Assembly: GCA_013152435.1 (NCBI GenBank) | Contig: JAADGJ010000018.1 | Span: 1 to 56,115 of the forward strand | Length of the DNA: 56,115 bases | DNA from: Chloroflexota bacterium | Lineage (GTDB): Bacteria; Chloroflexota; Anaerolineae; DUEN01 | Direction of reading: 5' to 3' | Shown here: positions 1 through 56,115 of the stretch, one piece after another | Numbering within the stretch: position 1 is the stretch's first letter | How the letters are laid out: the number at the start of each line of letters is the position of its first letter | Program-made: the position numbers and the translations under genes | Notes under the pieces: model-generated | What the model saw: the letters and a program-made list of their open reading frames with translations, nothing else | Databases searched by the model: none | What the model was told of the DNA's origin: nothing

Positions 1-158
1 TGCTGTTGGAGCAGTGGAGCACGCCGACGGGCGGCTTCATCCTGTCCGACTACGGCGACGGCCAGGCGATCGGCGTGCCACTGGAGAAGAAGGAGGCCAT
101 GCTCCGGGCCTTCCTGGACGCGGACGCCGCGCTGCGCCGAGAACGCGCGTCGGCCTGA
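1..158 (+). CDS. C-terminal fragment of a probable UroD-like (uroporphyrinogen decarboxylase family) protein
   Basis: An open frame enters from the left edge (first full codon at position 3) and stops with TGA at 156-158, giving the last 51 residues. The fragment contains GGFILSDYGDGQAIGVP followed by a helix rich in Lys, Glu and Ala. This resembles the C-terminal strand and helix of UroD-type TIM barrels, a family with two more members later in the window (41780 and 45628). The match rests on pattern memory of a short piece, so the family call is tentative. The reading frame itself is well supported by codon use. No start or catalytic residues are visible. Confidence 0.5.
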   Translation, partial: LLEQWSTPTGGFILSDYGDGQAIGVPLEKKEAMLRAFLDADAALRRERASA

Positions 159-512
159 CGCCCATAGTAGACACAGCGCAAGGAACACGTCATCTCGGGA
201 AGGGGGGACATCGCCGTCTCCTACCTTCCTTTTCCACCCATGAAGCCCACGCCGATCCCCCAACTCCCCCACGAATTCGCCTCTCGATCCACCGGGATCC
301 CCCGCCCGAAGGCGGGAGACCAACGCTCGGCGCAACGGCTAGGCCATCCGGACACTGGTAAAGCGCGAGAAAACGAGCTAAATTGAAAGCAATGGGGCAC
401 GTATGGACGCGCCCCCCGAAAGGTCGTTCGGCCGCCAGCAACCAGCCGATAAACCACCGGGGGGACAAGAGGGCTCGGCAGAAGCCCGCCCAAGGCACGG
501 CTGCCGCGCTAC
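159..512. other. Intergenic region, no gene seen
   Basis: These 354 bases separate the left-edge fragment from the TPR/zinc-ribbon gene. Only a small hairpin (6-bp stem, 301-316, loop CGAA) stands out, with no T-run on either strand. No convincing promoter, tRNA or conserved frame was found, and the short open frames here are GC-rich by-products. Confidence 0.5.
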
Positions 513-1784
513 ATGAGCGATATGGGCTGTCAGATGAGCGAGATGGACACCCTACTGACACAAGGGGTCGCCGCGGCTCAGGCCGGCGACCTGCAGAGGG
601 CCAGGAGCCTGTTTGAAGCGATCCTGGAGAAAGATCCCCACAACGAGGAGGCCTGGCTGTGGCTCAGCGCGATCACGGATGACGTGGAGGAGCGAAAGGC
701 CTACCTCCGCCGCGTGCTGGAGCTTGATTATGACAACGAAAAGGCCTGGCGGCAGTTCAACGCCCTGACCCTCTCTCCCCCAAAGCCAGAGGCGGCTTCT
801 CCTATCCACACGGAAGCTCGGGATTTCACCTGTCCCGGCTGTGGATCGGACGTGCGCTACGATCCCAGACAGGAAGCCCTGGTCTGCCCCCACTGCGGCC
901 AGGCGCAGGACATCCCCAGGGACACTGGCTCCCCGGAGAGCATGCCGCTGGGACACGTATCCACCACGCGGGCGGCACAGGAGGAGTGGATCGGCCAGCG
1001 AGTATACCACTGTCAGGACTGCGGGGCCACCACGACCATCTCGGCCCGGCAGGGGAGCCTGCAATGCCCATTCTGCGGCTCGACCTTCGTCCTGGAGCCG
1101 CAACCCAATGCTCCCCTCATCGCTCCCCAGGCGATCCTGCCCTTCCGGCTGGACGAGCAAGAGGCGGAGGAGGCGCTTCGACACTGGCTGTCCAGCGATC
1201 GGTTATGGCCGGATGAGCTCGGCCGCCAGGTGACCATCGAGCGGCTCCGCGGGGTGTACATCCCCTTCTGGATATTCGACGGCCTGGCCCGATTCCGACG
1301 CCGGGACCCGGACAACGCCGACTATCTCTCAAGCCGCGTATACGCGAACGTGCCGGTCTGCGGATCGCTCAGCCTGAAGGAGGAGATGGCACAGGGCATA
1401 GAGCCCTTCGACCTGGAGGCGCTGAAACGATACCGGCCGGAGTACACGGCGGGATGGCCGGTGGAGATTTACCAGACCACCCTGGCCGAGGCCTCTATCC
1501 AGGCCCGGGCGCGCGTCCGGGAGGACATCGAGGATCGATACGGCCCCACGGATTTCGTCCATTTCACGGACGTCTATTGGAAGCTGGCCCTCCTGCCGGT
1601 ATACCTGGGGACATACCGATATCGGAACAAGCTCTACCTGTTCGCCGTCAACGGCCAGACGGGCAAGGTATTCGCCCAGGCCCCACGCGATCCGATCTGG
1701 ATCACCCTGATCGCGATCACCGGGGTGTTCCTCATCGCCCTGGTGGCCATCCTGATCCTGACATCCGCCCATCTGATGAGGTGA
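513..1784 (+). CDS. TPR-like, zinc-ribbon, C-terminally membrane-anchored protein
   Basis: The 423-residue product has three parts. Residues about 10-85 form two helical TPR-like units (alternating A, L, W and acidic residues). Two four-cysteine zinc ribbons follow: C107/C110/C125/C128 and C167/C170/C185/C188. The rest is a soluble region ending in one hydrophobic helix at about 395-418. The protein is therefore probably cytoplasmic with a C-terminal anchor, acting as a scaffold. Function is not known; proteins of this build are common in Chloroflexota. Start is either ATG 513 or ATG 534; neither has a clear ribosome binding site. The stop overlaps the GTG start of the next gene by four bases, so the two are probably cotranscribed. 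Confidence 0.75.
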   Translation: MSDMGCQMSEMDTLLTQGVAAAQAGDLQRARSLFEAILEKDPHNEEAWLWLSAITDDVEERKAYLRRVLELDYDNEKAWRQFNALTLSPPKPEAASPIHTEARDFTCPGCGSDVRYDPRQEALVCPHCGQAQDIPRDTGSPESMPLGHVSTTRAAQEEWIGQRVYHCQDCGATTTISARQGSLQCPFCGSTFVLEPQPNAPLIAPQAILPFRLDEQEAEEALRHWLSSDRLWPDELGRQVTIERLRGVYIPFWIFDGLARFRRRDPDNADYLSSRVYANVPVCGSLSLKEEMAQGIEPFDLEALKRYRPEYTAGWPVEIYQTTLAEASIQARARVREDIEDRYGPTDFVHFTDVYWKLALLPVYLGTYRYRNKLYLFAVNGQTGKVFAQAPRDPIWITLIAITGVFLIALVAILILTSAHLMR

Positions 1785-2572
1785 CGCGCACCGTGATACC
1801 CCGGCGATGGACGGCCCTGGCGGGATGGATTCCCCTGCTGGCGCTGCTCTACCTGCCCATCACAGCACCCTCCACGGCACAGCGCATCTATCTACCCTTC
1901 ATGGCAGCAGCCCCCCAGGCATGTCAGCCCATCCCCGAAGAACAGTACGGGACACTCTCCGTGAATCCCCCGCCCACCGACCGACCGGCCGAGCGCCACG
2001 CCGACCTCAACCTATCCCTGCGCGGCTACAAGCCTACCAGCGCTTACAAGGGGCTGGTCGACTACGCGGGCGGCCACGATCCCAACGCGCCCCGGCTGTC
2101 CGGCCTTTTCTTGGACGGCCGCGCGGCGACCTTTCGCTCCGTGTACCAGGTTTACGACTGGGATTGGACGTGCAACTGCCGCGGCTCCCCGATCCCCAGT
2201 CCGCCAGTGACCCTGGCCGGGTTGGCTACCACCCCGGGCGAGCCCATTCGCGTGCCGGACTCCGGATACACCATCGGCAGCGGCTACGAGGTGCTGGTCC
2301 TCTACGCCGACGCGCATCGCATCACCCTGAAGTACACGCGGGACGACAACGTGGTCCACGGGTACACGTTGCACCTGGAGCACATCTGCGTGGACCCGGC
2401 GTTGCTCGCCCTCTACGACGCGTGGAACGAGGCCGGACGGGCGCGCCTGCCCGCCCTTCGAGCTGGGCAGGCCCTGGGCCGGGCCCGCGGCGCCGAGATC
2501 GGCGTCGCCATCCGAGACAGCGGCACCTTCATGGATCCCCGCTCACGCAAGGACTGGTGGCAGAGCCCGTAA
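1781..2572 (+). CDS. Secreted protein of unknown function
   Basis: The start is taken as GTG 1781, which overlaps the previous stop as GTGA; the open frame continues upstream but only as a shadow of the preceding gene. This gives 263 residues. The N-terminus has basic residues (VTRTVIPRRW), a hydrophobic core and an Ala-rich cleavage region near STAQ, so it should be exported. Directly after it comes RIYLPFMAAA, a short motif also seen in variant form in two other exported proteins here. The mature part has four cysteines (two in CNC) and ends in a conserved-looking stretch with GTFMDPRSRKDWW. No enzyme family was recognised. It probably works with the membrane protein upstream. Confidence 0.7.
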   Translation: MTRTVIPRRWTALAGWIPLLALLYLPITAPSTAQRIYLPFMAAAPQACQPIPEEQYGTLSVNPPPTDRPAERHADLNLSLRGYKPTSAYKGLVDYAGGHDPNAPRLSGLFLDGRAATFRSVYQVYDWDWTCNCRGSPIPSPPVTLAGLATTPGEPIRVPDSGYTIGSGYEVLVLYADAHRITLKYTRDDNVVHGYTLHLEHICVDPALLALYDAWNEAGRARLPALRAGQALGRARGAEIGVAIRDSGTFMDPRSRKDWWQSP

Positions 2573-2597
2573 ATGAGGAGAGGGGAGGCCCCGGATG

Positions 2598-3866
2598 CTA
2601 CAACAGGTCCGGCGCCCACTCGCGAGGATGATCGTCCACGCCCTGGAGGATCACGAAAGCGATGACGATGAAGACCAGCAGGGAGATGATGGCAGCCGGG
2701 CGGCCAAACCCCAGCGTATCCACGATGAAGCCCCACATGAACGGCCCGATGATGCTGGCGAAGCGCCCCACCATGGAATACAGCCCATAGAACTCCCCGA
2801 TGTAGCGGGGAGGGCTCAACCGCAGCATGTACGGCCGATCCGAGCTCCACGTGCCGCCCAACGCTATGCCGGCCGTCAGGCTCACCAGCCAGAAGAGCGA
2901 CGGTGGCAGATCGAGCACGGCGATGAACACGGCCAGAGCCAACGCCGCCATCCACATGATCAGCACGATGTTCAGGCTGCGCTTGGGCCCGATGCGATCC
3001 ACCACGACGCCCCACGCCAGCCCGCCCAACACGGCCGAGGCGATGGAGACCAACAGCACGATTTGGGCCTGGGTGGCGGTGAACCCCACCTCGTTGGTGA
3101 CGTAAATCCCCATGAAGACGATGACCGTGTTGACCGGATCGGTGTAGAAGATCCGGCCGATCAAGAAGCGGATCAGGCCCGGGAACTGCCGGGCGTGTCG
3201 CACGGTCTGGCTCACCTGCCGCAGCGCGTTCACCAACATCGTCCGGGTGATGCGCATCTTCCCCGCAGGACGGGGCTCCTTCACGAACAGGAAGCAGGGA
3301 AGGGCGAACAGCAGGAAGAGCGCCGCGCTGAGCCGGAACACCCCCACATAGCCGATGCGATCCAGCAACAGCAACCCGCTGCCCACCCCGATGAACGAGC
3401 CCAGATACCCCAGGCCGATCCCCAATCCACCGACCCGGCCGCGATTTTCCTCCGTGCTCACCACGGGCAACAACGAGTCATAGAAGATCAACCCGGCCTG
3501 AAACATGTAGTTGGCGAGGACGAAGAAGGCCAACGAGAGCACCAGCCCCCCCATGCCCAGCAGCGCCGTAAAGAACACACACAGGAGGGTAGAGACGACC
3601 AGGAATGGCACGCGACGCGCTGTCTGATCGGAGAGCGCGCCGAGGATCGGAGCGGACAGGAACATCAGGAACATGGAGAGGCTGTTGGCGTACCCGTAGG
3701 CGGCGTCGGATCCCCCCATGACGTTGACCACCCACAGGGAGAAGTACAGGGAGACGATATTCATGGAGAAGATGGTGTTCGCCAGGTCGTAGAGCGCCCA
3801 GGAGAGGACGACTTTCCAATTCGTGGCACGCGCCGCCGGTGAGGAAAGCGCCGCGGTGTTGGCCAT
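2598..3866 (-). CDS. Major facilitator superfamily transporter, Atg22/UMF1-like
   Basis: The 422-residue product has about twelve hydrophobic segments and the MFS loop signature between helices 2 and 3 (GALSDQTARR). The N-terminus WALYDLANTIFSMNIV resembles the UMF1/Atg22-like branch, whose members export small metabolites such as amino acids. Substrate cannot be read from sequence. Start ATG 3866 has a good GGAGG site five to seven bases upstream. It converges with the secreted-protein gene (ends 26 bases apart) and is not obviously part of the cdsA block, from which 145 bases separate it. Confidence 0.85.
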   Translation of the reverse strand: MANTAALSSPAARATNWKVVLSWALYDLANTIFSMNIVSLYFSLWVVNVMGGSDAAYGYANSLSMFLMFLSAPILGALSDQTARRVPFLVVSTLLCVFFTALLGMGGLVLSLAFFVLANYMFQAGLIFYDSLLPVVSTEENRGRVGGLGIGLGYLGSFIGVGSGLLLLDRIGYVGVFRLSAALFLLFALPCFLFVKEPRPAGKMRITRTMLVNALRQVSQTVRHARQFPGLIRFLIGRIFYTDPVNTVIVFMGIYVTNEVGFTATQAQIVLLVSIASAVLGGLAWGVVVDRIGPKRSLNIVLIMWMAALALAVFIAVLDLPPSLFWLVSLTAGIALGGTWSSDRPYMLRLSPPRYIGEFYGLYSMVGRFASIIGPFMWGFIVDTLGFGRPAAIISLLVFIVIAFVILQGVDDHPREWAPDLL

Positions 3867-4011
3867 GCTCGCCTCCTTCCACCCTCACATCGCATGGAGA
3901 GGAAAGAATCCTCAGAAAGGGGGACCACACCTTTCGCCGCGCAACAGCCCCGGCCGCCGGGAATGAGGCATCCCGTCGGGCGAGATCGGGAGGGTCAAGC
4001 CAGTCCAGCCC

Positions 4012-4797
4012 TCACCCCAGCAGCAGGGAGGCGTAGTACGTGGCAGGGACGATGAACAACAGGCTATCCAGCCGGTCTAACACGCCCCCATGCCCGGGGA
4101 TCAGCCGGCTGGAATCCTTGACGCCAACCTGGCGTTTGATCATGGATTCGGCCAGATCGCCGAACGGGGCCAACAGGCAGAGGATGGCGGCCAACACCAC
4201 CGCCTGCAGCGGCGGAAGCCCCACCAGCCACACCCCTAGCGCGGCCCCGCCCAGGACGCCGATCAGCCAGCCGCCAACGGCGCCCTCCCAGGTCTTCTTG
4301 GGGCTGAGCCGCGGGGACAACTTGTGTCGGCCCACGGTGACGCCGACGAAATACGCGCCGGAATCGGTGACCCAGGTCGTAAGGACCGCCAGCGCCAGCC
4401 AGAGCAGCCCATTGGGACGCATGCGCAGCGCCACAAAGGGGGCGAGGAGCACACCCAGGTAAACGGCTCCTGCGGCGGTCCACGCCCAATCCGTCGCCGG
4501 ATGCGATTCCACCCGGAACAGCGCCAGCGTCAGCGTGACCATCAGCCCGCTCCCCAGCACCAGGCCGACCGGCAACGCCCGGGGCCAAAAGCCGCTGGCG
4601 ATCAACGCCAACGTCCACGCTACCCCCGCCCAGGCGTGCGGCTGGTACCCGCCATGCTGCAGCAGGCGAAACAACTCGATGCTGGCCAGCGCGCCCGCCA
4701 GAGCCACGGCCGCCAGCCACCAGTACCCGCCAGCGTAAGCCAGCCCGGCCACCAGGGGGATCAAGACAACAGCGCTGAGCACACGGTCACGCAGCAA
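4012..4797 (-). CDS. cdsA: Phosphatidate cytidylyltransferase
   Basis: CdsA makes CDP-diacylglycerol from CTP and phosphatidate at the inner membrane, the entry to phospholipid synthesis. The 261-residue product is strongly hydrophobic with about seven or eight membrane segments. Near the C-terminus it has the family signature: SMIKRQVGVKDSSRLIPGHGG followed by VLDRLDSLLF, with the metal-binding acidic residues conserved. Length matches the family (about 260-285). It lies 24 bases downstream of uppS, the usual bacterial neighbour, and ends the rpsB-tsf-pyrH-frr-uppS-cdsA block; dxr, often next, is absent. Confidence 0.95.
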   Translation of the reverse strand: MLRDRVLSAVVLIPLVAGLAYAGGYWWLAAVALAGALASIELFRLLQHGGYQPHAWAGVAWTLALIASGFWPRALPVGLVLGSGLMVTLTLALFRVESHPATDWAWTAAGAVYLGVLLAPFVALRMRPNGLLWLALAVLTTWVTDSGAYFVGVTVGRHKLSPRLSPKKTWEGAVGGWLIGVLGGAALGVWLVGLPPLQAVVLAAILCLLAPFGDLAESMIKRQVGVKDSSRLIPGHGGVLDRLDSLLFIVPATYYASLLLG

Positions 4798-4821
4798 GGC
4801 AAGCCTCGGGGTATATGATGT

Positions 4822-5541
4822 TCAGGACTGGGACGAAGGGACCTTACCAAAGCGCCGTTCACGCCGGGCGTATTCCACCAGCGCCTTGCGCAATTCCTCT
4901 TTGTCGAAGTCAGGCCAATAGGTGGGAGTGGCGTAATATTCCGCGTAGGCCGCCTGCCAGAGCAGGAAGTTGCTCAGCCGATACTCCCCTCCCGTGCGGA
5001 TGATCAGATCTGGATCCGGGAGATCGCCCGTATACAGATAACGGCCGAACAACTCCTCCGTCAGCTCATCCGGCTGCACGCCATCCTCCATCAGGCGACG
5101 GACGGCATCCAGGATCTCCGCGCGGCCGCCGTAGTTGAACGCCACGTTCAGGATGATCCGATCGTTGTGCTTGGTGAGCTCCACTGCCGCCCGGATCTGC
5201 TCCTGAAGGCGTGGGTCCACGCCGGTCAGCCGGCCGCTGTGCCGGATCTGCACCCCTTTCTCGTGAAGCTCCGGGAGCTGGCGCCGGATGTTCTCGCGCA
5301 GCAGGCGCATCAATCCCTGCACTTCCTCAGGTGGCCGCGCCCAGTTCTCCGTGGAAAAGGCGTAGACGGTCAGCACTTTGACACCGAACTCGACGCACCC
5401 CTCCAGGACGCGCCGGATGTTCTCCGTGCCCGCGCGGTGCCCCATCAGGCGAGGCAGCCCTCGCCTCTGAGCCCACCGGCCGTTCCCATCCATGATAATG
5501 CCGATGTGATAAGGGACACGCGTCAGCTCGCTATCGCTCAC
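4822..5541 (-). CDS. uppS: Undecaprenyl diphosphate synthase (isoprenyl transferase)
   Basis: UppS is a cytosolic cis-prenyltransferase that adds isopentenyl units to farnesyl diphosphate to make the C55 lipid carrier for cell-wall synthesis. Visible motifs are [17 protein letters not shown] with the catalytic Asp, [36 protein letters not shown] and the C-terminal [19 protein letters not shown]. The frame is open to 5610, but GTG 5541 is preferred: a GAGGAAT site lies about eight bases upstream and the resulting 239 residues fit the family, whereas the upstream 23 residues do not resemble it. It is followed closely by cdsA. Confidence 0.95.
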
Positions 5542-5828
5542 CTTTCCATTCCTCTCGCGGCACTCCCCAGAGGGTACAAGCTCCCTCCCATGCGAAGGCG
5601 AAGAACGCATCCGGGGAAGGAGATCGTTGTGGCCCTCCCTCCCCGAATCGTAAGTGAAGCGTGGGGGTTACCACTGCCGATTTCGTCCACCGCGACTGCG
5701 CCAGGTTCCCCTATAGGGGTCCCCGGATCGCCCGCGAAAACGCACGAAATGGGCCTCGAAGCAAAAGGAGGGAGCAAGCCGTGTCTTCCCGCACGGCCCG
5801 CCCCCCCTCGCATCGGTATCACCGCACT

Positions 5829-6386
5829 TCAGATCTCCATGATCTCCGTTTCTTTGGCCTTGCCGACCTCATCCACCTGCTCGATGTAACGGTCGGTTAG
5901 CTTCTGCACCTCGTCCAGCGCGCGGTGAAGCTCATCCTCGGAGATGAGCTTCTCCCTCTCGAACTCACGGAGATCGTTGATGGTATCCCGCCGGATGTTG
6001 CGGACCGCTACACGCCCTTCCTCCACCCGCCGGGCGACCAGCTTGACCAGCTCACGTCGTCGTTCCTCGGTCAGGCGAGGGATGACCAGCCGAATCAGCT
6101 TGCCGTCGTTCGACGGCGTCAACCCCAGGTCCGACTTCAGGATCGCCTTCTCGATCAGGCCGATATCGCCGGGGTTGAACGGCCGAATGGTCAGCAAGCG
6201 CGGCTCCGGAACCGCGATGGTGGCCAGCTGCTGCAGGGGGGTCGGCACCCCGTAATAATCCACCATCACCCGCTCCACCAACGCGGGTGAAGCCCGCCCG
6301 GTGCGAACCCCGCGCAGGTCGTTTTGTAAGGCCTCCACGGCCTTTTTCATCCGGTCTTCGGCATCTCGCAGCGCGTCGTCGATCAT
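5829..6386 (-). CDS. frr: Ribosome recycling factor
   Basis: RRF splits post-termination ribosomes with EF-G. ATG 6386 gives 185 residues, exactly the usual size, and has AGGAG eight bases upstream; a GTG three codons further up is less likely. Family landmarks include [37 protein letters not shown], the helix [11 protein letters not shown], and [13 protein letters not shown]. The gene sits between pyrH (144 bases upstream) and uppS, the standard order. The 287 bases between frr and uppS hold no gene; a 12-base palindrome CCCCTATAGGGG at 5708-5719 is the only notable feature. Confidence 0.96.
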
Positions 6387-6530
6387 TCCCTTCACTCCTG
6401 GCTGCAGCTACAAGGTCCAACACGGGAGGTCATGAAACGGGGCCGTTCGTCCTCGCAGACGACGCCCACCGCCCTCCACGATCCTATCCCTGCCGGGCAG
6501 AGACCGCCGAGGGCGCGCTGGGGAGGGCAG

Positions 6531-7247
<717 letters not shown>

Positions 7248-7267
7248 CTATCAGCCCTTCCCGGGGA

Positions 7268-7864
7268 TCATTCCTCCCCCAGCTCATACCGGATGAACCG
7301 GCGCACGACGATATTCTCGCCTAGCCTCGCGATGGCATCGGTGATCAGGTCCTGCACCGTCATGCCCTCATCCCGGATGAACGGCTGACGCAGCAAACAG
7401 GTTTCATCGTAGAACTTCTCGAGCTTGCCCTCCACGATGCGCTCAATGATGTGCTCCGGCTTGCCGGAGTCCGCCATCTGAGCACGATAGGTCTCCTTCT
7501 CCCGCTCGATCACCTCGGCGGGCACGTCCTCGGGGCTCACGTACAGAGGACGGGTGGCCACGACCTGCATGGCCAGGTCCTTGGCCAGCTGCTGGAACTC
7601 GGGCGTGCGGGCGACGAAGTCCGTCTCGCAATTCAGCTCCACCAGGGCGGCCACCTTGGCCCCCATATGCACGTAAGAGCCGATGATCCCCTCTCGGGCC
7701 TCGCGCCCGGCCTTCTTAGCGGCCACCGCGATCCCCTTCTGGCGCAACAGCTCCGTCGCCTTGTCCAGATCCCCGCCCGTCTCCTGCAACGCGTTGCGGC
7801 AATCCAGCACTCCCGCGCCGGTCCTTGCGCGTAACTCCTTGATCATCTCTGTCGTGACTTGCAA
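7268..7864 (-). CDS. tsf: Elongation factor Ts
   Basis: EF-Ts recharges EF-Tu by promoting GDP release. The core signature [17 protein letters not shown] and the helix [23 protein letters not shown] are present, followed by [15 protein letters not shown]. At about 198 residues it is the short bacterial form rather than the roughly 280-residue E. coli type. The open frame reaches GTG 7873, but that codon touches the AGAGGA site; TTG 7864 has about nine bases of spacing and gives the usual N-terminus, [11 protein letters not shown] after the initiator. It follows rpsB through a hairpin-containing 62-base gap. Confidence 0.93.
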
Positions 7865-7900
7865 CGTTCCCACTCCTCTTCCAAATGGTTTGACATGTAA

Positions 7901-7925
7901 AGGAGGCCGAACCTTCCGGCCTCCT
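7901..7925 (-). terminator. Hairpin between rpsB and tsf, possible attenuator
   Basis: On the minus strand a perfect 9-bp stem (AGGAGGCCG with CGGCCTCCT, loop of seven) is followed by TTTAC. It lies between rpsB and tsf, where partial terminators are known in other bacteria and lower tsf output relative to rpsB. The T-run is short, so read-through into tsf is expected. The stem also carries an AGGAGG sequence. Confidence 0.55.
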
Positions 7926-7935
7926 CCTGATCCCT

Positions 7936-9000
7936 TTAAGCCTCATCCGCTTCGAGGCTTGCTTCCTCCTCGGCCACGGCCTCCGGCTGGGAATCTCCCG
8001 TCTCCTCGGCCGTCTCAGCCACCGCCTCAACGGCCTCGCCCTCTTCCTCAGCCTCTTCGGCCTCTTCTTCCTCGCCTACCTCTTCCTCCTCGGCCTCAAA
8101 GACCTCGGTGGCAGCCATCTCTTCCTCTTCATCCAGCTCCAATACGGCTTCCTCAGGCTCCTCTTCCTCCAGCTCCAACTCCTCCTCAAACTCGACCAGC
8201 TCCTCTTCCTCTAGCTCCTCCAAGACCCCAGCGCGGATCTTAGCCAACGTGGAGGGCCCCAACAGTTGCTCCTCCTCGGCCTCCTCCGCAGCCTCCTCCT
8301 CGGCGATGGTCGCCGCTCGGATCTGCTGCCCCTCGATCACCGCGTCCGCGATCTTGGACGTGATCAGCTTGATGGCCCGAATGGCGTCATCATTCGAGGG
8401 GATCACATAATCGATGGGGTCCGGGTCGCAATTGGTATCCACCATGGCGATGATGGGGATCCCCAGGCGGTTGGCCTCCCGCACCGCGATGTCCTCCCGG
8501 CGGATATCGACCAGGAAGAGCAGGTCCGGTATCCGGGTCATGCTGCGCAGGCCGCCCAGCCGGCGGTTCAGCTTGGCGATCTCCCGAGTCAGAAGGAGCG
8601 CCTCCTTCTTGGGCAGCGCCTCCAACTCGCCGTTATCCCGGCGCTGCTCCAACTCGATCATGTACTCCACGCGCTGCCGGATGGTGCGGAAGTTGGTCAG
8701 CGTTCCGCCGAGCCAACGCTGGTTGACATAGGGCATCCCACACCGCTCGGCCTCGACGCGAATCGTCTCCTGCGCCTGCTTCTTGGTGCCCGCGAACAGG
8801 ACCATCCCCCCCTCGGCCACCGTGTCCCGTACCACATTGTAGGCCTGATCCAGACGGGCGATGGTCTGCTGCAGATCGATGATGTGGATCCCGTTACGCT
8901 CGGTGAAGATGTACTGCTTCATCTTCGGGTGCCATCGCCGCGTGCGATGCCCGAAGTGAACACCTGCCTCCAAAAGCTGTTTCAAAGATACGATCGGCAC
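7936..9000 (-). CDS. rpsB: Ribosomal protein S2 with long acidic C-terminal extension
   Basis: The first ~230 residues are a normal S2: [89 protein letters not shown] and [10 protein letters not shown]. After about residue 232 comes a ~120-residue tail dominated by Glu, Ala and Val with long Glu runs. The open frame extends to 9033, but GTG 9000 is preceded by AAGGAGG eight bases away and gives the usual VPIVSLKQ start, so 354 residues is the best model. It is the first gene of the tsf-pyrH-frr-uppS-cdsA block. Confidence 0.95.
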
Positions 9001-9146
9001 GACTGTTTCCTCCTTTTCGTTTTGTTCCTCCACTCCCCGAACCTGCGCCAGACCGCTCGATCGGCATGAGCGGCACGATGACGGCAGTTTCCCTGATGAA
9101 ACGGGACGGGAAGTGTGTGTTTTAGGCGTCTATCGCCCGGCGAGCA

Positions 9147-9175
9147 AGTATAGCACAAAGTTGAGGGCATGTCCA
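9147..9175 (-). promoter_or_regulatory. Promoter of the rpsB operon
   Basis: Read on the minus strand: -35 TGGACA (9175-9170), 17-base spacer, -10 TATACT (9152-9147); each box has one mismatch to the sigma70 consensus. Transcription would start near 9140 and give a leader of about 140 bases before rpsB, long enough for translational feedback by S2, which is known for rpsB in other bacteria but not shown here. Confidence 0.7.
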
Positions 9176-9189
9176 ACCTATGCTATACT
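9161..9189 (+). promoter_or_regulatory. Promoter pointing towards the Trm112-like gene
   Basis: TTGAGG (9161-9166), 17-base spacer, TATACT (9184-9189). It lies back-to-back with the rpsB promoter and their -35 boxes are interleaved, so the two probably compete or share control. The transcript would have a leader of about 365 bases before the next gene. Confidence 0.6.
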
Positions 9190-9562
9190 GGATCCGTGTA
9201 CCCCTTTTGGTGGGTCGTGTATCCAAAATGGTGGAGACTTCGCGAGGCCCATCGCAAGCCCACATGGGAGGTGCAAAGCCCCCCCCTCCGCCAAAGTCTC
9301 CTCCTTTCCCGCCTTGTATCCGCCCTTTCCCGGCCTGATTCGGGTGGGCGGGGCAGGCGAGGGGAGGATGGATTGAGGGGGATGGCTCCCAGAACGTCTG
9401 GGCGAGCGTTCCGCGAGGTGGCAGACCACCCGATCGTTTCACGAGCCTTCTACGACCGAACGCGGCCGGCTCGCCAGACCCTGACACGGCAGGAGACACG
9501 GGCAGAACGGGCGCCAGGGGCCCGGACAGATCCGAGCCCGGGACACGAACGGAGGAGAGGAC
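9190..9562 (+). other. Long leader or possible non-coding RNA region
   Basis: This 373-base stretch lies between a good promoter and the Trm112-like gene and has no convincing coding frame. It includes C-rich and G-rich blocks around 9270-9370 that resemble, in style only, the intergenic repeats described elsewhere. It lacks the hallmark sequences of RNase P RNA and a tRNA-like end of tmRNA. It may be a structured leader or a small RNA. Confidence 0.35.
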
Positions 9563-9808
9563 ATGGCGATCGATCCGGAACTGCTGGAGATTCTACGCTG
9601 TCCGGCGTGTGTAAGCGGCCCCACCCGACGTGAAGGCCCCGATCCAGGCCGACTGCAACTGGTCAAGGATGTCTGGCTCGTGTGCCAGGAAGAGGGGTGC
9701 GGCCGGAAATACCCCATCAAGGACGACATCCCGGTGATGTTGATCGAGGAAGGCGATAAGTGGATCAACACGCCGGTGGACGAACTGCCCGTTCCCGTGC
9801 CTGAATAG
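9563..9808 (+). CDS. Trm112-family small zinc protein
   Basis: An 81-residue protein starting MAIDPELLEILRCPAC, with a second cysteine pair in LVCQEEGCGRKYPIKDDIPVML. The four cysteines form a zinc ribbon and PIKDDIPVML matches the C-terminal strand of Trm112/UPF0434 proteins. In eukaryotes and archaea Trm112 activates methyltransferases; bacterial members are less understood. An insertion of about 20 residues between the cysteine pairs makes it a little longer than the usual 55-65. A GGAGGAG site precedes the ATG. A hairpin terminator follows directly. Confidence 0.8.
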   Translation: MAIDPELLEILRCPACVSGPTRREGPDPGRLQLVKDVWLVCQEEGCGRKYPIKDDIPVMLIEEGDKWINTPVDELPVPVPE

Positions 9809-9811
9809 ACG

Positions 9812-9836
9812 ACAGCCCGCCGACGGCGGGCTGTTT
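9812..9836. terminator. Hairpin terminator between convergent genes
   Basis: A perfect 10-bp stem (ACAGCCCGCC with GGCGGGCTGT, loop GAC) lies four bases after the Trm112-like stop and ends in TTT. It separates this gene from rnz, which ends at 9910 on the other strand. Confidence 0.75.
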
Positions 9837-9909
9837 GCAATCCACATCCCTCAAACCCCACCCAAGGAGTATCCTCCGCCTCTCCAGCGCCCATCCGAAC
9901 ATCCCGGGC

Positions 9910-10872
9910 TCAGGCCTCCTCATCCACATCCTGCTCCTGATGAAGATAAACATTCGGCCCATCTTTGAGGATACGGAAACGATCGAAGTCGTTGGCGACC
10001 ACCGTCTCAGGGAAGATGGGCTGCGCTTCGGCCAGGACGCGCCGGGCGCCGTACCGGCGGGAGATGTGCGTCAGGATCAGCTGCTTGACCTCCGCATCCC
10101 GGGCCAGCCGGGCAGCCTGGGCCGCCGTGAGATGGCCGAATTGACGTGCCATCTCCGCCTCCTCCTCGCAATACGTGGCCTCGATCACCAGCGCGTCCGC
10201 CCGATGGACGAACTCAATCAGGCCCTCCGTGCGGCCGGCATCCCCCACGAAGGCGAGGTGAGCGCCGCGCACCTCCGGCCCCAGGACGTCGTCCGGGTGG
10301 ATCACCCGCCCATCCTCCAACGTCACCGTCTGTCCCTGCACCAACTGGCGACGTACCGGGCCGGCCGGAACCCCCAACGCCTCCGCCCGCTCGGGCAGGA
10401 ACGGTCGACGCGGCTTCTCCATGAAGGAGAAGCCGAAGCAGTCCGGCCCCCGATGATCGACCGGGAAGGCGCTCAGCGTGAAGGTGTCGTCCTCGAAGAT
10501 GACGCCGGGCTCGATCTCATGGTACACGATGTGCAACGGCATACGCCCGGGGCCGAACACGACGTTCATCAACCCCTTCACCCGCTGCAACGCCCACTTC
10601 CCGCCATACAGATCCATCTGATCGATCATCTCCCACCGGCCGAAGGTGGAGGCCAACCCTCCCAGGCCGAGGATGTGATCCAGATGCCCGTGCGTCAACA
10701 GGATTCGATCCAGGCGCCGAAATCCCAGACCACTACGCAACAGCTGACGCTGCGTCCCCTCCCCACAATCGATCATGAACCGATACTGCTTGTAGAGCAC
10801 CACAGCGGAGGACAGACCGCGCCTCACCGAGGGGGCGGAGGCCGAAGTGCCCAGGAAGATCAATTCAAACAT
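9910..10872 (-). CDS. rnz: Ribonuclease Z
   Basis: RNase Z cuts 3' trailers from tRNA precursors. The 320-residue metallo-beta-lactamase-fold protein starts [15 protein letters not shown] and has [12 protein letters not shown], the zinc motif [13 protein letters not shown] (HxHxDH), the late histidine ligands in FPVDHRG and THISRRYG, and FVGDAGRT with the bridging Asp. These are all RNase Z landmarks. Its start overlaps the 3' end of rtcA by 13 bases, so the two are translationally linked; a GAGGG site lies about nine bases upstream of ATG 10872. Confidence 0.93.
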
Positions 10873-11900
10873 TGAAGCCGTCCCTCTGTCCCTTCCTCAC
10901 CTTCCCACTCAAAGCGCCGTCCCAAGAATCGCTCTACAACCCAAACGTTCGTTATCAAGTGGCGCGTGACCTGCGTGGTGGTCAGCGCTCCCCCCGCCAG
11001 CGCCAGGGGCAACACCAGCTGATCGGCCAGGTGTGGATCTACCGCACCGCTCCCGGCCTCGTACGCCAGCAACGAGTCCACGGCCGCGTCGGCCACCTGC
11101 TCGGCGGGAAGCCCGCGCCGCCCGTAAGCGGAGAACCCGGCGGTGATCCTCTCGTGCTCCGCGCAGAGGAATACACAAGTCCCCGGCCCAATCGATGGGG
11201 CATCCACCTCCTGGATCTCGACGACGAACCCCTCCGCCGCCAGCCGGGCCTGCGCCTGCCGCGCCTGCCGCTGACGCACGTGCTTCGGCAGACGTGATGC
11301 CGCCGAGATGCCCCACAGTCGAAGGAGATCGCCACGCTCGACAAACTCATGAGGACGCAATCGCGCCCGGCCGGGGATATGGGCCGTCATCTCGCCGCCC
11401 CCCCGAGGATACCACCCCCAACGCCCCAGCCGCACATCGGCCGTAATGCCCAGCTTCGCCAGGGCGGGCAGATACACATGGGCCAGGTAATGAAAGGGAG
11501 GGCTCCAGGCGACATGGGTACCGCCGCGCAGCTCCACATGGGAGGGACCATCCGCCAATGCCAGCGGCAGCAATACGGTCTGAAAGACCAAGCTCACCGC
11601 GCCAGCCGACCCGGCCCCGGCGACCTGGCTCACATCGAAGGCATAGTGCCCAGGGCGCGGCGGATGTCCCGGCTGGAACGTCAACTGACCCGATCCCACG
11701 TGATCCCCTGACAGCGTGGCGCCGCACACGGCAGCGGCAGCCCGCACGGCGGTGAGATGTTGGGGCCGCAGCCCCGGCTGCGGTCGCCCGGCTCGGATCC
11801 GCTCGATCCGGACGGGGCGCTGAAGGACGGCCGCCAGGCTCAGCGCCGTGCGCAGGATCTGGCCTCCCCCCTCGCCATAAGAGCCGTCGATGACCAACAT
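10860..11900 (-). CDS. rtcA: RNA 3'-terminal phosphate cyclase
   Basis: RtcA uses ATP to turn RNA 3'-phosphate ends into 2',3'-cyclic phosphates, and in some bacteria acts in RNA repair with RtcB. Diagnostic motifs are [49 protein letters not shown] and [11 protein letters not shown] 11900 gives 346 residues, the family size; ATG 11915 is possible, but a GGAAGGGG sequence is better placed for 11900. No rtcB or rtcR is in view. The partner here is rnz, whose start it overlaps, which couples two RNA-end-processing enzymes. Confidence 0.92.
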
Positions 11901-11983
11901 GGGATCCCCTTCCATACGCGCTCACAGCGGGCGGCATTATACCTCACCCTATCGTTGCGCGCCAAGGGAACGCCGCCCCGGCT

Positions 11984-12070
11984 CAGGGCTTTTCAAAGCT
12001 CAAACACCTCCCCCTGAAATCCTACCGTAGAGATGCCCCTTGCGGGCGCCTGAGGCAGCCACAAGGGGGT
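11984..12070 (+). repeat. R0 element fragment
   Basis: About 87 bases beginning CAGGGCTTTTCAAAG match, on the opposite strand, the block at 24245-24329, including a shared core around CCTGAAATCCTACCGTAG and GGGCGCCTGAGG. In this copy it leads straight into a partial R1 repeat. Confidence 0.7.
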
Positions 12071-12190
12071 CCTTCCCTCCACGGAAATCCCACCTTTCCG
12101 GCCTGTACCTGCCTCTCCCGGCCCTTTCCGCGGAACCCAGACCGAGGCCGGGCAGGTCGAAGGGGCTTCCCCTCCGAGCCGCCTCATGCC
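12071..12190 (+). repeat. R1 intergenic repeat, partial copy A
   Basis: This copy retains the TTCCCTCCACGGAAA block, the central inverted repeat ACCTGCC...GGCAGGT and the start of the right hairpin (CTTCCCCTCCGAG). Both outer ends are missing or diverged. Orientation is the same as the full copy at 33105. Confidence 0.7.
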
Positions 12191-12503
12191 CCGTGCGGGC
12201 CCACAGGGGCCATGCGCACAAAGAGGGAGCAATCGATATACAAACCGCCTCCACGCGTTTGCTTTTCCCCTCTTTACGTGATATATTTCTCCTACAAATG
12301 GTTCTTTTAGCAGGAATCACATTTCCCCCGCACACATCGGTAGCCGTGCACGGAACCGTGGGCCTGGAGCGTGCCTGTACGCTGACAGATCTTCAGACAC
12401 TCTCCAAGGGGCTATCCCCTCTCGCCCCGGTTACGTGTCCGGGCTATCGTATTTCTCGTGCTCCCTGTAGCACAGGATTCTCAAGTGAAGGAGGCAAAGG
12501 GAT
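12191..12503. other. Upstream region of the Rieske operon with R1 end remnants
   Basis: The 313 bases are more AT-rich than their surroundings near 12250-12310, where a promoter for the bc operon is likely; a TATATT sequence is present but no strong -35. At 12365-12403 GAGCGTGCCTG and CAGACACTCT, the two R1 terminal sequences, lie only about 17 bases apart, as if an element had lost its interior. No coding frame is convincing. Confidence 0.45.
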
Positions 12504-13064
12504 ATGGCTGAGGCGGCACTTCCATCAGCGGACAAGGGAGCAAAGATCTCACGCCGCGAATGGCTGAACTACGCATGGCTGGCCTCGCTGGGCATCCTGC
12601 TGGTCGACCTGGCGGGCATCGGATACCTTTTCTCCATGCCCCGCTTCAAGGAAGGGGAGTTCGGCGGCGTCTTCTCCCTGGGTCAGGTATCCAACTTACC
12701 TCCAAAGAAGACCCCTCCTGTCAATTTCCCGAAGGGGAGATTCTGGCTCGTCCACACGGAACAGGGCGTGCTGGCCCTGTACAAGGTCTGCACACATCTG
12801 GGGTGCCTGTATGGTTGGAACGACCAGGAGGGCAAGTTCATCTGCCCATGCCACGGCTCCCAATTCCAATACGACGGCACCTACATCCGGGGGCCAGCCC
12901 CGCGTTCGCTGGACCGTTTCGTAGTGCAGGTGCTCGATCAGGACGGCAACGTGCTGGCCGAGACGGATCCTGAGACCGGAGATCCCGTACCCCTCCCCGA
13001 CGACCCTAACGTCATCGTAAAGGTGGACACCGGCCGCAAGATCCTCGGAGAGCCGAACGCGTGA
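12504..13064 (+). CDS. Rieske iron-sulfur protein of a bc-type complex
   Basis: The 186-residue protein has a basic N-terminus with SRREWL, one membrane segment at about 27-47, then a Rieske domain. The cluster ligands are in CTHLGC (Cys and His) and CPCHG (Cys and His), with the two extra cysteines that form the disulfide. It passes electrons from quinol to cytochrome c in the quinol oxidising complex. A GGAGG site lies upstream of ATG 12504. It is the first gene of an operon with cytochrome b and two c-type cytochromes. The twin-Arg-like SRREWL could direct Tat export, and tatA is elsewhere in the window. Confidence 0.92.
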   Translation: MAEAALPSADKGAKISRREWLNYAWLASLGILLVDLAGIGYLFSMPRFKEGEFGGVFSLGQVSNLPPKKTPPVNFPKGRFWLVHTEQGVLALYKVCTHLGCLYGWNDQEGKFICPCHGSQFQYDGTYIRGPAPRSLDRFVVQVLDQDGNVLAETDPETGDPVPLPDDPNVIVKVDTGRKILGEPNA

Positions 13065-13098
13065 TCAGCAGGACATCGGGTTGTCTGCAGGAGGGACC

Positions 13099-14658
13099 AT
13101 GATCAAATCACTGAACATGCAGGATGTACGAGAGAAGGCGCTCACCCTGCTGGATCAGCGTGTGCGCATCATCACGGCAGGGTTGGGGCTCAAGGAGCTG
13201 CGAGCCGTGTTGCGCGGCGATCCCCCCACCGAGCGCCCGAACCCTCGATACCGGGTCCATACGACCAGCTTTCTCTTCCATATCCGTCCCAGATACTATC
13301 AGGAAGCCAGCACCTGGTTCACCCACACTTTCCGCCTGGGATTTTTCTCCACATTCTTCTTTCTCGTCGAGGTGATCACCGGCATCATCCTGATGGTCTA
13401 CTACGTGCCTTCCCCCAGCGAGGCCTACCAGTCGATCCTGAAGCTGGAGAGCGAGGTCCCCTTCGGATCGCTCCTGCGGGACATCCACAGGCTGGGCGCG
13501 GAGGGCATGGTCATCTTCGTCGCCTTACACATGCTTCGCACATTCCTGACCGGCTCCTACAAAAAGGAACGATCCTTCACCTGGCTGACCGGGGTGGTGC
13601 TGCTGCTGATCACCCTCTTCCTGAGCTTCAGCGGTTACCTCCTCCCGTGGGATCAGCTGGCCTACTGGGCGGTGACCATCGGCACCTCAATGGCCGACAA
13701 AGCGCCGCTGATCGGCACGGAGCTCAACCTGCTCCTGCGCGGCGCTCCCGACATCGGCGCCGACGGATTGCTGCGCTTCTATCTGCTCCATGTCGTCTTC
13801 CTGCCCTTCCTCGCCATCCTGGTCATCAGCATCCATTACTATAAGGTATCCCGCGAGCATGGCCTCTCCCTGCCCGCCCGGGTGGAGGAGGGCGACCTGC
13901 CTCCGGAGGAGAAGAAGAAGCTCACCCGGCGCGTCGACTTCATCCCGGACCTCCTGACCCACGAGGTGTTCCTGGTCTGCCTGGGCATTTTCATCCTGGT
14001 GTTCGCGTCGGCGACCTTCTACGACGCGCCGCTGGAACACCACTCCGACCCGCAACGAACGCCCCTGGACACCGAGGCGCCCTGGTACTTCCTGTGGCTC
14101 CAGGGCCTGCTCAAGCTCGGCGATCCGGTGCTGATGGGCATCATCGTTCCCACGATCTTCTTCGCCCTCCTCTTCGCCGTCCCTTACATCGATCGGAACC
14201 CTCACCGGCTGGCCCGCAAGAGGCCCGTCGCCATCTTCCTGGGTCTGGTCACCACCGTCGTGCTCGTCATCCTGAGCTACATGGGCACCCCGGGTTACGG
14301 CATCGAGACGCCCGCTGCGACGCGAATCCTCCAGGACCTGGCCCCGGAGGAGGGCATCGGGCCCCTCCGCTCGATCCCCTACGACGAGCTCGTCCCGGGG
14401 GTCTACGAGGTGAACCAAACGGATCCTAAGACGTTACCTCCTCGGTTGGGGCGCGTCTTCGCGGAGTTCAGCGAGCGGATCAACAAGGCGGCAGAGCAGG
14501 GCAAGCTGCCGGAGGTTCAGGCCGTGCTGGTCATCGAGGAATGGCAAGCCGATCTGAAGAAGGTGACCCCGCGAATCATATGGACGGATCCGGAGAGCGG
14601 GGAGCGGAAGACCTACGAGCGGCACATCTTCCTGCATCAAAACCGCCCTCGGGAATAA
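13099..14658 (+). CDS. Cytochrome b of a bc/b6f-type complex, fused form
   Basis: The 519-residue protein combines the N-terminal heme domain and the C-terminal (subunit IV-like) domain. Heme ligands are His130/His144 and His231/His246; the second pair is 15 residues apart, as in b6-type proteins rather than mitochondrial-type b (14). The quinol-site loop reads EAPWY near 326-330 instead of PEWY. About nine hydrophobic helices are seen. After the last helix, about 105 hydrophilic residues form an extra C-terminal domain. ATG 13099 has GGAGG six bases upstream; the TTG at 13081 has none. It lies 34 bases downstream of the Rieske gene. Confidence 0.93.
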   Translation: MIKSLNMQDVREKALTLLDQRVRIITAGLGLKELRAVLRGDPPTERPNPRYRVHTTSFLFHIRPRYYQEASTWFTHTFRLGFFSTFFFLVEVITGIILMVYYVPSPSEAYQSILKLESEVPFGSLLRDIHRLGAEGMVIFVALHMLRTFLTGSYKKERSFTWLTGVVLLLITLFLSFSGYLLPWDQLAYWAVTIGTSMADKAPLIGTELNLLLRGAPDIGADGLLRFYLLHVVFLPFLAILVISIHYYKVSREHGLSLPARVEEGDLPPEEKKKLTRRVDFIPDLLTHEVFLVCLGIFILVFASATFYDAPLEHHSDPQRTPLDTEAPWYFLWLQGLLKLGDPVLMGIIVPTIFFALLFAVPYIDRNPHRLARKRPVAIFLGLVTTVVLVILSYMGTPGYGIETPAATRILQDLAPEEGIGPLRSIPYDELVPGVYEVNQTDPKTLPPRLGRVFAEFSERINKAAEQGKLPEVQAVLVIEEWQADLKKVTPRIIWTDPESGERKTYERHIFLHQNRPRE

Positions 14659-14682
14659 CCCGGATAGCCATTTAGGAGGCTG

Positions 14683-15498
14683 ATGATCGCCATGACTCGC
14701 ACACAGACGCAAATCTCCATCGGGATCCTTCTGACCCTGCTCACGGCCGCGCTCATCATCTACGTAGGCTTCACCGAGGAAAAGCGCATGAGCAGCTACG
14801 CAGCCGCCCAGCAGGCGGAGGCGATCGAGGTCGGAGCGGACCTGTTCGAGATCAATTGCAGCGGCTGCCATGGGTTGAAAGCCCAGGGCATTCCCGGCCT
14901 TGCACCGCCCCTCAACGACCGCTACTTCTTCACCCAGCGGCTGGAGGAGGTCGGTTGGGAGGGGTCGCTGGAGGACTACATCATCGCGACCATCTCCACA
15001 GGACGTCCTGTATCCACCCGGCCGGATCAATATCCGGGCGGCGGGAGCCCGGCCATGCCCGCCTGGTCCGAGGAGTACGGCGGCCCCCTGCGGGAGGACC
15101 AGATCCGCAACATCGCCGCCTTCATCATGAACTGGAAGCCGATCGCGTTGGGGCAGGCGGAGATCGCCGAGCTGCCCACGCCGACCCCACGCCCCGAAGA
15201 GGCCGATAACCCGATCGCTCGCGGGCAGCGGGTGTTCACCGAACGGGGCTGCGGCGGCTGTCACACCATCCAGGGATTGAGCGCGGGCACCCTGGCGCCT
15301 AACCTCACCCAGATCGGCAAGGTCGCTGCATCCCGTAAGCCGGACCTCTCGGCGGAGGAGTACATTCGCGAATCCATCCTGACTCCCACCGCCTTCGTCG
15401 TCGAGGGATACCAACCCATCATGCCGCAGAATTATGGGGAGCAGCTCAGCCAGCAAGAACTGGATGACCTGGTGGCCTTCCTGCTGGCCCAAAAGTAG
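14683..15498 (+). CDS. Membrane-anchored diheme cytochrome c
   Basis: The 271-residue protein begins with a signal anchor (hydrophobic residues about 11-28) and has two heme-binding motifs, CSGCH near residue 59 and CGGCH near 190, each in a mono-heme cytochrome c domain joined by a Pro/Glu linker. Candidate Met ligands are in SPAMPAW and QPIMPQN. It should face outside the membrane and accept electrons from the Rieske protein. AGGAGG lies three bases before ATG 14683 and twelve before ATG 14692, so the start is uncertain by three residues. Confidence 0.9.
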   Translation: MIAMTRTQTQISIGILLTLLTAALIIYVGFTEEKRMSSYAAAQQAEAIEVGADLFEINCSGCHGLKAQGIPGLAPPLNDRYFFTQRLEEVGWEGSLEDYIIATISTGRPVSTRPDQYPGGGSPAMPAWSEEYGGPLREDQIRNIAAFIMNWKPIALGQAEIAELPTPTPRPEEADNPIARGQRVFTERGCGGCHTIQGLSAGTLAPNLTQIGKVAASRKPDLSAEEYIRESILTPTAFVVEGYQPIMPQNYGEQLSQQELDDLVAFLLAQK

Positions 15499-15648
15499 GA
15501 GGATGCCATGCGACGCTCACTCATCCGCCTGACCGCCCTTGGGATCGCCCTCCTGGCGATCCTGGCGGCTCTGCAGCCCGGAGGTGCGCCCTCCCGGGCC
15601 CAAGGCCCCCCGCAGGCTGAGCTGGAGCTGGGCGCCCGGCTTTACGCC

Positions 15649-15768
15649 GAGAACTGCGCCGTCTGCCACGGGCCGAATGGGGAGGGCCGCGTCGGCGCCA
15701 CGCTGGCCAAGAACTGGCCGTCCATCCGCGCCGATCTCCGCCACCATCGAGGAGGGGGTGCCCGGCTC
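15649..15768 (+). repeat. 120-base direct repeat, first copy
   Basis: It covers the first CAVCH heme motif and the following domain segment. It is identical to 15968-16088 except for one missing G at 15740. Identity at this level between two domains of one protein suggests recent duplication or gene conversion. Confidence 0.9.
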
Positions 15769-15967
15769 CCCGATGCTCGCCTGGAGCAAGAAGTACGGAG
15801 GCCCCCTCACCGATGAGGAAATCGACGCCCTGGTGCTGTATATCCTGAGCTGGGAAACCGGGGGAATCCCTCCCCTGACGCCCACGGCGACCTTCACCCC
15901 TCGCCCGCCTATCACACCGATCCCCGGCGTCGAGGGGGATCCGAACCGAGGCGCCGTGCTGTATCAG

Positions 15968-16088
15968 GAGAACTGCGCCGTCTGCCACGGGCCGAATGGG
16001 GAGGGCCGCGTCGGCGCCACGCTGGCCAAGAACTGGCCGTCCATCCGCGCCGATCTCCGGCCACCATCGAGGAGGGGGTGCCCGGCTC
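15968..16088 (+). repeat. 120-base direct repeat, second copy
   Basis: The second copy, 319 bases downstream of the first, carries the second CAVCH motif. It has one more G (16059-16060) than the first copy, and both are short of the GGG needed for an open frame. Confidence 0.9.
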
Positions 16089-16340
16089 TCCCATGCCCGC
16101 CTGGAGTCAGGAACACGGCGGGCCGCTGACCGACCAGGACATCAACGACATCGTGGCCTTTATCCTGAGCTGGAAGCCCGCGGCAGCCCCGGAGGGCTCC
16201 ATGGCCCCCTTCCCGGCGATCACGCCGGAGCAATACATCGGCGTACTCGCCGTCCTGCTGATCTCCATCCTGATCATCGCTGGCGGCGTGACCTGGTATT
16301 CGCGTAGAGGGTGATCCCTCCTTGCATTTCATTCCTCACC

Positions 16341-16379
16341 GACGGCGGCGCACTACTCGATGCGCCGCCGTCCTTTTTT
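16341..16379 (+). terminator. Rho-independent terminator of the bc operon
   Basis: A 12-bp stem (GACGGCGGCGCA with TGCGCCGCCGTC, loop of eight) followed by CTTTTTT, 27 bases after the last cytochrome gene. Confidence 0.9.
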
Positions 16380-16439
16380 CCCCCTCGCCGACACGAGTAT
16401 AATGCCCTTTGCGCCGGATATGGGATGGGCTCATCTCCC

Positions 16440-16605
16440 GGAACCCTCGCCTTTCAGCCGGCATCCGCCCCCTCGGCCCCTTCCGCAGGGATCCGGGCCA
16501 AGGCCCGGCAGAGCAGGGTCTGTAGAGAGGGCCTTTCCGGAGAGGCCTCGCCCCTCTGAGCCCCCATGGCGGAAGCAACAGGACCTTCAGACACATCCCC
16601 AGCAA
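16440..16605 (+). repeat. R1 intergenic repeat, degenerate copy H
   Basis: Recognisable R1 pieces in order are CGGCCCCTTCCGCAGGGATC, a GGCCCGGCAG segment, CTTTCCGGAGAGG with CCTCGCCCCTC, GCGGAAGCAACAGGA and TTCAGACACA. The left part is lost and the rest is well diverged from copies at 23961 and 33105. Confidence 0.6.
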
Positions 16606-17001
16606 GATACCTCCCCACTCGCCGCACGAAACTCGCCTTGAGCGTCCACGAGTACCATTGTCCAACGCCCCGGTGCCACTTAGACTAGAAAGGGATGCTC
16701 TGTTATGCAAGTACGATGGACAGAGCGCCCTTTCCGGCAGCTTACGCTGCCCTCGGCCGGGCCCGGAGCCCGGCCCGCAACACGACGAATTTCGTCTGCG
16801 ACACCGACCTCACAAGAGGAGGTGGCGCTACACGTAACCGGGGCCACGGGGGAAGACTCTCCCTCAGGAAACCGGAGGCGGATCGATGACGACCGCAGCA
16901 TCCTTTCCACAGCCCACGACTCCGTGCAACGCCACCCGCAGGAGAGAGTACGGTGATTATTATGAGATCTCGAGAGAACGTTTCGGGAAGAGGAAAAAGC
17001 A
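16606..17001. other. Long region upstream of the CAP-domain gene, no gene seen
   Basis: About 400 bases with no convincing frame. A strong GC-rich inverted repeat around 16757-16780 (CGGGCCCGG...CCGGGCCCG type) and short open frames are present. A GAAGAGG site lies just before the next start. A structured leader is possible, but no known riboswitch signature was recognised. Confidence 0.4.
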
Positions 17002-18489
17002 ATGAGACGGGCACGTCTGACAAGATGGACAGTGAGATGGAGCATCATTTGGATTCTCATATGGCTTAGCGGGACGGTCGCGGGGGCGCAAACGCCGATC
17101 ACATCGACGCCTCCGACGACCCACGGGCAGAATCCGATAGAGGTAAGCACACCCCAACCCATTCAGACGCAGGGCGTGCGGGTCGACCCCAACGATGTGG
17201 TCGATCCCACCCTGCTGGAGCACGAAGTCGTCGTGCTGACGAACCGAATCCGGGTGGAGGCCGGGCTGGCGCCCCTCAAGCTGCACGAGGCGCTGCGCAC
17301 CGCGGCCCGCCAACATGCGCAGGATATGGCGGAGAACAACTTCTTCGATCACATCGGATCGGACGGCTCCACCCTGGTGGATCGTATCAACCGCGTGAAC
17401 TATCCCAACTGGCTATACGCCGCCGAGAACATCGCAGCGGGTTTCGCCCGCCCGGCCGACGTCGTGCAGGCATGGCTGGATAGCCCTTACCACCGGGCCA
17501 ACCTGCTGCATCCCGATCTGAAAGAGATCGGCGTAGGATACGCCTACGATCCGAACGATCAGGCCAACGTCCGATTATGGGATGGGAGCATCGGAGGCCC
17601 CTACTACCACTACTGGGTCCAGGACTTCGGCACCCGGATCGGGGCCTACCCCGTGCTCATCAACCTGGACGCGTACAGCACCCTCTCGCCCGAGGTCGAT
17701 CTGTACATCTACGGCGAGGGCTGGGCAAAGCAGATGCGGGTGTCCAATTACCCGGACTTCCGCGACGCGCGATGGCAACCCTTCCGCAGCACGATGACCT
17801 GGACCCTGCTGCCCGGCTCGGGCACGCGCACGGTCTACGTGCAGCTGAAGGATGCCATAGGCATCACCATCAACAGCAGCGACTCGATCGAGCTGCTGCC
17901 ACCACCCGATCCGTCCAGCTATGGGCTGGAGATCAACGGGGGAGCGGCCTACACGAATCAACGGGATCTCAGCGTCCACATCAAGGCGCCTAGCGGCACG
18001 GAGCGGATGCGGTTGTCTTTCTCTTCGGACCTCTCCTCCGCGCCCTGGCAGCCCTACACGCCGGATATCCGCATGTCGATCCCGGAGCGTCGTGAGGGGC
18101 GCGTGACCATTTACGGTCAGATCCAGACGCAAGAAGGCTGGGAGTCCCCGGTCTTCTCCGACAGCATCACGGTGGATCTGTCCCCGCCGGCCGGGGAGGT
18201 CATCATCCGCGAGCGACAGCCGCGGCAGTTGAAGGTGCTGGTCATGGCGGAGGACCCCATCAGCGGCGTCTCCGAGATGCAGGTGGGGCTCGACCCCGAG
18301 CTGGCGAACGTGACCTGGCAACCCTATACGCCCCAGGTGGTCGTCCCGCTCTCGGGCGATGCCGGGGCCAATCAGACGGCGAAGGTGTACGCCCGCTTCC
18401 GGGATCGCGCCGGCAACGAATCGCCTATCTACCCAGCCACCGAGCTGACCCTGGATCAGCGCACGTTCCTCCCGTTCGTCACCCACTGA
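17002..18489 (+). CDS. Secreted CAP-domain (SCP/PR1-like) protein
   Basis: The 495-residue product has a signal peptide (RWSIIWILIWLSGTVAGAQ), a Thr/Pro spacer, and a CAP domain at about 70-210 with NRIRVEAGLAPLKLHEAL, HAQDMAENNFFDH, YAAENIAAG and SPYHRANLLHPDLKEIGVGY, including the conserved His and Glu residues. Three repeated beta-rich modules follow, each with a WQP(Y/F)-containing stretch (DARWQPFRS, APWQPYTPD, VTWQPYTPQ). It ends FLPFVTH. Function of bacterial CAP proteins is mostly unknown; an extracellular or surface role is inferred. A terminator follows, so it is probably a single-gene unit. Confidence 0.85.
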   Translation: MRRARLTRWTVRWSIIWILIWLSGTVAGAQTPITSTPPTTHGQNPIEVSTPQPIQTQGVRVDPNDVVDPTLLEHEVVVLTNRIRVEAGLAPLKLHEALRTAARQHAQDMAENNFFDHIGSDGSTLVDRINRVNYPNWLYAAENIAAGFARPADVVQAWLDSPYHRANLLHPDLKEIGVGYAYDPNDQANVRLWDGSIGGPYYHYWVQDFGTRIGAYPVLINLDAYSTLSPEVDLYIYGEGWAKQMRVSNYPDFRDARWQPFRSTMTWTLLPGSGTRTVYVQLKDAIGITINSSDSIELLPPPDPSSYGLEINGGAAYTNQRDLSVHIKAPSGTERMRLSFSSDLSSAPWQPYTPDIRMSIPERREGRVTIYGQIQTQEGWESPVFSDSITVDLSPPAGEVIIRERQPRQLKVLVMAEDPISGVSEMQVGLDPELANVTWQPYTPQVVVPLSGDAGANQTAKVYARFRDRAGNESPIYPATELTLDQRTFLPFVTH

Positions 18490-18513
18490 TCCCGGCGCCG
18501 ATCGCTACAACAG

Positions 18514-18546
18514 GCCCCCATGCCACACCCTGGCATGGGGGCTTTT
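18514..18546 (+). terminator. Rho-independent terminator
   Basis: A 12-bp stem (GCCCCCATGCCA with TGGCATGGGGGC, loop CACCC) followed by TTTT, 24 bases after the CAP gene stop. Confidence 0.9.
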
Positions 18547-18633
18547 CACTTGCGAGAGCGCTCTCCCCTCTCCTTCTTCCCCGACGACCGATCACCGCCC
18601 CGATCCAACAGGGATTTCGTCAAATATTTCATA

Positions 18634-18662
18634 TTGACTTCTTGGCCACAGTGTGGTAGATT
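18634..18662 (+). promoter_or_regulatory. Probable promoter of the beta-propeller gene
   Basis: TTGACT (18634-18639), 17-base spacer, TAGATT (18657-18662). The leader to the next start would be about 310 bases and holds nothing recognised. Confidence 0.5.
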
Positions 18663-18977
18663 TCCCCTGGGAGGGCTTCTCACATCATCTGAGAAAGGCT
18701 TTGCACACGGGGTTCCACTGCAAGGTCGGCGAAGGACCGGGCATTTCGACGGACCGCTTCCGAGGTTGGTCCATAGCCCTTCTCGTTCTCATCCAGGCGG
18801 GGTACGCACGACATCTCTCGGAGAGGACCGCATGTACCTCCCATTTCCTCAAACGATGACCCTTTCCCCCGCCCCCGACGAGCCTTACGCGCCTGAGGGC
18901 AATCCCGTCCAAGGCACAGGTATCCCGCCCATCGTTTCCTGGACACGATCGTTGATCGCTGGACTGAAGGAGGGATG

Positions 18978-21707
18978 ATGAAACGCATGTATAAGCCTCT
19001 CGGATTGATGTGCCTGATCCTGCTGTTGGTCGGGAGCGGCGTGTTCGCGGCCTCTCTGAGCAACTGGCAGGACGGAGGACCTCCCGGCGCGGCCTGGCGG
19101 TTGGCTGCCAGTCCCAGATACGAGACCGATGGCACGATCTTCGTCGCCACAAGCACCGGGATCTATCGATCCACCGACCGCGGGGCCAACTGGACCCAGA
19201 TCCAGAATCTCCCCGATGCCAAGTGGATCCTGGTCAGTCCCGGCTATCCCGACGATCCCACGCTGTTCAGCTCCACCGGGGCCAGCCTGTACCGCTCCAC
19301 CGACGGTGGTGAGCATTGGGACCAGCTTCCAACGGCCCCCGCCCACGAGGCGCTGGCCATCTCTCCGAACTTCGTCGCCGACGGGACGCTATTCGCCGCG
19401 GGCGATCAGGGGTACGTCTATCGATCCACCGATCGCGGCGAGACCTGGACGCTGAGCAACACGGGGATCGCCTCCACGTTCATCGCCTTCGAGTTCGCCA
19501 TCTCGCCCGACTTCGCGCGTGACCGCACGATATTCCTGGCCGGCTTCGGCCCGTTATACCGCTCCACGGACGGCGGCAACACGTGGACGGCGCTGAACGG
19601 CAGCCACGGGCCCAACTACGGCGTGGCCGTCTCCCCCAACTATCGGAACGATCGCACCGTGATCGTGACCTACCGGGAGATCGAGGCCTCCGGCGTGGTG
19701 CCGGAGAGCGGGGTCTTCCGCTCCACGGACGGCGGCAACACGTGGACCTACACCGGGCTGGGGCTGCCCGGCTACTACGCCCCGTTCCCCGGGCCGGTGG
19801 CCTTCTCCCCCGAGTACAACACTGATCACACCGTCTACGTGGCCGACATGGGCACGAACTTCATGGGGCCGCGCAGGATCTATCGCTCCGTGGATGGCGG
19901 GGAGACATGGGCCCCCATGCCGGATCCGCCGACCGACGCGGCCGCCCACGACCTCTTGGCCACCATCGGCTTTGACACCGTGTACCTGGCCAGCGATGCA
20001 GGCGTCTGGCGCAACACCGACGTCTGTCGGGAGTACGCCCAGAACGGCGGAGCGGAGTACGACTTCGGCTGGAAGTTCGGGGGCAAGCAGCCCGCCGCCT
20101 ACTCCACGAAACAGGCGTACCAGGGCACGCGCAGCATCCGCACGGGAATTCTCAGCGGGACCCCCAAGGCCAGTTATTCGGAGGCCTGGCAGACCATCAC
20201 GATCCCCAAGGACGCCACCTCCGTCACGCTGCGGTTCTGGCGATACGCACAGAGCGAGGAGCTCGCGACCGGCACGGCCCAATCCATCCCTGAATCCGCC
20301 CTGCCGCAACGGCTGGTGAATGGGAAGATCCCCTTCTCGCCCACGTCCCTTGACCTGCAGTACGCGCTGGTGATCCGCCCCAACGGATCCCTGCACTGGC
20401 TCCTGCGAGAGAAGTCGAATGCGCAGGAGTGGCAGCTCGCCGAATACGATCTCACGGCCTACCGCGGCCAACGGATCACCATCGACTTCGGCACGTACAA
20501 CGACAGCCGCGATGGGGTGACGGCCATGTTCGTGGACAACGTCTCGCTGGAGGTGTGCTTCGCCGAGACGCCCACGCCGACGCCCACGTCGGCCGCGACG
20601 GAAACGCCCACCCCCACAGCGACGAACACGCCGACCCCCACGCCCACGGCGACCATGACGGTCACGGTCAGCCCCACCCACACCCCCACACCCACGCCGA
20701 CGGCGACCGTGGGGAAGCCGCTCGCCTACGTGCCGTTCATCCTCCACGGCGTCACATGGCCGCCCACACCGACGCCCACGCCGCCTTCGAACATCTCGGT
20801 GCTGGCCGTGATCTTCCTGCCCCCCGAGTCTTACCCGCACGGCATCGACGTCGATGAGGAGGGGAACCGGGTGTTCGTCGGCCACAATGGCCCGAGGCAT
20901 ACCGGCCACCAGATGAGCGTGATCGACGGCGAGAAGCTGGAGGTCACCAAGATCATCGACCTGGACGAGGAAAAGGCTCGAGGGCCCAACGGCGTCCTCT
21001 ACCTGCCTGATTCGGGCCGGGTCTACGTGACGAACCGGGAAACGCACAACGTCGCCGTGGTCGACCCGACGGCCGGCACCGTGCTCGACTACATCCCGGT
21101 GGGCAACCACCCGAACGGGATCACGAGGCTGGGCGACCGCCTGTACGTCGCCAACTTCGGCAGTGACAGCGTCTCCGTCATCGATCCCATCAGCAACACG
21201 GTGGTGTCCACCATCAAGCCGGCAGGTCGCTACCCATCCATGGTCGCGGCGGACGAGGAGCGCGGCTTTGTGTACCTGACGGCGTTCGGCTCCAACGAGG
21301 TGCACTACCTGCGCGACGGAGGCGTGTACAACACGCGGCCGGATGTGCCTCTGCCATACGGCCTGGCATATGACTCGGCCCGCCGTCTGCTCTACGTCGC
21401 CAACCGGGAGAACAACCGGACGGTGACCATCATCAACACCGAGAGCAACCAGATCGTGGGGACGATCGACGTCGGCGAGGAGCCCTTCGTCATAGGCTTC
21501 AACCCCAATACCCAGCACCTGTTCGTCGTGTGCGGCAACAAGGTGAAGGTGTACGACACGACCGACAACCGCCTGGTGACGACGATTCCTCTGCCTCGGG
21601 AATCCGAGGAGGGGATCGCGGTGGATACGCGGCGCAACCGAGTGTATATCACCAGCCGCTTCGACAACGCCGTTACCGTGCTCTACGATCCTCCTCCCAC
21701 ACCATGA
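18978..21707 (+). CDS. Secreted protein with BNR-like and YVTN-like beta-propellers
   Basis: A signal peptide (PLGLMCLILLLVGSGVFAA) leads a first propeller at about 30-350 with repeated IYRSTDRGANW, LYRSTDGGEHW, VFRSTDGGNTW blades (BNR/sortilin type). A jelly-roll-like domain and a long Thr/Pro linker follow, with LAYVPFILHG in its middle. The last about 300 residues form a YVTN-type propeller (VYVTNRETHNVAVVDP, LYVANFGSDSVSVIDP). At about 909 residues it is a large surface or extracellular protein; binding of glycans or proteins is inferred only. ATG 18978 is best placed relative to AGGAGG; ATG 18975 is too close. Confidence 0.85.
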   Translation: MKRMYKPLGLMCLILLLVGSGVFAASLSNWQDGGPPGAAWRLAASPRYETDGTIFVATSTGIYRSTDRGANWTQIQNLPDAKWILVSPGYPDDPTLFSSTGASLYRSTDGGEHWDQLPTAPAHEALAISPNFVADGTLFAAGDQGYVYRSTDRGETWTLSNTGIASTFIAFEFAISPDFARDRTIFLAGFGPLYRSTDGGNTWTALNGSHGPNYGVAVSPNYRNDRTVIVTYREIEASGVVPESGVFRSTDGGNTWTYTGLGLPGYYAPFPGPVAFSPEYNTDHTVYVADMGTNFMGPRRIYRSVDGGETWAPMPDPPTDAAAHDLLATIGFDTVYLASDAGVWRNTDVCREYAQNGGAEYDFGWKFGGKQPAAYSTKQAYQGTRSIRTGILSGTPKASYSEAWQTITIPKDATSVTLRFWRYAQSEELATGTAQSIPESALPQRLVNGKIPFSPTSLDLQYALVIRPNGSLHWLLREKSNAQEWQLAEYDLTAYRGQRITIDFGTYNDSRDGVTAMFVDNVSLEVCFAETPTPTPTSAATETPTPTATNTPTPTPTATMTVTVSPTHTPTPTPTATVGKPLAYVPFILHGVTWPPTPTPTPPSNISVLAVIFLPPESYPHGIDVDEEGNRVFVGHNGPRHTGHQMSVIDGEKLEVTKIIDLDEEKARGPNGVLYLPDSGRVYVTNRETHNVAVVDPTAGTVLDYIPVGNHPNGITRLGDRLYVANFGSDSVSVIDPISNTVVSTIKPAGRYPSMVAADEERGFVYLTAFGSNEVHYLRDGGVYNTRPDVPLPYGLAYDSARRLLYVANRENNRTVTIINTESNQIVGTIDVGEEPFVIGFNPNTQHLFVVCGNKVKVYDTTDNRLVTTIPLPRESEEGIAVDTRRNRVYITSRFDNAVTVLYDPPPTP

Positions 21708-21725
21708 CGGAAGCGCCGCACTCGC

Positions 21726-21762
21726 GACGAGGGCGAGCCCGACTGGGCTCGCCCTCGTCTTT
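21726..21762 (+). terminator. Rho-independent terminator
   Basis: A perfect 15-bp stem (21726-21740 with 21745-21759, loop GACT) followed by a short T-run, 18 bases after the propeller gene. Confidence 0.9.
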
Positions 21763-21764
21763 CA

Positions 21765-21793
21765 TTGACACCAGGTCTGGGGACGGTTACAAT
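21765..21793 (+). promoter_or_regulatory. Sigma70-type promoter of the hydrolase/phosphatase pair
   Basis: TTGACA (21765-21770), 17-base spacer, TACAAT (21788-21793): eleven of twelve consensus bases. It begins immediately after the upstream terminator. Confidence 0.85.
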
Positions 21794-21845
21794 GCCCGCC
21801 AAACCATCCCATTCCCACCACAGCAGTCAAACAGGAGATACATCT

Positions 21846-22625
21846 ATGCTGGAGGAACTGATCCATTTCACCAACGAGGGTCTGAGGCTGTATGGGATGC
21901 TTCACCGCCCCGAGGGGGCGGGCCCCCATCCCGCCGTGATGATCCTGCACGGGTTCACCGGACAGAGGATCGAGCCTCACCGCCTCTTCGTCAAGCTCGC
22001 GCGGCAGCTGACGGCAGCGGGAGTCGCGGCGCTACGCTTCGACTTCCGCGGCTCCGGCGAGAGCGAGGGTGAGTTCGCCGATATGACCATCCTGGGCGAG
22101 GTGAGCGACGCGCTGGCCGGGCTAGACTGGTTGGCGGCACAGTCCGGGATCGATCCGGATCGGCTGGGAGTCCTGGGGCTCAGCCTCGGGGGATGCGTGG
22201 CCGCCATCACCGCAGGGCGCAGGCCGGAGCAGGTCCGGGCGCTGACGCTGTGGTCGGCGGTCGCCCGGCCGGAGCGCATCTTCCGACGACGGATGGATGA
22301 TTTCCCCGCAGAGCAGCGGCCCATACGGGTAGAGAGAGGGTACGACATCGGAGGGAACATCCTGGGCGACGCATTTCTGGCCGAGCTGCCGCAGGTGCAG
22401 CCGCTGGCCGAGGTGGCGCGCTATGCAGGCCCGGCGCTCATCGTCCACGGGGCCCAGGACGACGTGGTGCCGCCGACCGACGCCGACGCGTATGAGGCCG
22501 CGCTGCCAGGGAGGGTCACCAAACACATCGTGGCCCACGCGGATCACACCTACAACCGGGCGTCCTGGGAGCGAGAGGTACTCCAGGTGAGCGTGGATTT
22601 CTTCCGGAGTGAGTTGCAGAGATGA
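21846..22625 (+). CDS. Alpha/beta hydrolase (serine esterase-like)
   Basis: The 259-residue protein has the oxyanion region ILHGFTGQRIEPH, DFRGSGESEG, the nucleophile elbow LGLSLGGC, an acid in GAQDDVVPP and the catalytic His in HADHTYNR. These match cytosolic esterases of the dienelactone hydrolase/feruloyl esterase-like branch. Substrate is unknown. ATG 21846 has AGGAGA upstream; the open frame extends to 21765, but that part overlaps the promoter. The stop overlaps the next start (ATGA), so both proteins are made together. Confidence 0.88.
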   Translation: MLEELIHFTNEGLRLYGMLHRPEGAGPHPAVMILHGFTGQRIEPHRLFVKLARQLTAAGVAALRFDFRGSGESEGEFADMTILGEVSDALAGLDWLAAQSGIDPDRLGVLGLSLGGCVAAITAGRRPEQVRALTLWSAVARPERIFRRRMDDFPAEQRPIRVERGYDIGGNILGDAFLAELPQVQPLAEVARYAGPALIVHGAQDDVVPPTDADAYEAALPGRVTKHIVAHADHTYNRASWEREVLQVSVDFFRSELQR

Positions 22626-23449
22626 AGCTGCGCGTGCTGACGTACAACATCCATCACTGGGAGGGAACCGACGGACGGGTAGATATCGCCCGGGTGGCCG
22701 AGGTGATCCGGGCGACCGAGGCGGATATCGTGGGGCTGAATGAGGTGTACCACCCGGCGCGAGTCCCCGGCCTGGAGCGCCCGGCCCTGGACGCGATGGC
22801 GCAGATGTTGGAGATGGAGGCCGTCTTCGGTCAAGCGACGGAGATCCCCTGGCCCAAGGGAGCCGACCCCATCGGATACGGCAACGCCTGCCTCAGCCGA
22901 TGGCCCATTCAGGCTTACGCGGCTCACCGGCTGGCGCCCGTGCCCGATCGGGAGCAGCGAGGCCTCCTCGAGGCGCGCATCACCCTGCCGAACGGGGAGA
23001 CGCTGACCGTGTACATCACACACCTGGATCAGAAGTTCGAGGCCGCGCGCATGAAACAGCTTCAGTCCCTGCTCCAGTGGGTATCCCGCGATCGGGATCG
23101 CCCCCACTTGCTGATGGGCGATTTCAACGCGCTATCGCCGATGGACTACCCGGAACCGGGGCAGTGGGAGGAGGCCGTGGCCCTGGCCGCGGCGGAGGGG
23201 TTCACCTTAGAGGAGCCCCGGGTGATCCCGCGCCTGCTACAGGCGGGATACACGGACAGCTTCGCCCAGGCGGGGCAGGGAGAGCGGCTGACCAGTCCGA
23301 CCACGAGACCGCGCGTGCGCATCGATTACATCTTCGCGCCCCCCACGCTGGCACCAGCGCTCCGTTGGTGTCGCCGCTGGGATGCTCCTCCCGCCGCCCT
23401 CGCCTCCGATCACTTTCCCGTCCTGGCGGAATTCATCCTGCCTGGATGA
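22622..23449 (+). CDS. Endonuclease/exonuclease/phosphatase (EEP) family protein
   Basis: The 275-residue protein begins KLRVLTYNIHHWEGTDG and has ADIVGLNEV (metal-binding Glu), LTVYITHLDQ, HLLMGDFNALSP (Asp and Asn) and a C-terminal RIDYIFAP with SDHFPVLAEF. These are the full EEP catalytic set, shared by exonuclease III, sphingomyelinases and inositol phosphatases. The exact substrate cannot be told; the lack of a signal peptide argues for a cytosolic enzyme. It overlaps the hydrolase stop by four bases. Confidence 0.88.
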   Translation: MKLRVLTYNIHHWEGTDGRVDIARVAEVIRATEADIVGLNEVYHPARVPGLERPALDAMAQMLEMEAVFGQATEIPWPKGADPIGYGNACLSRWPIQAYAAHRLAPVPDREQRGLLEARITLPNGETLTVYITHLDQKFEAARMKQLQSLLQWVSRDRDRPHLLMGDFNALSPMDYPEPGQWEEAVALAAAEGFTLEEPRVIPRLLQAGYTDSFAQAGQGERLTSPTTRPRVRIDYIFAPPTLAPALRWCRRWDAPPAALASDHFPVLAEFILPG

Positions 23450-23452
23450 CAA

Positions 23453-23483
23453 CGAGGCCCTGAGGAGTTCCCCCAGGGCCTCG
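23453..23483. terminator. Hairpin between convergent genes
   Basis: A 10-bp stem (CGAGGCCCTG with CAGGGCCTCG, loop of eleven) lies between the EEP gene and tatA. No T-run on either side, so termination is plausible but weak. Confidence 0.5.
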
Positions 23484-23544
23484 TCCAACACGCACCCAAC
23501 GAATCATCAGAGCGCCGCGATCTCCTCCGCCAAAAGAGACCTTT

Positions 23545-23754
23545 TTACGCGCTCTCGTCCTTCTGGCTCTCCGCGTCCTCTTTGGCCATCTCCTCGAGCT
23601 CCTTCTTCGCCTCCTCCCCTTCCTGGGTGGCCTTGCGGAACTCGCGGATGCCCTTGCCCAACGCGCCTCCGACCTCCGGTAGACGGCCGACGCCGAAGAT
23701 GATGATGATGATCACCAGGATGATGATCAACTCCATGGGGCCGAGATTAGGCAT
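23545..23754 (-). CDS. tatA: Sec-independent (twin-arginine) translocase subunit TatA
   Basis: A 69-residue protein with an N-terminal membrane helix ([22 protein letters not shown]), the conserved Phe-Gly hinge, the amphipathic helix [14 protein letters not shown] and an acidic, charged tail. TatA forms the protein-conducting part of the Tat pathway, which exports folded proteins such as Rieske proteins. tatC is not in the window. AGGAGGTG lies before ATG 23754. Confidence 0.93.
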
Positions 23755-23795
23755 CTGTCTTCACCTCCTAAAGCGCACAAGCGCCGACTGTTGCG

Positions 23796-23824
23796 ATTAT
23801 AGCACGGTTCCGCCCGACCCACAA
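23796..23824 (-). promoter_or_regulatory. Promoter of tatA
   Basis: On the minus strand TTGTGG (23824-23819), 17-base spacer and a perfect TATAAT (23801-23796), about 42 bases upstream of the tatA start. Confidence 0.65.
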
Positions 23825-23841
23825 GTGAACGCCGAAAGGGA

Positions 23842-24329
23842 TCAGGGCTTTTCAAAAATCTAACGGAGACTCCCCCCGGGCACCTCAAACCAGCCTCGCC
23901 TCACTTGGGAAAGGGCGTTGTAGAGACGCAACGGCGTTGCGCCCCTACCAAATACGCCTCTAAGAGTGTGTCTGAGGGTCTCCTTCAACGACCATCTCTA
24001 CAGGGGGAGGCGTGGAGGGGAGATCCCCTCCATGGAAACCTCTTTTTCCTGCCTGCACCTGCCTTTCTCGGCCCCTTCCGAAGGGCCCAGGCCGAGGCCA
24101 GGCAGGTTGAAGGCAGAAGAAGGGCTTTTTCCGGAGGGGCGGAGGAGGGGCGGAGCCCCTCCGGGCCTCCCCACGGCAGAAGCAACGGCATTTCTCAGGC
24201 ACGCTCTAAGGGATCGAGCGTTACTTTAGATCTTGTAGAGGCAGCCCTTGTGGCTACCTCAGGCGCCCACAAGGGGCGCCCCTACGGTAGGATTTCAGGG
24301 GCAGGTGTTTGAGCTTTGAAAAGCCCTGG
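23842..24329. repeat. R0 composite element with an R1 copy inside
   Basis: The left end CAGGGCTTTTCAAA and the right end TTTGAAAAGCCCTG are perfect 14-base inverted repeats 488 bases apart. Inside are small hairpin-like blocks (for example GCAACGGCGTTGC near 23928 and a GGGCGCC-containing block near 24265) and a complete R1 element at 23961-24210. The right 85 bases recur, inverted, at 11984-12070. A third CAGGGCTTTTTCAAAG sits just beyond at 24338. The layout looks like a mobile non-autonomous element into which R1 inserted, or two adjacent elements. Confidence 0.65.
23961..24210 (+). repeat. R1 intergenic repeat, full copy B
   Basis: Full-length copy of 250 bases. Left end TAAGAGTGTGTCTGAG and right end CTCAGGCACGCTCTAAG form imperfect terminal inverted repeats. 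Internal blocks in order: hairpin GTGGAGGGGAGATCCCCTCC, the central ACCTGCC...GGCAGGT arm, then GGAGGGGCGG...GAGCCCCTCCG, and GCAGAAGCAACGGCA near the right end. Confidence 0.85.
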
Positions 24330-24494
24330 AGAGGGGTCAGGGCTTTTTCAAAGTCAGTGAAAGAAGTTTCTTTTGGGAAGCTGCACCCCTCAAAGCTCCT
24401 CGCCGTATTACCCGAAAAGATACATTGCGCCAAGAGGGTCGTGGGTCCTCTAAGGCGGCTTCGACATGGAAGCCCCTCACCTGCCCCGCGGGGC
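24330..24494. other. Gap after the kinase gene with an R2 scrap
   Basis: It contains a third R0-like end at 24338 and, at about 24471-24491, the piece CCCCTCACCTGCCCCGCGGG, which matches part of the R2 repeat at 41165. No gene is seen. Confidence 0.4.
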
Positions 24495-25307
24495 TTATCC
24501 TTCGAACTCCAAAGATCCCTCCACCGTCACGAGGGCCATCCCATCGGCCGAGCGCAAAAGCCGGGCATGCGCGTATCGGGCGCTGGGAGCGATCAGGGCC
24601 GCGTTGCGCTGATCGACCGACCGAATCTGTCGGTCCACCTCCTCGGGCGATTTCCCCCCACGCAGATGACGCTCTCGCAGATTACGCAGCCGGGCGGCCT
24701 CCGGCGTCTCCACGAACAGCCGCACGTCAAACAACTCACGCACCGCGGGCCACGGAGGCGTGTCCAAGAACAGGTAGTTCCCCTCGAACACGACGATGCG
24801 ATGGGCCGCCGTCACCTGCACAGCGTCGGGAACGGGGTCATGCAGCGCGCGACTGTACACGGGGAAACGCACGACCTCGTCACCCTCCCGGACACGACGC
24901 AGAAGCCGCGCGGCCGCCTCGGCATCGAAGGTGTTGGGAGCCCCCTTGATCCGCCGCAGAATCACCACCCGGCCATCGTGATCACGCCCCGTGTGCGATT
25001 CCAGCCACGCGTTTGGATAGTGGAACCCGTCCAGGCTGAGGTGGATGGCACGCTCGCCACGCCCCCGTCCGAGCGCGTCGAGCACTCGCGCCAGCGTGGC
25101 GGCCGTGACCGTCTTGCCGCCACCCGGGAGGCCGCTGATCCCCACCAGCATCCGCCTCCCCAGCGCACGCTGGCGTTCCCATAGACGCCGGGCCAATGGC
25201 AGATAGGCGTTCCGGACCTCCTCCGCCACGACGCGCAGCGGCCGGTCAAACCCATCGATGTAGATGGGCTCCGCCTGCAAAGCCTCCCATACGCCCGTGA
25301 AGTCCAT
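24495..25307 (-). CDS. P-loop kinase of the uridine kinase/FrcK-like family
   Basis: The 270-residue product has a Walker A motif GISGLPGGGKT, an early substrate-binding segment LSLDGFHYPNAWL, VVFEGNYLFLDTPPW, the arginine-rich lid LRERHLRGGKSPEEV and a final Asn-rich segment SVDQRNAALI. These match the nucleoside/fructose transport-kinase group related to uridine and pantothenate kinases. Position eight bases behind the GH31 gene suggests a sugar or nucleoside substrate linked to carbohydrate uptake. ATG 25307 is the first good start; the longer open frame upstream is a shadow of the GH31 gene. Confidence 0.8.
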   Translation of the reverse strand: MDFTGVWEALQAEPIYIDGFDRPLRVVAEEVRNAYLPLARRLWERQRALGRRMLVGISGLPGGGKTVTAATLARVLDALGRGRGERAIHLSLDGFHYPNAWLESHTGRDHDGRVVILRRIKGAPNTFDAEAAARLLRRVREGDEVVRFPVYSRALHDPVPDAVQVTAAHRIVVFEGNYLFLDTPPWPAVRELFDVRLFVETPEAARLRNLRERHLRGGKSPEEVDRQIRSVDQRNAALIAPSARYAHARLLRSADGMALVTVEGSLEFEG

Positions 25308-25315
25308 TCGTGTGC

Positions 25316-27247
25316 CTACGCCTCGCGATGAAAGAGCGGCAACCGATCCAGCGGGGCAACATAATCGCGGATCAGCGTCGGCCCCTCCCACTGCCGATCC
25401 GTCCAATGATCGCGCCACACGCCCGGCGGCAACAACACGTCTCGCGAGCGCGCCCCCGGCTTCACCACCGGCGCCACACAGTGCGTGTCCCCCAACAGAA
25501 ACTGATCCGCACACAGATACGCGAGCTCGTTGTCCCAGCGCCAACATAGCGGCCGAACCATGGGAGCGCCCACGCTCGTAGCCTCACGAGCAGCCCGATC
25601 GACAGCCGACGCGAGCTCTCCGTGGAGCCGGGCATAGCGACGACAGATCTCCACCGTCTCCTCATCGAACTCCCACGGGGCGATGGAGAACTGCATGGCC
25701 GGCAGCGCTGCGCACAGCTCCGCCCAGCGGATCAGCAGTTCCTTGTCCGCCCGCAGGCTCCCGTAGTTGTTTCCACCGATCATGTCGGCGAACACAAACG
25801 GGTAACCGGCCATCCCCAGGTGCAACGTCTGCGGGATAATGGAACGCAACCCGTTCTCCTCGCCCCAATGGCTGAACTTGTCCCACAGCCGGAAGAGCAG
25901 TGGAGCTCTTTGAGAGCGCCAGCCGGTGCGGACCTCACACCACCGGAAGTGCTCGGCTGCCCAGGCCACATAGGCATCGCTATAGCCGTTCCGCCCGATG
26001 TCCCGCGCGGAAACGCCGTCGGCGGGGACGAAGTTGCCTTCGCCGGCGTCAAACTTGAAGCCATCCACGCCATAGCGATCCTGCAACATCCGCAGCTTGC
26101 CCAGCCACCAATCGGCCGCCTCCGGGTTGCTGAAATCCACCAGGGCGCCCTCGCCCCGCCACCATCGGACGAGATAGGGTTCGTCACGGTCCGGGTGACG
26201 GATGAAATATTCCCTTCGGCTTCCCTCCACAAAGTTGGCGGCATCCGGGTTGATGAACGGCGTCACCCATAGCGTGACCAGAAACCCCATGTCCTGGAGC
26301 ATGGTAATGAGCTCGCGGGGGTTGGGGAACCGCTCCGAATCGAACTCCGTGTCGCCGTAGTGAACCTGCCAGCGATCGTCGATGCCGAACAGACCGGCCG
26401 GGAAGCCGTGTTCCAGGATCTCCTGGGCAAACCGCAGCACGGTGGCCTGATCGATCTGCTCCTTGAACTGCGCCCAGGTCGTCCACTGGGGCACGCGCAA
26501 CAGCTCAGAGGCGGGCGGATGGCCCGGGATGCCCAGCCGGCGGGCATGCCGCCGGTGGACGGAGGCGAGATCCCGTCCGACCGTGATCCGATAGGCCAGA
26601 TAGCGCTGACGACGCACCGCCACCGACCACAGGCCATCGCCCTGGCCGCCGGGATCCGGCAGAGGGCGATGTGCGAACTCATCGACCCCGGGCTCGCGCG
26701 GCCGGTTCAGACCGATCGCGATGTCCCGATCGTTCTCCAGGATCACGCCGACGCCTTTGCTGGTGATCCAGACGCCCGCCTGAACGCAAAGCAGGCCGTC
26801 CGGCCCATGATCGTAGGTGATGAACGGATCCGCGTGAATCATCCCTTGCTCCAGCGGGTACACGCCGCGGAACAGCTCCCCCTGGCCATACCAGTGCCCG
26901 GCCGGCGCCAGGTAGGCGCTATCCTGCCACTCGTCGGGGGCAGGGTCCGCATGCCAGTGCACTGTGATCCCTTCCTCATCGACGGCCAGGATCAGGGACA
27001 GAGGGCGATCCGGATCGTCCGTAACCGCCGTCATGCGCACGCCCTCGCCGGTCAGCCGCACCTCGTCCAAGGAACGCGGCGCCAGCCACGTATCACCATA
27101 ACGGGCCCGACCGAACGCGGGCCCACTCCTCCAGATCTCGTCCCCATCCCGCAGCACACGCAGCAGAGGGGGCCGACGCTCCACTTGCACGCGAAACATG
27201 TCGGCCTCGACGGTGATCCGGTCATCGGTGATCTGAAAGGCAGGCAC
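25316..27247 (-). CDS. Glycoside hydrolase family 31 (alpha-glucosidase/xylosidase type)
   Basis: GH31 enzymes remove alpha-linked glucose or xylose. The roughly 643-residue protein has an N-terminal beta-sandwich and a TIM barrel with FGIDDRWQVHYGDTEFD, VTLWVTPFINPDA, and VDGFKFDAGEGNF, whose Asp (about residue 400) is the nucleophile; the C-terminal beta domain has VGAPMVRPL and LLPPGVWRDHWTD. There is no signal peptide, so the enzyme is intracellular and acts on imported oligosaccharides. GTG 27247 is better spaced from GGGAGG than GTG 27253. The small kinase gene follows directly. Confidence 0.9.
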   Translation of the reverse strand: MPAFQITDDRITVEADMFRVQVERRPPLLRVLRDGDEIWRSGPAFGRARYGDTWLAPRSLDEVRLTGEGVRMTAVTDDPDRPLSLILAVDEEGITVHWHADPAPDEWQDSAYLAPAGHWYGQGELFRGVYPLEQGMIHADPFITYDHGPDGLLCVQAGVWITSKGVGVILENDRDIAIGLNRPREPGVDEFAHRPLPDPGGQGDGLWSVAVRRQRYLAYRITVGRDLASVHRRHARRLGIPGHPPASELLRVPQWTTWAQFKEQIDQATVLRFAQEILEHGFPAGLFGIDDRWQVHYGDTEFDSERFPNPRELITMLQDMGFLVTLWVTPFINPDAANFVEGSRREYFIRHPDRDEPYLVRWWRGEGALVDFSNPEAADWWLGKLRMLQDRYGVDGFKFDAGEGNFVPADGVSARDIGRNGYSDAYVAWAAEHFRWCEVRTGWRSQRAPLLFRLWDKFSHWGEENGLRSIIPQTLHLGMAGYPFVFADMIGGNNYGSLRADKELLIRWAELCAALPAMQFSIAPWEFDEETVEICRRYARLHGELASAVDRAAREATSVGAPMVRPLCWRWDNELAYLCADQFLLGDTHCVAPVVKPGARSRDVLLPPGVWRDHWTDRQWEGPTLIRDYVAPLDRLPLFHREA

Positions 27248-27301
27248 GAGCACCTCCCGTGTTTCGCCAGCGGCGGTCCCTCATAAACGGAGCACAGGAC
27301 G

Positions 27302-28711
27302 TCAGCCTGCGAGCACGGCCGGCTTCAGGCTCCAGCTTTGCAGCCGGGTGTGCAGCGCTAACGTATCCAGCTCGAGATCGAGGGGATGGGGAGGCCACCC
27401 GGGCAGGCGGCGATAGATCCCCTCCTCGACCAGTCGGGCGGCGATCTCCGGCTCCTCCGCCCCCGGCGAGATCGTCACCTGCTCGGGCACCTGACCGTGA
27501 TCCAGGTCCAGGAAGAGCGTGCCCAGCAAGCGCAGCATGGGGCCAGGCCCTGCAAAGGTGTCGTCAACCGCCAGCGTGGCGGGCAGATGCCCGGTCGCGT
27601 CGATGTGGTCCACCAGATCGCGAGCGAGGGTCAAGGCGGTCCGTACGGGGACGGTCGCCGGCCGCTCTAAAGAGGGCGGCGGGTTGATCGGCCCCAGGAC
27701 GTCTCTCAGGATCAGCTCATCCGGCCGCGGATCCTCCTCAGCCAGATATAGGGCCGCCCGGGCGAGCACATCCAGCGCCTGCGCAGGCGACGCCAGGGGG
27801 ATATCCGTCCGGATCGTCTCGCTCTCCGCGATCGCCCGCGCCAGTTGGCGCACCTCATCCCATCCGATCGGGCCGGCGCCCGCGGCGAAGCGGTCGTTCA
27901 GAGCGCGCACGGGGACGATCTCCACGCCCGGCAGGTCGCGCACGGCCTGGACCATGCGCCGCAGATTGCGCAGGCCGGTCGCATAAGTCGCATCGTCCCG
28001 CCGGGGGGCCAGGCGATAATCGGCCGGATCGGTGTTCTGCCCACGGGCAAAGTTCAGCGCATCCCAGAAGACGGTGTAGCGCAGCCGCGTGGGGTGCGCG
28101 GCGAACAGGCCCAGGCAGGAGAATCCCCGCCTGCGCATATCATCGATCTTCTGAAGCAGAGAGGGCAAAGCGGAAGCGAAGGCGGTATCATCACAACAGG
28201 CATCCTCTCCGCCAGGCAGGCTCACATACTCGGAATAGCAGAGTTGTCCGGCGAACCAGCAGGCGCCCGTCTCCCCAGAGCGCGCGTGGGAATAGATGTT
28301 GGACGGGATGCCCAGCCGACGCGTGGCAGCCGGGATCTGGGGGCCCCAGCTAGAGCCGGGCGTGCCCCAGGTAGAGGGGGCGGCGCCAAAGATGCGAGCG
28401 AGATCACGCGCTCCCGGCCCCTCCTGACGCATGGCCTCCATCACTCCGTCCTCCCACCCCTTATCGGCCAGATATTCGGCGACGGCCGGGTGGACGGAGT
28501 GACGATTCGTGTGGAGGCCTACGTCGTGTTTCCCGACGGCCGCGATCACATCGTCGCGGCCGCGTTGCTCCCACAGTCGCGCCTTCTCGCCCACCACGCA
28601 CATCATCGCTGTGATGCCGTCCTCGGTCAGCACCTCGGCGATGTCCAACGCCACATCGTCCGAGTCAGGATGGACGAGGTCCTCCACATCGAAGCAGACA
28701 TAGACGTACAT
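27302..28711 (-). CDS. Polysaccharide deacetylase-like protein
   Basis: The product of 469 residues starts MYVYVCFDVEDLVHP at ATG 28711; the frame runs on upstream into an R1 repeat, which is not coding. FDVED at the N-terminus and LHTNRHSVHP further on resemble the Asp and HxxxH metal sites of NodB/carbohydrate esterase 4 deacetylases, and WGTPGSSWGP could be the following motif. The C-terminal half (about 250-469) is helical and not recognised. It has no signal peptide. It may remove acetyl or similar groups from sugars inside the cell, or be an inactive relative. It precedes the GH31 gene by 54 bases. Confidence 0.65.
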   Translation of the reverse strand: MYVYVCFDVEDLVHPDSDDVALDIAEVLTEDGITAMMCVVGEKARLWEQRGRDDVIAAVGKHDVGLHTNRHSVHPAVAEYLADKGWEDGVMEAMRQEGPGARDLARIFGAAPSTWGTPGSSWGPQIPAATRRLGIPSNIYSHARSGETGACWFAGQLCYSEYVSLPGGEDACCDDTAFASALPSLLQKIDDMRRRGFSCLGLFAAHPTRLRYTVFWDALNFARGQNTDPADYRLAPRRDDATYATGLRNLRRMVQAVRDLPGVEIVPVRALNDRFAAGAGPIGWDEVRQLARAIAESETIRTDIPLASPAQALDVLARAALYLAEEDPRPDELILRDVLGPINPPPSLERPATVPVRTALTLARDLVDHIDATGHLPATLAVDDTFAGPGPMLRLLGTLFLDLDHGQVPEQVTISPGAEEPEIAARLVEEGIYRRLPGWPPHPLDLELDTLALHTRLQSWSLKPAVLAG

Positions 28712-28772
28712 GCATCCCCCTTCGCAAGGCGATGAAACAGGCGCAGATGATAATGCGGTAGCTACTGTGTTC

Positions 28773-29035
28773 TTAGAAATGCCGTTGCTTCTGCCGTGGG
28801 GAGGCCCGGAGGGGCTCCGCCCCTCCTCCGCCCCTCCGGAAAAAGCCATTCTTCCGCCTTCGACCTGCCCGGCCCCGGCCCAGATTCCTGCGGAAAGGGC
28901 CGAGAAAGGCAGGTGCAGGCCGGAAAAGTGGGATTTCCGTGGAGGGGAGGTCCCCTCCACACCTCCCCCTGTGGAGCTGGTAGCTGAGGGAGACCCTCAG
29001 ACACCTTACCGGTAAATGTTCAGGCACGCTCCCAG
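28773..29035 (-). repeat. R1 intergenic repeat, nearly full copy C
   Basis: 263 bases in minus orientation. All R1 blocks are present: the AGCGTGCCTGAAC end, GGTGTCTGAGGGTCTCCC, a perfect hairpin GTGGAGGGGACCTCCCCTCC, the ACCTGCC...GGCAGGT centre and the GGAGGGG hairpin. The right end lacks about 12 bases (CAGGCACGCTCT) compared with copy B. Confidence 0.85.
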
Positions 29036-29335
29036 TTCTTCACCACAGTGATCCCTGCAGGATGTCCCGCCTCCCCCACCCGCCGGCCCCCGCCTCTCCC
29101 GAACCGGAGGAGGCGGGGGTGAAAACGGTGAAATCGTGAAGGCTTCTGAGGCCCGATCAATCAGCGAATACACTATGGTCGAGTACTAGTGTACGCCCAA
29201 ATGGCCGACCCGACAAGCGATGGAGCACCGCAAGGCTTCACCCAAGACCGTGTATTCAGTCCTTTTCCACTTTACACCAACTCTTTTCCGGCCTGATTGG
29301 AGTGGACCAAGACGGACGGTGTCCGCCTGGTTGCT
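29036..29335. other. Intergenic region downstream of the six-hairpin gene
   Basis: 300 bases with no gene. A GC-rich hairpin at about 29087-29119 (CCCCCGCCTC arm, GAGGCGGGGG arm) is followed by no clear T-run on the minus strand; the segment near 29285 (TTTTCCGGCCTGATTGGAG) resembles one at 9330. Confidence 0.4.
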
Positions 29336-31606
29336 CTACTCCACGCGGACGGTAACCGGGGTGGCCGCGTTCGCCCGCAGGGAGACCCCCTGGTGCCGGC
29401 CGTCGTCGGTGACCAACGTCACCTGTCGGTTGCGCCCCAATTGCTCCTGTACCTCAAAGTGCAGTCCACCATCCCGCCGCTCGACCTGGGTGATCCGACA
29501 GCCATCGATGCCAAAGGCCTGCCCTCGCGCCAGGTCCACGTAGATGCCGCCGTAGCGGTTCTCCACCCACGCGGCAGCCGCCAGCGCGCCCCCGGCCCCC
29601 CAGCCGAAGTCGGACCGGCCGTGGATGCCGTTGACCCCGCTGTGGGCGAAGTTCTCAGGGCTGAGCCCCACGGGGTAGGCGCCCCAGGTATGCGGGCTGA
29701 CCTCCTTGTTCTCCGGCACAGCCATCAGCGCAAAGGACGCCCGCAGCGCTGCCACCCCCCGCTGAAAATACTCCGCCTCGCCGGTGACGCGATATGCCTC
29801 CAGGTACAGCGGCGCGAACACGGCCTGTCGCGAATCGTTCCATTCCCCGTCCGTGTTCATGACGCCGAAGCCGCCGAAGGTGTACAGATCCAGCCAGGGC
29901 GGGTTCCAGAGCTGCTGATAGAGGTTCAGGACGTCCAGAGCCTCCAGGCTGCCCCGCAGATAGCGCGCATCCTGCGTGAGATCATAGGCGCGCAGCAGGG
30001 CGTGAGCAGCCCAGTAGGTCGAATAATTGTTGTGTGGCAGGATACCGGTATGGGGATCCGTCATGTCCAACGGCTTCCACGAACAGGACCAGAACGTCTC
30101 GAAGTCCCAATACTTCATCTGGGGGATCACCTCGGCCAGCAGGAAATCGCAGGCGCGCAACAGCGCCTCTCGATATGAGGTCTCCCCCGTCCGCAGCGCC
30201 AACTCGCCCAGGAACAGTGCGGCCCCGCCCGTCTCCGCCGACTCCCGCAGCGTCTCTACAGGCCAGGGAACTCCCTCTCCATCGTCTGGGAGATCGAACC
30301 AGGCGGGGATGGCGCCGGAGGGAAGCTGAGCCTCCACCAGGAAGTCGCCCAGGTTGCGTGCATACTCCACGGCGGCTCGATCCCGTTGCAGATCCCGATC
30401 CCACCACAGCAGCCAGGTGGCCGTCCAGGCTGCGCTGGACGTATGTACCCGATGACGGCCGCCGTTGAGGCGCGGCGGGGATCCCCACCATTCGTCGTCC
30501 TCATAGGCGTACACGGCCGGGAACAACCCAGCCACCTGCGGGGCCTTCAGCGTCCACATCTTCACGCGCCGGGCACGCTGTTGCCACTCCTTCCGTCCCA
30601 GGCGACGTCCGAAGTGCCACATGCCATACGCGCTGCGCAGGCCATTAAACCACACCTGGTTCCAGACGATCGGCTGAGGAGTGCGGAAGTAGCCGTTATG
30701 GCTCAACGCCTTGAACCCGCCGACGACCTCCCCCTCGATCTTGAACTCCACGTACTCGCCCACCTGCTGCACGCTAGGGTACGTATAATCCGCGTAGTCA
30801 CGGAAGGGGATGGTCTGCGGCAGCGCCTTCTCCAGATATGGAGTTGCGTAACGTCGCCACTGATAGGCGGTGACGGTCCGCAGCACGTTCGGCCGCTCCG
30901 CCTCAGCTCCCACCATGATCTCATACGCGAAGGTGATCGGCCCGGCCGGCGGCGTGCTCAACATGGACGGGGCATGACGGTAGTACGTATGATGGATCGG
31001 CTCGTATGACTTCAGCCCATAGCCGAAGACGGGATGCACGCGATCCTTCACGTCCAGCTCCAGACAGGTGAGGCGCGCCCGCTTCAGGGCGGCCAGCGCG
31101 TCCAGGTCGGGCAGGAGCGCGGCCCAGCGGCCGTCCTTGAGCAGGATCACCGCGGGCGCGCGGAAGACGTGATCGCCGATGACCATGTCGTCCCCCGGCC
31201 GCAGGTTCGGGGCCCAGGCGTAATCCAAGGGGCCGCCCGCCAGGAACGTCCACACATCTTGGAACCACTCCACCAGCTCGTCGCCGCGCAGATCCAGGCG
31301 AGCGGTGACGTGCACGCGAGCTTCCTCGAGATCCACCTTCACCGTGCGGGTCAGCGAACGGCCACCCCAATCGGCCGAGAGACGCAAGGTACGCTCATCC
31401 GGCTGCTCGACCGTCCATGCGGGCGGCTCGTCCGGCAACGGGAATTGCGTGGGAAATAGCCGGGCGCCCGTCAACGCGAGGCCGCTCAGGTCACAGATCT
31501 CCACCCAACCGGCATCGGCCGTCCCGGCCAGCAGGATCAACCGGGGCGCGGGAGTATCCTCCCAGACGACCTGCACCCTCTCGTTGCCGATCATCCATCG
31601 ACTCAT
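29336..31606 (-). CDS. Six-hairpin (alpha/alpha)6 glycosidase-like protein
   Basis: The 756-residue protein has an N-terminal beta-sandwich (about 1-260) and a long helical repeat region (about 270-700) with aromatic motifs typical of (alpha/alpha)6 barrels: HTSSAAWTATWLLWW, AETGGAALFLGELALRTG, YWDFETFWSCSWKPLDM and NYSTYWAAHALLRAYDL. A short beta domain closes it. No signal peptide is visible, so it acts in the cytosol. Family assignment (for example uronidase or cellobiose-phosphorylase-like hydrolase) is not possible by eye. Its ATG overlaps the upstream isomerase stop (ATGA), which ties both to one pathway. Confidence 0.7.
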   Translation of the reverse strand: MSRWMIGNERVQVVWEDTPAPRLILLAGTADAGWVEICDLSGLALTGARLFPTQFPLPDEPPAWTVEQPDERTLRLSADWGGRSLTRTVKVDLEEARVHVTARLDLRGDELVEWFQDVWTFLAGGPLDYAWAPNLRPGDDMVIGDHVFRAPAVILLKDGRWAALLPDLDALAALKRARLTCLELDVKDRVHPVFGYGLKSYEPIHHTYYRHAPSMLSTPPAGPITFAYEIMVGAEAERPNVLRTVTAYQWRRYATPYLEKALPQTIPFRDYADYTYPSVQQVGEYVEFKIEGEVVGGFKALSHNGYFRTPQPIVWNQVWFNGLRSAYGMWHFGRRLGRKEWQQRARRVKMWTLKAPQVAGLFPAVYAYEDDEWWGSPPRLNGGRHRVHTSSAAWTATWLLWWDRDLQRDRAAVEYARNLGDFLVEAQLPSGAIPAWFDLPDDGEGVPWPVETLRESAETGGAALFLGELALRTGETSYREALLRACDFLLAEVIPQMKYWDFETFWSCSWKPLDMTDPHTGILPHNNYSTYWAAHALLRAYDLTQDARYLRGSLEALDVLNLYQQLWNPPWLDLYTFGGFGVMNTDGEWNDSRQAVFAPLYLEAYRVTGEAEYFQRGVAALRASFALMAVPENKEVSPHTWGAYPVGLSPENFAHSGVNGIHGRSDFGWGAGGALAAAAWVENRYGGIYVDLARGQAFGIDGCRITQVERRDGGLHFEVQEQLGRNRQVTLVTDDGRHQGVSLRANAATPVTVRVE

Positions 31607-32391
31607 AAGCCCTCCACCATCTGATTGATGTCCTGCACGATCTGCATGATGGGCTGAAGCGCCTCCAGCGTGGGCTTCCGCGGGCGGAACTCCAGGCCGA
31701 TGAATCCATCATAGCCGGCCTTCGCTAACTGCTCCAACACGAAGCGATAGCGGATCTCGCCGGTGCCCGGCTCATGACGGCCCGGCACATCGGCGACGTG
31801 GATATGGCCGATCTGGTCCACATGAGCGGTCAAGCGGGCGGTCAGATAGCCCTCCGTGATCTGCTGGTGGTAGATGTCGAACAGGAGCTTGACGGCCGGG
31901 CTGCCCACCCGGTCCAGAATGGCGAATCCCTCGTCGGCATGGTTCAACAGATAGCCCTGGTGGTCCACCAGCGGATTCAGCGGCTCCAACGCCAGCGTCA
32001 TGCCCGACCGCTCGGCGATGGGGGCTGCCTGGCGCAACGCGTCCACTACGGCGTCGATCTGCTCCGATCGGGGGACGCCAGGCCGCTCGTTTCCGGTGAG
32101 GACGATCAACGTCTTGCATCCCAGCTTGCGAGCGGCGGCAAAGGAAGGCTCCAGCCCGGCCAGGAAGGCCTCGTGCTGGGCCGGATCGCAGAGAATGTTA
32201 TTGGGCTCGACGGAGAAGACGGAGACCGCCAGCCCCCGGGCCCGCTGACGCTGCGCAATGGCCTCCAGGTCCTTGTCGCGCCAGCCCCAGAACTCGAAGG
32301 CGGTCAGCCCGGCATCGGCCGCGGCGTCGATCCGATCCAGAAACGGCAACTCGGGGAACAGCATCTCGATACAGGCGGACAAGGTCAACAT
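31603..32391 (-). CDS. Hydroxypyruvate isomerase-like TIM-barrel protein
   Basis: The product of 262 residues is a xylose isomerase-like TIM barrel: TLSACIEMLFPELPFLDRI, GLTAFEFWGWRDKD, LEPLNPLVDHQGYLL (metal Glu), KLLFDIYHQQ (Asp, His), GHIHVADVPGRHEPG and IGLEFRP (second Glu). These match the Hyi/OtnI group, which interconvert hydroxypyruvate-type or four-carbon ketoacid/sugar substrates. AGGAGAG precedes ATG 32391; the longer frame upstream is not supported. It overlaps the six-hairpin gene and lies 11 bases from the NUDIX gene. Confidence 0.85.
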   Translation of the reverse strand: MLTLSACIEMLFPELPFLDRIDAAADAGLTAFEFWGWRDKDLEAIAQRQRARGLAVSVFSVEPNNILCDPAQHEAFLAGLEPSFAAARKLGCKTLIVLTGNERPGVPRSEQIDAVVDALRQAAPIAERSGMTLALEPLNPLVDHQGYLLNHADEGFAILDRVGSPAVKLLFDIYHQQITEGYLTARLTAHVDQIGHIHVADVPGRHEPGTGEIRYRFVLEQLAKAGYDGFIGLEFRPRKPTLEALQPIMQIVQDINQMVEGL

Positions 32392-32402
32392 GATTCTCTC
32401 CT

Positions 32403-32891
32403 TTATAAGAAAGCAAGCCTCGGATGGTAGGGATGCTCGCTGGTCGGCGGGATGAGACGACACTGCCCGCCTAACACACGTCGCACGAGCCACCCGCACC
32501 AGGGCTCAAACGGCTCATCCAGAGCGTCCATTTCCGCCAGAGAGAGGTAAGCGGCCCGATCTGTCTCTACTCCGTCCGGCGTCGGCTCACCGTCAATGTG
32601 GCGGCACAGGAAGACGATGCCGATCCCGCCATCCTCGGATAGATTCTGGATGCCCAGCAAGCCTTTCACCTCGGCGACGACGTTCGCCTCCTCCCGAGTC
32701 TCTCGCAGCGCGGCGATCTCCGGCGCCTCACCCGGGTCGAGGAACCCCCAGGGGATGCTCCACTGTCCCGACAAGGATTGTCCCGGCGCCTGACGAATCC
32801 AGAGAGCACGATCGCCTTTAAGGACGACGGCTCCCACGCACACGATCGTCTTGGGCGGCCAATCCATTTTGCGGCTCTCCCTATCAGCCAT
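32403..32891 (-). CDS. NUDIX hydrolase
   Basis: A 162-residue protein with the Nudix box GFLDPGEAPEIAALRETREE, which binds the metal for nucleoside-diphosphate cleavage, and KTIVCVGAVVLKGDRALWIRQ before it. Such proteins hydrolyse nucleotide sugars, damaged nucleotides or NADH; substrate is not evident. ATG 32891 has a GGGAGG site; the 54-codon extension upstream runs through R2 repeat sequence and is not coding. Confidence 0.88.
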   Translation of the reverse strand: MADRESRKMDWPPKTIVCVGAVVLKGDRALWIRQAPGQSLSGQWSIPWGFLDPGEAPEIAALRETREEANVVAEVKGLLGIQNLSEDGGIGIVFLCRHIDGEPTPDGVETDRAAYLSLAEMDALDEPFEPWCGWLVRRVLGGQCRLIPPTSEHPYHPRLAFL

Positions 32892-32894
32892 GCG

Positions 32895-33012
32895 ACCTCC
32901 CGATTCTCGCCCTTTACCTGCCTGGTTGGGACTTTGGCCGGTGGCCTCCATCCCCACGGGGCAGGTGAGGGGCTGAAAATAGATTTCTTCGGAGGGGTGG
33001 CCGCCCCTCCGA
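32895..33012 (+). repeat. R2 intergenic repeat, copy 1
   Basis: It includes TTTACCTGCCTGGTTGGG, GGCCGGTGGCCTCC, CCCCACGGGGCAGGTGAGG, TGAAAATAGATTTCTTCGGA and a GGAGGGGTGGCCGCCCCTCC hairpin. It matches the reverse complement of 41140-41240. Its layout (ACCTGCC...GGCAGGT, then a GGAGGGG hairpin) parallels R1. Confidence 0.75.
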
Positions 33013-33104
33013 GTCACCCCAGAGATGCGGAGCCGCGCTTCCGTATCGCTCAACTTGATACCAATGGGATAGGTACGGATTGACCCCTACGCCTCCCAGC
33101 CACC

Positions 33105-33366
33105 TTAGAGCGTGCCTGAAAATTCCCGGCAAGGTGTCTGAGGGTTTCCCTCAACGACAAGCTCCACAGGGGGAGGTGTGGAGGGGACCTTCCCTCCACG
33201 GAAAACCCGGCTTTTCCGGCCTGCACCTGCCTCTCTCGGCCCCTTCCGAAGGACTCGGGCCGGGGCCAGGCAGGTCGAAGGCGGGAGAAAGGCTTTTTCC
33301 GGAGGGGCTCCGCCCCTCCGGGCCTCCCCACAGCAGAAGCAACGGCATCTCTCAGACACCCTCTTA
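33105..33366 (+). repeat. R1 intergenic repeat, full copy D
   Basis: 262 bases from TTAGAGCGTGCCTGAAAATT to CAGACACCCTCTTA. Blocks: GGTGTCTGAGGG, hairpin GTGGAGGGGACCTTCCCTCC, the ACCTGCC...GGCAGGT centre enclosing GGCCCC...GGGGCC, hairpin GGAGGGGCTCCGCCCCTCC, and GCAGAAGCAACGGCA. The last three bases, TTA, are the stop codon of the GNAT gene on the other strand. Confidence 0.9.
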
Positions 33367-34263
33367 GAGCTCCTTCTCCATCCACCAGAACACACGGTGT
33401 ATGCGGGCATCGGCCACGCGAGCGTAGAAGGCGATGGGCCCCACCCAGCAGATATCGGCGGTCCGATGGCCCAGCGCCCTCATATCCCGCATACAGTGCC
33501 AGAAGAGCACCCGGCCGATCCCCCGGCCGCGCAGGTCCGGCTCCGTGCCCATGGGCCCGAAGCCGTTCTCGAACATGGTCACGTTGTAAGAGGCGAACGC
33601 GCAGATACGATCCTCGCGCGTGGCCACGAAGGTGGAAATGGGATCATTCTCATAAGAGGAGAGGGCCTCATAATGCCATACGGGGCTCCACCGCTCTTGC
33701 AGCCACGCGCTGAAGGTCTCCCGATCCTCCGGCCGCAATCGTCGAATGGTATATCCCTCCCGGGCCAGGCGCGCCTCCTCCTCACGTGTATCCCAATCGT
33801 GCGCGAGGAGGTCCACCTCCATATCCACCGCCTCGCCGAAGCGGTAGAAACCGTGGCGCTCGAAGAAACAATAGGCCGAGGTGTAGCGCACATCCAGGCC
33901 GGGCCAGAAGTAATTGGGCGCGCTATTGCCCAGCCGCAGCCGGGTGAGCCCATCGGCGCGCAGGCGCCCCTCCAGCTCCCCCAACAACTGAGAGGCGACG
34001 CCCCGCCGGCGATAGGCGGGCTCGACCGTGATCAGGCGCACCCAGGCCATCCTCCCCTCGTCCATCTGACGGACGCCGCCCAGGATCGCCCCCACCAACC
34101 GATCATCCGCCCAGGCAAGCAACTGATAAGCCGGGTCCCGACCGGGCTCCTCCAGAACGCGACGGCGCAACAGGGTCGGCGTGAACACATCCAGGGGAAG
34201 CGTACGTTGACACAAGTCCAGCAAGGCGGGTAAGTCAGCCTCGGCCAATTCACGGATTTCCAT
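33364..34263 (-). CDS. Tandem GNAT-family acetyltransferase
   Basis: The 299-residue product has two GNAT-like halves. The first has the acetyl-CoA loop VEPAYRRRGVASQLL at about 80-95; the second has EPDLRGRGIGRVLFWHC at about 238-254. The order resembles mycothiol-synthase-like double GNATs. The substrate is unknown. Its stop codon TAA lies in the terminal bases of the R1 copy D. ATG 34263 has no strong ribosome binding site. It stands apart from the sugar genes in function. Confidence 0.83.
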   Translation of the reverse strand: MEIRELAEADLPALLDLCQRTLPLDVFTPTLLRRRVLEEPGRDPAYQLLAWADDRLVGAILGGVRQMDEGRMAWVRLITVEPAYRRRGVASQLLGELEGRLRADGLTRLRLGNSAPNYFWPGLDVRYTSAYCFFERHGFYRFGEAVDMEVDLLAHDWDTREEEARLAREGYTIRRLRPEDRETFSAWLQERWSPVWHYEALSSYENDPISTFVATREDRICAFASYNVTMFENGFGPMGTEPDLRGRGIGRVLFWHCMRDMRALGHRTADICWVGPIAFYARVADARIHRVFWWMEKEL

Positions 34264-34346
34264 AAAAGAGGCCCCCTATCATCAAAAGCTTATCCACAGT
34301 CGGCTTCCTTCACACTTCAGAGCCCAGAAGCGCTTCAGCCGATATC

Positions 34347-34364
34347 TTTCAGACACACTCTGAG
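34347..34364 (+). repeat. Isolated R1 right-end sequence
   Basis: CTTTCAGACACACTCTGAG closely matches the R1 right end seen at 35990 (CTTCAGACACACTCTTAC). No other R1 block is nearby, so this is a remnant or a chance match. Confidence 0.4.
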
Positions 34365-34410
34365 CCTCCAGCGGAGTTCCAAGAGATATCAAGAGGATGC
34401 CTCCCTCTTC

Positions 34411-34444
34411 AAAAGGTGGGGGTTCAGCGTGCTGAACCCCCACC
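34411..34444 (-). terminator. Rho-independent terminator of the superoxide reductase gene
   Basis: A long perfect inverted repeat (GGTGGGGGTTCAGC with GCTGAACCCCCACC, 34415-34444), followed on the minus strand by TTTTGAAG. It lies about 70 bases after the stop at 34516. Confidence 0.85.
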
Positions 34445-34515
34445 CTTCCGGAGACATCCCCTACTTCCCCTCAGTCCACCACCATACGGCTCCCCAATCC
34501 ATCATAGAGCTTGAC

Positions 34516-34911
34516 TCAGGCTATCCGGATCTCCTTGCTGCTCTCCCATAATCCGTGGATGTTGCACAGAGCCAAGGCGTACAGGGTGCCGGGCTTGGTC
34601 ACCTTCAATGTAACCGTCACCGCGTGGTGCGTGTACACCGGGCCCTGGTTGGGGCCAGCCACCGCCTCACCATGAGCGGTGAACTCGAAATGCCCCACCT
34701 GATGGGTAAACGGCTCCCCCTCCGGGTGGAAGTAAAGGGAGATCCAACTGATATGATGTTCCGTGGTGTTGGGATGTCCCACCTCCTTCCCCAGGCTGAC
34801 CGTCACCTGGAACATCTCGTCGGCCTTCACCTCGTCCGGGCACTCGATGACCGGCACGTGTTTTTCCTTCTTCCAATCAGCTTCCTGAATGCGTTCGCTC
34901 AGCTTGGTCAT
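34516..34911 (-). CDS. Superoxide reductase (neelaredoxin/class II desulfoferrodoxin)
   Basis: SOR reduces superoxide to hydrogen peroxide without making oxygen, typical of anaerobic and microaerophilic prokaryotes. The 131-residue protein has EKHVPVIECP (Glu and His ligands of the active site), GHPNTTEHHISWI (His ligands) and ALCNIHGLWE (Cys and His), the full set for the Fe(His)4Cys site. The N-terminal rubredoxin-like Fe domain of class I is absent. GGAGGAG precedes ATG 34911, and a terminator follows, so it is likely expressed alone. Confidence 0.93.
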   Translation of the reverse strand: MTKLSERIQEADWKKEKHVPVIECPDEVKADEMFQVTVSLGKEVGHPNTTEHHISWISLYFHPEGEPFTHQVGHFEFTAHGEAVAGPNQGPVYTHHAVTVTLKVTKPGTLYALALCNIHGLWESSKEIRIA

Positions 34912-34993
34912 GGCTTCTCCTCCTTGCCTTATACCGGCGTGAAAATCGACGACCTCCCAGAGAGCCGACGCCCTTTGGGAGGGAACAGCCCCT

Positions 34994-35881
34994 TTACCTT
35001 CGATCCTCCGCCCTGACGAAGGGCGGCCTCACCTCAAGGGATGTCAGCAGGCCATAGCAACGGGGCTTCCGAAACGCGTTCCCCCACGTCTCACGCTCCC
35101 GATACGCCCGGATCCGATCCATATGGAAGACGGCCAGGTAGACGCTCTCCTCCTCGCCCGCCTCGATCACCAGGGTATCCCTCGCGTTCCCCCTCTCGTC
35201 GAAGGCGATGGGATCAAAGGCGATGGAGTGTCCGTTGTTCTGCGGCGCGGCATAGTTGGTCATCGCCACCCCTACCATGTTCTCAAAGGCCCTCGCCCTG
35301 AACTGGCCGATGCGATGCGCCTCCAGCTCGCAGGCGTTGGGCGTCAGGATGATCTCCGCCCCCTTCAACATCAGAATGCGAGCGCTCTCCGGGAACTCCC
35401 GATCGTAGCAGATCATGGCCCCCACCCTGACCGTCCCTTCCTCCGTCTCCAGATCGCACACGTAGAAATCGTCTCCAGGGGTCAGGGCGATCTCCCGATC
35501 GAAATCGCAGGTATGCACCTTGGCGTACGTCATCACGACCTCGCCGCGTCGGTCGATCAGGGAAACGGAGTTACGCGGCGCGCCCTCCCATCTCTCCAGA
35601 TAGGTCAGGGCGATGGCCATCCCCAGCTCCTTCGCCAGCGCCCTGAAGTGCATGACGAAGGCATCATCCCGGCCGATCGCCTGCGCCCGCCACTCCTCCT
35701 GCGCGCCCGGCCGACCCGGATCGTAAAAGGTGTACCCGATGTTCCACATCTCCGGGAAGAGCGCGAGGTCCGCTCCCAACTCCCTCGCACGCCGGCAGAA
35801 CGCCTCCCCCTTGGCGAGGTTCGCCTCCTGATCGTCCCCACAGGCTACCATCTGCAACAGAGCGATCCGGAACAGGCTCAT
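34994..35881 (-). CDS. Carbon-nitrogen hydrolase (nitrilase superfamily)
   Basis: The 295-residue protein has the catalytic triad: Glu in LALFPEMWN, Lys in YAKVHTCDFD and Cys in AMICYDREFPES. These enzymes cleave amides, carbamoyl groups or nitriles; the N-carbamoyl or aliphatic amidase branch is likely, but the substrate cannot be assigned. It lies between the SOR gene and an R1 repeat, upstream of which is the glycosyltransferase gene. No strong ribosome site precedes ATG 35881; R1 copy E sits directly upstream. Confidence 0.87.
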   Translation of the reverse strand: MSLFRIALLQMVACGDDQEANLAKGEAFCRRARELGADLALFPEMWNIGYTFYDPGRPGAQEEWRAQAIGRDDAFVMHFRALAKELGMAIALTYLERWEGAPRNSVSLIDRRGEVVMTYAKVHTCDFDREIALTPGDDFYVCDLETEEGTVRVGAMICYDREFPESARILMLKGAEIILTPNACELEAHRIGQFRARAFENMVGVAMTNYAAPQNNGHSIAFDPIAFDERGNARDTLVIEAGEEESVYLAVFHMDRIRAYRERETWGNAFRKPRCYGLLTSLEVRPPFVRAEDRR

Positions 35882-35894
35882 AGGCCCTCTTTCC

Positions 35895-36004
35895 CCTCGA
35901 GGAGGGATCCCTTTCCACAGAAGCCCTGCTTTCCCGGCCCTTCTCGCAGAGACTCAGGCCGAGGCCAGGCAGATCAGGGGCGGGATTCTTCAGACACACT
36001 CTTA
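35895..36004 (+). repeat. R1 intergenic repeat, shortened copy E
   Basis: About 110 bases with CTTTCCACAGAAGCCCTGCT, TTCCCGGCCCTTCTCGCAGA, GGCCGAGGCCAGGCAGAT and the right end TTCAGACACACTCTTA. The right hairpin block is deleted. The terminal TTA is the stop codon of the convergent glycosyltransferase gene. Confidence 0.75.
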
Positions 36005-37069
36005 CAGAAACGGGATCGGGCGGGAGAGCGGCGGGGGCGTATACGCCTCCCGGTAGTACGCGGCCACCCGGCGCAGGACCGCATCGCGTATCGCGCGCAA
36101 TTCCTCCGCGGCCGGGCCCAACGTCATCATCCGGCTGGCGGCCACGTGATTGTCCAGGATGCCCTGGGCCACGTCGATGGGCACATCCAGCCGGCAGAAG
36201 ATCCAGGCGATCACCCCGCTATACCAGCGCAGGCGCGCCTCCTCCCCAGCGCGGAAGGTGGATGTGGGCTGGCCGTCGAACGTCATGCGCCGCACCTCGC
36301 CCAGCGTGGCGCCGCCCAACACGCCGTGGATGATGGAGATCGTCTCCGCGCCGCATCGCCAGAACTCGTCCGCCCCCAGGCAACGCATCTCCGCGCCCGG
36401 GTCGGCGAAGATGACCTGTGCGGCGGCGCGGGTGTACAGCTTGTAGCCGGAGTTGAAGTCGGGCACGTCCTCCGGGCTCGCACAGAAGCGCAGATCCAAC
36501 ACGCGACCCTGCCGCGCCAGGTGATAGCGCAGAGCATCCAACAACACCCGATCCTGCAACAACTCCAGCTCACCGCGCAGCCAACCCATCGGTCGATGCA
36601 GGCTGCCCCGCCGCCCGATCACCAGCACGCGATCGTTGGCCGTCTCCCGGGCGATATGGACCGCCGCCCGCGCCAGATTGGGCAGATCGTTGATGAAGTG
36701 ATCGGCGTCAGCATCGCGCACGCACAGCAGGTCGGCGTCCGGCCTCTCGCTCAGCAGCCAGCGCATCCCCTGTGTGACCGCGTGCTCCTTGCCGCGATTC
36801 TCGTCCTCTATGATCAGCGCCGGGGCGACGCCCTCCCGCCGCAGGAGCCGATCCCTCTCGACCCGGGCCACCCGGGCGATACGCGGGCTTCCGTCCACCA
36901 CCAGCACGATCTGATCCCAGGGCATGAACAGCCCGCAGTCGGCCAGGGTCAAACGCAGCAGATCGGCGATGGCCTCATCGGACTCCTGGGGGTTATACCA
37001 GACCGGCACCACCATCCCCAGCCGGGGATGCAGGTCGGCGATGGTGGCGTAGTGCTCGTGAGTGCTCAC
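36002..37069 (-). CDS. GT-A fold glycosyltransferase-like protein
   Basis: The 355-residue product begins at GTG 37069, which overlaps the ROK gene stop (GTGA). It has MVVPVWYNPQESDEAI, QIVLVVDGSPRIA, ENRGKEHAVTQGMRWLL and VRDADADHFIND with a DxD-type metal site, all in GT-A order; there is no membrane helix. It would transfer a sugar from a nucleotide donor inside the cell. The frame is open far upstream of 37069 but only as the shadow of ROK. The stop codon lies in R1 copy E. Confidence 0.75.
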   Translation of the reverse strand: MSTHEHYATIADLHPRLGMVVPVWYNPQESDEAIADLLRLTLADCGLFMPWDQIVLVVDGSPRIARVARVERDRLLRREGVAPALIIEDENRGKEHAVTQGMRWLLSERPDADLLCVRDADADHFINDLPNLARAAVHIARETANDRVLVIGRRGSLHRPMGWLRGELELLQDRVLLDALRYHLARQGRVLDLRFCASPEDVPDFNSGYKLYTRAAAQVIFADPGAEMRCLGADEFWRCGAETISIIHGVLGGATLGEVRRMTFDGQPTSTFRAGEEARLRWYSGVIAWIFCRLDVPIDVAQGILDNHVAASRMMTLGPAAEELRAIRDAVLRRVAAYYREAYTPPPLSRPIPFL

Positions 37070-38004
37070 GCCGCGCCCCTCTCCGCTGCCAGTCTCAGCC
37101 GGGCCAGCACGCCCGCACCGATCACGCCCGCCTGCGGCCCCAAAGCGGCCTTCCAGACCGGCGTCGATCGAGCCGTGGGCAACGCGTGCCGGGCGATGCA
37201 GGAGCGAATGGCCTGGAAAAACGGCTCGCCGGCCTCGGCCACCCCTCCGCCGATGATGATCGCGTCCGGCGCCATCACGTTCACCAGCGAGGTCAACGCG
37301 AACCCCAACCAGCGGCCGGCCTCCTGCACGGCGAAGCGCGCCAGCTGATCCCCAGCCCGCATCGCCTCCACCACCTCCCGTCCTGTGGGAGCGCTGGGTA
37401 GCCCGCGCAGGCGGCGGTAATGCTCGGCGATGGCTGGACCCGAGGCGTACTGTTCCACACAGCCGCGGTCGCCGCAGGTGCACGGCCGGCCGTCCCGGAC
37501 CACTTTGACATGCCCTACCGCGCCGGCCAGCCCGGCGCGGCCCGGGTGCAAACGCCCGTTCAGCACCCAGCCGCCGCCGATCCCGGTGCCCACCGCCACA
37601 TACAGCCCGTTCCGCACCCCCCGGCCGGCACCGTACGTCGCCTCGCCCAGCGCCATGGCGTGCACATCGTTGTCCATCCAGACGGGCACCCCCAGCGCCG
37701 CCCCCAACTCCCGGCGAAGGGGCACGCCGGTCCAGCCGGGGATCAGATCCGTGGCATAGACGATCTCCCCGGTGCCCGGATCCACCTGGCCGCCCGTGCC
37801 CACGCCGATCGCCGCCGGGGGACGCTCCGCCGCGGCCGCCACCTCTCGCGCCAGTTGCACGACCCGACGCAACACGGCCTCGCTTCCCTCGTGCACCGCC
37901 GTGGGAACGGAGCGTGCATGGTACAGTGTGCCATCCGGGGCGACCATCGCGGCGGCGATCTTGGTCCCGCCGATATCGATCCCCAACGTCCACGCCTCTT
38001 CCAT
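37066..38004 (-). CDS. ROK-family sugar kinase (glucokinase-like)
   Basis: The 312-residue protein has the phosphate loop LGIDIGGTKIAAAMV, the catalytic Asp in VWMDNDVHAMALGE, VAVGTGIGGGWVLNG and the ROK zinc site CTCGDRGCVE. It phosphorylates a hexose, glucose or N-acetyl-sugar, with ATP. No DNA-binding domain is present, so it is a kinase and not a ROK repressor. GGAGG precedes ATG 38004. R1 copy F separates it from the upstream gene at 38244, and the glycosyltransferase gene overlaps its end. Confidence 0.9.
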   Translation of the reverse strand: MEEAWTLGIDIGGTKIAAAMVAPDGTLYHARSVPTAVHEGSEAVLRRVVQLAREVAAAAERPPAAIGVGTGGQVDPGTGEIVYATDLIPGWTGVPLRRELGAALGVPVWMDNDVHAMALGEATYGAGRGVRNGLYVAVGTGIGGGWVLNGRLHPGRAGLAGAVGHVKVVRDGRPCTCGDRGCVEQYASGPAIAEHYRRLRGLPSAPTGREVVEAMRAGDQLARFAVQEAGRWLGFALTSLVNVMAPDAIIIGGGVAEAGEPFFQAIRSCIARHALPTARSTPVWKAALGPQAGVIGAGVLARLRLAAERGAA

Positions 38005-38030
38005 ACCGCCTCCTGTGCGACGGGCACGCC

Positions 38031-38246
38031 ACCCTCAATCACAAGCCCCACAGGGGGATATGGGGGAACCCCCCTCCACGGAAAATACCGCTTTCCCGGC
38101 CTGCACCTGCTTCTCTCGGCCCCTTCCGCAAGGGTCTGGGCCGGGCCCCGGCAGGTCAAGGGCGGAAGAAAATTCTTTCTGGAGGAGCAAGGCCCCTCCA
38201 GGCCTCCCCATAACAGGAGCAACAGGACTTCTCAGGCACGCTCTTA
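38031..38246 (+). repeat. R1 intergenic repeat, copy F
   Basis: About 216 bases. The left end is truncated (begins near CTCAATCACAAGCCCCACAG). It keeps the CCCTCCACGGAAAA block, the ACCTGC...GGCAGGT centre, TTTCTGGAGGAGCAAGGCCC and the intact right end CTCAGGCACGCTCTTA. The terminal TTA is the stop codon of the gene at 38244. Confidence 0.85.
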
Positions 38247-38990
38247 GAAGGGCGGCTCCTTATGCAGTTCCTCGATCAACTGCAAGGCGGCCTCAATCTG
38301 CTCCGCCGTCCCCTGGAGCAGCAGGCGCACGGCCCCCTCGGCACCGAAGATGCCGCCGGAGCCGACATGACGAACCTGAACGCCGCAGAGCAGGTGGAAC
38401 GCCTCGATCTCGGTGATGATCTCACCGGTGATGGGGAAAAGCGGATGGACGTGATTGGCCGCCTCCTCGCCCTGTCCCAACACGCGCGCCGTCTCCAGGA
38501 TATCATGCGTCACCAACTTCTCCAGGCCCACCGGGATCACCAGCGTAACCCGCCGTCCGATGATCGGTCCCAACGCGCCCCCCACGGTTCCACCGTTGGG
38601 GTCCCCGATGCACACCCCGGCCACCTTCTTCTCGTAATTGAGCGCGTTGGCCCCCTTGATGAAGACATCGCCGGGGCCCATCTGGCGCGCCGCCTCAAAG
38701 CGATTCATCCCCTGCACCGGCTGCCCGTCATGCAGGATCACATCGGGCAGGTTCTTGGGCGCCAGGCGGGTCTTGCTGTCAAAGCCCGGCGGGACCACAT
38801 GCCCGGTCACGTACGCATACCGGTCGATGGGCTTCCCCAGGACCTCCTCGACGACGTAGCCATCCGTGGTACCGGTCGAGATGACCATCCACCCCTGTCG
38901 TCGGGCGCGCTGCACGGCGGGATGAGCTGCTACCCCCTTGGCGATCAGACGTTTCGACTGCGAGACGGTGAGAACGACCTCAGCTAGCAT
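38244..38990 (-). CDS. Conserved-looking protein of unknown function
   Basis: The 248-residue product was not recognised. Notable segments are a start SQSKRLIAKGVAAHPAVQRA, GWMVISTGTTDGYVVEEVLGK, the Gly-rich IGDPNGGTVGGALGPIIGRR and a C-terminal HVGSGGIFGAEGAVRLLLQG. The balance of Gly, Val and Ala suggests a soluble alpha/beta enzyme; a ligand-binding Gly loop at 125-145 is possible. AGGTG lies about eight bases before ATG 38990. It sits in a sugar-utilisation set between the ROK kinase and the esterase and is therefore likely to act there. Its stop lies in R1 copy F. Confidence 0.7.
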   Translation of the reverse strand: MLAEVVLTVSQSKRLIAKGVAAHPAVQRARRQGWMVISTGTTDGYVVEEVLGKPIDRYAYVTGHVVPPGFDSKTRLAPKNLPDVILHDGQPVQGMNRFEAARQMGPGDVFIKGANALNYEKKVAGVCIGDPNGGTVGGALGPIIGRRVTLVIPVGLEKLVTHDILETARVLGQGEEAANHVHPLFPITGEIITEIEAFHLLCGVQVRHVGSGGIFGAEGAVRLLLQGTAEQIEAALQLIEELHKEPPF

Positions 38991-39069
38991 GGTAAGGCAC
39001 CTCCGAGGGACAAACGTTCTAAAACGTAAAGAGCAAAACGTAATAAACGTGAAGCGTGAGGGGATATGG
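38991..39069. repeat. ACGTAA-rich short intergenic repeats
   Basis: Within 39015-39060 the words AAAACGTAAAGAGCAAAACG and CGTAATAAACGTGAAGCGTG appear. Very similar words occur at 51678-51725, suggesting a small dispersed repeat. Confidence 0.55.
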
Positions 39070-40020
39070 TCACCCCTCGCTCAACCAGCGATCCAGGAAC
39101 GCGTACGCCTCCGCCTTCACCTCGTCGGGGAAGCTGTGGCCTCCGGGGAAGAGGATCGCCTGGAACCGATCGGCCACCCCGGCCTCCGCATAGGCGGCCC
39201 GCGCCTTCTCGGCGATCTCCCGCACGCCGTCGATGGGGAAGATGCGATCCTCCTCGCCCGCCGTGAGCAAGAAAGCCCGCGGGGCGATGTCCGCCACCAG
39301 GGCATCCAGATCGCACAGCTCCAGCAGGCCCGGCACATACATGGCCCGGTTATGATTGATCCCATCGCGCAGGATCGTGCGGATCAGGCCAAACCCACAC
39401 GAGGAGACGGCTGCCCGAACGCGCTCGTCGTACCAGGCCAGCCAGAGGGTCTCCTGGCCACCCAGCGAATGACCGATAGCCCCCAACCGCCCTGGATCAA
39501 CATCGGGCAACCCGGCCAGCACGTCCAGCGCACATACCAGATCATGCAGATACTTGGTCTGCAGACAGGAGCCGAGCAGGATACGCCGCGTGAACTCGAA
39601 CCCCTCATACTCCCGATCCTTGAGATGGGGGTTCTCCATGCGTACGTACTCGGGCGGCCGTCGGTCCTCAAAGCAGAGGTGATCCGGGCACAGCACGACG
39701 TACCCACGCCGGCACAGATCAAGCCCATAGTGATACATGCGGTTGGCGCTCAGCCCGGCCGGCTCCGACTTACCCAGGTAATACTGCCCCGCGTGCTGGT
39801 GGATGGCCAGGATGCCGGGCCGTCCGGACGCGGGCGAGGATCCCTTGGGGCGCAGCAGCCAGGCGGTGACGCGCTCGCCCGGCTCGACGGCGTAGGAGAC
39901 CGACACGCGAACGTGATCGCCCAGATCCACCTCCGGGCCGAAGGCGACATCCGGCGGCACACGCTCGGGGAATCGCCCCAACCGCTCGATGATCGCTTGA
40001 CGCAACGCCGGGTTGCCCAC
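39070..40020 (-). CDS. Alpha/beta hydrolase, acetyl-xylan-esterase-like
   Basis: The 316-residue product has AIHQHAGQYY, CPDHLCFEDRRPP, the nucleophile elbow IGHSLGGQETLWL, an acid in TAGEEDRIFPIDG and a His in FPGGHSFPDE: the complete Ser-Asp-His set. It is probably a cytosolic sugar-ester hydrolase. GTG 40020 is chosen because AGGAGG lies five bases upstream; the longer frame begins with TTG 40044. It is 31 bases downstream of an isomerase gene. Confidence 0.83.
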   Translation of the reverse strand: MGNPALRQAIIERLGRFPERVPPDVAFGPEVDLGDHVRVSVSYAVEPGERVTAWLLRPKGSSPASGRPGILAIHQHAGQYYLGKSEPAGLSANRMYHYGLDLCRRGYVVLCPDHLCFEDRRPPEYVRMENPHLKDREYEGFEFTRRILLGSCLQTKYLHDLVCALDVLAGLPDVDPGRLGAIGHSLGGQETLWLAWYDERVRAAVSSCGFGLIRTILRDGINHNRAMYVPGLLELCDLDALVADIAPRAFLLTAGEEDRIFPIDGVREIAEKARAAYAEAGVADRFQAILFPGGHSFPDEVKAEAYAFLDRWLSEG

Positions 40021-40051
40021 TCTTCCCTCCTCGTGAGAAGGCAAGGCCTTC

Positions 40052-40843
40052 CTACGCCAGGCTACGCTCGATCAGCGCCTTGGACTTGAGGATGCCCTCA
40101 TGGTCGTCGCTCTTCCCCTCGAACTCGATGCCGTAGGAACCCGTGTAGCCGGACTTCTCCAGGATCTGGATACAGCGCGGGATATCGATGTTGGGATCAT
40201 TGCCGGTCGCGTCGAACTCACGCGCTTTGGCATGGACAGCCACGGCGTAGGGAGCCAGCTTCTCCAGCGCGGCGAAGCGATCCACCTCCGGAGGGAAGTT
40301 CCCAAAGTCCGGCAGCGTCCCAATCCAGGGGCTGTTCACGGAGCGGATCACCCGCAGGATGTTCTCCGGATCGGCCGATACGCCGCCGTGGTTCTCGATG
40401 AGGATCTTAATCCCCATCTGCCCGCCGACCTCGGCGAGGACGCCGAAGCTCTCGATCAGACGCTCGATCCGCCCGGCCACGTCGGGATCATGATGTCCGC
40501 CCATGTTGGCACGAATGGCGTTGCACCCCAGGGCGGCCGCGATCTCAAACCAACGCGTGTGATTGGACACCGCCATCATGCGCTCCAGGCGATCGGGCGC
40601 TCCCAGATCCCCCTGCCGGTCGATCGCGATGTTCAGCATGCGCACGCCCTGGCTATTGGCCGCCGCGCGCAGCATGTTCAGGTAGCCGTTATCCTGCCGC
40701 TCGAAGAAGGGCTCATTGAGCTCGATCTGATCGATGCCGAACTCCTCACGCGCCACGCGAGGGAACTCCAGGAGCGTAAGAGGATGCTCCTCTCGCCGGA
40801 AACGACGCACGAGACTCCAGCCGGCCAATGACACTCGGGACAT
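40052..40843 (-). CDS. Sugar phosphate isomerase/epimerase-like TIM barrel
   Basis: The 263-residue protein has the xylose-isomerase-like pattern: QIELNEPFFERQDN, ILIENHGGVSADPE with a metal-binding Glu, TLPDFGNFPPE (Asp), YAVAVHAKAREFD (His) and YGIEFEGKSDD (Glu). Substrate is not evident. AGGAG lies eight bases before ATG 40843; the upstream open frame is not supported. It is probably the first gene of the minus-strand group running to 37066 and beyond. Confidence 0.83.
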   Translation of the reverse strand: MSRVSLAGWSLVRRFRREEHPLTLLEFPRVAREEFGIDQIELNEPFFERQDNGYLNMLRAAANSQGVRMLNIAIDRQGDLGAPDRLERMMAVSNHTRWFEIAAALGCNAIRANMGGHHDPDVAGRIERLIESFGVLAEVGGQMGIKILIENHGGVSADPENILRVIRSVNSPWIGTLPDFGNFPPEVDRFAALEKLAPYAVAVHAKAREFDATGNDPNIDIPRCIQILEKSGYTGSYGIEFEGKSDDHEGILKSKALIERSLA

Positions 40844-41126
40844 AGTGACTCTCCTGTTGATCATGATGGCGGCGACGGAAGTCGCCTTTGATGTGAAACC
40901 CGATGATGCTGAGATCGAGGCCCGCCGTTCCTCCGAGAGGATCAACGAAAGGTGCCACGACTCTCGCCGAGGCCATATCCTGGTGAACGGACAAGCCCAC
41001 ACGAGGCATTATAATACGAGCCCCCCCGGATTACAACAGCGAAAACCGCAACGGGACTGCCCACAAACCTCGAGGCTCAAAAACCAGGTCCGTCCCCCTC
41101 AAGAGGCGACCGCTGAGCCCGGGCAG
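40844..41126. other. Intergenic region between divergent gene sets
   Basis: 283 bases plus the R2 repeat beyond form the divide between the minus-strand and plus-strand sugar clusters. The direct repeat GGCGACCGCTGAGCCCGGG lies at 41105-41123 and again at 41362-41380. No gene is seen; a promoter for the minus-strand genes is expected here, and a TTATAAT at about 41009 is a candidate -10. Confidence 0.4.
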
Positions 41127-41320
41127 GGGGTGGCTCGAAGGGGCGTCAGCCCCTCCGAAGAAACCTATTTTCAGGCCCTCACCTGCCCCGTGGGGCCGGA
41201 GGCCACCGGCTAAAGCCCCAACCAGGCAGGTAAAAGCGAGAAAAAGAGTTTTCCTGCGGAGGGGAAGCCCCTCCGCACCTCCCCTTTCAGGTGCGACCGC
41301 CCATGGAGGGAAAAAGCGAC
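41127..41320 (-). repeat. R2 intergenic repeat, copy 2
   Basis: In minus orientation it matches copy 1 at 32895 over TTTACCTGCCTGGTTGGGG, GCCGGTGGCCTCC, CCCCACGGGGCAGGTGAGGG and GGTTTCTTCGGAGGGGC. It adds a left block with a GTGCGGAGGGG...CCCCTCCGC hairpin, which is missing from copy 1. The whole lies between two 19-base direct repeats. Confidence 0.75.
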
Positions 41321-41499
41321 AGGCGGGGGCCTCGCCCATGCTGTTCAGTTGATGCGAATAGGGCGACCGCTGAGCCCGGGACTCCCAGGATCAGACGAAA
41401 GGCACGGAACCGCGAATATGCCGCTCATGGGCGATGTCGCCCGGGACTGACAGCTTGCTTGCCAGGGCAATTCTATGACACGTGACGTGACAAAAGGTC

Positions 41500-41528
41500 T
41501 AGACAACGCCCCCAAAGCATGGTATACT
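41500..41528 (+). promoter_or_regulatory. Sigma70-type promoter of the plus-strand sugar cluster
   Basis: TAGACA (41500-41505), 17-base spacer, TATACT (41523-41528): ten of twelve consensus bases. The leader to the UroD-like gene at 41780 is about 245 bases. Just upstream, CACGTGACGTGACA includes a palindromic CACGTG that could bind a regulator. Confidence 0.75.
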
Positions 41529-41779
41529 CGCGCCAGGTCAACCGATCCGAAGATGGATCTACAGGCGGTGGGGCGTCCATCCCGGCTGGGCGAAGGCCGC
41601 GCTTTACCCTCCAATCCTCGCACGGACATGTTTCCCCCATCGCCTATCCTAGTGTATGCTTGCGATCACATAGGCGATCGTCTGACCAGAGCCACCGGGG
41701 GGAAGCCACCAGCCTCCGGGGCCAAAGGTGGCGAACGGCCCTGATCCCGATCCCACGACAACACAGGTGCAAAGGAATC

Positions 41780-42973
41780 ATGAAACCTCGCGAACGCGTT
41801 CTGACCGCCCTGGCCCACAAGGAGCCTGATCGGGTGCCCATCGACTTCGGCGGGATGCGCTCCACGGGCATCATGGCCCTGGCCTACGCCCCGCTCAAAC
41901 GGTCCCTCGGCATAGAGGATGGCAGCATCGACGTCTATGACGTTGGCCAGCAACTGGCGCTGGTGGAAGAACCTGTCCGGCAACGATTCGGGGTGGACGT
42001 GGTCCCGCTGGACTTCGACGCATTGGGCCCGTGGCAGCCATACACGCTGCCGGATGGGACCCCCGCGCGGGTCCCCGCTCACTACCGGATCGAAAGGGCG
42101 GAGGACGGGACCCTCTACATCCTCAACGACGAGGGACGCCGGGTGGCGGCCATGCCGCCCGATGGATACTACTTCGACTCCATCTACCACCCGCTGGCCG
42201 ACGCCCAAACCGTGGACGACCTGAAAGCCTTCTCATGGAGCGGCCGCTCCGATGAGGACCTGGCCCGGCTGCGAGAGGAGGCCCGTCGGCTGTACAACGA
42301 GACGGACTACGCCATCATGGGGGCATTCGGGGGCAACATCCTGGAGTCGGGCCAGGGCCTGCGTGGATGGGAGCAATTCATGCTCGACCTGGCCTACGGC
42401 GGTCCCTTCCTGGAGACGTTCCTGGAGCTGCTGACGGAGAACCACCTGCGGAATCTGGAGCGTTATCTGGGCGCCGTCGGCGAGTACATCCAGATCATCC
42501 AGATGGGCGATGACCTCGGCACCCAGCGAGGCCCCCAGATCTCCGTGGATATGTATCGCCGCTGGATCAAGCCGTACCATAAACGCATCTACGGCTGGGT
42601 ACACGACCACTATCCCGACATCTACGTCTTCCTGCACTGCTGCGGCGGCGTCTATGACCTGATCCCGGACCTGATCGACGCCGGCGTGGATATCCTGAAC
42701 CCGGTGCAAACCTCCGCCCATGGCATGGACCCGGTTCGCCTGAAGCGAGAGTTCGGCCGCGACCTGGTCTTCTGGGGCGGCGGCTGCGAGACCCAGAGCA
42801 CGCTTCCGCACGGCACGCCGGAGGAAGTACGCCAGCAGGTGAAGGAGCGGCTGGAGATCTTCGCGCCGGACGGCGGCTATGTGTTCAACCAGATTCACAA
42901 CATCCAGCACGGCGTCCCGCCGGAGAACATCACCGCCATGTTCGAGGCCGCGCTGGCTCATGGCTCCTATTAG
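41780..42973 (+). CDS. UroD-family methyltransferase-like protein, zinc-site type
   Basis: The 397-residue TIM-barrel protein starts MKPRERVLTALAHKEPDRVPIDF, standard for the UroD/MtaA/CmuA family. It has VFLHCCGGVYDLIPDLIDAG with a HxC pair and LVFWGGGCETQSTLP with a third Cys. These three correspond to the zinc ligands that activate thiols in MtaA/MtbA-type corrinoid methyltransferases. It therefore looks more like a methyl-transfer enzyme than a heme-synthesis enzyme. A corrinoid protein and a second UroD-like gene lie downstream. Start ATG 41780 has AAAGGA upstream. Confidence 0.8.
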   Translation: MKPRERVLTALAHKEPDRVPIDFGGMRSTGIMALAYAPLKRSLGIEDGSIDVYDVGQQLALVEEPVRQRFGVDVVPLDFDALGPWQPYTLPDGTPARVPAHYRIERAEDGTLYILNDEGRRVAAMPPDGYYFDSIYHPLADAQTVDDLKAFSWSGRSDEDLARLREEARRLYNETDYAIMGAFGGNILESGQGLRGWEQFMLDLAYGGPFLETFLELLTENHLRNLERYLGAVGEYIQIIQMGDDLGTQRGPQISVDMYRRWIKPYHKRIYGWVHDHYPDIYVFLHCCGGVYDLIPDLIDAGVDILNPVQTSAHGMDPVRLKREFGRDLVFWGGGCETQSTLPHGTPEEVRQQVKERLEIFAPDGGYVFNQIHNIQHGVPPENITAMFEAALAHGSY

Positions 42974-43027
42974 CCAGCGACCTCACCGTCGAATGGATCC
43001 CACGGGACCCATGTAACCCTGTGCGCT

Positions 43028-43047
43028 CGGAGACGCTGGCGTCTCCG
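43028..43047 (+). other. Hairpin upstream of the xylulokinase-like gene
   Basis: CGGAGACG pairs with CGTCTCCG around a CTGG loop, 40 bases before the kinase start. There is no T-run, so a translational or mRNA stability role is more likely than termination. Confidence 0.45.
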
Positions 43048-43086
43048 AATCCCGCATCACCGCGACCCACGGCGAGGAGGATGGAT

Positions 43087-44631
43087 ATGGGGTATCTGAT
43101 GGGTATTGATGTCGGCACAACCGGCACGCGAGCGATCATCGTAGACCCCGCCACGGGCGACGTGGTCGCCGGAGCCACCGAGGAATATCCCCTCTACACC
43201 CCGCAACCCCAATGGGCGGAGCAGGACCCGGCCGATTGGTGGCAGGCCACCTGCGACGCCATTCGAGCCGCCATTTCCCAGGCCAACATCCGACCGGATG
43301 ATATCCAGGGCATCGGCCTCACCGGCCAGATGCACGGCATCGTGCTCCTGGATGAGAACGACCAGGTCCTGCGTCCATCCATCATCTGGTGCGATCAGCG
43401 CAGCCAGGCCCAATGCGATTGGATCACCGAGCGCGTGGGGGCGGAACGACTCATCGAGCTGACCAGCAACCCCGCCCTGACCGGCTTCAGCGCCCCGAAA
43501 CTGCTGTGGATTCGCGACCACCAGCCGGACCTGTACGCCCGGGCGCGGACGTTCCTGCTGCCCAAAGATTTCATCCGCTTCAAACTCACGGGCGAACGGG
43601 CCAGTGAGGTATCCGACGCCTCCGGGACGCTCCTCTTCGATGTGACGAACCGGCGCTGGTCCCAGGAGATGCTCGACGCGCTGGGGATCGATCCATCGCT
43701 GCTGCCCAAGGTGTACGAGTCGCCGGAGGTGACGGGCCATATCACCGCGGAGGCCGCTCAGATCACGGGGCTGAAGGAGGGCACGCCGGTGGTGGGCGGC
43801 GGCGGCGACCAGGCGGCCGGGGCGGTGGGCAACGGCGTCGTGCGACCCGGCATCGTGTCCTGCACGGTAGGCAGCTCGGGCGTGGTATTCGCGTACATGG
43901 ACCAGCCCAAGCTCGACCCGAAGGGCCGCGTGCACACCTTCTGCCACGCGGTGCCCGGCGCCTGGCACGTGATGGGCGTCACCCAGGGGGCGGGGCTCTC
44001 CCTGCGCTGGTTCCGCGACCGATTCGGCGGGATGGAGCGGGCGCTGGCCCCCGAGCTGGGCGTCGATCCCTACGACATCCTGGTCGATGAGGCTCGGCGC
44101 GCCCCCGCCGGATGCGAGGGATTGATCTTCCTGCCCTACCTGATGGGCGAACGCACGCCGCACCTGGATCCGGACGCCAAGGGCGTCTTCTTCGGGCTGA
44201 CGGCGCGCCACACCCGCGGCGACGTGATCCGCTCGATCCTGGAGGGCGTGGCTTACAGCCTGCGGGACTCCTTCGAGATCCTGCGGGAGATGGAGGTGCC
44301 CATCGAGCAGGTGCGCGCCTCCGGCGGCGGGGCACGCTCCGACCTATGGCGCCAGATCCAGGCGGATGTGTACGACACGGAGTTGGTCACCATCAACGCC
44401 ACGGAGGGGCCCGCCTACGGCGCCGCTCTCCTGGCCGGCGTGGGTACCGGCGTGTGGCCCACAGTCCCCGCGGCATGCGACGCCACCATCAAGATCACGG
44501 GCCGGACGGCGCCGGACGCCGATCGGGTGAAGGTCTACGATGCGTACTACGCCATCTACCGTAGCCTATATGGTATGCTAAAGCCCGCCTACGACCGGGT
44601 GGCTGAAGTCATCCGAACATATGCCGGCTGA
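43087..44631 (+). CDS. xylB: FGGY-family carbohydrate kinase, xylulokinase-like
   Basis: The 514-residue protein has the phosphate loop LMGIDVGTTGTRAIIVD, GIGLTGQMHGIVLLD (typical of XylB), PSIIWCDQRS, GGGGDQAAGAVGNGVV, LPYLMGERTPHLDP and ASGGGARSDLWRQIQADV. It phosphorylates a pentulose such as D-xylulose; related family members accept L-xylulose or 3-keto-L-gulonate, which fits the hexulose-phosphate synthase-like gene downstream. ATG 43087 has AGGAGG six bases upstream. It follows the UroD-like gene by 113 bases and is probably in the same transcript. Confidence 0.88.
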   Translation: MGYLMGIDVGTTGTRAIIVDPATGDVVAGATEEYPLYTPQPQWAEQDPADWWQATCDAIRAAISQANIRPDDIQGIGLTGQMHGIVLLDENDQVLRPSIIWCDQRSQAQCDWITERVGAERLIELTSNPALTGFSAPKLLWIRDHQPDLYARARTFLLPKDFIRFKLTGERASEVSDASGTLLFDVTNRRWSQEMLDALGIDPSLLPKVYESPEVTGHITAEAAQITGLKEGTPVVGGGGDQAAGAVGNGVVRPGIVSCTVGSSGVVFAYMDQPKLDPKGRVHTFCHAVPGAWHVMGVTQGAGLSLRWFRDRFGGMERALAPELGVDPYDILVDEARRAPAGCEGLIFLPYLMGERTPHLDPDAKGVFFGLTARHTRGDVIRSILEGVAYSLRDSFEILREMEVPIEQVRASGGGARSDLWRQIQADVYDTELVTINATEGPAYGAALLAGVGTGVWPTVPAACDATIKITGRTAPDADRVKVYDAYYAIYRSLYGMLKPAYDRVAEVIRTYAG

Positions 44632-44694
44632 GCCGGCACAGCGGAGGGGGAAGCCCCTTCGCGAACTCCGTGAAATGCAAAGGAGATAGGAACG

Positions 44695-45597
44695 ATGAAA
44701 CTCGGCTTTCTGACCGCCTGCCTGCGAGGCCTCTCGGTGGAAGAGATCGTGACCTGGGCTGCGAAGAACGGATTCCAGGCGTTGGAGCTGGCGTGCTGGC
44801 CCATGCAGAACGAGCGAGACTACTCCGCCAGCACGCTGGACGTGGCCAATCTGACGCCTGCAAAGGCGGATGAGATCAAAGCCCTGTTCTCCAAGCACGA
44901 GATGGAGATCTCCTGCCTGACCTATTGCGATAACAACCTGGCGCCGGATCCCGACGTCCGCCAGCATCACCTGGGCCATCTGGATAAGGTCATCGAGGCC
45001 GCCCAGCTTCTGGGTGTGCAGAACGTCAGCACCTTCATCGGACGCGATCCCCGACTGACGGAGGCGGAGAACCTGGAGGAGGCGATCAAGGTCTTCACGC
45101 CCATCGTGGAGCGCGCGGCGGAGCGAGGCGTGCGCATCGCCATCGAGAACTGCCCCATGCCCGGCTGGCAGTTCGAGGGATTGGCCGGCAACATCGCATA
45201 CAGCCCCAAGCTGTGGGACGCGCTGTTCGAGCGCTTGCCAGCGGATCACTTCGGCCTGAACTTCGATCCCTCCCATCTCTGGTGGCTGGGGATTGATCCC
45301 ATCAAAGCCGTGCGGGACTACGCCGATCGGATCTTCCACGTCCACGCGAAGGACACGGAGATCCTTTCGGAGAACACCTACCGGGTAGGCATCCTGCTCG
45401 GCCGAGGATGGTGGCGCTATCGCATGCCCGGCCTGGGCGAGATCCCCTGGGCTCGCTTCATCTCCACGCTCAACGAGATGGGGTACGATTACGTGCTGAG
45501 CACGGAGCACGAGGATCCCGTGTGGGAGGGCAGCCACGAGAAGGTGAAGCAGGGGTTGATCCTGGGGCAACGCTTCCTCTCCCAGTTCGTCATCTAA
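44695..45597 (+). CDS. Sugar phosphate isomerase/epimerase-like TIM barrel
   Basis: A 300-residue xylose-isomerase-like TIM barrel with AKNGFQALELACWP, VRIAIENCPMPGWQ (Glu), FGLNFDPSHLWWLG (Asp, His), IFHVHAKDTEIL (His) and YVLSTEHEDPVWEG (Glu), the full metal-binding set of the family. Such enzymes move ketone groups in sugars or sugar derivatives; the substrate is not evident. AGGAGAT precedes the ATG. It lies 63 bases after the kinase. Confidence 0.87.
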   Translation: MKLGFLTACLRGLSVEEIVTWAAKNGFQALELACWPMQNERDYSASTLDVANLTPAKADEIKALFSKHEMEISCLTYCDNNLAPDPDVRQHHLGHLDKVIEAAQLLGVQNVSTFIGRDPRLTEAENLEEAIKVFTPIVERAAERGVRIAIENCPMPGWQFEGLAGNIAYSPKLWDALFERLPADHFGLNFDPSHLWWLGIDPIKAVRDYADRIFHVHAKDTEILSENTYRVGILLGRGWWRYRMPGLGEIPWARFISTLNEMGYDYVLSTEHEDPVWEGSHEKVKQGLILGQRFLSQFVI

Positions 45598-45627
45598 GCT
45601 GGGGCATCCCAGCAAGGAGGGATCTCC

Positions 45628-46770
45628 ATGAACGATCGTGAGCGCTGGCTGGCAACCCTGCACTACGAGCCGGTAGATCATATCCCGGACGAGGAGTTCG
45701 GCTATTGGGACGAGACCTTCACGGTCTGGCACAAGCAGGGCCTGCCGCGCGAGGTCAAGGACAACGCCATCGCGGATCGCTTCTTCTGCTTCGCCCCTCG
45801 GGAGACGGTGCCCGTCAACGTGGGGCTGCTGCCTCACTTCCGCCGCCGCGTGATCCGAGAAGACGAGCGACACCAGGTCATCATCACCGAGGAGGGGGCA
45901 GAAGCGGTCATCCATAAGGACGGCAGTTCGTCCATTCCCCACTTCGTGCGATTTCCACTCCAGACCCGAGCGGACTGGGAGGAGTTTAAGCGACGATTGG
46001 ATCCCAATGATCCGCGACGATATCCCGTCGATTGGGAGTGGTGGGTGCGTCTATGGAAGGAGCGCACCTACCCGCTGGGCATCCACGTGGGGAGCCTGTT
46101 CGGATGGTTGCGCAACTGGATGGGCTTCGAGCACATCGCCGTCACCATTCACGACGATCCGGATTGGATCCACGAGATGATGGAGCACCTGACGGAACTC
46201 ACCCTCAAAACCATCCGACGGGCGCTCCAGGACGTACAACTGGATTTCGCCGCCTTCTGGGAGGATATGGCGTTCCGAAGCGGGCCGATGATCTCTCCCA
46301 AGATGTTCCGGGAGTTCATGGTACCTCGCTACAAGCGGATCACGGACCTGCTGCGAGAGCACGGCGTGGACATCGTGTACGTGGACTGCGACGGGGACAT
46401 CACCGAGCTGGTGGAGCTCTGGCTGGAGGCAGGGGTGAACACGATGTTCCCGCTGGAGGTGCGCGGCGGTTCGGATCCGGTGCTGATCCGCAAGCGATTC
46501 GGCAAGGCCGTCCGGCTGTTGGGCGGCGTGGATAAGACCAAATTGATCGAGGGAAAGGAGGCGATACGCAAGGAGATCGCTCGGCTGGAGCCGTTGGTCG
46601 CGGATGGCGGGTACATTCCGCACGTCGATCACCGGGTGCCACCCGACGTCACGTACGAGAACTACCTGTACTACCTGAAGGTGAAGCGAGAGGCCTTCGG
46701 GATTCCGCACCCGCAATGTTGGGAGGAGCAGATGGCGGCGGCACGAGCGCGTCGAAAGCAGGCCGCCTGA
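45628..46770 (+). CDS. UroD-family protein lacking the zinc-site residues
   Basis: A 380-residue relative of the protein at 41780: it starts MNDRERWLATLHYEPVDHIPD and has the TIM-barrel blocks PKMFREFMVPRYKRITDLL and MFPLEVRGGSDPVLIRKRFG. Where the first protein has LHCCGG, this one has VDCDGD, and where that has GGGCETQ, this has LGGVDKT, so the HxC...C zinc set is replaced by acidic residues. It may bind a different substrate (for example the methyl donor) or act without zinc. GGAGG precedes ATG 45628. The corrinoid protein gene follows at 46856. Confidence 0.8.
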   Translation: MNDRERWLATLHYEPVDHIPDEEFGYWDETFTVWHKQGLPREVKDNAIADRFFCFAPRETVPVNVGLLPHFRRRVIREDERHQVIITEEGAEAVIHKDGSSSIPHFVRFPLQTRADWEEFKRRLDPNDPRRYPVDWEWWVRLWKERTYPLGIHVGSLFGWLRNWMGFEHIAVTIHDDPDWIHEMMEHLTELTLKTIRRALQDVQLDFAAFWEDMAFRSGPMISPKMFREFMVPRYKRITDLLREHGVDIVYVDCDGDITELVELWLEAGVNTMFPLEVRGGSDPVLIRKRFGKAVRLLGGVDKTKLIEGKEAIRKEIARLEPLVADGGYIPHVDHRVPPDVTYENYLYYLKVKREAFGIPHPQCWEEQMAAARARRKQAA

Positions 46771-46855
46771 GTCTTCAATATTGAGCCAGAATCATGTCAC
46801 GAGCGATCCCGCACTACACCGTCATATCCTGAAACCCACAGGAGGAGGTTCTCTC

Positions 46856-47503
46856 ATGTTCGATTTGACTCCACTCACCGAGGCCGTGATCACGGGCAAT
46901 GCTCCCCAGGCGAAGGAGCTGACCCAGAAAGCCCTGGACGCCGGCGTGACCCCGGGCACCATCCTGCAGGAAGGGCTGATCCCGGGCATGGCCGAGGTAG
47001 GGCGTCGCTTTGAGGCCCGTGAGTTCTACGTGCCGGAGCTGCTGATCGCCGCCCGCGCCATGCACGCCGCGCTGGACATCCTGCGCCCGCTACTGGCGGA
47101 AAGCGAAGAGGTCGAGCCGCTGGGCAAAGTCGTCATCGGCACGGTGCGCGGCGACCTGCACGACATCGGCAAGAATCTGGTCACCATGATGCTGGAGGGC
47201 TCCGGCTTCGAGGTCCAGGACCTGGGCATCGACGTGGCACCCGAGAAGTTCGTGGACGCCATCAAGGAGGGCGAGTACGACATCCTGGCGATGTCGGCCC
47301 TTCTGACCACCACCATGCCCAGCATGAAGGCCACCATCGACGCGCTGACCGAGGCGGGATTGCGGGACAAGGTGAAGGTCATGATCGGTGGCGCGCCGAT
47401 CACCCAGGAGTACGCGGACCAGATCGGCGCCGACGGATACGGAGAGGACGCCAATCAGGCCGTCCGAGTGGCCAAGCAATTACTGGGATTGCCGAGTGAC
47501 TGA
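46856..47503 (+). CDS. Corrinoid (B12-binding) protein of methyltransferase type
   Basis: The 215-residue product has an N-terminal helical cap with PGMAEVGRRFEAREFYVPELL and MHAALDILRPLL, then a Rossmann-like B12 domain with VRGDLHDIGKNLVTMMLEG, the DxHxxG motif whose His binds cobalt. MSALLTTTMPSMKATIDAL and MIGGAPITQEYADQIGADGYG complete the fold. MtaC/MtbC-type proteins carry a methyl group between two methyltransferases. The UroD-like partner directly upstream is the usual second methyltransferase. AGGAGG lies seven bases before ATG 46856; the upstream open frame to 46781 is not supported. Confidence 0.92.
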   Translation: MFDLTPLTEAVITGNAPQAKELTQKALDAGVTPGTILQEGLIPGMAEVGRRFEAREFYVPELLIAARAMHAALDILRPLLAESEEVEPLGKVVIGTVRGDLHDIGKNLVTMMLEGSGFEVQDLGIDVAPEKFVDAIKEGEYDILAMSALLTTTMPSMKATIDALTEAGLRDKVKVMIGGAPITQEYADQIGADGYGEDANQAVRVAKQLLGLPSD

Positions 47504-47507
47504 GCGT

Positions 47508-48881
47508 ATGCACAGCATGGGTTCTCAATGGGCGGCGCGGCTGGCGGAGGTGTACGGGGAAGAGGCCGTAGAAACACAGCAGGCCCGCTATCAGGAGGCC
47601 CTTGCCGCCTTCCGCACCGCCTATGGACCCGGCCCGGTAGCCATCTGCCGCTGCCCAGGCCGGGTCAACTTAATCGGTGAACACACGGACTATAACTACG
47701 GGTTCTGCCTACCGGCTCCCCTGGACCGGGATCTCCTGCTGCTGGTGCGCCCCCGCCAGGATGCCGTCGTATCCCTGGCCAACATCGAGGCGGACCTCTT
47801 CCCCCCTCGACGGTTCACGCTCAGCGCGGATATCCCCTCCGGCCCGCCGGGGGATTGGGGCAACTACTCGCGCGGCGCGGGCCAGAAGCTATGGCAGGTC
47901 TTCGGGCCGCTGCGCGGCTTCGACGGCCTGGTCGTGAGCCGGCCGCCCCACGGCGTGCCGCGCGGCGCCGGCGTCAGCTCCTCGACCGCGCTCACCGTGG
48001 CCTCGGCCATCGCGCTCGTCCACGTCAACTCGCTGGAAGTGCCCACCGATCGCCTCGCCCAGCTCTGCAGCGAGGCGGAGTGGTACGTGGGCACCCGGGG
48101 CGGCATCCTCGACCAGTTCGCCACCATGTTGGGACGCCGAGGCCACGCGCTGTTCCTGGACTGCCTGCCGCGCACGGCGGAGGACGGCACCCGATACTAC
48201 CACACCGAGCTGGTTCCTCTGCTGGACGGGTACACGCTCGTGCTGGCGGATAGCCGGGCCCGTCACACGCACACGACCGGCGGATACAACGTGCGCGTGG
48301 CCGAATGCCGCCTGGGAGCCGCCTGCCTGGCCCGCCATTATCCCAACGTCCGAACGCTGCGCGACGTCCAATCGGAGCCATGGGAGGCGCTGGCCCCCCA
48401 CCTGCCTGAGGAGGCCACGATCGATGAGCTGGCTGCCACGGGGATCGACGTGGACGCCTGGCTGGGAGATCTCCAGGTGCCTCGGGACACGCGGCTGAAG
48501 CTGAGGGCGCGATGCCGCCATGTACACAGCGAGAACCGCCGCGTGTTGGACAGCATAGCGGCCTGGAGGCGGGGGGATGCCATCGCAGTGGGACGGTTGC
48601 TCAACGAGGCTCACGAGAGCCTCCGAGACGACTACGAGGTCAGCTGCCCCGAGATCGAGACCCTGCGCGGCCTGATCCTGACGGTGGACGGGGTGCTGGG
48701 AGCCCGCATGGTGGGCGGAGGTTGGGGCGGCTGCGTCGTGGCCCTGGTCCAGGCCGGTCACGAAAGCGGATTCTTCTCTCAGGTCGCGCCCGCCTATGAG
48801 GAGGCCACCGGCCATCCGCCGGACCTCTTCGTCTGCCAGACCTCAGAGGGCGCGGGTGTGGTGATGGAAACGGAATGCTGA
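47508..48881 (+). CDS. galK: GHMP kinase, galactokinase-like
   Basis: The product of about 457 residues has the galactokinase signature CPGRVNLIGEHTDYNYGF, the ATP-binding PRGAGVSSSTALTVA, GGILDQFATMLG with the catalytic Asp, and a C-terminal ARMVGGGWGGCVVALV. It is longer than E. coli GalK (382), with about 50 extra N-terminal residues before the signature. Galactose or another hexose is likely. Start is ATG 47508 or GTG 47496; the latter would overlap the corrinoid gene stop. The tight junction indicates cotranscription with the corrinoid gene. Confidence 0.85.
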   Translation: MHSMGSQWAARLAEVYGEEAVETQQARYQEALAAFRTAYGPGPVAICRCPGRVNLIGEHTDYNYGFCLPAPLDRDLLLLVRPRQDAVVSLANIEADLFPPRRFTLSADIPSGPPGDWGNYSRGAGQKLWQVFGPLRGFDGLVVSRPPHGVPRGAGVSSSTALTVASAIALVHVNSLEVPTDRLAQLCSEAEWYVGTRGGILDQFATMLGRRGHALFLDCLPRTAEDGTRYYHTELVPLLDGYTLVLADSRARHTHTTGGYNVRVAECRLGAACLARHYPNVRTLRDVQSEPWEALAPHLPEEATIDELAATGIDVDAWLGDLQVPRDTRLKLRARCRHVHSENRRVLDSIAAWRRGDAIAVGRLLNEAHESLRDDYEVSCPEIETLRGLILTVDGVLGARMVGGGWGGCVVALVQAGHESGFFSQVAPAYEEATGHPPDLFVCQTSEGAGVVMETEC

Positions 48882-48892
48882 GGAGCGAGTGT

Positions 48893-49945
48893 ATGACAGG
48901 GGAGATCGGCATCGCTTTGATCGGGGCGGGGAACATCGGCAAGATTCAGGCCCGTGCCATCGCGGACATACCGGAGGCCCGCCTGCGCGTGGTGTGCACT
49001 ACCCGGCCGGAGACGGCGCGAGCGCTGGCCCAGGAGTACGGAGCGGATTGGACAACAGACCTGGAAGCGGCCGTGACCCGGGACGACGTCCAGCTCGTAT
49101 CCGTATGCACCCCCAGCGGGCGGCACCTGGAGCCCGCCGTGGCGGCCGCCCAGGCCGGCAAGCATGTTCTGGTGGAGAAGCCCCTGGAGATCACGTTGGC
49201 CCGCGTCGATCAGATCATCCGGGCCTGCCGGGAGGCTGGCGTCCTGCTGGGCTGCATCTTCCAGAGCCGCTACAAGGAAGGCGTCCGCTATGCCCGAGAG
49301 GCGCTCCAGGCGGGACGCCTGGGCCGCCTCACCCTGGCCGATGCCTATGTCAAGTGGCACCGGCCGGCCTCCTACTACCTGCAGGGTGGCTGGCGCGGCA
49401 CCTGGGCCCTGGACGGTGGCGGCGCTCTCATGAATCAGTCCATCCACACCGTGGATCTGCTGCAGTATCTGGTCGGCCCTGTGGCCCGGGTCTACGCCCG
49501 CACGGGCACGCTGGTGCATAACATCGAGACGGAGGACACAGCCGTGGCCGTCCTCTCCTATGCCAGCGGCGCCATGGGCGTCATCGAGGGGACGACCACC
49601 GCCTATCCCGGCACGCCCGCGCGCGTGGAACTCCACGGCGACAAGGGAACCATTGTGCTGACGGAGGGCCAGGTTACCTGCTGGGACCTGGCCGACGCTA
49701 CCGAGGAGGAGAAGGCGAAGGTCATGGGCGTCGCGGTGGGGGGCACGGGCGCGGCCGATCCCACCGCCATCGGCCACGAGGGCCATCGACGTCAGATTGC
49801 CGACATGGTGGAGGCCATCCAGACCGGTCGGCCCCCGCTCATCGACGGGGCCGAGGGGCGCAAGGCCGTGGAGATCATCCGGGCGATCTATCGGTCCTCC
49901 CAGGCGGACGCCCCGGTGGATCTGCCGCTGGTCGAGGACGCATAA
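48893..49945 (+). CDS. Gfo/Idh/MocA-family oxidoreductase
   Basis: The 350-residue protein has the Rossmann fingerprint IALIGAGNIGKIQARAI, VSVCTPSGRHLEPAVAA, the catalytic EKPLEITL, and GGGALMNQSIHTVDLLQYL with the active-site His. These NAD(P)-dependent enzymes oxidise sugars, inositols or sugar acids, often with the xylose-isomerase-like TIM-barrel proteins that also occur here. AGGAG seven bases upstream supports ATG 48893 over ATG 48875. It begins 11 bases after the GalK-like stop. Confidence 0.9.
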   Translation: MTGEIGIALIGAGNIGKIQARAIADIPEARLRVVCTTRPETARALAQEYGADWTTDLEAAVTRDDVQLVSVCTPSGRHLEPAVAAAQAGKHVLVEKPLEITLARVDQIIRACREAGVLLGCIFQSRYKEGVRYAREALQAGRLGRLTLADAYVKWHRPASYYLQGGWRGTWALDGGGALMNQSIHTVDLLQYLVGPVARVYARTGTLVHNIETEDTAVAVLSYASGAMGVIEGTTTAYPGTPARVELHGDKGTIVLTEGQVTCWDLADATEEEKAKVMGVAVGGTGAADPTAIGHEGHRRQIADMVEAIQTGRPPLIDGAEGRKAVEIIRAIYRSSQADAPVDLPLVEDA

Positions 49946-49954
49946 GAGGCGGCC

Positions 49955-50746
49955 ATGGATCTGGGTCTACAGGGAAAGACGGCTCTCGTCGCGGCCGCCA
50001 GCCAGGGGATGGGACGGGCGGTGGCCCTGGGACTGGCGAGGGAGGGCGCCCGGGTGGCCATCTGCGCCCGAGGCCGGGAGGCGTTAGAGGCGACGGCCGA
50101 GGACATTCGACGGGAGACCGGGGCCGAGGTGTTCGCCCAGGTGGCCGACGTCAGCCGGGCCGACGACATCGCACGGCTGGTGCACGCGGCACGGGACCGC
50201 TTCGGCGCTGTCGACATCCTGGTGTGCAACGCGGGCGGCCCACCCCCGGGCGACTTCCTGGATTTCGATGACGAGGCCTGGCGGGCCGCCTTCGAACTGA
50301 ATCTGGAGAGCGCCATACGCCTGTGTCGGGCCGTGATCCCGGATATGAAGGTCCGAGGATGGGGACGCATCATCACCATCACCTCCATGTCGGTCAAGCA
50401 GCCCATCCCGGGCCTGATCCTCTCCAACGTCATGCGCGCCGGGGTGAACGGCCTGACCAAGACGCTGGCCGATGAGCTGGCACCCTACGGGATCACCGTG
50501 AACAACGTGCTGCCGGGCATGATCCTGACGCAGCGCATCACCTCCCTGGCGGAACGCCGGGCGGCAGCGGAGGGCATCCCTGTGGAGGATGCCCTGGAAC
50601 GCATGGCCCAGGAGATCCCCATGAAGCGCATCGGGACCCCCGAGGAATTCGCCAATGTGGTGGTGTTCCTGGCGTCGGAGCGAGCCAGTTACGTAACCGG
50701 GACGGCCATCCAGGTGGATGGCGGGCGTATCCGCTCCGCCTGGTAG
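49955..50746 (+). CDS. Short-chain dehydrogenase/reductase with atypical active site
   Basis: A 263-residue SDR with the cofactor motif ALVAAASQGMGRAVALGLA and CNAGGPPPGDF. In the catalytic region the usual Tyr-x-x-x-Lys is replaced: the segment reads LILSNVMRAGVNGLTK, so Tyr is absent and Lys is Arg. This SNxxR form is a known subgroup annotated as FabG-like whose reaction is unclear. C-terminal DELAPYGITVNNVLPGMI and YVTGTAIQVDGG are normal. It is nine bases after the Gfo/Idh gene and presumably acts on the same pathway. Confidence 0.85.
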   Translation: MDLGLQGKTALVAAASQGMGRAVALGLAREGARVAICARGREALEATAEDIRRETGAEVFAQVADVSRADDIARLVHAARDRFGAVDILVCNAGGPPPGDFLDFDDEAWRAAFELNLESAIRLCRAVIPDMKVRGWGRIITITSMSVKQPIPGLILSNVMRAGVNGLTKTLADELAPYGITVNNVLPGMILTQRITSLAERRAAAEGIPVEDALERMAQEIPMKRIGTPEEFANVVVFLASERASYVTGTAIQVDGGRIRSAW

Positions 50747-50800
50747 GAAGTGCACGCCGTAGACCGGGACACAACTTTTGAGGTCGTAGGAGCATGAGCC

Positions 50801-51673
50801 ATGTGGAAGCTCGCCATTATTAACGATGAACTCACGCACGATTTCAACAAGGCGCTGGATTGGATTCAGGAGCAGGGCCTGCGCTGGGTGGAACTGCGCT
50901 CCATCAACCGCCGCAACATCGTGGACCTGACGGACGATGAGATGCGAGCGGTGAAGCAAGACCTGGACGCTCGCGGCCTGAAGACCATCTGCATCGCCTC
51001 GCCCTACCTGAAATGCTCGCTATACGCTCGCCCGCCGGCCCAGCGCGGGGATACGTTCTTCAGCCAGGCCGACGATTACGAAGGGCATCGCCAGGTCCTG
51101 CGCCGTGCGATCGCCGCGGCCCACATCTTCGGCACGGACCTGATCCGGGTCTTCAGCTTCTGGAAGGAGCCGGAGCAGACCCCAGAGATGTGGGATCTCG
51201 TCGTCGAGCGGCTGAAGGAGTCGGCCGAGATCGCCGCCCAGGAGGGGGTCACGCTGGCGCTGGAGACGGAGCACGCGGTGAACACGGCCACGGGCAAGCA
51301 GGTGCGGGAGGTGATCGACCGGGTGGGCTCCCCCGCGCTGCGCGCCATCTGGGATCCCGGAAACGTGGTCTGGGCCGGGGAGGACGCCATCGCCGATTAC
51401 CCCAACCTGCGCGGCCAGATCGTGCACGTCCATCTGAAGGACACCCTCCTCACGCCAGAAGGCTACACCAAGGCCGCCATCCTGGGCGATGGCAGGGTCG
51501 GATATCCCAAGCCGCTGGAGCTGCTCAAGGCCGACGGCTGGGAGGGAGGGCTCTCGCTGGAGCCGCACATGGGCACCATCTACCCGGAGGAGGAGCAATG
51601 GGCCGAGGGGTGCCGCCAGTGCCTGGTGAATCTGCGCGGCTGGCTGGATGAGCTGGGGGTGGAGTACGAGTAA
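50801..51673 (+). CDS. Sugar phosphate isomerase/epimerase-like TIM barrel
   Basis: A 290-residue protein of the xylose-isomerase-like fold with LRWVELRSINRRN, GTDLIRVFSFWKEPE, VTLALETEHAVN (Glu), RAIWDPGNVVWAG (Asp), VHVHLKDTLLTPEGY (His) and GGLSLEPHMG (Glu). It is the third such gene of the plus cluster. The substrate is unknown. GGAG precedes the ATG by nine bases. Confidence 0.86.
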   Translation: MWKLAIINDELTHDFNKALDWIQEQGLRWVELRSINRRNIVDLTDDEMRAVKQDLDARGLKTICIASPYLKCSLYARPPAQRGDTFFSQADDYEGHRQVLRRAIAAAHIFGTDLIRVFSFWKEPEQTPEMWDLVVERLKESAEIAAQEGVTLALETEHAVNTATGKQVREVIDRVGSPALRAIWDPGNVVWAGEDAIADYPNLRGQIVHVHLKDTLLTPEGYTKAAILGDGRVGYPKPLELLKADGWEGGLSLEPHMGTIYPEEEQWAEGCRQCLVNLRGWLDELGVEYE

Positions 51674-51743
51674 AGCATAAAACGTAATAGAACGTAATAG
51701 AGCAAAGCGTGAAACGTAAAGAGCAGACGGGGAAGGTGAGAGC
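51674..51743. repeat. ACGTAA-rich short intergenic repeats
   Basis: Tandem-like words AAAACGTAATAGAACGTAAT, AGCAAAGCGTGAAACGTAAA and GAGCA fill this gap and share long words with 39015-39060. Confidence 0.55.
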
Positions 51744-52583
51744 ATGCGATTCAGCGCGGTGCCCATGATCTTCTTCAAGCCCATGGTTCTGGACCGCACC
51801 ATGACGCTGGAGGCGTGGTTCCCCATCGCGGCCTCGCTGGGCCTGGACGGCACGGAGATCCACGACCGGTCGCTGGCGTCGTTCGATCCGGAGTACCTCG
51901 ACCACATCGGCCAGGAGCTATCCGACCACGGCCTGGTGGTCTCGCAACTGGTCGGGGCGTCCGACTTCACCCATCCGGACCCCAACGTGCGGGAGCGGGA
52001 GATCGCCATCACCAAGCGGAACATCGACGCAGCAGCCCAGCTGGGGGCCACGTGCGTCCGCGTGACCGCGGGGCAGGCTCATCCCGGCGTCTCCCGAGAA
52101 CAGGGCATCGCCTGGGCGGTGGCGGGCCTGCGAGAGGCCGTGGAATACGCGGAGTCTCGGGGCGTCTGGGCCGCCTACGAGGATCATTACAAGGACTACT
52201 TCTGGGAGCGCCCCGACTTTTCCCAACGGGGCGAGATCTTCCTGGAGATCCTCGATCGCCTGCGGGACACCCCGCTCAAGGTCAACTTCGACTTCGGGAA
52301 CCCGGTGATGATCGGGGAGGATCCGCTGGCCCTGCTGCGCGAGGTGGTCGACCGGGTCGTGCACGTCCACTGCAGCGACCGACATCAAGGCGAGTATCCC
52401 CACCAGATCGCCGGCGAAGGATCAGTGGACTTCCCGGCCGGCTTCCGCATCCTGCATGACGCGGGATATGACGGCTGGCTATCCAGCGAGTACAACGGCA
52501 CCCAGGGGCTCGAAGGGCTGAAGCGATCGCTGGAGTACCTGCGCAGCACCTGGGCCGAGGTGGCCACGAGCTCCTCCACATAG
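51744..52583 (+). CDS. Sugar phosphate isomerase/epimerase-like TIM barrel
   Basis: A 279-residue TIM barrel with LGLDGTEIHDRSL, ATCVRVTAGQAHPG, GVWAAYEDHYKDYFW (Glu, His), LKVNFDFGNPVMIGEDP (Asp), VVHVHCSDRHQGEYP (His) and GWLSSEYNGTQGL (Glu). The signature is closest to the UlaE/IolE-type epimerases, but no exact activity can be assigned. It directly precedes the HPS-like gene (10 bases), which suggests a shared phosphate-sugar pathway. Confidence 0.86.
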   Translation: MRFSAVPMIFFKPMVLDRTMTLEAWFPIAASLGLDGTEIHDRSLASFDPEYLDHIGQELSDHGLVVSQLVGASDFTHPDPNVREREIAITKRNIDAAAQLGATCVRVTAGQAHPGVSREQGIAWAVAGLREAVEYAESRGVWAAYEDHYKDYFWERPDFSQRGEIFLEILDRLRDTPLKVNFDFGNPVMIGEDPLALLREVVDRVVHVHCSDRHQGEYPHQIAGEGSVDFPAGFRILHDAGYDGWLSSEYNGTQGLEGLKRSLEYLRSTWAEVATSSST

Positions 52584-52593
52584 GGGGTATCCC

Positions 52594-53274
52594 ATGCAAC
52601 CCATCGTTCAGGTCTCCCTGGATGTGACGTCCATCGAGGAGGCCCTACATCTGGCCGAGATCGCGGTGCGCGCCGGGGTGGACTGGCTGGAGGCGGGCAC
52701 GCCGCTGATCCTGGCCGAGGGCCTCCACGCCGTGCGGGCGCTCAAGCAGCGCTTCCCGGACAAGCCCCTGGTGGCCGATCTGAAGACCATGGACGGCGGC
52801 TACCTGGAGGCGGAGATGATGGCCAAGGCCGGCGCCGATATGGTCGTGGTGATGGGCGTGGCCACGCCGGCCACCGTGCGCGCCGTCGTGCGCGCCGCGC
52901 GGGATTACGGCATCCGGGTCATGGGCGACATCATGGGCGCGCCGGACAAGGTCGCCTGCGCCCGTTTCCTGGAATCACAGGGGGTGGATTACATCATCGT
53001 CCACACCGGCTACGACGAACGACATGAGGATCCCTCCCTCTCGCCGCTGGATGATCTGCCGGCGATCGTGGAGGCGGTGAACATCCCCGTGCAGGCAGTG
53101 GGCGGCCTCACCCTGGACCAGATCGTGCAACTGCCGAAGATGGGCGCGCCCCTGGTGGTCGTCGGGGCACCCCTGGCCATCGCCGATGAGGCCTTCCGGG
53201 CGGCGGACGAGGACGCGGCCCTGGAAGCCGTGCTGAGAGACGTGGTGCGCAAGGTGCGCGCCGCCGCCCAGTAG
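52594..53274 (+). CDS. 3-hexulose-6-phosphate synthase / keto-gulonate-phosphate decarboxylase family (HUMPS)
   Basis: A 226-residue member of the orotidine-monophosphate-decarboxylase suprafamily. Family blocks are VDWLEAGTPLILAEG, the catalytic DxKxxD in PLVADLKTMDGGYLEAEM, GADMVVVMGVATPATV, YIIVHTGYDERHEDPS and VGGLTLDQI. MDGGYLE is more like hexulose-phosphate synthase, which joins formaldehyde to ribulose-5-phosphate, than UlaD, which decarboxylates 3-keto-L-gulonate-6-phosphate. No 6-phospho-3-hexuloisomerase gene is adjacent. The setting among epimerases and dehydrogenases fits either a sugar-acid or a C1 role. Confidence 0.85.
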   Translation: MQPIVQVSLDVTSIEEALHLAEIAVRAGVDWLEAGTPLILAEGLHAVRALKQRFPDKPLVADLKTMDGGYLEAEMMAKAGADMVVVMGVATPATVRAVVRAARDYGIRVMGDIMGAPDKVACARFLESQGVDYIIVHTGYDERHEDPSLSPLDDLPAIVEAVNIPVQAVGGLTLDQIVQLPKMGAPLVVVGAPLAIADEAFRAADEDAALEAVLRDVVRKVRAAAQ

Positions 53275-53292
53275 CCTCCTCAGGAGAATCCC

Positions 53293-54327
53293 ATGCAAGC
53301 GCTCGTCAACTACAGCGACCGTCCTGGCAGCGTGGAGCTGCGCGAGGTGCCTGAGCCAAAGCCCGGGCGAGGGCAGGTGCTCATCCGCGTGCGAGCCGTC
53401 GGGGTGTGCGGCAGCGATCTTCACCAGTGGCATGGCCCCGTGAGCTGGCAGGTGAACTATCCCGTGATCCTGGGCCACGAGTTCGCCGGGACCATCGCGG
53501 CGGTGGGGGAGGACGTACACGATTGGCAGGTGGGCGACCGGGTGGCCTGTGAGACCGCCGCCGAGATCTGCGGCAAGTGCATCTACTGCCACACCGGGCA
53601 GTACAATGTGTGCCCCGAGCGCAAGGGGTTCGGCTATGGGGTGGACGGCGCCATGGCCACCTACGTCGTCGCCCGGCAGGAGCTGTTACATCGCATCCCC
53701 GACGGCGTCTCATTCGAGGAGGCCGCTCTGACCGAGCCCGCCTCGGTGGCCTTCAACGCCATCGTGGAGAAATCGCGTCCCCGTCCCGGCGACCTGGTGG
53801 TGATCCTGGGGCCGGGCCCCATCGGGCTCATGGCCCTGCAGGTGATCCGGCTGTTCAGCCCGGCGCACGTCCTGATGGTCGGCCTGGCCAGGGACGAGGC
53901 GCGATTGGCCCTGGCCGAGAAGCTGGGCGCCGATCAGATCATCGTGGCCGACCGCGAGGATCCGGTGCCCGCGGTGCGCAGCCTGGGCGACGGCCTGGGG
54001 GCGGACCTGGTGATCGACGCCGTGGGCGTTCGCGAGACGCTGAGGCAAAGCCTGGAGATGGTGCGTCCCAACGGACAGATCACGAAGATCGGCTGGGGAC
54101 GGGAGCCGGTGAATTTCAGCCTGGATCCGTTGATCGCCAAGGCGGCCACATTGCAGGGCACCTTCAGCCACACCTGGCCCACGTGGGAGCGGGTGTTGGG
54201 GCTGATGGCGCACGGTCAGATTGATGCTCGCTCGATCAGCGAAACCTTCCCCCTGGCCGACTGGCACGCCGCCTTCCAGCGCATGGACAGCCTGGCCATC
54301 GCGAAGGCGGTGTTGATTCCGGGATAA
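53293..54327 (+). CDS. Zinc-dependent alcohol/polyol dehydrogenase (MDR family)
   Basis: The 344-residue protein has catalytic-zinc residues in GVCGSDLHQWHG and ILGHEFAGTIAAVG, the structural-zinc site CGKCIYCHTGQYNVC, and VVILGPGPIGLMALQV for NAD(P). It resembles sorbitol and threonine dehydrogenases and likely oxidises a sugar alcohol or related hydroxyl in the pathway. AGGAG precedes ATG 53293. It lies 18 bases after the HUMPS-family gene. Confidence 0.91.
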   Translation: MQALVNYSDRPGSVELREVPEPKPGRGQVLIRVRAVGVCGSDLHQWHGPVSWQVNYPVILGHEFAGTIAAVGEDVHDWQVGDRVACETAAEICGKCIYCHTGQYNVCPERKGFGYGVDGAMATYVVARQELLHRIPDGVSFEEAALTEPASVAFNAIVEKSRPRPGDLVVILGPGPIGLMALQVIRLFSPAHVLMVGLARDEARLALAEKLGADQIIVADREDPVPAVRSLGDGLGADLVIDAVGVRETLRQSLEMVRPNGQITKIGWGREPVNFSLDPLIAKAATLQGTFSHTWPTWERVLGLMAHGQIDARSISETFPLADWHAAFQRMDSLAIAKAVLIPG

Positions 54328-54420
54328 ACCCTACGCAATACGCAACACGCAATACGTAACACGTAGCATGTCAACCTGTTCCGTATTCCGTATTGCGTGA
54401 TGATGTAATGGTCCAAGGAG
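54328..54420. repeat. Short intergenic repeats with an 11-bp inverted repeat
   Basis: ACGCAATACGCAACACGCAA is followed by CACGTAGC and CCGTATTCCGTATTGCGTGA. CACGCAATACG at 54346-54356 pairs perfectly with CGTATTGCGTG at 54389-54399, so a stem-loop with a 32-base loop is possible. Confidence 0.6.
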
Positions 54421-54427
54421 TTTACCC

Positions 54428-55732
54428 ATGCCTTTCGATCCCGTCCTCCGCGAGAGATTCGATCATATCCCCCTTCCGGTGATGTACCCAGCGCGAGTGC
54501 AATTCCCGGCACCCAGAGTGCAAGACCTGGAGGGAGCGGTTCGCGAGGCGCTGCGGACCGGAGGCATCCTGGATCGAGTGCAGCCTGGCATGCGAGTGGC
54601 CATCGGAGCCGGCAGCCGGGGAGTAGCCCGACTTCCAGAGATCGTCCGCGCCGTGGTGGAGGCCGTGCGAGCCGCCGGCGCGGAGCCGTTTGTTATCCCG
54701 GCCATGGGCAGCCACGGCGGCGCCACGGCCGAGGGACAACGGGAGGTGCTCGCCAGCCTGGGCGTGACCGAGGCGACCGTTCAGGCGCCCATCGTGTCCA
54801 GCATGGAGGTCGTGGAGCTGGGACGGCTCTCCGATGATGTGCCGGTGTGCATGGATCGCAACGCATACGAGGCCGATGGCACCATCTTGATCAACCGCAT
54901 CAAGCCACACACCGACTTCCGTGGCCCCATCGAGAGCGGGCTGGCCAAGATGTGCGTCATCGGATTGGGCAAGCGACGCACCGCCGAGGCGATCCACGCG
55001 TACGGTCCCAACGGCCTGCGCGATCTGATCCCGCGGGCCGCGCCCATCGTCGTGGAACGCGGCCGCGTCCTCGGCGGCATCGCCACCGTCGAGAACGCCT
55101 ACCATGATGTGGCCGACGTCGTAGGCGTCCCGCCCGACGAGATCGGTGGATCGATCGAGCAGGCACTCCTGATGCGAGCCTGGGAGCTGATGCCCTCTCT
55201 GCCATTCGATCACCTGGATGTGCTCGTGATCGACGAGATGGGGAAGGACATCAGCGGGACGGGTATGGATACCAACATCATCGGCCGGATGTTGCTGCCG
55301 GGCGTGCCCGAGCCCGACCGCCCGCAGGTCAACGTCATCACCCTGCTGGGGCTCACCGAGGCGACGCACGGGAACGCGGTGGGTTACGGCCTGGCCGACG
55401 TGATCACCGAGCGATGCCTGAACCAGATCGACTGGGAGATCACGCGCGTGAACGCGCTGACGGCGGGCATCCTGAGCGCGTGGCGCGGCAAGCTCCCCTG
55501 GGTCGCCCAGGACGATGCCGCGGCTATCCGGCTGGCGCTTCGGTTCTGCGGCCGCCCGGATCCCGAAAACGCCCAGATGATGCGCATCCGGAACACGTTA
55601 GCCCTCGATTATGTCTGGATCTCCGAGGCGTTGGTGGAGGCGGCCCGGGAGATGGACAACGTGACCGTGGAGGAAGCGCCGGCGAAGTGGGCCTTCGACG
55701 CGACAGGGCGCCTGCAGCCGTTGGCCCCGTGA
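54428..55732 (+). CDS. Lactate racemase-like (LarA/DUF2088 family) protein
   Basis: The 434-residue protein has AIGAGSRGVARLPEIV, VIPAMGSHGGATAEGQ, ILINRIKPHTDF and SGLAKMCVIGLGKRR, matching the N-terminal LarA-like domain. The family contains nickel-pincer hydroxyacid racemases; this member could racemise or epimerise a sugar acid. Cofactor-loading lar genes are not in view. AAGGAG precedes the ATG; R1 copy G begins within two bases of the TGA stop. Confidence 0.83.
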   Translation: MPFDPVLRERFDHIPLPVMYPARVQFPAPRVQDLEGAVREALRTGGILDRVQPGMRVAIGAGSRGVARLPEIVRAVVEAVRAAGAEPFVIPAMGSHGGATAEGQREVLASLGVTEATVQAPIVSSMEVVELGRLSDDVPVCMDRNAYEADGTILINRIKPHTDFRGPIESGLAKMCVIGLGKRRTAEAIHAYGPNGLRDLIPRAAPIVVERGRVLGGIATVENAYHDVADVVGVPPDEIGGSIEQALLMRAWELMPSLPFDHLDVLVIDEMGKDISGTGMDTNIIGRMLLPGVPEPDRPQVNVITLLGLTEATHGNAVGYGLADVITERCLNQIDWEITRVNALTAGILSAWRGKLPWVAQDDAAAIRLALRFCGRPDPENAQMMRIRNTLALDYVWISEALVEAAREMDNVTVEEAPAKWAFDATGRLQPLAP

Positions 55733-55897
55733 TAGTGCCGTTGCTTCTGCTGTGGGGAGGCCTGGAGGGGCGAAGCCCCTCCGGAAAAAGCGAGGTTTCC
55801 GTGGAGGGAAGGCCCCCTCCACCCCCCTCCTTGTGGAGCTGGTAGCTAAGGGAGACCCGCAGACACCTTGCCGGTAAATTTTCAAACACGCTCTCAG
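55733..55897 (-). repeat. R1 intergenic repeat, copy G with centre deleted
   Basis: 165 bases in minus orientation. The AGCGTGTTTGAAAATTTACC end, GGTGTCTGCGGGTCTCCC, the GTGGAGGG hairpin and the GGAGGGGCTTCGCCCCTCC hairpin are all there, but the ACCTGCC...GGCAGGT centre is missing exactly between TTTCC blocks. The right end begins immediately after the LarA-like stop. Confidence 0.85.
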
Positions 55898-55973
55898 ACC
55901 TCCCCAGGGGGCGGGTCGATGGCGGCCGTAGCGTTCTTTTCCATACCCCGCGTTTCCACGTGACGCGATCCCG

Positions 55974-56003
55974 TTGACAGCCCGACGGAAGAAAGCCTAT
56001 AAT
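55974..56003 (+). promoter_or_regulatory. Consensus sigma70-type promoter at the right edge
   Basis: TTGACA (55974-55979), 18-base spacer, TATAAT (55998-56003): twelve of twelve consensus bases. It directs transcription to the right-edge gene. Confidence 0.85.
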
Positions 56004-56072
56004 GGGATCACGAACACTCGATGTGCCGATGACGATGGGGAGACGGCCTCTGCATGAGAAGCGAGCGCTGAG

Positions 56073-56115
56073 TTGAAAGCGGCGGTGAAGGGAATTATCT
56101 TCGATTTCAAGCGGT
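56073..56115 (+). CDS. N-terminal fragment, possibly a HAD-like hydrolase
   Basis: The frame from TTG 56073 (or GTG 56085) gives LKAAVKGIIFDFKR before the edge. A hydrophobic strand ending in FDF is the typical first motif of HAD phosphatases; however, the usual second Asp is Lys here, so the call is weak. A strong promoter 70 bases upstream supports a gene. Confidence 0.4.
   Translation, partial: MKAAVKGIIFDFKR

Follow-up and report, generated by a model that had tools for sequence, protein, structure and literature searches.

The R0 element and its ends

The stretch of DNA analysed here (the window) is the whole of contig C18, 56,115 nucleotides, from a Chloroflexota genome (G000) assembled into 149 contigs with a total of 4,973,004 bases (4.97 Mb). 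It contains, at positions 23843-24328, an element of 486 bp, termed R0, which has 14-bp perfect inverted ends and encloses a copy of a second repeat, R1. The features of the locus, and the related copies elsewhere in the window, are the following.

11984..12163, plus strand: R0 end with R1 fragment; the R0 end, 11984-12067, is inverted relative to 24245-24328
23834..23842, no strand: left 9-bp target copy of R0 (GAAAGGGAT), 7/9 identical to 24329-24337
23843..23856, plus strand: left terminal inverted repeat of R0, CAGGGCTTTTCAAA
23843..23963, plus strand: left part of R0, ending with the first TAA target copy; aligns to the empty R0 of C13
23964..24206, plus strand: R1, IS5-type MITE, GAGTGTGTCTGA...CAGGCACGCTC, 243 bp (internal deletion of 23 bp close to the left end)
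24207..24209, no strand: second TAA target copy of R1; the empty site is CTC/TAA/GGG in C13
24207..24328, plus strand: right part of R0, including the right terminal inverted repeat (24315-24328, minus strand); 90% to the empty R0
24329..24337, no strand: right 9-bp target copy of R0 (GAGAGGGGT)
24338..24360, plus strand: stub of R5, a second ISAs1-type MITE family, CAGGGCTTTTTCAAAGTCAG; abuts the target copy of R0
28772..29004, minus strand: R1 copy
33106..33368, plus strand: R1 copy, the 263-bp reference for the analysis

The left end of R0 is separated by 88 nt from the start of a 69-residue open reading frame on the minus strand (23545-23754), the product of which by eye resembles TatA, a subunit of the twin-arginine translocase. 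Scans of the window for Rfam families and tRNA found nothing.

Searching the genome for the 14-mer CAGGGCTTTTCAAA with at most one mismatch revealed 19 sites, as against 0 for the reversed control, and the ends are therefore not a product of chance. At up to three mismatches, the window alone has six matches where 1.9 are expected, a number reached in 1 of 100 shuffles. The first-pass annotation had placed these ends around a 488-base region; the perfect 14-base repeats stand as described, but the coordinates were one base off and the span is 486 bp. Its observation that the right block recurs in inverted form beside a piece of R1 holds for 11984-12067 (84 nt, 93%), which is followed by R1 positions 78-176; no second R0 end was found for this copy at 11984-12163.

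An empty R0 of 244 bp, with both ends present, lies at C13:12664-12907. As a query against its own genome it gave 25 matching pieces, grouped into 15 places (C13, C18 twice, C39, C3, C34, C108, C106, C24, C122, C75, C53, C119, C137 and C69). The earlier proposal had been staked on the existence of a second R0 with both ends; both are present in six of the 15 places (C13, C18, C39, C75, C119 and C122). Within R0 there is an inner hairpin (GGCAGCC...GGCTGCC), the loop of which, once locus orientation is allowed for, is inverted in C13 (L050) relative to seven other readable copies (L001, L041, L040, L038, L057, L061 and L064).

The flanks were compared for 16 complete R0-type elements, that is, those with both ends readable (six from the own genome and ten from relatives or public genomes, one-ended pieces being excluded), with the right flank free to shift by -1 to +2 nt. 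In 13 of these, the flanks match at seven or more of nine positions, compared with 2 of 240 mismatched pairs given the same freedom. Exact 9-bp duplications are found at C13 (GTACCGAAC, with a one-base shift) and C75 (TCAAAGCTC), in genome G002 (TTACCAAGT) and in isolate J130 (GTTGAAAGG and GATTTTGTG); for the R0 copy in the window, the agreement is just 7/9. The three complete elements without a 9-bp duplication (L080, L086 and L104, best 4, 3 and 2 of 9) are exactly those that carry ISAs1 remnants.

An origin as a fortuitous palindrome or as a terminator that flanks an unrelated repeat would be in keeping with the location of R0 between open reading frames and with the ability of its ends to pair, but the excess of genomic sites over the control and the flanks of all six two-ended elements in the own genome, which match at seven or more of nine positions, make such an origin exceedingly improbable, and the empty site and the duplications refute it. 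R0 is short, lacks a transposase gene, has terminal inverted repeats and target duplications and is present in multiple copies: it is a MITE, a mobile element that is non-autonomous; its ends are of the ISAs1 type and its target duplications are 9 bp long.

R1 and the probable order of insertion

R1 is about 263 bp in length, gene-less and rich in hairpins, and has terminal inverted repeats with the ends GAGYGTGTCTGA. Because only 40 of the 403 candidates from a DNA search of the own genome for R1 were scored, copies were counted by a 31-nt core pattern, which at up to three mismatches has 179 matches genome-wide and 0 for the control. Among 57 near-full copies, 25 fitted a strict end pattern (the other 32 were dropped), and 20 of these 25, the copies whose ends could be read, are flanked by TNA left and right. 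The middle base of the triplet is identical on the two sides in 15 of the 20, where shuffling gave a mean of 6.1 and a maximum of 15 in 10,000. A consensus fold of 38 of 47 full copies, examined for signs of selection on R1 at the RNA level, has 64 pairs, nine of them with compensatory change, and the covariation term contributes only -1.33 of -67.02 kcal/mol. Short, without genes, bounded by inverted ends, present in many copies and flanked by TNA duplications, R1 is also a MITE, commoner than R0, separate from it and unrelated to it. The two repeat families posited in the first-pass annotation differ in their ends, the lengths of their duplications and their putative parents.

The copy of R1 inside R0 had been called entire, and it is nearly so: 23 bp of the R1 consensus, close to the left end, are missing from it, apparently through deletion between two GTGTCTGA repeats. 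It has TAA on each side and, following removal of R1 and one TAA, the remaining 240 bp of R0 can be aligned over their full length to the C13 element, across CTC/TAA/GGG. The suggestion that R1 had inserted into R0, and the accompanying advice to look for R0 without R1 elsewhere in the genome, were well founded, since the empty copy at C13:12664-12907 fixes both the insertion point and the 3-bp TAA target duplication. An independent pair of empty and filled sites is provided by C75, which has a short R0 that is empty, and C119, in which the same short R0 carries R1 at GATTCG/TTA/GAACGC; here the right copy of the target TTA now reads ATA. In C69, R1 occupies a different TAA of R0.

As judged from sequence comparison, the structure of two nested MITE families with empty sites for both is well supported. 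We infer the order of events at this locus to be R0 and then R1, such that R0 would have landed first, between GAAAGGGAT and GAGAGGGGT, and R1 would have entered it later at CTC/TAA/GGG. The locus would then present a clean ordered pair of events, with an empty site available for each.

Putative parent transposases

Relatives were searched in a set of 60 genomes that includes the window's own, and ISAs1-family (NF033564) matches were found in 14 of them. Thirty ISAs1 loci (L093-L122) were examined. At L096, L097, L103, L104 and L113/L110, an R0-like end is found at a distance of 99-118 nt from the NF033564 match, on its C-terminal side; these are five distinct ISAs1 elements, as L113 and L110 are one element. 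L097 is a whole ISAs1 element of 1244 bp (CAGGGTCTTTTCAAA...TTTGAAAAGACCCTG); its end has one inserted base, and it lies at a contig start so that its duplication is unreadable. No R0-like end at two or fewer mismatches is present at 25 of the 30 loci, or 24 if L097 is counted as having one, and most of the loci without such ends come from one genome, G040. ISAs1 transposase remnants are, moreover, enclosed between two R0 ends in L080 (422 bp, NCBIfam E 4.5e-5) and L086 (871 bp, E 5e-6). These two are among 13 stretches of a public genome collection in which the R0-end pattern was recovered, 13/13 of them Chloroflexota MAGs by title.

R0 thus shares with ISAs1 insertion sequences the ends CAGGG(C/T)TTTTCAAA, which stand beside NF033564 transposases in relatives. 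Target duplications of the ISAs1 family are 8-10 bp in length, and the 9-bp duplications of R0 fit this. R0 differs in being gene-less (244 bp when empty) and in residing in an assembly that has no ISAs1 transposase (NF033564, 0 matches). The latter is weak evidence, because a multi-copy insertion sequence can drop out of a short-read bin. Other observations that count against an ISAs1 parent are the ISAs1 loci without R0-like ends, the missing 9-bp duplication in L080, L086 and L104 and the imperfect (7/9) duplication of the window copy.

R0 might instead be moved by ISL3 or IS1634, families whose ends are similar. One R0-like end, at L088, directly adjoins an IS1634 transposase gene; however, this IS1634 element has inverted ends of its own (TCATGGTTCG...CGAACCATGA, 1417 bp), which start just inside the R0-like end, so that it looks like an insert itself, and it was rejected as the mover of R0. 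ISL3 had been the initial candidate on the strength of the end sequence and of a duplication of roughly 8 bp, but the search of the own assembly found no ISL3 gene (PF01610, 0 matches), and it was the ends of ISAs1 that matched. We consider a mover from either of these two families improbable and favour an ISAs1-family transposase, which would recognise the CAGGGCTTTTCAAA ends of R0 and duplicate 9 bp of target.

At an E threshold of 0.001, one full copy of R1 (84%) was found in G001, a congeneric sister species; G003 and G013 have short pieces only, and the other 56 of the 60 genomes (own included) have no R1. Two sister genomes have a DUF4096/IS5 open reading frame (L201 in G001 and L204 in G002) that is preceded by TTA or TAA and then GAGTGTGTCTGAATATTTGA, at 53-54 nt before its start codon. 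NF033580 is matched by L201 with E 2.9e-36 and by the L204 fragment with E 3.8e-5, and L201 also matches PF13340. At a third locus, L173, an IS5-like C-terminal tail has TAA and then GAGCGTGTCTGAAAATTC on its 3' side; the 30 residues of this tail match no profile, and its IS5 likeness was judged by eye. R1 thus has its ends and its 3-bp TNA target in common with the IS5-type loci L201, L204 and L173, and it keeps the same end asymmetry, with GAGCG at one end and GAGTG at the other. No single IS5 element was seen in which both ends enclose an intact gene; the two ends are known from different contigs. A TNA target is known for some IS5 groups. R1 is alike in its ends and TNA duplications to the borders of IS5-type genes of the DUF4096 group in G001 and G002, and differs from such insertion sequences in its small size, its want of a gene and its many hairpins.

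The only DUF4096 gene in the window's own assembly (C67) has other ends, and the two DDE_Tnp_1 genes of this genome (C67 and C12) were rejected as a source because their ends, compared by eye, are different. The C12 transposase gene (L073), presumably IS701-like, has its own CTCGACTTTGTACG-type ends and directly adjoins an R1 copy.

An IS5-family (DUF4096) transposase would recognise the GAGYGTGTCTGA ends of R1 and duplicate TNA. Neither parent transposase element was seen in the same genome as R0 and R1, and in the own genome the parents may now be lost, unassembled or unbinned. We infer that R0 and R1 would be mobilised in trans by ISAs1- and IS5-family transposases, respectively, and they may be active at present. 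Overall, the reading that R0 is an ISAs1-type MITE and R1 an IS5-type MITE, and that R0 landed first and R1 then inserted into it, is probably correct, and on the sequence evidence we assign it a probability of about 0.87.

Nested copies and related elements

A foreign insert is contained in or abuts R0 at 13 of the 15 places, C13 and C75 being empty. IS5-type inserts are found in C18, C39 (a different element, R3), C69, C119 and C137, and R1 fragments accompany R0 at C122 and at 11984. A further repeat, R2, is inserted in C3, C34, C106 and C108 in one orientation and in C24 and C53 in the opposite one. Three end-only places were also examined (C130, C58 and C76), and in C130 R1 lies directly at the R0-like end. 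R2 has TTGGTATCA-like motifs and sits in the inner R0 palindrome at six loci in two orientations (for example, L054 956-1500, C3). R3 (L041 1623-1780, C39) has its right end in common with R1 and contains CTTGGTGTCTTCGTGGCTTCGTGG-type sequence, and a 227-bp element of G001 (L171), the right part of which is similar to R3, has both R1-type ends with TAA on each side.

R0 and its insert could also move as one composite unit, in which case nests, and not single MITEs, would spread. Three loci (C18, C39 and C137) have an IS5-type insert at R0 site 118-124, and in C18 and C137 this is R1, oriented alike in both; at site 135-160, four loci that differ in their outer flanks (C3, C34, C106 and C108) all carry R2 facing one way; and C122 is a 198-bp element with R0 ends that is largely R1 and has a 7/9 target match. 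However, the insert in C39 is R3 at the very site that is occupied by R1 in C18 and C137, R2 faces the other way in C24 and C53 and R1 is at other R0 sites in C69 and C119, and all of these patterns fit repeated independent hits on preferred sites. In addition, one R0 end is missing in C137 and C3, and C119 is the only filled R0 copy with an exact 9-bp duplication. Shared insert sites with different flanks could thus reflect either moved composites or favoured target sites. We regard the spread of composites as a possibility somewhat below even odds, and it is with similar reserve that we suggest that R0 may serve as a landing platform whose ISAs1-type ends carry IS5-type and R2 passengers to new places as a unit.

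Taken as an ISAs1-type MITE that received an IS5-type MITE, the locus can be set beside elements described in other bacteria. MITEPye1 of Paracoccus yeei is, in the excerpted text of PMC11578231, ascribed to IS1182; like R0 and R1 it is small and gene-less, with the inverted ends of a full-length insertion sequence, direct repeats and long stem-loops, but it is present at 1-3 per chromosome, as against 179 core matches for R1. The TIMEs, as presented in the part of PMC4133298 consulted, are mosaic non-autonomous elements, the transposition of which was captured with trap plasmids. They resemble R0 and R1 as non-autonomous elements that build mosaics, and differ in that they are Tn3-derived, whereas R0 and R1 are of ISAs1 and IS5 type. 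No ISAs1-type MITE is described in the excerpts of PMC9208149, PMC10969869, PMC3606827, PMC4133298 and PMC11578231, and that of PMC10969869 contains neither ISAs1 nor the word "nested".

These are nested bacterial MITEs in Chloroflexota, and each has the appearance of an ordinary, shortened relative of a known bacterial insertion sequence. The analysis names likely parent transposases for two MITE families of a Chloroflexota lineage that has been little studied; the general picture of bacterial mobile elements is unchanged.

The R5 family, the stub of which abuts the right target copy of R0, has elements of about 310 bp (CAGGGCTTTTTCAAAGTCAG...GACTTTGAAAAGGCCCTA) with duplications such as ATCTCGTCC. 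Its end occurs at 51 sites genome-wide at up to three mismatches, compared with 0 for the control, and 20 nt of it also border an ISAs1 element in G002. Many R5 matches are no more than 250 nt away from the end of a contig, by which the element is cut off, so that R5 probably breaks the assembly. High-copy MITEs may help to explain why the genome was assembled in 149 pieces.

Follow-up and report, generated by a model that had tools for sequence, protein, structure and literature searches.

The window analysed here, a stretch of 56,115 nucleotides from a Chloroflexota bacterium, carries copies of a dispersed repeat, R1, and three of them (copies D, E and F) stop exactly where a gene on the minus strand stops (Table 1). 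A hexamer-trained gene caller called the three adjoining genes independently and placed their ends at the same positions. As the initial annotation had stated, the TTA at the right end of each of these copies is the in-frame TAA stop codon of the minus-strand gene, and both the table of open reading frames and the sequence confirm it. Four copies had been said to behave in this way. This is true of three, among which D alone is complete while E and F keep the right end only; it is not true of copy G, whose right end had been placed next to the stop codon of a LarA-like gene. That gene has a TGA of its own and, since the right TIR of copy G is missing, the junction marks the edge of a deletion rather than an end of the element. 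The description of the genes as convergent holds only loosely: copies E and F each stand between two minus-strand genes in tandem.

Table 1. R1 copies in the window, their flanking triplets and the adjoining genes
Feature	Positions	Strand	Description
Copy B	23961-24209		Complete; TAA duplicated on both sides, away from a stop codon
Copy D, left target-site duplication	33105-33107		TTA
Copy D	33108-33363	+	Complete MITE, 256 bp between duplications; profile 1-262, 280 bits; TIRs GAGCGTGCCTGA / TCAGACACCCTC
Copy D, right target-site duplication	33364-33366		TTA, the TAA stop of the minus-strand GNAT gene
GNAT-family acetyltransferase gene	33364-34248	-	C-terminus ...WWMEKEL*
Lone element end	34349-34363	+	TCAGACACACTC with TGA; no recognised interior; upstream of the GNAT gene
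Copy E	35898-36001	+	Left-truncated; right end TCAGACACACTC alone intact
Copy E, right triplet	36002-36004		TTA, the TAA stop of gene 36002-37069
Gene 36002-37069	36002-37069	-	Glycosyltransferase in the initial annotation; no Pfam match; C-terminus ...PIPFL*
Copy F	38030-38243	+	Left-truncated; right end TCAGGCACGCTC intact
Copy F, right triplet	38244-38246		TTA, the TAA stop of gene 38244-38990
Gene 38244-38990	38244-38990	-	Protein of unknown function; no Pfam match; C-terminus ...HKEPPF*
LarA-like gene	54428-55732		Own TGA stop (55730-55732), then TAG, then copy G interior
Copy G	55734-55896	-	Right TIR lost; left end intact at 55893 with TCA

Other repeats are found close to these features. 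A hairpin, GGGGTTCAGCRTGCTGAACCCC, lies upstream of the GNAT gene (window 34415-34447) and, in a sister genome, just downstream of the GNAT orthologue (L147); it seems to be a further dispersed repeat. At 11984-12067 and 24245-24328 of the window, R1 copies border on a second repeat (84 nt, 93% inverted), which suggests nested or composite repeats.

Ends and target site of R1

R1 is a multi-copy element of ~260 bp (about 240-263 bp) without a transposase gene, and the gene caller gave no coding gene in its interior. When full-length copies were aligned (~0.8 Mb), the TIR GAGYGTGTCTGA was found at both ends, the right end being the inverse of the left, and outside the ends stood matching triplets: TTA/TTA, TCA/TCA, TAA/TAA or TGA/TGA. 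The genome holds 221 exact TIR cores and none of the reversed pattern. R1 therefore shows the features that define a MITE, namely short length, lack of a transposase gene, TIRs, high copy number, a target-site duplication and an empty site, and it gave no match in an Rfam search. It is a non-autonomous mini-transposon.

Paired copies and insertion events were counted in 1.92 Mb (39% of the genome), in stretches picked around known copies. Identical TNA triplets flank 46 of the 95 paired copies, and the base beyond the triplet is C in 72% on one side and G in 72% on the other. The preferred target of R1 is C|TNA|G, of which the 3 bp TNA are duplicated, and the TTA beside R1 is duplicated host DNA and not element sequence. 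The earlier proposal of insertion at TTA/TAA or a stop-codon-like target was in essence correct, though narrower than this rule; the idea that the element supplies the stop codon has to be abandoned, as the TTA belongs to the host. A or T is the middle base in 21 of the 46 duplications, versus 22-25% of intergenic sites, and the surplus of TAA at stop insertions fits this general preference. Two observations were counted against a model of TNA duplication: about half of the paired copies are without identical triplets, for which decay is the likely cause, and the insertion at locus L105 is flanked by TAG/TAG, which is not TNA.

A second transposon family seems to use the same target in this genome. 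An IS701-family element (L145:885-2336, contig C12, ~130.6-132.0 kb) sits exactly where TAA is duplicated next to an R1 copy and has TAA on both sides, in the form C|TAA|G.

Based on these results, we propose that R1 is an IS5-family, IS1031-like MITE and that its landings on stop codons are a by-product of the C|TNA|G target, a reading to which we give a probability of roughly 0.92. A transposase, presumably supplied in trans, would recognise the GAGYGTGTCTGA ends and make cuts staggered by 3 bp at C|TNA|G, TNA being duplicated on repair. As TAA and TGA both fit TNA, a hit on such a stop would duplicate the codon; one copy would stay in frame and the protein would remain intact. Insertions inside genes would be lost by selection, and R1 copies would thus build up in intergenic DNA and on stops, in proportion to the TNA sites.

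Stop codons across the genome

The exact coincidence of R1 edges and stop codons is real, and it is seen genome-wide: 20 gene stops lie at offset 0 from an R1 junction and none at offsets -1 to -6, the mean for the other offsets between -60 and +60 being ~0.36. R1 has no special stop-codon targeting, however, since about one copy in ten is on a stop, which is near chance given the TNA rule. Outside coding sequence and elements, stops account for 7.4, 9.5 and 11.7% of TNA sites with 0, 1 and 2 of the C..G flanking bases matched, and the share expected for the observed mix of flanks is 10.5%. The observed share of R1 insertions is ~10-14%: stops take 7 of the 46 pairs with a duplication (p = 0.33), 15 of the 109 TNA events (p = 0.20) and, when every event is counted, 20 of 204. 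The right end, which the initial annotation had singled out, is not special, stops being found at 11 right ends and 8 left ends. In a genome of another family (G015), a MITE with the same TIR as R1 and an unrelated interior has TNA at 20 of 20 exact ends, 2 of which are at the stops of long ORFs.

A different explanation would be that the transposase, or selection, favours stop codons, or that R1 is kept as a terminator or stabiliser of mRNA 3' ends. The point estimates of 14-15% at stops, compared with 10.5%, lean in that direction, but the excess is not significant (p 0.2-0.33) and stops are met by both ends of the element. R1 does fold strongly on both strands (z -6.0 and -4.7), as would suit such a function, and strong folding is expected of a palindromic MITE. 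An intrinsic terminator consists of a GC-rich hairpin and a T-run, and no T-runs follow the strong R1 hairpins; the terminator-like sites of the region are few, weak matches to the consensus, with mixed tails and no T-run. The suggested role as a terminator or at mRNA 3' ends is therefore unsupported. As for gene context, convergent gaps hold slightly more copies than their TNA sites would predict (19 of 153 versus 8% of TNA sites), a point in favour of this explanation; overall, the distribution over tandem, convergent and divergent gaps is nearly proportional to TNA sites, with about two thirds of the copies between tandem genes, as for TNA sites. Taken together, we consider a preference for stops, or a function at them, to be improbable, and we judge R1 insertions to be neutral. 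There is an equally small chance that copies on stops are preferentially retained, the folded element making a useful 3' end, in which case stop codons would be a mildly adaptive niche and landings on them no by-product of TNA.

If landings on stops are indeed a by-product of the target, a 3-bp target rule can by itself make a mobile element neutral on a stop codon. The TNA rule then provides a simple null model for mobile elements lying exactly at gene ends, and it argues for caution in reading function into junctions between elements and gene ends.

Orthologous loci without the element

It could also be supposed, as the initial annotation did in part, that insertion truncated the genes, the element giving a new stop and the C-termini being trimmed. 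The way in which the stop codon exactly adjoins the element is in keeping with this idea, but orthologous loci without the element, the comparison that had been recommended, speak against it. Among the relatives, a genome of the same genus (G001) contains a single close copy of R1 and a genome of the same family (G003) has short weak matches only. The C-terminus of the GNAT protein is the same here, in G001 and in G003, both of which are without the element at this locus; that of the 36002-37069 protein is shared with G003; and that of the 38244-38990 protein is shared with G001, the G003 protein being of equal length. The C-termini of the three window genes are thus unchanged, and most of the other stop-codon loci tested have the same end residue in relatives. 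One exception is L090, whose protein is shorter by a single residue than its counterparts in the two relatives, and truncation could hold for such single loci. At L105, the flanks joined without R1 align with G001 over 805 columns at 86% identity, continuously through the junction (...CCCGGCCTAGGGGATAC... here, ...CCCGGCCTAAGGGGATAC... in G001). G001 presents here a clean empty site for L105 at a stop codon, with the stop in the same position. Truncation is refuted for the window genes and, as a general explanation, is very improbable. The initial annotation had named two outcomes that would speak against its proposal: the first, no preference for stops, is what we find once the availability of TNA is allowed for; the second, unrelated C-termini in orthologues, was not seen.

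One feature of these loci was counted against the by-product model. The stop codon at copies D, E and F is TAA here and TAG or TGA in relatives, and a change of stop codon before insertion must therefore be assumed. Such a change is plausible in view of the turnover in control genes, where the stop codon changed in 4 of 13 and was the same in 9 of 13. The insertion sites have the same stop codon in 3 of 8 cases, compared with 9 of 13 in controls, a sample too small to call the two different. As control genes also change their stops, the differences at D, E and F are no special sign, within the limits of this small sample.

The window exaggerates the pattern, 3 of its ~6 insertions being on stops versus a tenth genome-wide, but that the coincidence is mere chance, an artefact of reading many repeats in one window, can be dismissed almost entirely, as it is refuted by the offset profile.

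Family of R1 and source of its transposase

We infer, with good support, that R1 belongs to the IS1031 group of the IS5 family. Elements of this group are reported to favour TNA and to generate 3-bp repeats (PMC12016507), and the 3-bp direct repeat TNA is what we find at R1. Within the IS5/IS1031 group, ISLrh is an example that resembles R1 in its 3-bp TNA duplication, and its end, GAACCTGTCTAGTATCT, is similar to GAGCGTGTCTGAAAA of R1 (PMC12016507). Unlike the members of the group, R1 is ~260 bp long and has no transposase, and no matching autonomous partner was found in its genome. Two other systems can be compared. RUP of Streptococcus pneumoniae is, like R1, a short non-coding MITE present in many copies; it too has IS-like ends, is believed to be moved in trans and uses a short target that may fall in stop codons. 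It differs from R1 in its IS630-type ends, TA target, length and sequence (PMC2229807). The NuwaII group of eukaryotic PIF/Harbinger-like transposons, distant relatives of IS5, has the same C|TNA|G target and 3-bp duplication (PMC4482050), a likeness to R1 that concerns the target and not a comparison of sequences. In the open-access literature, we found no paper containing the R1 TIR sequence and no description of IS5-type MITEs on stop codons.

Searches of the genome itself with PF01609, PF13340 and PF13359 gave no IS with R1 ends, a point against the proposed reading; they gave one IS5_3 element and one IS701 element, each with another TIR. The long TIR pairs in the 1.92 Mb examined, and in the loci of relatives, enclose no transposase. 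The genome's IS5_3 transposase, the single one found (L144, contig C67, 13.1-13.8 kb), has the TIR GAGCCTGTTATGCACTTT and CTAG-like flanks.

Beyond this genome, 13 of the 298 genomes of the class carry the R1 end together with TNA, on MITEs whose interiors differ, and other MITEs of the class have TNA+GAGCGTGTCTGAAAA in common. The R1 end is also found in many phyla, and it is of some interest that MITEs with unlike interiors, from several phyla, share one 15-nt end and one target rule. In a Desulfobacteraceae MAG (L262), the start of an ORF with a match to the IS5_3 transposase model lies ~95 bp inside R1's 15-nt end, one end of the element having been read. Finally, the 19-mer CTNAGAGCGTGTCTGAAAA is present in Lachnospiraceae, Verrucomicrobia, Methanosarcina, Leptospiraceae and others (L207-L286); where partner ends were found, most of them lie at a distance of 110-500 bp, in many cases with TNA duplications, and the sequences between the ends are different.
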